Assembly (NCBI GenBank): GCA_021799615.1
Contig: JAJZAC010000010.1
Span: forward strand, 1 to 44,883
Origin: Actinomycetes bacterium
GTDB lineage: Bacteria > Actinomycetota > Acidimicrobiia > Acidimicrobiales > RAAP-2
DNA: 44,883 nt
Direction: 5' to 3'
A model generated the notes under the pieces. It worked only from the letters and a program-made list of their open reading frames with translations. It made no database searches and was not told the DNA's origin. The translations under genes were made by a program, and so were the position numbers. Below, in pieces: positions 1 to 44,883 of the stretch. Every line of letters starts with the position of its first letter. Within the stretch, counting starts at the first letter, position 1.

Positions 1-107
1 TCCAGACGACCGTCGGTAAGCCGTGTGCGGGAAAACCGCACGCACGGATTGAAAGGGGAATGGGGAACCAGGCTCGCACTGCGAGTACTGCGCCCCTGAC
101 TACCAAT
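1..107 (+). ncRNA. 3' end of a group II intron: domain V (~18-50) and domain VI (~51-100), 3' junction somewhere in ~100-107
   Basis: AAGCCGTGTGCGGGAAAACCGCACGCACGGATT has the domain V form: CCGTG(21-25)/CACGG(43-47) and TGCGG(26-30)/CCGCA(36-40), GAAAA loop, 2-nt CG bulge on the 3' strand, AGC at the 5' base. A domain VI-like hairpin follows (GGGG 62-65/CCCC 93-96, CAG 69-71/CTG 88-90, CTCG 73-76/CGAG 82-85), then TGACTACC with a candidate branch A. The intron body and RT lie left of the window. Confidence 0.72.
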
Positions 108-483
108 GACCGAGCGCACGAAACCCGCCATCACCGTTCCCGACGGCGACCCACCCGCCGACCTGGTGGTCGAGGACCTCGAGGTCGGCGGGGGCGCCGA
201 CGCGTCGTCCGGGTCGAGGGTGCAGGTGCACTACTCGGGGGTCGCCTGGTCCACCGGGCAGGAGTTCGACTCGTCGTGGGACCGGGGCGAACCGTTCGCG
301 TTCCCCCTGGGGGCCGGACACGTGATCCCCGGTTGGGACCGGGGCGTGGCCGGCATGCGTGTCGGTGGCCGGCGCCGGCTGACCATCCCGCCGGGCCTGG
401 CCTACGGCTCCCAGGGTGCCGGCGGTGTCATCGGTCCCGGCGAGACGCTCGTCTTCGTCGTCGACCTGCTGGCAATGGGCTGA
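106..483 (+). CDS. FKBP-type peptidyl-prolyl cis-trans isomerase
   Basis: Motifs VQVHYSGVAWSTGQEFDSSWDRGEPFAFPLGAGHVIPGWDRGVAGMRVGGRRRLTIPPGLAYG...LVFVVDLL. Confidence 0.93.
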   Translation: MTERTKPAITVPDGDPPADLVVEDLEVGGGADASSGSRVQVHYSGVAWSTGQEFDSSWDRGEPFAFPLGAGHVIPGWDRGVAGMRVGGRRRLTIPPGLAYGSQGAGGVIGPGETLVFVVDLLAMG

Positions 484-565
484 CCTGACCGTCTGGCCGC
501 CCGACGCGGCCCCGCCCGACGGGTGACGCAGGCGACGGCCCGTGCGGGTGGAGGGGCCCGGCCCC

Positions 566-1282
566 TCAGCGGAAGAGGTCCTCGCCGGGGGGGCGGACGA
601 TCTCGGTGGCGGCCGAGGACGGGCGGAGCCAGGCGGGATCCACCCCGCGCACGATGGCGGCGGGGATGCCCGACGCCTTGCCCATGACCAGCTCGGCCGC
701 CCCCGCCACCTCGTCGGCGACGCACACCTCGGTGGCCTCGAGCACTCGCCCGTTGGCATCCACCGTCCCCCGCAGGTCGACCACGCCCGCAAGTCCGGCC
801 ACGCCGATGGCGACGTCGGTGACCCCCCTGCGCCATGTCCGGCCGAAGGTATCGGACACGACGATCGCCACCACCGCTCCGGTCCGGTGCCCGATCCCCG
901 CCCGCAGCCGGCGAGCGGAACGGTCGGGATCGACCGGCAGCAGGGCCGCCGTCCCGCCGTCCACGTTGGACAGGTCGATCCCCGCATTGGCACAGACGAA
1001 GCCGTGGGTCGTCTCGGTGATGAGCAGGTCGCCCCGGCGCCGCAGGACCCGGCGGGACTCGCGCTCGATCAGACGTCGCTTGGCGGCGGGATCGTCGTGG
1101 TCCAGGGCCACGATGCGCCCCTCGGCCTTGGAGACCACCTTCTGGGTCACGACCACCACGTCACCGTCGCGCAGGGGGTCTTCGCCGGTCGCCTCGACCA
1201 GGAGCGCGGCCAGGTCGTCGCCGGGCCGGACCTCGCCGAGCCCCGTCACGGGGAGGACGGTGAGCGCCCGGTGCGCCGTCAC
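566..1282 (-). CDS. cofE: Coenzyme F420-0:L-glutamate ligase (CofE domain only, 238 aa)
   Basis: LPVTGLGEVRPGDDL...VVVVTQKVVSKAEGR...ITETTHGFVCANAGIDLSNV...VVSDTFGRTWRRGVTDVAIG; GTG start overlaps the cofD stop (GTGA). Confidence 0.93.
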   Translation of the reverse strand: MTAHRALTVLPVTGLGEVRPGDDLAALLVEATGEDPLRDGDVVVVTQKVVSKAEGRIVALDHDDPAAKRRLIERESRRVLRRRGDLLITETTHGFVCANAGIDLSNVDGGTAALLPVDPDRSARRLRAGIGHRTGAVVAIVVSDTFGRTWRRGVTDVAIGVAGLAGVVDLRGTVDANGRVLEATEVCVADEVAGAAELVMGKASGIPAAIVRGVDPAWLRPSSAATEIVRPPGEDLFR

Positions 1283-2211
1283 GGGCCGTCCAGCGATGCC
1301 AGCACCGCCTCGGAGAGCCGAGCCGCCGCGTCGGGGGTGCGCATGACGGTGGGTGCGACCACGCACCGCAGTCCGGCCGCCTCGACCGAGGGCGCGTCGC
1401 CCGCGTCGGCGGTGTCGATGACCAGGGTCCCCATCCAGTCGGCGTAGCCCCTGGCGACGCCGGCGGAGGTGGCCTCGCCCCCCAGCTCGACCAGCATGCG
1501 GTCGGCGGGACCCTTGAGCGCGGCGCCGCCGACCAGGGGCGAGACGCCCACCACCCGGTCGCGCCGCCGGCGCAGCACGTCGAGCACGCCGGGGACGGCC
1601 AGCAACGGTCCGATGGAGACGACGGGGTTGGAGGGGCAGACGACGATGGTCGCCGCCGCCTCCAGCGCACCCAGCACCCCCTGCCCGGGCGTGGCCGATC
1701 CGGCGCCGTCGAAGCGGATCCCGCTGACCGGCACGGCGTGCCGCAGGCGGACGAAGTAGTCCTGGAAGGGCACGTCGCCGCCGTCGCGCAGCGTGACGAC
1801 GGTGCGGATACGGTCGTCGCTCACGGGCAGGAGCGTCGGTCCGACCCCGAAGGACCGGCACAGCTCGGCCGTCACCTCGCTCAGCGTGGCGCCGGCGGCG
1901 AGGCGGCCGGTGCGGTAACAGTGGGTGGCCAGGTCGCGGTCCCCGAGCCGGAACCAGGTCGGTCCGCCCAGCGCGTCGAGGGCGTCCATGACCGTCCACG
2001 TCTCGTTCGCCAGACCCCAGCCCCGCTCGTCGTCGACCAGACCGGCCAGGGTGTACATGACGGTGTCCAGGTCGGGCGAGACGTGGAGCCCGAAGAGCTC
2101 GGTGTCGTCGCCCGTGTTCACCACCGCGGTGATGGACGGACCCCCGACGACCTGCTCCATGCCGCGCAGGAGGCGCGCCGCACCGACACCACCGCAGAGG
2201 GCCACGACCAT
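1279..2211 (-). CDS. cofD: 2-phospho-L-lactate transferase (CofD/FbiA)
   Basis: [21 protein letters not shown]...[28 protein letters not shown]...[17 protein letters not shown]. Confidence 0.95.
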
Positions 2212-2223
2212 GCCGGCAGGCTA
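2212..2223 (-). promoter_or_regulatory. Candidate leaderless promoter for cofD (-10 TAGCCT, 6 nt to ATG)
   Basis: Minus strand TAGCCT-GCCGGC-ATG (AGGCTA at 2218-2223). Confidence 0.5.
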
Positions 2224-2248
2224 CCCGGCATGTGCAAGGCTCCTTGCC

Positions 2249-3406
2249 GTGTCGGACCCTCCTGCACCGGTGACGGTCGCCCTCGACGCCACCCCGCTCC
2301 TCGGGTCACCCACCGGGGTCGGCGTCTTCTGTGCCGGTGCCCTGTCGGGGCTGGCCCGCCGCCCCGACGTGGCCGTGGACGCCTTCGCCGTCAGCTGGCG
2401 CCGCCGCCACGGGATCGAGGAGCGCCTGCCGGCCGGGATCGGGGTGGCCGGCCGCCCCATGCCGGCCCGGCCGCTGCACGCCGCCTGGCGCCGGTGGTCC
2501 GCCCCGCCGGTCGAGTGGTTCGTCGGCCGCCACGACGTCGTCCACGGGACCAATTTCGTGGTCCCCCCCACGCGGCGGGCGGGCCGGGTCGTCACCGTCC
2601 ACGACCTCACGGTGGTCCGCTTCCCGGAGCTGTGCGACGCGTCGACGGCGGGGTTCCCCGCGCTGGTCCGTCGGGCCGTCGCCGAGGGGGCGTGGGTCCA
2701 CACGCCGTCGGCGTTCGTGGCCGACGAGGTGGTCGAGGAGCTCGGAGCCGACCCGGTCCGTGTCCGCGCCGTGCCCCATGGCGTCCCCGCCCTGCCATCC
2801 CCGGACCCCACCGGCGTACCCCCGCTCCCCGACGGGACGGGACGCTCGGTGGTGGCCGTGGGGACGATCGAGCCCCGCAAGGACTACCCGACCCTGCTGG
2901 CGGCCTTCGGCCAGCTCGCCGGGGAGCCCGGCCACCGGGACGTGGCCCTGGTCATCGTGGGAGGCGAGGGATGGGGCAGCGAGGCCTTCGCCGGCGCGCT
3001 CGGCGCGCTGGCACCCGAGGTGCGCCACCGGGTGACCGTCACCGGCTATCTGCCCGACGCCGCGCTGGCGGCGGTGCTCGCCGACGCGGCGGTGCTGGCC
3101 TATCCCTCGCGCTACGAGGGGTTCGGGTTCCCGCCGCTCCAGGCGATGGCGGCCGGGGTCCCGGTGGTGGCCACCCGGGCCGGTGCCGTGCCCGAGGTCG
3201 TCGGCGACGGGGCGTCGGTGGTGGAGCCGGGCGACGCCGCCACCCTGGCCGCCGCGCTGGCCGACGTGCTCGCCGGTGGTCCCGGTGTGGAGGCGCAGGT
3301 GCGGCGGGGCCGTGCCCGTGCCGCCGCCTTCACGTGGGACGCGTGCGCCCGAGGCCTGACCCTCCTCTACCGGGACGTCACCGCCGAGGGGCGGGCGGGG
3401 CGGTGA
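2249..3406 (+). CDS. Glycosyltransferase family 4 (GT4 paralogue 1)
   Basis: [20 protein letters not shown]...[10 protein letters not shown]...[16 protein letters not shown]...[41 protein letters not shown] start inferred from alignment of the N-terminus. Confidence 0.88.
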
Positions 3407-4506
3407 GCGGTCCCTGGCCCTCGGTGGCCCTGGTGGTCGAACAGCTGCGGCGGCGGGCACCGGGAGGGATCGGAACCTACGCGTCGGCGTTGGCCGCAGG
3501 TCTGGCCGCCCTGGCCAGCCGGCCCGACGGGGGGCCGGACGTCCGTCTCGTCGCCAGCCGGTGGTCGGGGCGCGGCCCCGATCCCCTGGCATCGACGGGC
3601 TGGCCGGTCGACGCGTCGGCGCTCCCCGGGCCCCTGCTCACGCGGGCCTGGGACCGGTCACTGCTACGGGGCCCCCGAGGCGTCGACGTCGTCCATGCCA
3701 CGTCGCTGCTGACGCCGCCGGGCGGTCGCCTGCCGCTGGTCGTGACCGTCCACGACCTGCTGTGGCGGTCCCATGCCGAGACGTTCCCGCCCCGGGGGCG
3801 GGCATGGCACGAGGCCGCGCTGGGTCGGGCCCTGCGGCGGGCGGCGGCGTTCGTGGTGCCGTCCCGGCCGGTCGCCGACGAGCTGGTCGCCGCCGGCGCC
3901 GATCCGGCCGCGGTGACCGTCATCGCCCACGGCAGCGACCACCTCCCGGCCGCCGACCCGGCCGTCGAGCGACGCCTCCGGGCGCGCCTGGGACTGGCGG
4001 GGCCGTTCCTGCTGAGTGTGGGGACCCGGGAGCCCCGCAAGAACCTGGCCCGTGTGGTCGCCGCCTACCACCGGGCCCGACCCGACCTTCCGGGTCCGTG
4101 GCCCCTGGTGGTCGCCGGCCCCCACGGGTGGGGCGCCGCCGAGGTCGACGGTGCGGGGGTGATGGTGGCCGGGCGGCTCTCCGGCGACGAGCTGGCTGCC
4201 GCCTACGGCGCCTGCCGGCTCCTGTGCTACGTGCCGCTGGAGGAGGGGTTCGGCCTGCCGCCGCTGGAGGCGATGGCGGCCGGCGCCCCCGTGGTGGCGA
4301 GCCCCCTGCCGTCGACCGGCGACGCCGCGTTCGAGGTGGACCCGACCGACGTGGACGACATCGCCCGCGGCATCGTCGCCGTGGCCGTCGACGGTCCGGT
4401 GCGCCGTGAGCTCGTCCGGGTCGGGTCCGCCCGCGCCGCTCGCCACCGCTGGGTCGACGCCGCCGCCGCCCACGCCGACGTCTACGCATCGGTGGGGATC
4501 CGGTGA
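3403..4506 (+). CDS. Glycosyltransferase family 4 (GT4 paralogue 2)
   Basis: [15 protein letters not shown]...[25 protein letters not shown]...[16 protein letters not shown]...[27 protein letters not shown] overlap with the upstream gene. Confidence 0.88.
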
Positions 4507-5660
4507 CCGGTGCCGACCGGGCCGTCCGGGTGTCCCTCGACGTCACCGCGGTGCCGGTGCGGCCGGTGGGAGCGGGTCACTACACCCTGGAGCTGGCCAC
4601 CGCCCTCGGCCGCCGGGACGACCTGGACCTGCGACTGCTCGCCCGCCGCGACGACGGCCGCCGCTGGGCCGACCGGGTGCCGGGCGTCGAGGTGGTGCCG
4701 GTGGCGCCGGTGGCCCGCCCGGTACGTCTGGCCTGGGAGCAGGGGGCGTTGCCCCGGCTCCTACGCCGCCTCGGCGTCGGCGTCCACCACGGGCCTCACT
4801 ACACCATGCCGGAACGGTCGGCCGTGCCCATGGTGGTGACCGTGCACGACCTGAGCTTCTTCGTGGAGCCGGCATGGCACGAGCGCTCCAAGGTGCTCCT
4901 CTTCCGCCGGGCCATCACCACCGCTGCCCGCCGGGCCGCCGTGGTGGTCTGCCCCAGCCATACGACGGCGGCCGAGCTGGCCCGGTGGTGCCGCGTCGAG
5001 GCCGAGGTCGTGGTGGCCCACCACGGGGTGGCCACCGACCGGTTCGTCCCCGACGAGGAGTCGCCGGGATCCGATCGTGACGTGCTGGAACGCCTGATGC
5101 CCGGGCTGGCATCGCGTCCCTTCCTGTGCTTCGTGGGGACCCTGGAGCCCCGCAAGGCCGTCCCCGAGCTGGTGGCGGCGTTCGACCGGATCGCCGGGGC
5201 GCACCCGGAGGCCCTCCTGGTACTGGCCGGCGGCGACGGGTGGGGGACGGCAGCCGTCGAGGCGGCAGTGGCCAGGGCCCGGCACGGCGACCGGGTGGTG
5301 CGGACCGGGTACGTCGACGACGTGGCCGTGCCCGCCCTCCTGCGCGGCGCCGTGGCCGTCACCTACCCGGCCCGCTACGAGGGGTTCGGGCTCCCGGCCC
5401 TCGAGGCCCTGGCCTGCGGCGCCCGGCTGGTGACGACCTCGGGGACGGTCATGGAGGAGGTGGCGGGGGACGCGGCCCGTCTGGTGCCGCCCGGTGACGT
5501 GCGGGCGTTGGCCGACGCCCTCGATGCCGAGCTCCGAGGCGGCGATCCCGACCGGGAGGCGGCCCGGGAGCGGGGCCTCGGCCTGGCCCGCGCCCACACG
5601 TGGGACGCCAGCGCCGCTCGCCACGTCCACGCGTACCGCCTGGCCGCCGCCCGGACCTGA
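4503..5660 (+). CDS. Glycosyltransferase family 4 (GT4 paralogue 3)
   Basis: VGAGHYTLELATALGRR...HHGPHYTMPERSAVPMVVTVHDLSFF...GTLEPRKAVPELVAAF...YPARYEGFGLPALEALACGARLVTT; GTGA overlap. Confidence 0.9.
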   Translation: MTGADRAVRVSLDVTAVPVRPVGAGHYTLELATALGRRDDLDLRLLARRDDGRRWADRVPGVEVVPVAPVARPVRLAWEQGALPRLLRRLGVGVHHGPHYTMPERSAVPMVVTVHDLSFFVEPAWHERSKVLLFRRAITTAARRAAVVVCPSHTTAAELARWCRVEAEVVVAHHGVATDRFVPDEESPGSDRDVLERLMPGLASRPFLCFVGTLEPRKAVPELVAAFDRIAGAHPEALLVLAGGDGWGTAAVEAAVARARHGDRVVRTGYVDDVAVPALLRGAVAVTYPARYEGFGLPALEALACGARLVTTSGTVMEEVAGDAARLVPPGDVRALADALDAELRGGDPDREAARERGLGLARAHTWDASAARHVHAYRLAAART

Positions 5661-5693
5661 AGGGGTCCGGCGGAGCCGGTAGGGTTCGGGCCC

Positions 5694-6602
5694 ATGCGCG
5701 CCCTCATCACCGGTGGTCGAGGTTTCGTCGGCACGTGGCTGGCCGAGCACCTCCGGTCGTGCGGGGACGAGGTCGTAGCCGTCGACGCCGAGGTGGACGT
5801 CACCGATCCAGCCGCCGTGTCCGACGCCGTCGACGCGGCCCGTCCCGACGCCGTCTACCACCTGGCCGCCCTGGCCCACGTGGGCGACTCGTGGCGGGAC
5901 CCGCTCCGGGTCCTGGAGGTGAACGTGCTCGGCACGGCCGCCGTCCTGGCCGCGGCGCGCCGCTACAGCGAGGCGACCCGCGTCCTCGTGACCAGTTCGG
6001 CCGAGGTCTACGGCCCGGTACCCGACGAAGCGGCGCTGCCCCTGGCGGAAGGTCGCGAGCCGGCCCCGCTGACCCCCTACGCGGCGAGCAAGCTGGCGGC
6101 CGAGGCGGTGGCCGGCCAGGCGGTCCGCGGCCACGGGCAGCCGGTGATCGTGGTCCGCCCCTTCAACCACGTGGGACCGGGCCAGTCGCCCAATTTCGCC
6201 GTACCGGCCCTGGCCCGGCGCATCGTCGAGGCGAAGCGGGCCGGTGCCCCGTCGATCCCGGTGGGGAACCTGGCGGCCCGCCGGGACCTCACCGACGTGC
6301 GTGACGTGGTGCGCGCCTACCGCCTACTCGTCGAGCAGGGGACCCCCGGGCGTGTCTACAACGTGTGCTCGGGGCGGGACGTCGCCATCGAGGACGTGGC
6401 CCGCCGGCTGGCGAACCTGGCCGGTGCCTCGGTGGCGTTCGTCCCCGATCCCGAGCTGTTCCGGCCGGTCGAGGTACCCGTGCTCCGCGGCGATCCGGGC
6501 CGGATCCGGGCCGACACGGGGTGGTCCCCCCGGATCCCGCTGGAGACCACGCTGGCCGACGTGCTGGACGAGTGGGAGCGGGCGGCGGCGACTCCCGCGT
6601 GA
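5694..6602 (+). CDS. NAD(P)-dependent sugar epimerase/dehydratase (GDP-mannose 4,6-dehydratase / RMD-like SDR)
   Basis: MRALITGGRGFVGTWLAEHL...VYHLAALAHVGDSW...VTSSAEVYG...TPYAASKLAAE...RPFNHVGPGQ...RDLTDVRDVVRAY. Confidence 0.9.
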   Translation: MRALITGGRGFVGTWLAEHLRSCGDEVVAVDAEVDVTDPAAVSDAVDAARPDAVYHLAALAHVGDSWRDPLRVLEVNVLGTAAVLAAARRYSEATRVLVTSSAEVYGPVPDEAALPLAEGREPAPLTPYAASKLAAEAVAGQAVRGHGQPVIVVRPFNHVGPGQSPNFAVPALARRIVEAKRAGAPSIPVGNLAARRDLTDVRDVVRAYRLLVEQGTPGRVYNVCSGRDVAIEDVARRLANLAGASVAFVPDPELFRPVEVPVLRGDPGRIRADTGWSPRIPLETTLADVLDEWERAAATPA

Positions 6603-6617
6603 GCGCACCGGGGACGC

Positions 6618-6649
6618 GGACGACGGCCCGTCGGAACGGGCCGTCGTCC
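6618..6649. terminator. Perfect 13-bp hairpin between convergent genes, likely bidirectional terminator (no T tract)
   Basis: GGACGACGGCCCG-TCGGAA-CGGGCCGTCGTCC. Confidence 0.6.
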
Positions 6650-6760
6650 AGGGGACCGGAGGGGGGGACACCGGTCCGTTGCGGCCGCCACGCCCGGGGG
6701 GTGGGCGCGGGCCGTTGCGTGAGCCGGCCGGGGGGGTGGACCGGCTCGCGATCAGGTCGT

Positions 6761-7141
6761 TCAGGCAGCTGCCGACAGGATGGCGCTGCGGATCTGCTGC
6801 CGCACCTCGGTGGCCTGGCTGCGCACCTGACGGGCGACCTCGCGGGCCTGTGCGGGCAACCGGTCCTCGAAGGGCAGGAGGGCGGCCTCGACGCGTGCGA
6901 ACGCATCCTCCACCCGGGCGTCCACGGCGTGGACGGCGCCGGACAGGTCGGTGCGCACGGTGGCCAGGCGCTGCTCGGCGGTCACCCGGGGATCGCCCAG
7001 GCGCTTGACCAGCTCGTGCCGGCGGACCTGGGCCTTCTGGTAGCCGATCACGCCGATGCCGATCGCCACGTACGTAGCGTCCTTGGCGATGCCGGCGACA
7101 TCTCGTGCCACCTTGGTGAGGTCGGTGTTCAGTTCGGGCAT
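6761..7141 (-). CDS. Small (126 aa) predicted helical/coiled-coil protein of unknown function
   Basis: MPELNTDLTKVARDVAGIAKDATYVAIGIGVIGYQKAQVRRHELVKRLGDPR...; SD GAGGAG upstream of ATG; short hydrophobic segment then charged helices. Confidence 0.8.
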   Translation of the reverse strand: MPELNTDLTKVARDVAGIAKDATYVAIGIGVIGYQKAQVRRHELVKRLGDPRVTAEQRLATVRTDLSGAVHAVDARVEDAFARVEAALLPFEDRLPAQAREVARQVRSQATEVRQQIRSAILSAAA

Positions 7142-7187
7142 AGGGACTCCTCGTGTCGGGGGCCTGTGGTGCTCCCACCGGCTTGTG

Positions 7188-7222
7188 ATGCAAGTGTATA
7201 CGAGAACATAAACAGTTGCAAG
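7188..7222 (-). promoter_or_regulatory. Candidate promoter of the 6761-7141 gene (-10 TATACA, -35 TTGCAA/CTTGCA)
   Basis: AT-rich island; minus strand CTTGCAACTGTTTATGTTCTCGTATACA; 15-16 bp spacer. Confidence 0.5.
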
Positions 7223-7296
7223 CACTTGATCGCCCACCCGCCCGCCGCCCGACCCGCCGCGCTGGTGAGCCCGGTGCCGGTAGCCTCGCGGGCCTG

Positions 7297-10200
7297 ATGG
7301 ACGCGTTGGTGCCACCGGTCGTCGCCGTCGTGGTGGCGCACGAGCCAGGGGAATGGTTCGAGGAGACCCTGGCCTCGCTCGGTTCCCAGGACTATCCCGA
7401 GCTCTCGGTCCTCGTCCTCGACGTCGGGGGCGGCGAGGAGCTGACCTCCCGGGTGGCGGCGGTCCTCCCCGACGCCTTCGTCCGCCACCTCGACGGCGAC
7501 GCCGGCTTCGGCCCGTCGGCCAACCTGGTGGGCGAGATGGTGGAGGGCGCGGCCTACTACCTCTTCTGCCACGACGACGTGGCGCTCGACGCCGACGCCG
7601 TCCACGTCATGGTGGAGGAGGCGTTCCGGTCCAACGCCGGTATCGTCTCGCCGAAGATCGTCGAGTGGGACGACCCGACGATGCTGCTGCACGTCGGGAT
7701 GTCGGCCGACAAGACGGGATCGGTGGTCGACCGCGTCGAGGCCGGCGAGGTCGACCACGGCCAGTACGACGCCGTGCGCGACGTCCTCGTCGCCCCCGGT
7801 GGCTGCACGCTCGTGCGGGCCGACCTGTTCGCCGAGCTGGGCGGGTTCGCGGCGGAGATCCCGGCCATGGGCGAGGATCTGGACCTGTCGTGGCGGGCCC
7901 AGGTGGCGGGCGCGCGAGTGGTGGTGGCGCCCGATGCCCGGGTCCGCCACCGTCAGGGCATGGCCGCCAGCACCCGGCGCCCGCCCACGGCGGTCGCCGA
8001 CCCGACGACGGCGGCGCGGCGGCCGCCCTCCATCCAGGAACTGCAGCGCCGCCACGAGCTGTTCGTGGTGCTGTCGTGCTACAGCCGCCTCCACCTGGTG
8101 CGGGTGGTGCCCCAGGCGCTGCTCCTGGCGGCGGGCGAAGTGGTGGTGGCGGAGCTGAGCGGCGACCGTGAGCGGGCGCGGTCCGTCGTCCGGGCCTGGA
8201 CGTGGAACCTCCGCCATGTCGGCCTGGTCCGCCGCCGCCGGGCAGTGATCGGCGCCACGCGCCAGGTGCCCGATCGCGAGATCCGGGCCCTCATGGTGCG
8301 GGGCAGCGCCCGTCTGTCGGTGTTCGGCCGCAGGCTGGCCGAGGACGGCGAGCCCCGGCCCGTCGTCGCGCCGCCGGCCGCCGCCGGGGCCGGGGCCGGG
8401 GCCGTCCCACCCGTGGCCGGCGGGGCGCCGGGCCGTCGTCAGGTGCTGGCGTGGGCACTCGCCGTCGTCGTCCTCGTGGTCGGCAGCCGGGGGATCCTGA
8501 CCGGCACCATCCCGGCGGTGGGCCAGTTCGCCCCCTACCCGTCGCTCGGCGCCACCTTCGGCCAGTTCGCGTCGGGCTGGCATCCCACCGGCCTGGGGAC
8601 CACCGTCGCCGCCCCGCCCTCGTTGGCTCTGACCGGCGTCCTCGGTACCGTGCTCGTCGGGGCGATGGGGCTGGCGGCGAAGGTGCTGGTGCTGGCGCCG
8701 ATCCCCCTCGGGGCGTGGGGGATGGTGCGCCTGGCCCGCCCCCTCCGCTCGACCTGGGCGGGCACCGTCGCCGGCATCGCCTACCTGGCTATGCCCCTGG
8801 CGTGGAACGACCTGGCGCTCGGCCGCTTCGACGGCGTCGTCGCCTTCGGGGCCGCACCGTGGTTGCTCGGCATCGTGCAGGGTGCCGTCGCCGGCGGAGG
8901 TGGCCGGCGCCAGGACCTGCGCACCCTGCTGGCCCTCGGCGTGCTCGAAGCCGTCGCCGTGGCCTACGCGCCCGGCACCGCCGTGATGGTGGTGGGACTG
9001 GGGGTGGCGGTGTCGGTGGGCGCCCTCGTTACCGGTGCCTGGCGGTCCGCCTGGCGGCCGGTGGTGGCGGTGGTGGCGGCGACGGCGTCGGCGGCCGTCC
9101 TCTGTCTGCCATGGGTCGTCGGGGTGGTGGCCACCGGTCGTGGCGCCTGGGACGCGCTGGGCCTGGCCGGTGCGCCGTCGTCCGCCCCGTCGTGGGGCAC
9201 GCTGCTCCGGTTCGCCCCGGGTCCCATCGGGGGTTCGGCACTGGCCTGGGGGTTCGCCGCCGCCGGCATCCTGGGCCTCCTGGTCGGGCGGGACGAGCGC
9301 TACCGGACGGCGGTGCGGGCCTGGGTGGTCGTCCTGGCCGCATGGGCGTTCACGTGGGTGACCGTCCGGGGCTGGAGCGGCCGCCTGGCCGTCGATCCCC
9401 TGGTGCTCCTGGCGCCGGCCGCCGCCGGGCTGGCCCTGGCCATCGGGTGCGGGATCGCCGCCTTCGAGGAGGACCTGCGGGCCCGGGTGTTCGGCTGGCG
9501 CCAGCTCGCCACCGCCGTGACGGTGGCGGCCGCAGCGGCCGGCGCCCTGCCGGTGGTGGCCTCGGCCCTGCCCGGACGGTGGGACCTCCCCCAGACCGAC
9601 ACCGCCTCGGCCGTCTCGTGGATGCGTCCCCGCCACCCCGGCCCCGCGGCGTTCCGGGTGCTGTGGCTCGGGGCCCCGGCCGCCCTCGACCAGGCGGGAT
9701 GGCCCATCGTGCCGGGGCTCGCCTTCGCCACGTCGGTGGGCGGGGCGCCCGACGCCACCTGGGGATGGTCGCCGGGCGGGCCCGGCCCGGCCGGGTCCCT
9801 CGGTGACGACGTCCGGGCGGCCGAGGCCGGTCGCACCGACCAGTTGGGGGCCCTGCTGGCCGGTGCCGGGGTGCGCTACGTGGCGGTGGTCACGTCGGTG
9901 GCCCCCGAGGTGCCGGGGATCCAGTCGCCGCAGGTCGAACCGGTGCCGGCAGACCTGGTGCCCGCGCTGGACCGGCAGGTGGACCTCCGGTCCGCCTACA
10001 CGCAGACGGGCATCACCGTCTACGAGGACACGGCCTGGGTGCCGATCCGGGCCGCGGTGCCCGGCAGGGAGCGGCCGGTGGTGGCGGCACCGGCCGGCCA
10101 GGCCGTCCCCCTCGCCCACGTGCCGGGGACCCCTGCCGTCACCGGCGCCGTCCCGGTCCTGCCCGGGTCGGCGACGGCACGCACCTACGCGGGCACCGTT

Positions 10201-10551
10201 CCCCGTGGGCTCGTGCTGGCGGCGATGGCACCCGCCGGCTCGTGGGCCCTCTCGACCCGCTCGGGCGTGGTGCGCGGGCGTCCGCTGCCGTCGGGGGGCG
10301 TCCAGTTCGTCACCACCTCATCGGGCACCGCCACCCTCGCCTTCCACGGTACGTGGCTGGCGGGGGTCGGGGTGGCCTTCGAGATCGTCGTCTGGGTGGC
10401 CGCCCTGGCCCTGCTGGTGGGACGGCGGCGGTTCCGGCTCACCGGGCTTCGCCGCAGCATCGAGGGGCGCCTGGCCGGGGTGCGGTCCGAGCCCGCCGCC
10501 CACGTGGACTGGGATCCCGACCTCGACCCCGACGTGGACCGGTTCCCGTGA
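7297..10551 (+). CDS. GT2-family glycosyltransferase fused to a large multi-TM domain (~1084 aa)
   Basis: N-term VVAVVVAHEPGEWFEETLASLGSQDYPELSVLVLDVGG...DGDAGFGPSANLVGE...CHDDVALDADAV...GEDLDLSWRAQVAGARVVV; many hydrophobic segments after ~aa 370. Confidence 0.85.
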   Translation: MDALVPPVVAVVVAHEPGEWFEETLASLGSQDYPELSVLVLDVGGGEELTSRVAAVLPDAFVRHLDGDAGFGPSANLVGEMVEGAAYYLFCHDDVALDADAVHVMVEEAFRSNAGIVSPKIVEWDDPTMLLHVGMSADKTGSVVDRVEAGEVDHGQYDAVRDVLVAPGGCTLVRADLFAELGGFAAEIPAMGEDLDLSWRAQVAGARVVVAPDARVRHRQGMAASTRRPPTAVADPTTAARRPPSIQELQRRHELFVVLSCYSRLHLVRVVPQALLLAAGEVVVAELSGDRERARSVVRAWTWNLRHVGLVRRRRAVIGATRQVPDREIRALMVRGSARLSVFGRRLAEDGEPRPVVAPPAAAGAGAGAVPPVAGGAPGRRQVLAWALAVVVLVVGSRGILTGTIPAVGQFAPYPSLGATFGQFASGWHPTGLGTTVAAPPSLALTGVLGTVLVGAMGLAAKVLVLAPIPLGAWGMVRLARPLRSTWAGTVAGIAYLAMPLAWNDLALGRFDGVVAFGAAPWLLGIVQGAVAGGGGRRQDLRTLLALGVLEAVAVAYAPGTAVMVVGLGVAVSVGALVTGAWRSAWRPVVAVVAATASAAVLCLPWVVGVVATGRGAWDALGLAGAPSSAPSWGTLLRFAPGPIGGSALAWGFAAAGILGLLVGRDERYRTAVRAWVVVLAAWAFTWVTVRGWSGRLAVDPLVLLAPAAAGLALAIGCGIAAFEEDLRARVFGWRQLATAVTVAAAAAGALPVVASALPGRWDLPQTDTASAVSWMRPRHPGPAAFRVLWLGAPAALDQAGWPIVPGLAFATSVGGAPDATWGWSPGGPGPAGSLGDDVRAAEAGRTDQLGALLAGAGVRYVAVVTSVAPEVPGIQSPQVEPVPADLVPALDRQVDLRSAYTQTGITVYEDTAWVPIRAAVPGRERPVVAAPAGQAVPLAHVPGTPAVTGAVPVLPGSATARTYAGTVPRGLVLAAMAPAGSWALSTRSGVVRGRPLPSGGVQFVTTSSGTATLAFHGTWLAGVGVAFEIVVWVAALALLVGRRRFRLTGLRRSIEGRLAGVRSEPAAHVDWDPDLDPDVDRFP

Positions 10552-11993
10552 CCACCGCCGACCCGGTGCCGCCCCCCCGGCGGCCGACGCGCAGCCGGCT
10601 CGTGGCCCTCGGCGCCCTGGTCGCCGTGGTCGGGGGCGTCGCCGCAGCCGATGCCGTCTGGCCGCCGCCGCACGTGGCGCCGCCGCCGGTCCCGAGCGTC
10701 ACCGCCCTCGCTCCCGACGCCTCGGTCACCTCGTCGTGGTACTGCGCCGGCGGCTCGGTCGGCGCCGGCTCGACGGCCCGCCCCGTCGTCGAGCTGGCCA
10801 ACCCGACGGGCCGGACGGTCGCCGGCACCGCCACCACCGTGGTGGCCGGCACCGCCGCCAGCGGCGTCCGGCGCGACCTGTCCGTGCCGGCCCACGGCGT
10901 GCTGGCCCTCGACCCGTCTGCGGGTGCACCCGGCGCCGGCCCGTCCGCCACCACCATCGTGCTGGCCGGCGGAGGCGTGGCCGCCGAGCAGGTCGTCGCC
11001 GGCCCGGCCGGCTGGTCCATGGCGCCGTGCGCCTCGTCGACCGCGGCGACGTGGTACCTGGCCGGTGGGACCACCACCGCCGGCAACCAGCTCAGCCTCA
11101 GCGTCTTCAACCCGACGTCCGGTCCGGCCGTGGTCGGGCTCTCGTTCGACACGCCGGCGGGCGTGCTGTCCCCCCAGCCCTACCAGGGCATCGTCATCCC
11201 GCCCGGGGGCGTGGTGGTGGAGCACCTCGGCGATTTCGTCCAGGACCAGCCCGACGTCACCACCATCGTGAGCGCGTCGTCGGGCCAGGTGGTGGCGGAC
11301 GCGCTCCAGCAGCGGTCCTCCAGCGCCGGCACGGGACTGTCGGTCCTCCTCGGCGCGCCGACGACGTCGTCGACGTGGGATCTGGCACCGACCACCGACG
11401 TCCCCGGGGGGACCGTGGTGGTCCACCTGGCCAACCCGGGAACGGCACCGGTGACGGCGACCATCGGCGCCGTCCTGGCCGAGGCCAGCATCGTTCCCGT
11501 CACCGTCACCGTGCCGCCGCAGTCGTCGGTCGTCTTCCGGCCGACGTCGACCCCCCGGTTCCCGCTCCAGACGCCCTACGCGCTGACGGTGCAGGCGTCG
11601 GGGGGGCTGGTGGTCACCCGGACGGTGGGTGCGCCGTCGGGCATGCCGGCATGGGGCGACCTGCGGGGGACCCCGGCGCCGGCCACCCGGTGGGTGGTGC
11701 CGGCACCCGGGGTGCCGGGTTCGCCCGGGCTGGCCGGCGCGTCCCGCAGGACCGTCGCCGTGTCGAACACCGGGTCGATGCCGGCCACCGTCGAGGTGAC
11801 GACGCTGTCCGGCGCACGGGTCGCCACCCTCCACGTACCGGCCGGATCACTCGACGTGCTGGGGAACCGGGGCGTCGTGGGGCTGAGCTGGTTGGTGGTG
11901 CGGTCGGACGTCCCCGTCGTCGTGGGGGCCGACTCGGCGCCGACCGGGGTACCCGGCGTGGTGGGGGCCGCCGGCTTCCCCTGGGGCGGCTGA
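10548..11993 (+). CDS. DUF5719-like predicted membrane-anchored extracellular protein
   Basis: N-terminal TM (LVALGALVAVVGGVAAADAVW), SSWYCAGGS and TWYLAGGTT motifs, beta-rich repeats; GTGA overlap with the GT2 fusion gene; actinobacterial GT2-DUF5719 synteny recalled. Confidence 0.65.
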   Translation: MTTADPVPPPRRPTRSRLVALGALVAVVGGVAAADAVWPPPHVAPPPVPSVTALAPDASVTSSWYCAGGSVGAGSTARPVVELANPTGRTVAGTATTVVAGTAASGVRRDLSVPAHGVLALDPSAGAPGAGPSATTIVLAGGGVAAEQVVAGPAGWSMAPCASSTAATWYLAGGTTTAGNQLSLSVFNPTSGPAVVGLSFDTPAGVLSPQPYQGIVIPPGGVVVEHLGDFVQDQPDVTTIVSASSGQVVADALQQRSSSAGTGLSVLLGAPTTSSTWDLAPTTDVPGGTVVVHLANPGTAPVTATIGAVLAEASIVPVTVTVPPQSSVVFRPTSTPRFPLQTPYALTVQASGGLVVTRTVGAPSGMPAWGDLRGTPAPATRWVVPAPGVPGSPGLAGASRRTVAVSNTGSMPATVEVTTLSGARVATLHVPAGSLDVLGNRGVVGLSWLVVRSDVPVVVGADSAPTGVPGVVGAAGFPWGG

Positions 11994-12019
11994 GCCCGGT
12001 CAGCGGGCCGGCGGCCTCG

Positions 12020-14257
<2,238 letters not shown>

Positions 14258-14269
14258 CGTCCCATGGTA
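14258..14269 (-). promoter_or_regulatory. Candidate leaderless promoter for ftsH (-10 TACCAT, 6 nt to GTG)
   Basis: Minus strand TACCAT-GGGACG-GTG. Confidence 0.45.
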
Positions 14270-14347
14270 CGCGCCCCCGGGCGCCGGTGATGCATCAGCT
14301 CGCCGGCCACCGGACCGGGCGCCCCCCAGCCACCGGGGGGCGGTCGC

Positions 14348-14359
14348 TAGGGTGTCGGC
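14348..14359 (+). promoter_or_regulatory. Candidate leaderless promoter for the CPBP protease (-10 TAGGGT, 6 nt to GTG)
   Basis: TAGGGT-GTCGGC-GTG. Confidence 0.5.
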
Positions 14360-15262
14360 GTGGCCGACGCCGACGAATCCGGTCCGGGGCCGAGCCTGCG
14401 CGCCGGGTGGCTTCCTACCGGCACGGGCCGGCACGAGGTGTCGCAGGTCATCGCCGGCGACGGGGGAACGCTGGGAGCCCAGCTGCGCGCCGGTGCCGCC
14501 CCGGTCGACCGCCGCCGGGGGTGGTCCTGGCTGGGGTTCGCCGCCCTCGGGTTCCTGGCCGGGCAGGTGGTGGCGGCGGTGTTCGCCGAGGTGACGGCGG
14601 CGGTGGCCGGCAAGGCCGCCAGCCTCGGCGCCATTGCCCGGATGTCGGCCCCGCCCGAGTGGTACGTGGTCTCCACCCTGCTCGGGGTGTGGGTCGGGTT
14701 CGGCGGATCGGCTGTCGTGGCCTCGGCGGTGCGGGGCCGGGCCGGCTGGGTGCGCGACCTCGGGGTCCGGTTCCGGCCGATCGACCTGGTGGGGGTGCCG
14801 GTGGGCGTCGCCGGCCAGTACCTGATCGCGCTGATGTACCTCCCCCTGCGCTCGCACGTCCACGACTTCACCCAGCAGTTCCAGGCGCCCGGGCAGCGGC
14901 TGACGGGTGGTTCCCACGGGGCCGGGTTCGTCCTCATCGCCGTGTGCACGGTGGTGGGAGCGCCCGTCGTGGAGGAGCTGTTCTTCCGGGGCCTCCTCCT
15001 GCGCAGTCTGGCCCGGCTGTTCGAACGGCTGCCCGGTTCCCTGGCACCGGTGTCCGCGGTGGTGGTCACAGGGGTCCTCTTCGGCCTTGCCCACGCCGAG
15101 TCGCTGCAGCTGTTGGGGCTGGCCACCTTCGGCATCATCCTCGCCGCCCTGGCCTACCGGACCGGGCGGCTCGGGATGGGCATGCTGGCCCACGCATCGT
15201 TCAACCTGGTGGCCGTGGTCTCGGTGGCGTCGAGCTCGGTCCTCCTGCACCCGTGGACATGA
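14360..15262 (+). CDS. CPBP-family intramembrane metalloprotease (CAAX protease/ABI)
   Basis: VEELFFRGLLLRSLARL...VVVTGVLFGLAHAESLQ...GMGMLAHASFNLVAVV; multiple TM segments. Confidence 0.9.
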   Translation: MADADESGPGPSLRAGWLPTGTGRHEVSQVIAGDGGTLGAQLRAGAAPVDRRRGWSWLGFAALGFLAGQVVAAVFAEVTAAVAGKAASLGAIARMSAPPEWYVVSTLLGVWVGFGGSAVVASAVRGRAGWVRDLGVRFRPIDLVGVPVGVAGQYLIALMYLPLRSHVHDFTQQFQAPGQRLTGGSHGAGFVLIAVCTVVGAPVVEELFFRGLLLRSLARLFERLPGSLAPVSAVVVTGVLFGLAHAESLQLLGLATFGIILAALAYRTGRLGMGMLAHASFNLVAVVSVASSSVLLHPWT

Positions 15263-15299
15263 GGGCACCCGTGGACGTGCTCGCATCGGGGGCGCAGTC

Positions 15300-17783
15300 A
15301 TGGTGACCCGGACCACCGCGCCCCCGGGCCCGGCGGCCGGCGTCGAGCCGTCCGGGTCCGCTCCGCCCGCCCCCCGCACCGCGCCCGCCACCCGCACCGC
15401 GCCCGGCGCCCGGCGCCGGCCGGCCAGGCCCGCCGCCGTCCGCTGGGTGGACGCCGCCGTCATCGTCACGGTCACCCTCGTGGCGCTGTGGGAGCTCCAC
15501 CCGGACCTCCTCCTGGCCGCCACCACGACGACCGGGGGTGACACCGGCGCCCACGTGGCCCTGCCGGCCTTCCTGCGGTCCGACCTGCTGCCCCACTTCC
15601 AGCTGACCGGCTGGGACCCCGGATGGTACGACGGGTTCCCCGTCTACACCTTCTACTTCCCGCTCCCCGGCGTGCTGGCCGCCCTGCTGTCGTTCGTCAT
15701 CCCCTACGACATCGCGTTCAAATTGGTCACGGTGGCCGGGACCCTCACGCTCCCGGTCTCCGCCTGGGCCTTCGGCAGGCTGGCAGGGCTGCGCGACCCG
15801 GGCCCGGCCGCCCTGGCCGCGTTCACCCTCCCGTTCCTGTTCGAGCCCAGCTTCTCCATCGTCGGGGGGAACATCCTCTCCACGCTGGCCGGCGAGTTCT
15901 CGTTCTCCCTCGGCCTCTCGCTGGCCCTCGTGTTCCTCGGTGTCGTGGCCGACGGGCTGCACAACCGTCGCCGCCGGGTGGCGGCGGCCCTGCTCCTGGC
16001 CGCCACCATGCTCTGCCACCTGGTCACCGGGATCTTCGCCGTGGCCGGCGCCCTGGTCTGGCTGGCCCTCGACCGCGACCTGCTGGCGGCGCTGGCCGGC
16101 CGGCAGCGCCGGGCAGCCAGGCGGTGGGGCCGGCGCCTGGTGTGGTTGGCCGGGGTGGGTCTCGTCGGCGCGGCGCTCACCGCCTGGTGGCTGGTGCCCT
16201 TCGCCGCCGACCAGGCCTACACGACCAACATGGGCTGGCAGAACGTCGGCAACTTCCCCCACCTGCTGTTCCCCTCGTCGGCCCGATGGGTACTGGCCCT
16301 CGACCTGGTGGCGGCCGCGCTCATGGTGGTGCGGCGCAACCGGGTGGCGCTCTTCCTGGCCGTGCTGGGCGGGCTGTCGGCGGCGGCACTGTGCCTCGAT
16401 CCGCAGGGAAAGCTCTACAACGTCCGCTTCCAGCCGCTGTGGTTCCTCTGCCTGTACCTGTTCGCCGGCTGGGGGGTGGGCGAGGCGGTAGCCGTCGTCG
16501 CCCGTGCCCTGCGCCGACACCGCCTCGACACCTGGTCGCTCGGCACCCGGTCGCGCATGCCCCGGGGGCCGGTGCCCGGCTGGCGACCGGGTATGCGGTT
16601 CCTGCGCTCGCGGCGCCCGTCACCGCCGTCCGTCGCTGCCGGGGGGCTGGCCGGGGGGGTGGTCGCCCTGGCGGCCGCCTGCCTGGCGGTGGTACCGCCC
16701 ATGGTCCTCTCCCCGTCGACGCTGGCGTCGATCGGTGTGACGGTCGGCGCCGACCAACCGTCCGCCTGGGCGGCATGGAACTACTCGGGCTACCAGCGCA
16801 AACCCGACTATCCGGAGTACCGCGCCGTGGTGGCCATGATGACCCGGGTCGGGGCCACCGACGGGTGTGGTCGTGCCATGTGGGAGTACGACCCGGCGCT
16901 CAACCGGTTCGGCACGACCATGTCGTTGATGCTGCTCCCGTACTGGACCAACGGGTGCATCGACTCCATGGAGGGGCTGCTCTTCGAGTCGTCGGCGACG
17001 ACCCCCTACCACTTCCTCGACCAGAGCGAGCTCTCGGCGACTCCGTCGGATGCCATGAGCGGCCTGCCCTACGCCGGCCTCGACGTACCCCTCGGCATCC
17101 GCCACCTGCAGATGCTCGGGGTCCGTTACCTCCTGGTGTCGTCCCCGTCGGTCGAGTCCCAGGTGGCGGCGGACCCCTCGGCCACCCTCCTGGCCCGGAC
17201 GGGACCCTGGGCGACCGTCTACGACGGCCAGCCCCTGCGGACCACCTGGGAGGTGTACCGGATCGCGGGGACGTCGATGGTCGTCCCCCTGACCAACCGG
17301 CCCGTCGTGTGGACGGGGGTCCCGGCCGCCCAGACGGGGTGGCTGGCGCCGTCGGTGGCCTGGTACCAGCACCCCGATCGCTGGTCGGTCGTGCCGGCGG
17401 CGGGCGGGCCGGCGGCGTGGCCCCGGGTCCGACCGTCGACGGCCCACCCGGCCGCGGTGCCGGAGCCGCCCACGACGGTGAGCGCGATCCGGGTGGGCAC
17501 CGACACGGTGCGGTTCCACGTCGACCGGACGGGCACGCCGGTCGAGGTGCGGATCTCGTACTTCCCCAACTGGCACGCCACCGGGGCCGAGGGGCCGTGG
17601 CGGGTGGCACCCAACCTCATGGTGGTGGTGCCGACCTCGCACGAGGTCACCCTCCACTACGGCGCGTCGGGGGCGGACGTCGCCGGCTGGCTGCTGACGG
17701 CCGCCGGCGCCGCCGTGGTGGCCGGCTGGATCGCCGCGGTGATCGTCCGCCGCCGCCGGGCCGCAGCCCTCATCGTTCGCTAA
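15300..17783 (+). CDS. Large multi-TM protein, 6-pyruvoyl-tetrahydropterin synthase-related / GT-C-like membrane protein
   Basis: TGGDTGAHVALPAFLRSDLLPHFQLTGWDPGWYDGFPVYTFYFPLPGVLAALLSFVIPYDIAFKL...; repeated TM helices. Confidence 0.75.
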   Translation: MVTRTTAPPGPAAGVEPSGSAPPAPRTAPATRTAPGARRRPARPAAVRWVDAAVIVTVTLVALWELHPDLLLAATTTTGGDTGAHVALPAFLRSDLLPHFQLTGWDPGWYDGFPVYTFYFPLPGVLAALLSFVIPYDIAFKLVTVAGTLTLPVSAWAFGRLAGLRDPGPAALAAFTLPFLFEPSFSIVGGNILSTLAGEFSFSLGLSLALVFLGVVADGLHNRRRRVAAALLLAATMLCHLVTGIFAVAGALVWLALDRDLLAALAGRQRRAARRWGRRLVWLAGVGLVGAALTAWWLVPFAADQAYTTNMGWQNVGNFPHLLFPSSARWVLALDLVAAALMVVRRNRVALFLAVLGGLSAAALCLDPQGKLYNVRFQPLWFLCLYLFAGWGVGEAVAVVARALRRHRLDTWSLGTRSRMPRGPVPGWRPGMRFLRSRRPSPPSVAAGGLAGGVVALAAACLAVVPPMVLSPSTLASIGVTVGADQPSAWAAWNYSGYQRKPDYPEYRAVVAMMTRVGATDGCGRAMWEYDPALNRFGTTMSLMLLPYWTNGCIDSMEGLLFESSATTPYHFLDQSELSATPSDAMSGLPYAGLDVPLGIRHLQMLGVRYLLVSSPSVESQVAADPSATLLARTGPWATVYDGQPLRTTWEVYRIAGTSMVVPLTNRPVVWTGVPAAQTGWLAPSVAWYQHPDRWSVVPAAGGPAAWPRVRPSTAHPAAVPEPPTTVSAIRVGTDTVRFHVDRTGTPVEVRISYFPNWHATGAEGPWRVAPNLMVVVPTSHEVTLHYGASGADVAGWLLTAAGAAVVAGWIAAVIVRRRRAAALIVR

Positions 17784-17826
17784 CACCCGCATCACGCTCC
17801 TCGAACCGGCCGGGCCGACACTGACA

Positions 17827-17847
17827 CCGTCCCGACCGACGGGACGG
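17827..17847. terminator. 8-bp perfect hairpin downstream of the PTPS-related gene
   Basis: CCGTCCCG-ACCGA-CGGGACGG. Confidence 0.4.
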
Positions 17848-17881
17848 CCCGGGCTCCGGGCTCGGAACCCGAGGAGGGTGG

Positions 17882-18238
17882 ATGCGAGCTCCCCGTGTCA
17901 CGCTCGCCCTGGCACTGGCCGGACCGGCACTGGCGCTGGCTGCGTGCGGCGGCGGTGCGGCCATCGTCGGGCACGCCCCGACACCGACCGGCGCACACGC
18001 GTCGGTGACGGCCCCGGCCCCGGCGGCCTCCGCCGGGACCGCCCCACCGGGTGCGGCCAACACCGGCGGGACGTCGGCGGGCGGGCCGGCTCCGGCCACG
18101 GCGTCCCCGGCGCCGGCCGGCACGACCCCCGTGTCGCCGTCGGCGGCGCTGAACCAGCTGGACGCCCAGTTGGGGTCGCTCGATTCCACCCTCAACCAGG
18201 TCGACCAGGACCTGGCCAACGCACAAGGAGACAACTGA
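17882..18238 (+). CDS. Small Ala/Pro/Thr-rich lipoprotein of unknown function
   Basis: Lipobox LALAAC after the signal peptide MRAPRVTLALALAGPALALAACGGG; C-terminal helix ALNQLDAQLGSLDSTLNQVDQDLANAQGDN. Confidence 0.75.
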   Translation: MRAPRVTLALALAGPALALAACGGGAAIVGHAPTPTGAHASVTAPAPAASAGTAPPGAANTGGTSAGGPAPATASPAPAGTTPVSPSAALNQLDAQLGSLDSTLNQVDQDLANAQGDN

Positions 18239-18239
18239 C

Positions 18240-18974
18240 ATGCGCACCACCCGTCGCACCCTCACCGCGCTCACGGCGGCAGCCGTCGGCGGCGGCCTGC
18301 TGGGCGTGCCCACCACGGCGTTGGCGGCCTCGTCGGCGCCGGCGAACCCCACGCCCAAGGTGACGTGCGCTCCGGCGACGTTCAGCCAGGCGCAGCAGGC
18401 CCTCGAGCAGCAGCTGTCCGCCCGCACGACGAGGCTCGCTGCGCTCACCGGCAGTGTCCAGGGGTCGAGCGCGCTGACGGCCGCAGACCGCACGGCACTG
18501 GAGGGGATCCTGTCGTCGACCACGTCGGGGATCGCCGCCCTCACGTCGAAGGTGCCCGGTGACACGACCTGCGCCCAGCTGGGTCAGGACGCCCGCACCA
18601 TGGTCCAGCAGTACCGGGTCTACGCCGTCGTCGCCCCGCAGACCGACCTCGCCATCGCGGCCGACCGGGAGGCGTCCGTCATCGCCCTCGTGACCAGTGT
18701 CGAGCCCGGCATCTCCTCGGCCATCTCCGCCGCCGCCCAGCAGGGCAAGGACGTGGCCCCGGCCCAGGCGGCGTTGAGTGACCTGCAGTCGCACCTGGCC
18801 GCGGCCATGACCTCGTCCTCGGGTGTGGCGGCGACCGTCCTGGCGGAGACGCCGGCGGACTTCCCGGCGTCGACGAACGTCTTCCGCGGCGCCCACGACG
18901 GCCTGGTGAGCGCCCGCGGCGATCTCCAGACGGTCCGGACCGACCTCCACACGATCGTCACGTCGCTCACCTGA
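18240..18974 (+). CDS. Secreted helical protein of unknown function
   Basis: Signal peptide MRTTRRTLTALTAAAVGGGLLGVPTTALAAS; Ala/Thr/Gln-rich helical body; SD AAGGAG; 1 bp after the preceding stop codon. Confidence 0.8.
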   Translation: MRTTRRTLTALTAAAVGGGLLGVPTTALAASSAPANPTPKVTCAPATFSQAQQALEQQLSARTTRLAALTGSVQGSSALTAADRTALEGILSSTTSGIAALTSKVPGDTTCAQLGQDARTMVQQYRVYAVVAPQTDLAIAADREASVIALVTSVEPGISSAISAAAQQGKDVAPAQAALSDLQSHLAAAMTSSSGVAATVLAETPADFPASTNVFRGAHDGLVSARGDLQTVRTDLHTIVTSLT

Positions 18975-18999
18975 CGCCGGCCGGCCCGCGCCGCCACCG

Positions 19000-19056
19000 G
19001 GCCCCGGGAGCTCCGTCCCGCGCCGGACCCGGCGCCGGGCGGCGTCTCCCGGGGCC
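19000..19056. terminator. 11-bp inverted repeat, terminator-like
   Basis: GGCCCCGGGAG (19000-19010) / CTCCCGGGGCC (19046-19056). Confidence 0.4.
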
Positions 19057-19087
19057 GTCGTCGGCCCCTGGGTAGGATGTCGGGGCC

Positions 19088-20482
19088 ATGACCCCCCTGA
19101 GCGACGTCTTCAAGGCCTACGACATCCGCGGCACGGTTCCCGACCAGCTCGACGCGACGGCGTGCCGGGCCGTGGGCGCCGCCACCGCAGCGTTCGTCGG
19201 CGGCCCGTCGCTGCTGGTGGCGAGGGACATGCGCCCCTCGGGGATCGAGCTGTCCCGCGCCTTCGCCGAAGGCGCCCGCAGCCGGGGCGTGGGCGTGATC
19301 GACCTGGGCCTCGCCTCCACCGACCTCCTCTACTTCGCCGCCGGCCGGTTCGACCTGCCCGGTGCGATGTTCACCGCCTCCCACAACCCGGCCGCCTACA
19401 ACGGGATCAAGCTGTGCCTGGCCGGTGCCCGGCCGGTGGGTCGCGACACGGGCCTGGCCCGGATCCAGCAGGAGGCCGAGACCCTGCTCGAGGCGTGGGC
19501 CGGCTCACCGCCGCCCTTCGACGCGGCGACGGCGGCGCCCTACGAACAGCGTGACGTCCTGGGCGAGTACGCCGCCCATGTCCGCTCGTTCGTCGACACG
19601 GCCCGGCTGCGGCCGCTCCGGGTGGTGGCCGACGTGGCCAACGGCATGGGCGGTCTGGTGGTGCCGGCCGTCTTCGCCGGCCTGCCGTTCCATGTGGAGC
19701 TGCTCTTCCCCGAGCTCGACGGCAATTTCCCGAACCACCCGGCGGACCCGATCCAGCCTGAGAACCTGGTCTGGCTGCAGCAGGCGGTGGTCGAGCACCG
19801 GGCCGACGTCGGGCTGGCCTTCGACGGCGACGCCGACCGGGTGTTCCTGGTCGACGAGCGGGGCGAGCCGGTGTCGGGTTCGCTCACCACCGCCCTGGTG
19901 GCGGCATCCATGCTGGCCAAGCACCCGGGTACCTCCGTCCTCTACAACTGCATCTGTTCGCGGGCGGTGCCCGAGGTGATCGCCGAGCACGGCGGCATCG
20001 GCGTGCGGACCCGCGTCGGCCACAGCTTCATCAAGCAGGTGATGGCCGAGACGGGGGCGGTGTTCGGGGGCGAGCACTCGGGCCACTACTACTTCCGCGA
20101 CAACTACCGGGCCGATTCGGGCATCATCGCCGCCCTGGTGGTGCTGGAGCTGCTGAGCGACGCCGACGTCCCCCTGTCTGAGCTCCTGGAGCCCTACCGC
20201 CGCTATTCGGCCTCGGGCGAGATCAACACCGAGGTGCCCGACCCCGCCGGCGTGGTCGACGCGTTGGCCGCCGAGGTCGAACGGGCGGGGGGCGCACTGG
20301 GTGTGGCCGACCGCCTCGACGGTCTGACGGTGGACCGGGGCGACTGGTGGTACAACCTGCGACCGTCGAACACCGAACCGCTGCTCCGGCTGAACGTGGA
20401 GGCCCCCGACGAGGAGGCGTGCCGGCGGCACGTCGCCGAGGTGCTGGCCGACGTGGGCCGCCTGGCCCGGCCGGCCTCGTGA
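19088..20482 (+). CDS. manB: Phosphomannomutase/phosphoglucomutase
   Basis: VFKAYDIRGTVPDQLD...FTASHNPAAYNGIK...FDGDADRVFLVDERG...GGEHSGHYYFRDNYRADSG...RPSNTEPLLRLNVEA. Confidence 0.95.
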   Translation: MTPLSDVFKAYDIRGTVPDQLDATACRAVGAATAAFVGGPSLLVARDMRPSGIELSRAFAEGARSRGVGVIDLGLASTDLLYFAAGRFDLPGAMFTASHNPAAYNGIKLCLAGARPVGRDTGLARIQQEAETLLEAWAGSPPPFDAATAAPYEQRDVLGEYAAHVRSFVDTARLRPLRVVADVANGMGGLVVPAVFAGLPFHVELLFPELDGNFPNHPADPIQPENLVWLQQAVVEHRADVGLAFDGDADRVFLVDERGEPVSGSLTTALVAASMLAKHPGTSVLYNCICSRAVPEVIAEHGGIGVRTRVGHSFIKQVMAETGAVFGGEHSGHYYFRDNYRADSGIIAALVVLELLSDADVPLSELLEPYRRYSASGEINTEVPDPAGVVDALAAEVERAGGALGVADRLDGLTVDRGDWWYNLRPSNTEPLLRLNVEAPDEEACRRHVAEVLADVGRLARPAS

Positions 20483-20540
20483 GCACGCGCCGCGCCATCG
20501 GCCGGCCGACCCCCGCACCGGCCCCGACGGGCCAGAGAGG

Positions 20541-20804
20541 ATGCCCGACATGACGCTCGACCCGCTGCTGCTCGACGTGCTGGCGTGCCCGGAGGACAAG
20601 GGACCGCTCTGGTACGTGGCCGAGGAGGGCCTGCTCTACAACCCGCGTCTGCGACGGGCCTACGCCGTCCGGGACGGTATCCCGGTAATGCTCAGCGACG
20701 ACGCGGGTCTCCTCGCCCAGGCCGAGCACGGGCCTCTGACCGCCCTGGCCGACGCGGGGGCCGTGGTCGTCACCGGCCCCGCCGCCGAGGAGGGGGGACG
20801 GTGA
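20541..20804 (+). CDS. Trm112-family protein
   Basis: LDPLLLDVLACPEDKGPLWY...EEGLLYNPRLRRAYAVRDGIPVMLSDDA. Confidence 0.88.
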   Translation: MPDMTLDPLLLDVLACPEDKGPLWYVAEEGLLYNPRLRRAYAVRDGIPVMLSDDAGLLAQAEHGPLTALADAGAVVVTGPAAEEGGR

Positions 20805-21850
20805 CGTCTGGCGGCACCTCGCCGCTCCCTGTCGACTCGCTCGACATGTGGGGGGCCACCGCCGGGCTGCCCGAACAGGTGGCGACGGCCTCTGGGGCCG
20901 CCCGGTCCCTCGCCGGGCTGCCCGATCGCGACACCGTCGAGCACGTGGTCGTCCTGGGTATGGGCGGCAGCGGGATCGCGGGCGACGTGCTGGTGGCGGC
21001 TGCGGCACCGTTCATGCCGGTGCCGGTCACCGTGGTCAAGGGCTACGAGCCACCCGACTTCGTGGGCACCGGGACCCTCGTGTTCGCCATGTCCTTCTCG
21101 GGGGACACCGAGGAGACCCTCGAGGCGGCGGGCCAGGCCTACGAGGCGGGCGCGTCGATGGTGGTGGTGGCCAGCGGGGGCAGCCTGGCCCGGCTGGCCG
21201 ACGAGTGGAAGGTCCCGGTCGTGCCCGTGCCGGCCTCGATCCCCCAGCCGAGGGCGGCGCTGGGCGCGCTGGCCATCCCCCCCCTGATGGTCCTGGAGGC
21301 GATCGGCCTGTTCCCCGGGGCCGGCCGCTGGGTGGACCTGGCCGTGTCCCAGCTGCGCCGCCGCCGCGACCAGCTGGTCGAGGCGGGGAGCCTGGCCGAG
21401 CGGGTGGCGGCGCGCATCGGCCGCACCATCCCGCTGGTGGTGAGCTCGCAGGCGCTGGGGGCGGCGGCCGCCCTGCGGTGGAAGGCGCAGATCAACGAGA
21501 ACGCCAAGACCCCGGCGTTCTGGAACGTCCACCCCGAGCTGTGCCACAACGAGGTGGCGGGCTGGGGCCAGCTCGGCGACGTGACCCGCCAGGTCGTGTC
21601 CCTGGTGAACCTCCGTCACGATGCCGAGCATCCCCAGGTGGCCCGGCGGGTTGCCCTGGTCACCGAGGTCCTGGCCGAGGTGGTGGCCGAGGTGGTCGAG
21701 GTCCGTGCCGAGGGCGAGGGCGACCTGGCCCAGCTGTTGGACCTGGCCCTGGTGGGCGACTTCGTCTCGCTCCACCTGGCCGGAGCCGAGGGCGTGGACC
21801 CCGGACCGATCCCGGTCCTGGCCGAGATCAAGGAGCGGCTACGGGCCTGA
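20801..21850 (+). CDS. SIS-domain bifunctional phosphoglucose/phosphomannose isomerase
   Basis: HVVVLGMGGSGIAGDVL...FAMSFSGDTEETLEAAGQAY...KAQINENAKTPAFWNVHPELCHNEVAGW; GTGA overlap with Trm112. Confidence 0.9.
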   Translation: MTSGGTSPLPVDSLDMWGATAGLPEQVATASGAARSLAGLPDRDTVEHVVVLGMGGSGIAGDVLVAAAAPFMPVPVTVVKGYEPPDFVGTGTLVFAMSFSGDTEETLEAAGQAYEAGASMVVVASGGSLARLADEWKVPVVPVPASIPQPRAALGALAIPPLMVLEAIGLFPGAGRWVDLAVSQLRRRRDQLVEAGSLAERVAARIGRTIPLVVSSQALGAAAALRWKAQINENAKTPAFWNVHPELCHNEVAGWGQLGDVTRQVVSLVNLRHDAEHPQVARRVALVTEVLAEVVAEVVEVRAEGEGDLAQLLDLALVGDFVSLHLAGAEGVDPGPIPVLAEIKERLRA

Positions 21851-21905
21851 CCCGGCCCTCCCGGCTGCGGGCCCGACCGGCTCCCGGCCCTCCCGGCTGC
21901 GGGCC
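21851..21905. repeat. 23-bp direct repeat (two identical copies, 32-bp period) just after the isomerase stop
   Basis: CCCGGCCCTCCCGGCTGCGGGCC at 21851-21873 and 21883-21905. Confidence 0.95.
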
Positions 21906-21972
21906 TGTGACGTCGGTGTGTCGATCGCGTGACTTCGGGCTCGTCGGGCCCCGTCGGGACCCGGTGCGGGCG

Positions 21973-21984
21973 TACACTGCGAGC
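21973..21984 (+). promoter_or_regulatory. Candidate leaderless promoter (-10 TACACT, 6 nt to GTG)
   Basis: TACACT-GCGAGC-GTG; no clear -35. Confidence 0.5.
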
Positions 21985-22083
21985 GTGCGTCCCCTGCGGG
22001 TCTGTGGTTGCAAGTCGATGCCAGTCGCAGGCGAAACGACCCACGTAAGGCAACTCCTGGTTGCTGAGCATGGTGCGGCTTAG
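21985..22083 (+). CDS. Putative leaderless small ORF (32 aa) upstream of hpf
   Basis: VRPLRVCGCKSMPVAGETTHVRQLLVAEHGAA*; start codon correctly spaced from TACACT; segment GC ~62% and low GC3 compared with neighbours. Confidence 0.35.
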   Translation: MRPLRVCGCKSMPVAGETTHVRQLLVAEHGAA

Positions 22084-22384
22084 GGGTAAGTCCTGCCCGT
22101 CGCGTCCCCGATCCCCGGGGGCGGGCGGAGACGGGGAGACGCGGGCGTCCAACGGCGCCGCCGGGTCACGGAGCGCCCCTGGCGCCCCGCGGCCGCCGGC
22201 CCGTGCCCGCCAACCTCGCTGCAGGCGAGTGTGGGGTCAAAGACCAGGTCAGCCGCAGGTGACGCACACCGCCGCCCGGCGCGCGCCGGGGTGGCCGGGG
22301 AGGTGCCGCCGAGCACCCTGACCCGAGCATCCGGACACCGGTGCCCGGGTGCGCCCGGACGCCCCGAGACGAGGAGGCGAGCAC

Positions 22385-22753
22385 GTGGACGTGGTCATCG
22401 CGAACGGCAGGAGCGCCATCGACGACGAGGTGAGGGCGCTCGTCGAGGAGAAGGTCGGCCGCTTGGGGTTGCGATGGTCGTGGTTGGAGCGGGCGGTCGT
22501 CCGCTTCGCCGAGGAGCACAACCCTCGGATCGCCGACTGCGAGCGGTGCGAGGTCGAGATGGTCGGCCACGGCATGGTGGTGCGGGCCCGGGCGGCGGCG
22601 CCGGGAGCGCTGGCCGCCGTCGACCTGGTGGTGGAGAAGCTCGAGCATCGCCTGGAACGGACCAAGGGGCAGCTGGTCGGACGGTCGCACCCGCGGCGCC
22701 GGCCGGCCAGGGGCGCGGCGGCACGCGGCCTGCGGGGGGCGGCGGCCACCTGA
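22385..22753 (+). CDS. hpf: Ribosome hibernation promoting factor / RaiA family (short form)
   Basis: VDVVIANGRSAIDDEVRALVEEKVGRL...RFAEEHNPRIADCERCEVEMVGHGMVVRARAAAPGALAAVDLVVEKLEHRLERTKGQ; SD GAGGAGG. Confidence 0.8.
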   Translation: MDVVIANGRSAIDDEVRALVEEKVGRLGLRWSWLERAVVRFAEEHNPRIADCERCEVEMVGHGMVVRARAAAPGALAAVDLVVEKLEHRLERTKGQLVGRSHPRRRPARGAAARGLRGAAAT

Positions 22754-22813
22754 GCGTCCTGGCCGGTCGAGCGGCCGGCCGGGCCAGCACCCTGCCGGTA
22801 GAGTGAGTGCGCC

Positions 22814-25594
<2,781 letters not shown>

Positions 25595-25595
25595 C

Positions 25596-26753
25596 ATGGG
25601 TCCCGTGGTGACGCCGGCCGCCGCCGGGGCGGGCGAGGGGGACGGCGACGTCCCCGCCCTGCTGGCGGCGCTGGCAGAGCGCCTGGCCGAGGCCGAACGC
25701 TACCTGGGCCGCGAGGACCTCGAGACGCGCCGGTCCGAGCTCGAGGACGAGGCCTCCCGGCCCGACCTGTGGGACGACGCCGACCACGGCCGTCAGGTGA
25801 CGACCGAACTGGGGCGGGTGGTGGAGGACCTCGAGCTCCTCGACCGGCTGTCCGCCTCGCTCTCCGATGCCGTGACCCTCCACGAGCTGGCCGTCGAGGA
25901 GGGTGATGCCGCCGCGCTGGCCGAGGCGGGAGCGGCGGCGGCCGACGTCGAGCGCCAGCTGGGCGCCCTCGAGCTCCGGTCCCTGTTCGCCGGGGAGTAC
26001 GACGACCGAGACGCGGTGGCCGAGATCCACGCCGGGGCCGGCGGCACCGACGCCCAGGACTGGGCGGAGATGCTGCTGCGGATGTACAGCCGGTGGGCCG
26101 AACGCCGGGGCTTCACCATCGAGGTCGACGAGGCGACCCCCGGCCAAGAGGCCGGCCTGCTCTCGGCCACCTTCATCGTCCGCGGCCGCTACGCCTTCGG
26201 CATGCTGGCCGCCGAGCGGGGGGTGCACCGGCTGGTGCGGATGTCGCCCTTCGACGCCCAGCGCCGCCGCCAGACCAGCTTCGCCTCCCTCGACGTGGTG
26301 CCGTTCCTCGACGACCTGGGCGAGGTGGCCGAGATCGACGAGAAGGACCTGCGCATCGACACCTACCGGTCGTCGGGGGCCGGCGGGCAGCACGTCAACA
26401 AGACCGATTCGGCCGTGCGGCTGACCCACCTGCCCACCGGGATCGTCGTCTCCTGCCAGAACCAGCGGAGCCAGCACCAGAACAAGGCCAAGGCCATGCA
26501 GATCCTGGCGGCCAAGCTGGCCGAGCGGGAGCGCCTCGAGCGCCAGGCGCAGCTGGACGCCCTGTCGGGGGATCGTGCCGACAACGCGTGGGGCAACCAG
26601 ATCCGCTCCTACGTGCTGGCGCCGTACCAGCTGGTGAAGGACCTGCGGACCGACGAGCAGACCGGCAACGTCGACGCCGTGCTCGACGGGGAGATCGACA
26701 GCTTCATCGAGGCGGAGCTGCGGCGCGAGGCGGAAGTGCGCCGGGCCGGCTGA
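25596..26753 (+). CDS. prfB: Peptide chain release factor 2 (uninterrupted reading frame)
   Basis: GGTDAQDWAEMLLRMYSRWAERRGF, MSPFDAQRRRQTSFASLDV, SSGAGGQHVNKTDSAVRLTHLPTGIVVSCQNQRSQHQNK. Confidence 0.96.
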   Translation: MGPVVTPAAAGAGEGDGDVPALLAALAERLAEAERYLGREDLETRRSELEDEASRPDLWDDADHGRQVTTELGRVVEDLELLDRLSASLSDAVTLHELAVEEGDAAALAEAGAAAADVERQLGALELRSLFAGEYDDRDAVAEIHAGAGGTDAQDWAEMLLRMYSRWAERRGFTIEVDEATPGQEAGLLSATFIVRGRYAFGMLAAERGVHRLVRMSPFDAQRRRQTSFASLDVVPFLDDLGEVAEIDEKDLRIDTYRSSGAGGQHVNKTDSAVRLTHLPTGIVVSCQNQRSQHQNKAKAMQILAAKLAERERLERQAQLDALSGDRADNAWGNQIRSYVLAPYQLVKDLRTDEQTGNVDAVLDGEIDSFIEAELRREAEVRRAG

Positions 26754-26797
26754 CCTGCGGAGCCGGACCCTGGCGCGGAGCGCCCGGACCGGCCGGT

Positions 26798-26803
26798 TAC
26801 ACT
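26798..26803 (+). promoter_or_regulatory. Candidate -10 (TACACT) for ftsE, leader ~75-80 nt
   Basis: GGTTACACTTGGTC in the prfB-ftsE intergenic region. Confidence 0.35.
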
Positions 26804-26888
26804 TGGTCAACCTCCGAACGGGGCGGCCGAGATCTGCCGGCAGGTTCGTCGATCCCGCGACACCGACACGGCACCACGAGAGAACCGC

Positions 26889-27698
26889 ATGATCCGATTC
26901 GAGAACGTCACCAAGACCTACAAGGGTTCCACCGTCGCCCTGCGGGACTGCTCCGTCGAGATCGACAAGGGGGAGTTCGTCTTCCTCGTCGGGGCGTCGG
27001 GCTCGGGCAAGACGACGTTCATCCGCCTCCTCCTGCGCGAGGAGATCCCCGACACCGGTCGCATCTGGGAGGCGGGCAAGGAGATCGTCCACCTGCCTCG
27101 GTGGCGGATCCCCTACCTGCGGCGGAACATCGGATGCGTCTTCCAGGACTTCCGGCTCCTGCCGAACAAGACCGTCTTCGAGAACGTCGCCTTCGCCCTC
27201 GAGGTCATCGGCAGGCCCAAGCACGTCATCTCCTCCCAGGTGCCCCAGGTGCTCGACCTGGTGGGCCTGGGCAAGAAGCGCGACAACCTTCCCGGTGAGC
27301 TGTCCGGCGGCGAGCAGCAGCGGGTGGCCATCGCCCGGGCCTTCGTGAACCGGCCCCTCATCCTGCTGGCCGACGAGCCGACCGGCAATCTCGACCCCCG
27401 GACCAGCATCGGGATCATGCGCCTCCTCGACCGGATCAACCGCACCGGCACCACGGTGGTGATCGCCACCCACGACGCCGGGATGGTCGACCAGATGCGC
27501 CGCCGGGTCATCGAGCTCGACCACGGCTCGATCGTGCGCGACCAGGCCCGGGGCGTCTACGGCATCGACTCGGCCGTGGCCGCGGCCGGCGCCGGCTCGC
27601 CCACCGGGCTGGCCGTCGAGGCGCCCGCAGCCCCCGCACCCGCCCCGGTCCCCGTCCTCGAGCCCCGGTCCGTTCCGGGCATGGCGGCGGGTTCCTGA
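26889..27698 (+). CDS. ftsE: Cell division ATP-binding protein FtsE with Ala/Pro-rich C-terminal extension
   Basis: [52 protein letters not shown]...[33 protein letters not shown]. Confidence 0.95.
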
Positions 27699-27701
27699 TC
27701 G

Positions 27702-28586
27702 ATGCCGGTCTCCGTCGGGTACGTCTCGCGCGAGGCGGCCACCAACCTGTGGCGGAACCGCCTGATGACGGTGGCGGGCATCCTCACCGTCGCCGTCTCC
27801 CTGGCCCTGGTGGGGTCAGCCCTCCTGCTCAAGCAAGGTGCGGCCACGGCGACAGCCCAGTGGCAGCAGGGGGTCGACGTGATCGTCTGGGTGGCGCCCG
27901 GGTCGTCCCCGACCCAGGCGGGGGCCATCGGCGAGGAGCTGCGTGCCGTCGGCTACGTCGAGCGCTGCGCCTACCGGAACCAGGCTTACGACTTCGCCGA
28001 GTCGCAGCGGATCCTCCCGGCCGACCTGGCCACCGAGATCACCCAGTCCGACACCCCGTCGTCCTTCCGGTGCGTCCTGGCCAACCCGTCGGAAGCGACC
28101 GCGCTGGACCAGCAGTTCTCGGGGAAGCCGGGCATCGTGAAGGTCACCTATCCCTCGCAGCAGATCCGGACCATGCAGAGCGTGATCCACGTGCTCCAGT
28201 GGGCGTTCCTGTCGGTGGCCGTCGTGCTGCTGCTGTCGGCGTCCGTCCTGATCCTGAACACCATCCGCATGGCGATCTTCGCCCGGCGCCGTGAGGTGTC
28301 GGTCATGAAGCTGGTGGGGGCGACGAACTGGTTCATCCGGCTGCCGTTCATGGCCGAAGGCCTGGTCCAGGGCCTGGCCGGTGCCGGCCTGTCGGTCATC
28401 GTCGTGCTCCTCCTCTACTGGCGGCTGGGCCTGGGCGCCGTCCAGCGCAGTTCCACGAGCATCTTCGCCCAGATGCACATGGGGCTGGCCGAAGTGGCAG
28501 GGACCTGCATCTTCGTCGGCGTGGTGGGTGTCGTCGTGGGGGTCGCCGGTTCGGCCTTCGCCGTACGGCGCTTCCTCGACGTGTGA
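27702..28586 (+). CDS. ftsX: Cell division protein FtsX
   Basis: MPVSVGYVSREAATNLWRNRLMTVAGILTVAVSLALVGSALLL...NTIRMAIFARRREVSVMKLVGATNWFIRLPFMAEGLVQG. Confidence 0.95.
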   Translation: MPVSVGYVSREAATNLWRNRLMTVAGILTVAVSLALVGSALLLKQGAATATAQWQQGVDVIVWVAPGSSPTQAGAIGEELRAVGYVERCAYRNQAYDFAESQRILPADLATEITQSDTPSSFRCVLANPSEATALDQQFSGKPGIVKVTYPSQQIRTMQSVIHVLQWAFLSVAVVLLLSASVLILNTIRMAIFARRREVSVMKLVGATNWFIRLPFMAEGLVQGLAGAGLSVIVVLLLYWRLGLGAVQRSSTSIFAQMHMGLAEVAGTCIFVGVVGVVVGVAGSAFAVRRFLDV

Positions 28587-28620
28587 TCCCGGGGCGCGGC
28601 CGGTGGCGGGTGCTTCGTCG

Positions 28621-29349
28621 GTGAGCGCAACGGCGGCGCGGGCGGTCGACGCGGTCAAGGTGTACGGCGCTGGCGAGACCGAGGTGCGTGCCCTCGACCG
28701 CGTCACCGTCGAGTTCGAGGCTGGCCGGTTCACCGCCATCATGGGGCCGTCGGGCTCGGGGAAGTCGACTCTGCTGCACTGTCTGGCCGGGCTCGACCGC
28801 CTGACGTCGGGCGCCGTGTTCATCGGGGCAACCGAGCTCGGCACGCTGCGTGACGCCGAGCTCACCCGGGTCCGGCGCGACCGGATCGGGTTCGTCTTCC
28901 AGGCCTTCAACCTGGTGCCCACCCTGACGGCCGCCGAGAACATCACCCTGCCGGCCGACATCGCCGGCAGGCAGGTCGACGCCGCCTGGCGCGACGAGGT
29001 CGTCGGCGTGCTCGGCATCGGGGCCCGCCTCGGGCACCGGCCCGCCGAGCTGTCGGGCGGCGAGCAGCAGCGGGTGGCGGTGGCCAGGGCCCTGGTCGGC
29101 CGGCCCGAAGTCGTCTTCGCCGACGAGCCCACCGGCAACCTCGACTCGCGCGCCGGCGCCGAACTCCTGGGGTTCCTGGCCGAGGCCGTCACCCGGTACG
29201 GTCAGAGCGTGGTGATGGTCACCCACGACCCCGTGGCCGCCGGGTACGCCGACCGGGTCGTCTTCCTGGCCGACGGTGCCGTCGTCGACGAGCTGGCCGA
29301 TCCCACCCCGGCCACCGTGGGCGCCCGGATGCAGGCCATCCGGGGCTGA
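28621..29349 (+). CDS. ABC transporter ATP-binding protein (MacB/LolD type)
   Basis: FTAIMGPSGSGKSTLLHCLAGLDRLTSGAV...[35 protein letters not shown]. Confidence 0.93.
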   Translation: MSATAARAVDAVKVYGAGETEVRALDRVTVEFEAGRFTAIMGPSGSGKSTLLHCLAGLDRLTSGAVFIGATELGTLRDAELTRVRRDRIGFVFQAFNLVPTLTAAENITLPADIAGRQVDAAWRDEVVGVLGIGARLGHRPAELSGGEQQRVAVARALVGRPEVVFADEPTGNLDSRAGAELLGFLAEAVTRYGQSVVMVTHDPVAAGYADRVVFLADGAVVDELADPTPATVGARMQAIRG

Positions 29350-29367
29350 GGACCCGCCGGGTCCCGG

Positions 29368-31938
29368 GTGTTCCGACTCGCCGTCTCCGGCCTCGTCCGC
29401 CACCGTGCCCGCATGGTGGCCACCGCCATCTCGGTGGTCCTCGGCATCGCCTTCGTGGCCGGAACCTACGTCCTGACCGACACCATCCACGCCGCCTTCG
29501 AGCGCCTGGTGACCCAGAGTGCCCCGGGGGTCTCGGTGGTGGTGCAGGGCCGTTCGGCGTTGTCGGGTGCGTCGGGCGGGGAGGCCACCGCGCCGCCCAT
29601 CCCCGACTCGGCGGTCGCCGAGATCCGGCGGGTGCCGGGGGTGGCCGCGGTCGACGGGCAGGTGTTCGGTTTCGCCCAGCTGGTGGGCAGCTCGGGCCGC
29701 CCGGTGGGGAACCCCTACGCACCGAGCTTCGCGTTGTCGGTCGGCACCGTCCCGTCGATGCGGGTCCTCGACGTGCGTGCCGGCAGGCTGCCCCGGTCCA
29801 GTGCCGAGGTCGTGGTGGACGAGGCCACCGCCTCTCTGGAGCACCTGCGCCTCGGGCAGCGGGTGGCGGTGGCGGGCTCCGTTCCCGAGCGGCGCTTCGT
29901 CGTCGTGGGCTTCGTCGACTACGGCTCGGCGACGAACCTGGGGGGCGCCACCATCCTGGGCTTCGACCTGCACACCGCCCAGGTGGAGACCGGGAACGTC
30001 GGCAAGCTCCAGTCGGTCTCGGTGGCCGCCGGCGGAGGCGTACCGCCGGGGGAGCTGGCCCGACGGGTGGCGGCCGCGCTGGGGCCGTCCTACCGGGTCC
30101 TGACGGCCACCCAGTCCCAGCAGGAGAGCTCGGCGCAGTTGGCGCACGGCCTGTCCTTCTTGTCGACGGCGTTGCTGGTGTTCGCCGGCGTCGCCCTGTT
30201 CGTGGCCACCTTCATCATCTTCAACACCTTCTCGATCGTGGTGGCCCAGCGCAGCCGGGAGCTGGCGATGCTGCGCTGCCTGGGTGCCCGGCGGGGCCAG
30301 CTCCTCCGGATGGTGCTGGCCGAGGCGGGTGCCGTCGGCCTGGCCTCGTCGGCGGTCGGGCTGGTGGCCGGCGTGGCCATCGCCGCCGGGCTCGAGTCGC
30401 TGCTGGGGCATCTGGGTGTGCAGCTCCCGTCGGCCCCCCTCCAGGTGGCGGGGCGGACGGTGGCCGTGTCGCTGGTCCTCGGCACGATCGTCACCCTGGT
30501 GGCGGCGGCCGTACCGGCCGTCCGTGCCGGCCGGTCGGCGCCGCTGACCGCCCTGCGCGACGACCACGGGACCGAGCCGGCCACGTCGGTGTCGCTGCGC
30601 TGGGCACTCGGCGGCATCCTCCTCGCCGGGGGGCTGGCGGCCACCGGTGCCGGCCTGGCCGGCGGCGGTGCCGGCCTCCAGCTGAGCGGGTTGGGGGTGG
30701 CGGTCACCTTCCTGGGGCTGGCCGCCCTGGGGCCGTTCGCCGTGCGGCCGCTGGCCGGGGCGCTGGGCCGCCCGCTCGTCACGGCCGGCGTGCCCGGGCG
30801 CCTGGCGCGCGGGAACGCCGTCCGCCAACCCCGGCGCACGGCCGCCACCTCGGCCGCGCTCATGGTCGGGGTGGCGCTCATCACGGTGGTGGCCGTGCTG
30901 TCCCAGACCATCAAGGCGTCGCTCACCACGGCCCTCGCCACCGGCCTGGCCGCCGACGTCGTCGTCACGCCCCGGTCGGTCGCCTCGTTCGGGTTCACCC
31001 CCACCGTGGCCACCGCGCTGGCCGCACGACCCGAACTGGCCGGGGTCACCGGATTGGCCACCGGTCAGGCCCAGCTGGCAGGCCCGCCGGCGGGCCCCGA
31101 CGTGCGGGTCACCGGCGTCGACATCGGTGCCTTCCGCACCGACGTGCGCCTGACCACGGTCGCCGGCTCACTCGGCGCCCTCGCCGGTCCACGGGGCCGG
31201 GGAGCGGTCGCCGTCTCGGACCAGTTCGCCTCCGCCCACCGCCTGACGGCGGGCACCACCCTCCGGCTGACGTTCCCGACCGCCGGCACCCGTGTGCTCG
31301 ACGTGGTGGCGGTCTTCCACGACCCGACCCTGGCGGCGGGGGACCTGCTCATGGACGACGCCGCCTTCGCCGCCGCCTACCCGGTCCGCCGGGTCGACCA
31401 GGCGGTGCTGGCCCGCTATGCCCCCGGGGTGACGGCGGCCCGGGGACTGGCGGCCGTGCGCCACGTGCTCACCGCCTACCCGCAGCTCCAGGCACAGACG
31501 GCCGCCCAGTACGTCGCCGAGCAACAGGCCAACGTCGACCAGCTCCTGGGCCTCGTCTCCGCCCTGCTCGGGCTGGCCGTCGTCATCGCGCTCTTCGGCA
31601 TCGTCAACACCCTGGCGCTGTCGGTGCTCGAGCGGACCCGGGAGATCGGCCTCCTCCGGATCCTCGGGATGAGCCGCCCGCAGGTCCGGGCCATGATCCG
31701 GTGGGAGTCGGTGATCATCACCGTCCTCGGAGCGCTGGCCGGCGTGGCCGTCGGCGTCGGCTACGGCTGGGTGCTGACCCGGGCCCTGCGCTCGCGCGGG
31801 CTGACCTCGTTCGCCGTGCCCGGCGTGCTGCTGGCCGTGGTGGTGGCGGCCGCCGCACTGGCCGGCGTGGTGGCTGCCATCGTGCCGGCCCGGCGGGCCG
31901 TGCGGGTCGACCTGCTGGCCGCGGTGGCGGCCGAGTGA
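29368..31938 (+). CDS. ABC transporter permease, two FtsX-like (MacB) domains
   Basis: MFRLAVSGLVRHRARMVATAISVVLGIAFVAGTYVLTDT...FSIVVAQRSRELAMLRCLGARRGQLLRMV...LALSVLERTREIGLLRILGMSRPQVRAMIRWES. Confidence 0.92.
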   Translation: MFRLAVSGLVRHRARMVATAISVVLGIAFVAGTYVLTDTIHAAFERLVTQSAPGVSVVVQGRSALSGASGGEATAPPIPDSAVAEIRRVPGVAAVDGQVFGFAQLVGSSGRPVGNPYAPSFALSVGTVPSMRVLDVRAGRLPRSSAEVVVDEATASLEHLRLGQRVAVAGSVPERRFVVVGFVDYGSATNLGGATILGFDLHTAQVETGNVGKLQSVSVAAGGGVPPGELARRVAAALGPSYRVLTATQSQQESSAQLAHGLSFLSTALLVFAGVALFVATFIIFNTFSIVVAQRSRELAMLRCLGARRGQLLRMVLAEAGAVGLASSAVGLVAGVAIAAGLESLLGHLGVQLPSAPLQVAGRTVAVSLVLGTIVTLVAAAVPAVRAGRSAPLTALRDDHGTEPATSVSLRWALGGILLAGGLAATGAGLAGGGAGLQLSGLGVAVTFLGLAALGPFAVRPLAGALGRPLVTAGVPGRLARGNAVRQPRRTAATSAALMVGVALITVVAVLSQTIKASLTTALATGLAADVVVTPRSVASFGFTPTVATALAARPELAGVTGLATGQAQLAGPPAGPDVRVTGVDIGAFRTDVRLTTVAGSLGALAGPRGRGAVAVSDQFASAHRLTAGTTLRLTFPTAGTRVLDVVAVFHDPTLAAGDLLMDDAAFAAAYPVRRVDQAVLARYAPGVTAARGLAAVRHVLTAYPQLQAQTAAQYVAEQQANVDQLLGLVSALLGLAVVIALFGIVNTLALSVLERTREIGLLRILGMSRPQVRAMIRWESVIITVLGALAGVAVGVGYGWVLTRALRSRGLTSFAVPGVLLAVVVAAAALAGVVAAIVPARRAVRVDLLAAVAAE

Positions 31939-31961
31939 GCCCGGCGGCCACCCCGAGGGAA

Positions 31962-33299
31962 TCAGCTGAGCAGGTTGGGCGGCCCGCCGCAGGTGTCGAC
32001 CGGGTGGGCACCCGACAGCCGGGCGCCGATCCACCCGAGGACCGGGGCCTGCGCCGCGGCCAGCACCGAGGTGTGGCCACTGCCGGCGAACTCGTCGAAG
32101 TCGACGGTGTCGTTCTCGGTGCCGCACAGGCGGTCGGCCACCAGGCGCTCCGTACCGGAGGCCGGCACGAGGACGTCGGCCGTGCCCTGGGCGACCAGGA
32201 TGGGTGCGGCGGAGGGCGCGCCGCCCGGCTCGTTGGCCAGGATGGGCACGGCCATCGATCCGCTGGTGCTCCACCCGTTCACGAAGATGCGGTCGGCGGG
32301 AATGTTGACGAGCGCCGATCCCAGCCGGTCGGCGCAGGCGCCGTCGACCACCGGCTCGAAGCGGGCGCCGTAGGCGGTGAGTGCGGAGCGCAGGGGAACT
32401 CCCGGGTAGTACTGGGCCCAGGCCACCACCGCCATGAGGGCGAACGTCTGGGCCGCTACGGGGGTGTCCGGGGGGTTGGCGGGCACGAAGTCGGCCACGC
32501 TGCCCACCGGTGCGATGGCGACGATCCCGGCGACGAACAGGTCGGGCGCGTAGATGGGGGCGATCTCGCCGGCGAACAGCGCCGCCTGGCCCCCCTGGGA
32601 GTGCCCCATCACGACGACGGTGCCCGACGTGCGGGCTCCCACCAGGGCGCGTGCCGCCCGCGCCCCGTCGAGGACGCTCCTGGCTTCGCTGGTTCCCACC
32701 AGGTACGGGTGGATCCCGGCGGTCCCCAGCCCCTCGTAGTCGGTGGCCGCGATGACGAAGCCCCGGGCGAGGAGCTGCGCGGCGTAGGGGATGAACACCT
32801 GGTTGGACCGCGACGGGGCGCACTGGTCGGCGATGCCGGTGGTGCCGTGGGCCCAGGCCAGAATGGGGTAGCCGCCCCGGGGTGGCGCCGTGGCGGGGAC
32901 GATGACGAGGCCGGACACGGCGATGTCGGCGCCGGTCAGGGAGCGGGAGTGGTAGAGGACCCGGTAGGTGTGGGCGCCGGTGGGAATCCCGCCGGGGGAG
33001 CTGATCTGCTGGGTGCGGATGAGCGTGCCGGCGGGCGCGGCGGGCAGGGGGGACGGCACCCGGTAGAAGGCGGCCGGTGCCAGCGACGAGGGGACGGTCC
33101 CGTTGGGGAGGTCGCCGTTGAAGACCCCGGTGGGGGAGAGCGCCGGCCCGCTGCCGCCCCCGCCGGGCGCGGCGGGGGCCAGCGCGGGGAGCGAGCCGTC
33201 GGCGCTGCACCCGGCCAGGAGGCCCGCCAGCACCGCGAGGCCGGCGGTGAGGCGCACCACGCGGTGGACGGTGCGACCGCGTGGCGTTCCGGGCGACAT
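31962..33299 (-). CDS. Secretory lipase-family lipoprotein (LIP, alpha/beta hydrolase)
   Basis: Lipobox LLAGCS; SGLVIVPATAPPRGGYPILAWAHGTTGIADQCAPS...ATDYEGLGTAG...VVMGHSQGGQAALFAG; ATG at 33299 preferred because TACTGT lies 7 nt upstream (alternative GTG at 33308). Confidence 0.85.
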   Translation of the reverse strand: MSPGTPRGRTVHRVVRLTAGLAVLAGLLAGCSADGSLPALAPAAPGGGGSGPALSPTGVFNGDLPNGTVPSSLAPAAFYRVPSPLPAAPAGTLIRTQQISSPGGIPTGAHTYRVLYHSRSLTGADIAVSGLVIVPATAPPRGGYPILAWAHGTTGIADQCAPSRSNQVFIPYAAQLLARGFVIAATDYEGLGTAGIHPYLVGTSEARSVLDGARAARALVGARTSGTVVVMGHSQGGQAALFAGEIAPIYAPDLFVAGIVAIAPVGSVADFVPANPPDTPVAAQTFALMAVVAWAQYYPGVPLRSALTAYGARFEPVVDGACADRLGSALVNIPADRIFVNGWSTSGSMAVPILANEPGGAPSAAPILVAQGTADVLVPASGTERLVADRLCGTENDTVDFDEFAGSGHTSVLAAAQAPVLGWIGARLSGAHPVDTCGGPPNLLS

Positions 33300-33369
33300 C
33301 AGGATCACAGTAGCCAGCTCCCACCGGGCGGGGGAGCACCCCCGTTGGGACGGCCGGCGGGCTGACGGC

Positions 33370-33382
33370 TATCGTTCACCAG
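33370..33382 (+). promoter_or_regulatory. Candidate leaderless promoter (-10 TATCGT, 7 nt to ATG)
   Basis: TATCGT-TCACCAG-ATG. Confidence 0.5.
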
Positions 33383-34126
33383 ATGAAGGGCGTGATCCTC
33401 GCCGGCGGCACCGGGTCCCGGCTCCACCCGCTGACCCGGATCACCAACAAGCACCTGCTTCCCATCTACGACCGGCCCATGGTCGCCTGGGCGGTGGAGG
33501 CCCTGGTCGGTGCGGGGATCACCGAGCAGATGGTGGTGACAGGCGGGACGCACGCCGGGGAGTTCCTGCGGCTGCTGGGCAACGGTCAGGAGCACGGCAT
33601 CGACCGCCTGAGCTACGGCTACCAGGAGCGGCCCGGCGGGATCGCCGAGGCCCTGGGCCTGGCCGAGCGGTTCGTGGGCGACGATCCCGTCTTGGTCATG
33701 CTGGCCGACAACATCGTCGAGCGGTCGATCCGGCCCGCGGTCGACGCCTTCCGGGCCGACCCCACCGGCGCCCGGATCCTCCTCACCCCGGTCGACGAGC
33801 CCGAGCACCTGCGCCACCTGGGCGTGCCCCGGTTCGACGCCGAGGACCGCATCATCGGTATCGTCGAGAAGCCCGATGACCCCCCGTCGAACTTCGGGGT
33901 GACCGGGATCTACTGCTACGGGGCGGACGTGTTCGAGGTCATCCGCACCCTGGAGCCGTCGGGGCGGGGCGAGCTCGAGATCACCGACGTGAACAACCAC
34001 TACGTGGCCCAGGGCGCCATGGCCTACGACGTCCTCGAGGGGTTCTGGGGCGACGCCGGCGAGTCGATCGATGCCTACTACGAGGTGAACGACTTCGTGC
34101 GGGCACACGGCGCCAACAAGGGCTGA
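33383..34126 (+). CDS. Sugar nucleotidyltransferase (RmlA-like, short form)
   Basis: MKGVILAGGTGSRLHPLTRITNKHLLPIYDRPMVAWAVEAL...GIVEKPDDPPSNFGVTGIYCYGADVFEVI...GFWGDAGESIDAYYEVN. Confidence 0.92.
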   Translation: MKGVILAGGTGSRLHPLTRITNKHLLPIYDRPMVAWAVEALVGAGITEQMVVTGGTHAGEFLRLLGNGQEHGIDRLSYGYQERPGGIAEALGLAERFVGDDPVLVMLADNIVERSIRPAVDAFRADPTGARILLTPVDEPEHLRHLGVPRFDAEDRIIGIVEKPDDPPSNFGVTGIYCYGADVFEVIRTLEPSGRGELEITDVNNHYVAQGAMAYDVLEGFWGDAGESIDAYYEVNDFVRAHGANKG

Positions 34127-34146
34127 CATCGGGGCGCCGCCGGCGC

Positions 34147-35601
34147 TCACCCCCGGTCGGCCAGCCGCCGCCGGGCCCACTCGGCCTCGAGCCGGCCCAG
34201 TGCGGTGGCGGGGGGGCCGTCGGTCATCGGCCACAACTCCTCGGCGATGCGGCGCCAGTCGGCGGTGGCCTCGAGGCGGGCGAGGAGCGCGTAGAGCCCG
34301 AGGTTGATCCGCTGGACGATGACGAACATGGGCGGCAGGTCGACGGCCGCCGCCACCGGGCTGGCCCGGTCGAAGATCCGACGCACCGTCTCCGACGCGT
34401 AGTCGCTGCCGACCGTGAACGGCCCCGGTTCCCGGACCAGGGCGTAGAAGTGGCCGAAGTACTCGACGACCTGGTCGGTGCTGAGCCCGGCTCCGCCGCG
34501 CAGCAGGCCGACGTCCTCCAGCACCCGCCGGTAGGCGTCGCCGTCGCCGTCGAGGACCAGGGTCTGGATCATCTGGTTGAAGACCCTCGTCTCCTCGGGT
34601 GCGAACGCCCGCACCAGCCCGAAGTCGAGGAAGGTGACCCGGCCGCCGGAGCGGAACAGGTAGTTGCCGGGATGGGGGTCGCCGTTGAAGATGCCCAACC
34701 GGTTGATGCCGCGGAAGACGAACCGGAACAGGGTCTCGCCGGCCAGGTCCCGCTCCTCGCGGGGCCAGGTCACCACCTCGTCGAACCGTGCGCCCTCGGC
34801 GAGCTCGGTGGTGAGCACCCTCGCCGTGGAGAGCTCGTCGACGACGTCGGGCACGTGGATGAACGGGTGGCCCCGGTAGGCGTCGGCGAACCGGCGCTGG
34901 TTGGCCGCCTCGCGGCGGTAGTCGAGCTCCTCGAGCAGGCGGTCCCGCAGCTCGGTGGCCAGGACCCGACCGTCGAGGGAGGGGAACAGTGCCGGCAGTA
35001 GGCGGGCCAGCACGGCGGTGTTGGACAGGTCGGCCCGGATGGCCTCGTCGACCCCGGGGTACTGGACCTTCACCGCCACCGCCCGCCCGTCGACGGTGGT
35101 GGCCCGGTGGACCTGCCCGATGGAGGCGGCGGCCAGCGGCACCGGGTCGAACTCGGCGAAGGCGTCCTCCGGCTGGCGTCCCAGCTCGGCCTCGACCACC
35201 TGGGCCGCCAGCTCTGCGGCCATGGGTGGCGCGTCCGCCTGGAGGGTGGCGAGGGCCTGCCGGTAGGGCTCGGGCAGGCCCTCGTCGATGAAGCTGGCCA
35301 GCTGGCCGAGCTTCATCAGGGCCCCCTTCATCTCGCCGAGGGTGCGTGCCACCTGTTCGGCCGTGCGCAGCTCGTGTGCCCTGGCCACCTCGGCCCGCCG
35401 CTCGGCCGGCGCCAGGCGCCGGGCCACCTCGCGCCGCAGCGTGCCGGCGCCGAGCGTGGTGCCCAACCGGGCGGTGGCGGCGGTGCGCCCCAGCCGACCC
35501 GACCGGCGCACGGCGGGCGGGGGTGGGCCCGTGGCGTCCGTGGGCGGCCCGGGAGCCGGCAGCTCGGCTGGCCGGTCGGCCGGTTGCCCGGCAGCGCTCA
35601 C
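34147..35601 (-). CDS. AarF/ABC1/UbiB-family kinase-like protein
   Basis: MKGALMKLGQLASFIDEGLPEPYRQALATLQADAPPM...PLAAASIGQVHRATTVDGRAVAVKVQYPGVDEAI...NGDPHPGNYLFRSGGRVTFLDFGLVR. Confidence 0.93.
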   Translation of the reverse strand: MSAAGQPADRPAELPAPGPPTDATGPPPPAVRRSGRLGRTAATARLGTTLGAGTLRREVARRLAPAERRAEVARAHELRTAEQVARTLGEMKGALMKLGQLASFIDEGLPEPYRQALATLQADAPPMAAELAAQVVEAELGRQPEDAFAEFDPVPLAAASIGQVHRATTVDGRAVAVKVQYPGVDEAIRADLSNTAVLARLLPALFPSLDGRVLATELRDRLLEELDYRREAANQRRFADAYRGHPFIHVPDVVDELSTARVLTTELAEGARFDEVVTWPREERDLAGETLFRFVFRGINRLGIFNGDPHPGNYLFRSGGRVTFLDFGLVRAFAPEETRVFNQMIQTLVLDGDGDAYRRVLEDVGLLRGGAGLSTDQVVEYFGHFYALVREPGPFTVGSDYASETVRRIFDRASPVAAAVDLPPMFVIVQRINLGLYALLARLEATADWRRIAEELWPMTDGPPATALGRLEAEWARRRLADRG

Positions 35602-35632
35602 CAGGTGCCCGGACCGGACGGCGTGCCCCCGG

Positions 35633-37258
35633 TCACCCCCGGCCGGCGGCCCAGGCCGCCGTCTCGTCCCGGTGCCGGCCGTAGTCGACCTTGCCCGACG
35701 GCGACCTCCCGATGGTCTCGACGAAACGCACGCGGCGCGGGGCCTTGTACCCGGCGAGCTTGCCCTTCACGTGGGTGATGACCTCGTCTGCCGACACCTC
35801 GCCACCGGCGGTCCGCAGCTCGACCACGGCCACGATCTCCTCGCCGAAGCGTTCGTTCGGGATGCCGACGGCCACCGCGTCGCGGACCCCTTCCAGGGTC
35901 TTGATCGCTTCTTCCACCTCTTCGGGATAGACCTTCTCGCCGCCGGTGTTGATGCACACCGAGCCCCGCCCGAGCAGGTGGATGGTCCCGTCCGTCTCCA
36001 CCTGGGCGTAGTCGCCGGGGACGGAGTACCTCGTGCCGTCGATGACCCGGAACGTGGCGGCGGACTTCTTCTCGTCCTTGTAGTAGCCGAGGGGGAGCCT
36101 CCCGCCCAGCGCCAGCACGCCGGGCACGCCGGAGCCGGGGACGACGTCGTTGCCCTCGTCGTCGAGGACCCGCACCTCGGGTCCCAGCGTGAAGCGGGCG
36201 GTGGAGGCGGTGGTCCCCGCGCCCGAGACCGACGAACCCATCCCGAGGGCCTCGGACGAGGAGAAGGCGTCGACCAGGAGCATGGCGGGATGATGGCCGA
36301 GCAGGCCGGCCTTGGTCTCGGCGCTCCACATCACGCCCGAGGAGATCATCCCCACCAGGCTGGACAGGTCCCACCGGCCGGGCTGGGCGTCGAGGGCGGC
36401 GAGGATGGGCTTGGCGAAGGCGTCGCCCACGATCACGAGCCCGTTGACCTGTTCGCGTTCCACCGTCTCGAGGAGCTCGACGGGGTCGAAGCTCCGGGCG
36501 GTCAGGGTCACCACCCGTCCCCCCTCGGCGAGGCACTCCATCGCGGTGAAGGCGCCGGTGCCGTGCATGAGCGGGCAGGCGGGCATGACGGTCATGCCCG
36601 GTCCGTTGCGCTCGAGGTCCTCGCGCACCCCGGCGTATCCGGCCGCGTCGTCGTAGCGGCGGAAACCACTGGCGTTCATGCGGGCGAACAGGTCGTCCTG
36701 GCGCCACATGACCCCCTTCGGCATGCCCGTGGTCCCGCCCGTGTAGAGCATGTGCAGGTCGTCGGGCGACCGCGCCCACGGCGCGGTGGTCCGGCCCGCC
36801 CACGGCCCGCCGGCCACCGACTCGTAGTCGGTGGCCCACCCGGGGCACGTCCCGGTGCCGTCGTCGACCCACAGCCATCCCCACACCTCCGGCACCCGGT
36901 CGCGGATGCGCTCGACCATCGGCGTGAACGTGCCGTGGAAGACGACGACACCGGCATCGGCGTTGTCCCACAGGTAGGCGAGCTCGTCGTCCGCGTACCG
37001 GTAGTTGGTGTTGACCGGGATCAACGACACCTTGTAGGCGGCGAAGCTGGCTTCGAGGTACTCCGGGCAGTTCGTGAGGTACAGCGCCACCGAGCGTTGC
37101 CGGACCGCACCCCCGTCGAGGAGCCAGCGGGCCACGTTGTCCGCCCGGCGATCGAACTGCTGCCAGCTGATCGTCCGCTCCCCGTGCACCAGCGCCGGCG
37201 ACTCGGGCTGGGTGTCGGCGACCGTCTCCCACACGTCGGCGTAATTCCAATTGCTCAC
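35633..37258 (-). CDS. Acyl-CoA synthetase / AMP-dependent ligase (FadD-like)
   Basis: MLYTGGTTGMPKGVMWRQDD...DAFSSSEALGMGSS...VPGDYAQVETDGTIHLLGRGSVCINTGGEKVYPEEVEEAIKTLEGVRDAVAVGIPNERFGEEIVAVVELR...GKVDYGRHR. Confidence 0.93.
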   Translation of the reverse strand: MSNWNYADVWETVADTQPESPALVHGERTISWQQFDRRADNVARWLLDGGAVRQRSVALYLTNCPEYLEASFAAYKVSLIPVNTNYRYADDELAYLWDNADAGVVVFHGTFTPMVERIRDRVPEVWGWLWVDDGTGTCPGWATDYESVAGGPWAGRTTAPWARSPDDLHMLYTGGTTGMPKGVMWRQDDLFARMNASGFRRYDDAAGYAGVREDLERNGPGMTVMPACPLMHGTGAFTAMECLAEGGRVVTLTARSFDPVELLETVEREQVNGLVIVGDAFAKPILAALDAQPGRWDLSSLVGMISSGVMWSAETKAGLLGHHPAMLLVDAFSSSEALGMGSSVSGAGTTASTARFTLGPEVRVLDDEGNDVVPGSGVPGVLALGGRLPLGYYKDEKKSAATFRVIDGTRYSVPGDYAQVETDGTIHLLGRGSVCINTGGEKVYPEEVEEAIKTLEGVRDAVAVGIPNERFGEEIVAVVELRTAGGEVSADEVITHVKGKLAGYKAPRRVRFVETIGRSPSGKVDYGRHRDETAAWAAGRG

Positions 37259-37308
37259 TGGACGACCCCTCCTCGCCCGCCGGATTGTTGCCCGCGGGCA
37301 CCCGAGCC

Positions 37309-37321
37309 TACGCTCAGCTCC
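37309..37321 (+). promoter_or_regulatory. Candidate leaderless promoter (-10 TACGCT, 7 nt to GTG)
   Basis: TACGCT-CAGCTCC-GTG. Confidence 0.5.
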
Positions 37322-38482
37322 GTGGACCTCGCGCTCCCCCCTTCCGACGACCCCCGGCGGTCGGACGTCCGCCGGTGGCTGGCCCAGCACCCCGACCCGT
37401 CGCCCCGCCAGCTGGCCGAGGCCGGCCTCGTGGCTCCGCACTGGCCGTCGCCATGGGGACGTGGCGCCGATCCCGTCACCCAACTGGTCATCGACGACGA
37501 GCTCCGTGCGGCCGGCGTCCACCGGCCGGACAACCCCATCGGGATCGGGTGGGCGGGGCCCACCATCATCCACGCCGGCTCCGAGGCCCAGAAGGAGCGC
37601 TACCTCGTGCCCCTCCTGGCCGGTGAGGAGGTGTGGTGCCAGCTGTTCAGCGAGCCGGGAGCCGGCTCCGACCTGGCCTCGCTCACCACCCGGGCGGTGC
37701 GGGACGGCGACGAGTGGATCGTGTCGGGCCAGAAGGTCTGGACCTCCTACGCCCACGTCGCCCAGTTCGGGATCCTCCTGGCGCGCACCGACCCCGAGGC
37801 GCCGAAGCACCGGGGCATCTCCTACTTCATCTGCCCCATGGACGCACCGGGCGTGACCGTCCGGCCGCTGCTCGACATGACGGGGGCCCACACGTTCAAC
37901 GAGGTGTTCCTCGACGACGTCCGCCTGCCCGGGGCCAACCTGGTGGGCGAGGCCGGCGACGGATGGACGCTGGCCAAGGTGACCCTGGGCAACGAGCGGG
38001 TCTCACTGTCGGGTGCCGGCGCGTTGTGGGGCATGGGCCCCACGGCCGACGACCTGGTCGGCCTGGCCCGGCGGTCGGGCGGCGTGACCGATCCGCTGCT
38101 GCGGGACCGCCTGGCACGGGTGTGGATCGAGGGCGAGGTGCTCCGCCTGCTGCGGCTGCGGCTGGTCTCCGCTGCGGTGGCGGGCCGCCAACCGGGTCCG
38201 GAGGCATCGGTCCGCAAGGCACTGGCCGACGACCACGGCCAGCACGTCATGGACCTGGCCCGTGACCTGGCCGGTGCCCGCGCCCTGGTGGACGGGACGG
38301 GGCCCTTCCCCGGACCGGTCGACGGTGACGCCGGTCCCGGGCACGCGTGGCCCGAGAACATCTGGTCCTACGGGTTCCTCTTCGCCGCCGCCCTCACCAT
38401 CGGGGGCGGCACCTCGGAGGTCCAGCGGAACATCATCGCCGAGCGCACCCTGGGCCTGCCCCACGACCCGGCCGTCGCCTGA
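37322..38482 (+). CDS. Acyl-CoA dehydrogenase
   Basis: WCQLFSEPGAGSDLASLTTRAVRDGDEWIVSGQKVWTSYAHVAQFGILLART...MGLARDLAG-like C-terminal half ending GGGTSEVQRNIIAERTLGLPHDP. Confidence 0.93.
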   Translation: MDLALPPSDDPRRSDVRRWLAQHPDPSPRQLAEAGLVAPHWPSPWGRGADPVTQLVIDDELRAAGVHRPDNPIGIGWAGPTIIHAGSEAQKERYLVPLLAGEEVWCQLFSEPGAGSDLASLTTRAVRDGDEWIVSGQKVWTSYAHVAQFGILLARTDPEAPKHRGISYFICPMDAPGVTVRPLLDMTGAHTFNEVFLDDVRLPGANLVGEAGDGWTLAKVTLGNERVSLSGAGALWGMGPTADDLVGLARRSGGVTDPLLRDRLARVWIEGEVLRLLRLRLVSAAVAGRQPGPEASVRKALADDHGQHVMDLARDLAGARALVDGTGPFPGPVDGDAGPGHAWPENIWSYGFLFAAALTIGGGTSEVQRNIIAERTLGLPHDPAVA

Positions 38483-38503
38483 CGCCCCGGCCGGCCCGTG
38501 GCC

Positions 38504-38980
38504 TCAGCCGGTGATCGGGCCGGCGTCCTCGTAGCCCTGGCGGACGCCCGTGCCGGCACGCCGGGTCAGCTGCTCGGGCTCGTAGAGCATCCAGTAGGCG
38601 TTGCGGGCGTGCTTGCGGGCGCGGTCCACGCACACCTCGGCCAGGCGCGCGGGGTCCTCCTCCTCGTTCTCGTGGACGAAGACCTCGAGGATGTGGGTGG
38701 AGGTGAGCAGCTGGGCCAGCATGATCCCCTGGGAGGCCTCGTGGGCGCACACCTGGTCGATGGCCGCCCTGCCCGGCATGCCGAGGGCCACCACGATGCG
38801 GCACCCCTCGTCCTCGATGAGCCGCTTGGCCTCGACGGCCAGGTCCTTGAACCCGGGCACCGTCCGCCGCAGCACCTCGAACGTCCGGCCGTGCCCGGGG
38901 CAGGCGGCCAGTTCGTCGGCGGCCTCCGCGCCCATGTCGTACCGGGCGAACATGGTGTCCACCACGCCGATGCGGTCCAT
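38504..38980 (-). CDS. Archaeal-type riboflavin synthase (RibC-like, lumazine-synthase-related fold)
   Basis: MDRIGVVDTMFARYDMGAEAADEL...LRRTVPGFKDLAVEAKRLIEDEGCRIVVALGMPGRAAIDQVCAHEASQGIMLAQLLTSTHILEVFVHENEEEDP...PEQLTRRAGTGVRQGYEDAGPITG; matches, block by block, the remembered archaeal RibC pattern VGIVDTTFAR.DMA / RKTVPG.KDLPVA.K.L.EEGCD.V.ALGMPG / VCAHEAS.G..LAQL.T..HI.EVFVHEDE / LTR.AG.G.RQG.EDAG. Confidence 0.85.
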   Translation of the reverse strand: MDRIGVVDTMFARYDMGAEAADELAACPGHGRTFEVLRRTVPGFKDLAVEAKRLIEDEGCRIVVALGMPGRAAIDQVCAHEASQGIMLAQLLTSTHILEVFVHENEEEDPARLAEVCVDRARKHARNAYWMLYEPEQLTRRAGTGVRQGYEDAGPITG

Positions 38981-38993
38981 GGCCGGCAGCCTA
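38981..38993 (-). promoter_or_regulatory. Candidate leaderless promoter for the riboflavin-synthase-like gene (-10 TAGGCT, 7 nt to ATG)
   Basis: Minus strand TAGGCT-GCCGGCC-ATG. Confidence 0.5.
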
Positions 38994-39048
38994 CCGGTCG
39001 GCCGGGACGGGTCGTCGTGCCCGGGCGCCGGCCGCCACGGGCCGACCG

Positions 39049-40191
39049 TCAGCCGCCCGACACCAGCAGGTCGGCACCCACCGGGGGCGTGGGGTCGTCG
39101 ACGTCGTCGAGCCAGCCGTGGGGAAGCTGGACGGGGCGCGGACCGCCGGTGTGGCCGCGCCGGACCCGGCGCCCCTCGTCGGGGAGGACGAGGTCGGGGT
39201 CGATGTCGTCCAGCCGGGCGGCCAGCTCGGCGAGCGACTCCACCAGGGCCAGGTTCCGGCGCAGCTCGGGGCCGACCGGATAGCCGGCCAGGTACCAGCC
39301 GGCGTGCTTGCGGAAGCGGAGGATGCCGAGCCGTGGCCCGAAGGCGTCGGTGAGGAGCCCGGCGTGCTCCACCATGGTCGCGGCCACCTGGCCGAACGTC
39401 GGCGCCGCCAGAGGCGGGGCGCCGGCGAAGGCCCGGGCCAGGTCGGCGAAGAGCCAGGGCCTGCCCAGGCAGCCGCGACCGACCACCACGCCGTCGCACC
39501 CGGTCGCCGCCACCATGGCCAGGGCGTCCGACGCCTCCCACACGTCGCCGTTGCCGAGGACGGGCACGCCGTCGACGGCTGCCCGCAGGGTGGCGATCGC
39601 CTCCCACCGGGCCGCACCGGCGTAGAGCTGCTCGGCCGTCCGGGCGTGGAGCGTCACGGCGGCCGCACCGGCGCCGGCGGCCAGGCGTCCCGACTCGACG
39701 AAGGTGAGGTGGTCGTCGTCGATGCCCATCCGGAGCTTCACGGTGACGGGCACGCCGCCGGCCGCCGTCACCGCCGCCTCGACCACGCCTGCGAACAGGC
39801 GCCGGTGGGCGGGAAGCGCCGCCCCGCCGCCCCGCCGGGTCACCTTCGCCGCCGGGCAGCCGAAGTTGAGGTCGACGTGGTCGACGCCGATCTCGTCCAC
39901 CAGCAGGCGCACGGCCCGGTCCATCACCACCGGATCGACCCCGGCCAGCTGCACGCTGCGGACGGGTTCGTCGGGCTCGAAGGTGGCCATCGCCACCGTG
40001 CGGGCGTTCCGCTCGACCAGGGCCCGGGCGGTCACCATCTCGCTCACGGTCAGCACGCCACCGAACCGCCGGCACAGCCGGCGGAACGGCCCGTCGGTCA
40101 CGCCGGCCATGGGCGCGAGGACGACCGGGGGGTCGAGGGCGAGCGGCCCGATACGCACGCCCGGGACCACCGGGGCGGGTGTCAGGCCCAC
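39049..40191 (-). CDS. dus: tRNA-dihydrouridine synthase
   Basis: PVVLAPMAGVTDGPFRRLCRRFGG...SVQLAGVDPVVMDRAVRL...VDLNFGCPAAKVTRRGGGAAL...VPVLGNGDVWEASDALAMVAATGCDGVVVGRGCLGRPW. Confidence 0.95.
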   Translation of the reverse strand: MGLTPAPVVPGVRIGPLALDPPVVLAPMAGVTDGPFRRLCRRFGGVLTVSEMVTARALVERNARTVAMATFEPDEPVRSVQLAGVDPVVMDRAVRLLVDEIGVDHVDLNFGCPAAKVTRRGGGAALPAHRRLFAGVVEAAVTAAGGVPVTVKLRMGIDDDHLTFVESGRLAAGAGAAAVTLHARTAEQLYAGAARWEAIATLRAAVDGVPVLGNGDVWEASDALAMVAATGCDGVVVGRGCLGRPWLFADLARAFAGAPPLAAPTFGQVAATMVEHAGLLTDAFGPRLGILRFRKHAGWYLAGYPVGPELRRNLALVESLAELAARLDDIDPDLVLPDEGRRVRRGHTGGPRPVQLPHGWLDDVDDPTPPVGADLLVSGG

Positions 40192-40775
40192 AGGTCCATC
40201 ACCGTCAGGCCCAGGTCGCCGAGGATGCGCCGGAAGAGGGGGAGCGACAGGCCGATCACGTTCCCGGGGTCCCCGTCGATCCCGTCGACGAACGGGGCCG
40301 ACCTCCCGTCGATGGTGAACGCCCCGGCCACCTGCCGGGCCTCGCCGGTGGCCAGGTAGGCGTCGAGCTCGGCGTCGTCGAAGGTGCCGAAGCGCACGAC
40401 GGTGGTGGCGCCGGCCACCTGCCGCCGGCCCGTCCGGCCGTCGACGACGCAGTGGCCGGTGTGGAGGACGCCGTCCCGGCCCCGCATCGAGGCGAGCCAC
40501 GCCCGGGCCTCGGCGTCGTCGGCCGGCTTGCCGAATTGGCGGCCGCCCAGCTCGAGGACGGAGTCGCAGGCCACCACCACGGCGTCGCCGGCCCGGCCCA
40601 GCACGGCCTCGGCCTTGGCCTCGGCCAGACGGCAGACCAGCGTGGCGGTGTCGGGGGCCGTGACCGATGCCTCGTCGACACCGCTGACCAGGACCGAAGG
40701 GGCGAAGCCGGCGGCCTGCAGCAGCCGGAGGCGAGCGGACGAGCCGGAGGCCAGGACGAGGGACCGGCGGGGCAC
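40182..40775 (-). CDS. maf: Maf-family nucleotide pyrophosphatase
   Basis: LVLASGSSARLRLLQAAGF...VVVACDSVLELGGRQFGKPADDAEARAWLASMRGRDGVLHTGHCVVDGRTG...GAFTIDGRSAPFVDGIDGDPGNVIGLSLPLF. Confidence 0.93.
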   Translation of the reverse strand: MPRRSLVLASGSSARLRLLQAAGFAPSVLVSGVDEASVTAPDTATLVCRLAEAKAEAVLGRAGDAVVVACDSVLELGGRQFGKPADDAEARAWLASMRGRDGVLHTGHCVVDGRTGRRQVAGATTVVRFGTFDDAELDAYLATGEARQVAGAFTIDGRSAPFVDGIDGDPGNVIGLSLPLFRRILGDLGLTVMDLWA

Positions 40776-40787
40776 GCAGTGATCGTA
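40776..40787 (-). promoter_or_regulatory. Candidate leaderless promoter for maf (-10 TACGAT, 6 nt to GTG)
   Basis: Minus strand TACGAT-CACTGC-GTG. Confidence 0.5.
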
Positions 40788-40827
40788 GGGGGTCGGGCAG
40801 GTGCCCCGTACGTGGCAACCTGGGGGC

Positions 40828-41148
40828 ATGACCGACACCGGCACGCCCTCCGGCACCACGCTGTCGCCTTCGGTGGCCGACCCCGAGCTCGACGGCGACC
40901 ACGAGCGCATGACCCACATCGTCCTCGAGGGGTTCCGGCCGAAGGAGCCGAAGGAGGGCGAGGGTGGCGGCGAGGGCCGCTTCGTCCCAGCCGGCACCTC
41001 GGTGGTCGAGGGCATGGTGAACGGCACCGCCGTCCGGGCGCTGTGCGGCAAGGTGTGGGTGCCGGGCCGCAACCCGGGTCGCTACCCGCTGTGCCCTACC
41101 TGCCGCGAGATCGCCGAGTCGCGCGGCTGGCGGGTGCCTTCGGCGTGA
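40828..41148 (+). CDS. DUF3039-family small zinc-binding-like protein
   Basis: HIVLEGFRPKEPKEG...VVEGMVNGTAVRALCGKVWVPGRNPGRYPLCPTCREIAE; CxnCxxC arrangement. Confidence 0.75.
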   Translation: MTDTGTPSGTTLSPSVADPELDGDHERMTHIVLEGFRPKEPKEGEGGGEGRFVPAGTSVVEGMVNGTAVRALCGKVWVPGRNPGRYPLCPTCREIAESRGWRVPSA

Positions 41149-41792
41149 CCGGGCGCCCCTGGCCCCCGGCCGGCCTGGTGCTGACTCCGGGCGCCGGCGC
41201 CGCGAGCGACCACCCCGCCCTGGTGGCCATCGAGGGGGCGGTGGTCCCCCTCGGCGTGGTGGTGGACCGGGTCGACTTCCCCTACCGGCTGGCGGGGAGG
41301 CGGGCGCCGGACCGACCTGCGGTCCTGGTGGCGACGGTCCGCTCGGCGGCAGCGGTGCTCGCCGGGCGCATCGGGGTGGCCGAGGACCGGATCGCCCTCG
41401 GTGGGCGGTCGATGGGCGGTCGTATGTGCTCGATGGCGTTGTCCGCCGGGCAGCCCGCCGCCGCTCTGGTCCTGGTGAGCTACCCGCTCCACCCACCGGG
41501 ACGGCCCGACCGGCTGCGCAGTGACCACTTCGGTGAGCTGCACGTGCCGTGCCTGTTCGTCTCGGGTACGAGGGACGCCTTCGGTACCCCCGAGGAGCTG
41601 CTGGCGGCGACCCGGGCCATCCCCGGCCCGGTCACCCACGTGTGGATCGACGGTGGCGACCACGGCCTGGCCGGGCGGGACGCGGAGGTGGCCGGCGCCG
41701 TGCGACGGTGGCTGGGCCGCCCGTCGGCACCGTCCCGACGGGCGGCCCGCCTCCCCGGCGGTTCCCGCCCGAGCGTGGGCCCGCCCCGCTGA
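41145..41792 (+). CDS. Alpha/beta hydrolase (KANL3/Tex30-like)
   Basis: GLVLTPGAGAASDHPALVAIE...IALGGRSMGGRMCSMAL...LVSYPLHPPGRPDRLRSDHF...LFVSGTRDAFGTPEEL; GTGA overlap. Confidence 0.85.
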   Translation: MTGRPWPPAGLVLTPGAGAASDHPALVAIEGAVVPLGVVVDRVDFPYRLAGRRAPDRPAVLVATVRSAAAVLAGRIGVAEDRIALGGRSMGGRMCSMALSAGQPAAALVLVSYPLHPPGRPDRLRSDHFGELHVPCLFVSGTRDAFGTPEELLAATRAIPGPVTHVWIDGGDHGLAGRDAEVAGAVRRWLGRPSAPSRRAARLPGGSRPSVGPPR

Positions 41793-41812
41793 GCCCCGCC
41801 CCGCTGAGCCCC
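41783..41812. repeat. 15-bp tandem duplication spanning the hydrolase stop codon
   Basis: GCCCCGCTGAGCCCC x2 (41783-41797, 41798-41812). Confidence 0.95.
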
Positions 41813-41819
41813 GCTCGGG

Positions 41820-42680
41820 TCAGCCCCACCCCGGCGGCGGTGATCCTCCGAAGGTGGGCGGGCGCTTCTCACGTAGGGCGGCCACGCCCTCCCGATAGTC
41901 GGGACCGGCCATCATCGGGGTGAGCAGCGCCTCGGCCGCCCGGACGGCGGTGGCGGCGTCCTGGTGGAAGGCGTCGTAGATCTGTCGCTTGGTGACGGCC
42001 AGGGACGCAGGCGAGACGGTGGTGGCGAGCCGTCCGGCGTACTGGCGCACGTGGCTGACCAGCTGGTCATCGTCCACCACGTCGTTCACGAGCCCCAGCC
42101 CCAGCGCCTCCTCGGCGGTGACCACCCGGCTCGACAGGGCCAGGTCCATGGCGTTCGTCAGCCCCACCAGCTTGGGGAGCAGCCACGCCAGGCCGAAGGC
42201 GGCCGGCAGGCCCAGACGCCCGTGCGCGGTGGTGAAGCGGGCGCTGCGGGCGGCGAAGCGCAGGTCGCAGTAGCACTGGAGGGCGAAGCCCATGCCGGCG
42301 GCAGGCCCGTTGACGGCGGCGATGATCGGCTTCGGGATCCCGAAGTGGTAGGCGAGCTCGGCGTCGAACTCGGGCCGGGCCCCGTAGCCGGGAGTGGCCA
42401 CGTCGCCGGCGTGCCCGGCGTCGTAGGCGCCGCGCTCGGCGTGCCCGGCCAGGTCGTCGGTCTCCGCACCCGAGCAGAAGCCCCGCCCGGCACCGGTGAC
42501 GACGATGACCCGGACGGCCGGGTCGCCGGTGGCGGCGGCCAGATGGGCCCGGTACTCGGCCGCCATGGTCGGTGTCCAGGCGTTGAGCCGCTCGGGCCGG
42601 TGGAGGGTGATGGTGGCCACCGGGCCGTCGACGTCGTAGCGGGTTGCCTCGGGCGGGGTACCGCCACCGGCGGCCGCCAC
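41820..42680 (-). CDS. Enoyl-CoA hydratase/isomerase family protein (crotonase)
   Basis: VATITLHRPERLNAWTPTMAAEYRAHL...VVTGAGRGFCSGAETDDLAG...KPIIAAVNGPAAGMGFALQCYCDLRFAARSARF...ALREKRPPTF. Confidence 0.94.
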   Translation of the reverse strand: MAAAGGGTPPEATRYDVDGPVATITLHRPERLNAWTPTMAAEYRAHLAAATGDPAVRVIVVTGAGRGFCSGAETDDLAGHAERGAYDAGHAGDVATPGYGARPEFDAELAYHFGIPKPIIAAVNGPAAGMGFALQCYCDLRFAARSARFTTAHGRLGLPAAFGLAWLLPKLVGLTNAMDLALSSRVVTAEEALGLGLVNDVVDDDQLVSHVRQYAGRLATTVSPASLAVTKRQIYDAFHQDAATAVRAAEALLTPMMAGPDYREGVAALREKRPPTFGGSPPPGWG

Positions 42681-42681
42681 G

Positions 42682-44271
<1,590 letters not shown>

Positions 44272-44328
44272 CTAGCGCCGTGCCGTGCCCGCCGGCGCGC
44301 CCGGCGGGGCCGGCGCCGGCGACCCGGC

Positions 44329-44883
44329 TCACCCGCCGAAGGCGGCCACCACCTCGAGGGCCCAGGCCCGCAGCGCCGGACCGTCGTCGGCATCGAGCGA
44401 CCCCAGCCGCAGCACGATGGTGTCGTTGGCCGGGCACAGGGCCAGGATCTGTCCGTCGTAGCCGAGGGCGGCGAAGGTCCCCCGCCCGTCGTCGAGCACC
44501 CACCAGTGCTCGCCGTAGCGGACGCCGTTGGTGGGGTCGGTGGCCTGGGGCCGTCGGCCCCGGTCGACCCACCCCTCGGGGACGAGGCGACGCCCCTCCC
44601 ACACGCCGCCGCGTAGGGCCAGTAGGCCGACGCGGGCGAAGTCGGGAGCGGTCATGTCGAGGAAGGACGAGGCCACCCAGGTGCCCGCCTGGTCGACTCC
44701 CGGCACGGCCGACGTGGCCCCGATGGGGGTGAGGAGCCGGTCGGCCAGGTACCGGTCGACGGATGCGGCGGGTCCCAGGCGCTGGGCGGCCACCGCCGAG
44801 AGGAGGTTGGTGGTGCCGCTCGAATACGAGAACCGCTCGCCGGGCGGCGCGGCCAGCGGCCGGGCGGCGGCGTAGCCGGCCAC
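44329..44883 (-). CDS. Serine hydrolase, beta-lactamase family (5' truncated by the window edge)
   Basis: FSYSSGTTNLLSAVAAQRLG...LLTPIGATSAVPGVDQAGTWVASSFLDMTAPDFARVGLLALRGGVWEGRRLVPEGWVDR...YGEHWWV. Confidence 0.85.
   Translation of the reverse strand: MAGYAAARPLAAPPGERFSYSSGTTNLLSAVAAQRLGPAASVDRYLADRLLTPIGATSAVPGVDQAGTWVASSFLDMTAPDFARVGLLALRGGVWEGRRLVPEGWVDRGRRPQATDPTNGVRYGEHWWVLDDGRGTFAALGYDGQILALCPANDTIVLRLGSLDADDGPALRAWALEVVAAFGG

Follow-up and report, generated by a model that had tools for sequence, protein, structure and literature searches.

The gene at positions 38504-38980 of the window (the whole stretch of 44,883 nucleotides that was analysed) encodes a protein of the archaeal RibC family, which is very probably the sole riboflavin synthase of its bacterium, acting by the mechanism and arising by the history proposed below. 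Riboflavin synthase is usually thought to be split between domains, with a trimeric RibE in bacteria and a pentameric RibC in many archaea. Our comparisons point, with good confidence, to a complete, clade-wide displacement in one branch of the order, in which archaeal-type RibC took the place of bacterial RibE in about eleven sampled family-level groups, with a precise loss of ribE from its operon. An entire bacterial branch would have switched its riboflavin synthase and kept the remaining bacterial pathway, a natural swap of the essential last-step enzyme of vitamin B2 synthesis in actinobacteria of soil and water (the Acidimicrobiales and related groups). We found no report of such a clade-wide displacement, or of RibC as the sole enzyme across a clade, in the open-licence PMC papers searched.

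Family assignment of the RibC protein

The ribC gene and the elements around it are the following:

about 37322..38482, plus strand: acyl-CoA dehydrogenase, convergent downstream neighbour (PF02770, PF00441)
38504..38980, minus strand: archaeal-type riboflavin synthase (ribC / ribE2 type), 158 aa (TIGR01506, M. jannaschii RibC match, AlphaFold model)
38988..38993, minus strand: putative -10 element TAGGCT of a leaderless-type promoter (sequence; position conserved among relatives)
about 39049..40185, minus strand: dus, tRNA-dihydrouridine synthase, upstream neighbour, outside the pathway (PF01207, E 4.2e-84)

The ribC ORF runs over 158 codons from ATG to TGA; the initial annotation had positioned it correctly without giving its strand, which is minus. 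As 80 relatives of its product, 75-92% identical, were retrieved from other genomes, the gene is conserved and no spurious ORF. The assignment to the archaeal riboflavin synthase family, first made from four motif blocks, all of which are found in the product, is upheld by profile, PDB sequence and fold comparisons. The window protein passes the TIGR01506 (ribC_arch) equivalog with 191.5 bits for a cut-off of 100.55 (rounded, 100.6; E 7.6e-57), in a full-length alignment spanning profile positions 2-151 of 151, and 26 of 26 relatives match the same profile. Its top sequence relatives in the PDB are M. jannaschii RibC (2b98; E 6.5e-52, about 56% identity) and constructs derived from it. NCBI automatic naming would already label ribC-type proteins riboflavin synthase.

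Instead of a riboflavin synthase, the product might be a RibH2-like second lumazine synthase or some other enzyme of DMRL fold, since its only Pfam match is to the superfamily-level DMRL_synthase (PF00885, 50 bits), a fold common to both. This is most improbable. With 23.6 bits, the protein falls far below the cut-off of 84.6 of the lumazine synthase equivalog TIGR00114, while its TIGR01506 score is nearly twice the cut-off, and its identity to M. jannaschii RibC contrasts with the lack of any significant BLAST similarity to the RibH of the same genome. An AlphaFold monomer model built from 26 sequences (mean pLDDT 90.5, with low confidence for the C-terminal 20 or so residues) has PDB 2b98/2b99, the latter an inhibitor complex, as its best fold match (E about 1e-18; TM 0.89-0.92 for 2b98), against E about 1e-7 for lumazine synthases. 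By sequence and by fold, the window protein is nearer to RibC than to lumazine synthase; moreover, the presence of ribC follows the absence of RibE, not that of RibH. The Pfam search detected no Lum_binding domain (PF00677) in the window protein; this domain characterizes the trimeric bacterial RibE, which catalyzes the same reaction but is unrelated in sequence.

By analogy with M. jannaschii RibC, the protein would form a homopentamer of lumazine-synthase-like subunits, bind two molecules of 6,7-dimethyl-8-ribityllumazine and dismutate them to riboflavin and 5-amino-6-ribitylaminouracil, which may then be reused by the organism's own bacterial RibH.

The ribC locus

The initial annotation described ribC as lying between an acyl-CoA dehydrogenase gene and dus, apart from other rib genes and with its own leaderless promoter. 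Pfam matches on the flanking ORFs agree with these neighbours, and the rib cluster indeed sits on another contig. The promoter proposal holds as well: TAGGCT, which begins 13 nt upstream of the ribC ATG in the 68-bp gap between dus and ribC, has counterparts in relatives, as a TANNNT motif begins 13 or 12 nt ahead of the start codon in 34 of 100 upstream regions, compared with about 2 over the entire interval from -16 to -6 in shuffled regions. The sequence is consistent with a leaderless ribC transcript. The convergent acyl-CoA dehydrogenase gene and an AMP-ligase gene recur beside ribC in many relatives, whereas dus and maf seldom do. A conserved dus-ribC operon linkage was rejected, the adjacency being missing in most relatives. 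Elsewhere in the window, positions 21991-22261 (plus strand) match the raiA structured RNA (RF03072; 135.7 bits, gathering score 101.3). In the loci that we scanned, neither ribC nor the rib cluster is accompanied by an FMN riboswitch or by any other Rfam family.

As the RibC family is best known from archaea, the contig might be an archaeal contamination of the bin. We give almost no credence to this, because the genes flanking ribC recur in related actinobacterial MAGs, ribC largely groups by family inside the order, and the isolate genome of Aciditerrimonas ferrireducens MV1 carries the gene; the isolate and the common neighbourhood already contradict such an origin.

An archaeal-type riboflavin synthase is not new in Actinomycetota, given the precedent of roseoflavin-producing Streptomyces, in which ribE2 encodes an additional riboflavin synthase that closely resembles the archaeal ones and is considered by its authors to have been horizontally acquired (PMC11039241). 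The copy in the rosB cluster of an S. camelliae plasmid, the one plasmid record found to carry ribC, shares 66-67% identity with the window protein, more than M. jannaschii RibC with 56%; no ribC was found in phage records. Whereas the Streptomyces enzyme is additional and encoded in an antibiotic cluster (PMC11039241), the window ribC is stand-alone and apparently the sole enzyme. No linkage to rosB, ribX/ribY or gamma-glutamyltransferase was found at ribC, whose neighbours are dus, maf, acyl-CoA dehydrogenase and AMP-ligase genes.

Distribution of the two riboflavin synthases

The source genome (2.8 Mb, 187 contigs, 88.5% complete) encodes RibD, RibBA and RibH equivalogs consecutively on a separate contig (locus L126), in the order def-fmt-rpe-ribD-ribBA-ribH-hisG:

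L126 5271-6371: ribD (equivalog match)
L126 6368-7660: ribBA (equivalog match)
L126 7647-8183: ribH (equivalog match)

The upstream steps remain bacterial, being provided by RibD, RibBA and RibH of this rpe-ribD-ribBA-ribH-hisG cluster. The window protein is like archaeal RibC in length, conserved blocks, fold and sequence identity, but differs from it in serving in a bacterial host alongside these bacterial-type enzymes. Because ribD overlaps ribBA by 4 nt and ribBA in turn overlaps ribH, the cluster leaves no space for ribE. The ribH gene is an ordinary one and the sole other DMRL-fold gene of the genome, and a profile search of this 88.5% complete MAG found no PF00677 protein. The search for ribE, ribH, ribD and ribBA suggested by the initial annotation thus returned all but RibE. 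One such absence alone is weak, given the incompleteness of the source genome and the fact that most genomes considered here are MAGs.

The order-wide pattern and the operon gap depend on no single absence. Among 249 genomes of the order searched for both synthases, each over its cut-off, ribC was present in 40, RibE in 158, both in none and neither in 51 (Fisher p 3.4e-21, a value that overstates independence because the genomes are related). RibBA was found in 40 of 40 ribC genomes, of which 25 are at least 90% complete and none has RibE over the cut-off; one weak PF00677 match in a ribC genome (G217; E 1.8e-4) was treated as the below-cut-off one. PF00677 was likewise missing from all 17 further ribC genomes, including that of the cultured A. 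ferrireducens MV1, which has ribC without RibE. In the phylum sample beyond the order, we found one partial ribC match, located at a contig end (G488).

The gap between RibD and RibBA, measured on tblastn matches in retrieved rib clusters with both flanking genes, provides evidence independent of MAG contigs missing elsewhere, since these do not affect it. In all 37 ribC genomes it lies between -42 and 181 bp; in all 41 RibE genomes examined, where ribE occupies it, it lies between 527 and 2283 bp. One further cluster of ribD-ribBA-ribH type (L269) has a ribD-ribBA gap of 124 bp; it belongs to a 92% complete genome (G204, family code f41) in which neither RibE nor RibC was found, reflecting either a missing contig or another riboflavin synthase.

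It is against these data that an additional role of ribC, comparable to that of ribE2 in roseoflavin-producing Streptomyces, has to be weighed; the gene would then act next to a RibE that the assembly lacks. The incompleteness of the source MAG would allow it, and RibE2 offers a model, being an additional copy that belongs to the rosB cluster (PMC11039241), also on the S. camelliae plasmid. Yet RibE is over the cut-off in none of the ribC genomes, no gap for ribE separates ribD from ribBA wherever the distance was measured in them, and rosB-type neighbours are absent from the window, which leaves this reading little likelihood. The initial annotation had asked whether RibC replaces or supplements RibE. 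The absence of RibE, the complete ribD-ribBA-ribH set, the order-wide exclusion and the loss of the ribE slot together argue for replacement.

The 51 genomes with neither synthase are probably for the most part riboflavin auxotrophs. Only 4 have a near-full-length RibBA match; the match is cut at a contig start in 1 (G004), missing in 24 and limited to the GTP cyclohydrolase II half in the remaining ones. With RibBA mostly missing or partial, they resemble auxotrophs and not users of a third enzyme. One of them, G006 (a single contig of 4.8 Mb, 99% complete), is a probable riboflavin auxotroph; G103, G233, G015 and G057 are also among the genomes of the order without either synthase. The ribC genomes call for caution, as a missing ribE is no ground for calling such genomes riboflavin auxotrophs.

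Evolutionary history

In a RibBA tree (91 rows), the ribC/RibE state requires 3 changes, compared with 29 when shuffled; the deep branches carry RibE, ribC genomes lie in one nested part, and their monophyly is not rejected (p-AU 0.24). In the RibC tree, family groups within the order largely hold together. The simplest reading is that ribC was gained once or very few times and ribE then lost, with mostly vertical inheritance afterwards. In this scenario, an ancestor that gave rise to part of the order would have gained ribC at an unlinked site, a precise deletion would then have removed ribE from its place between ribD and ribBA, and the two states would then have been inherited mainly vertically. 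Sister families preserve the ancestral operon, which makes a before/after comparison possible.

From the distribution of the family as generally known, we infer an archaeal donor of ribC. The RibC tree includes one archaeal sequence, that of M. jannaschii, and places it jointly with Streptomyces, a position that we flagged as long branches meeting. Streptomyces RibE2 might conceivably derive from bacteria of this kind and not directly from archaea, and a bacterial source has now to be weighed for it.

A few records depart from the general pattern. The ribC genome G031 (family code f31; locus L183) was sampled along with family members that for the most part have RibE. Its RibBA groups with those of ribC genomes, which hints that the cluster was transferred or that the family is mixed. 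Two records titled Acidobacteria(ota) (L054 and L108) carry an Acidimicrobiales-type ribC and are probably misnamed MAGs.
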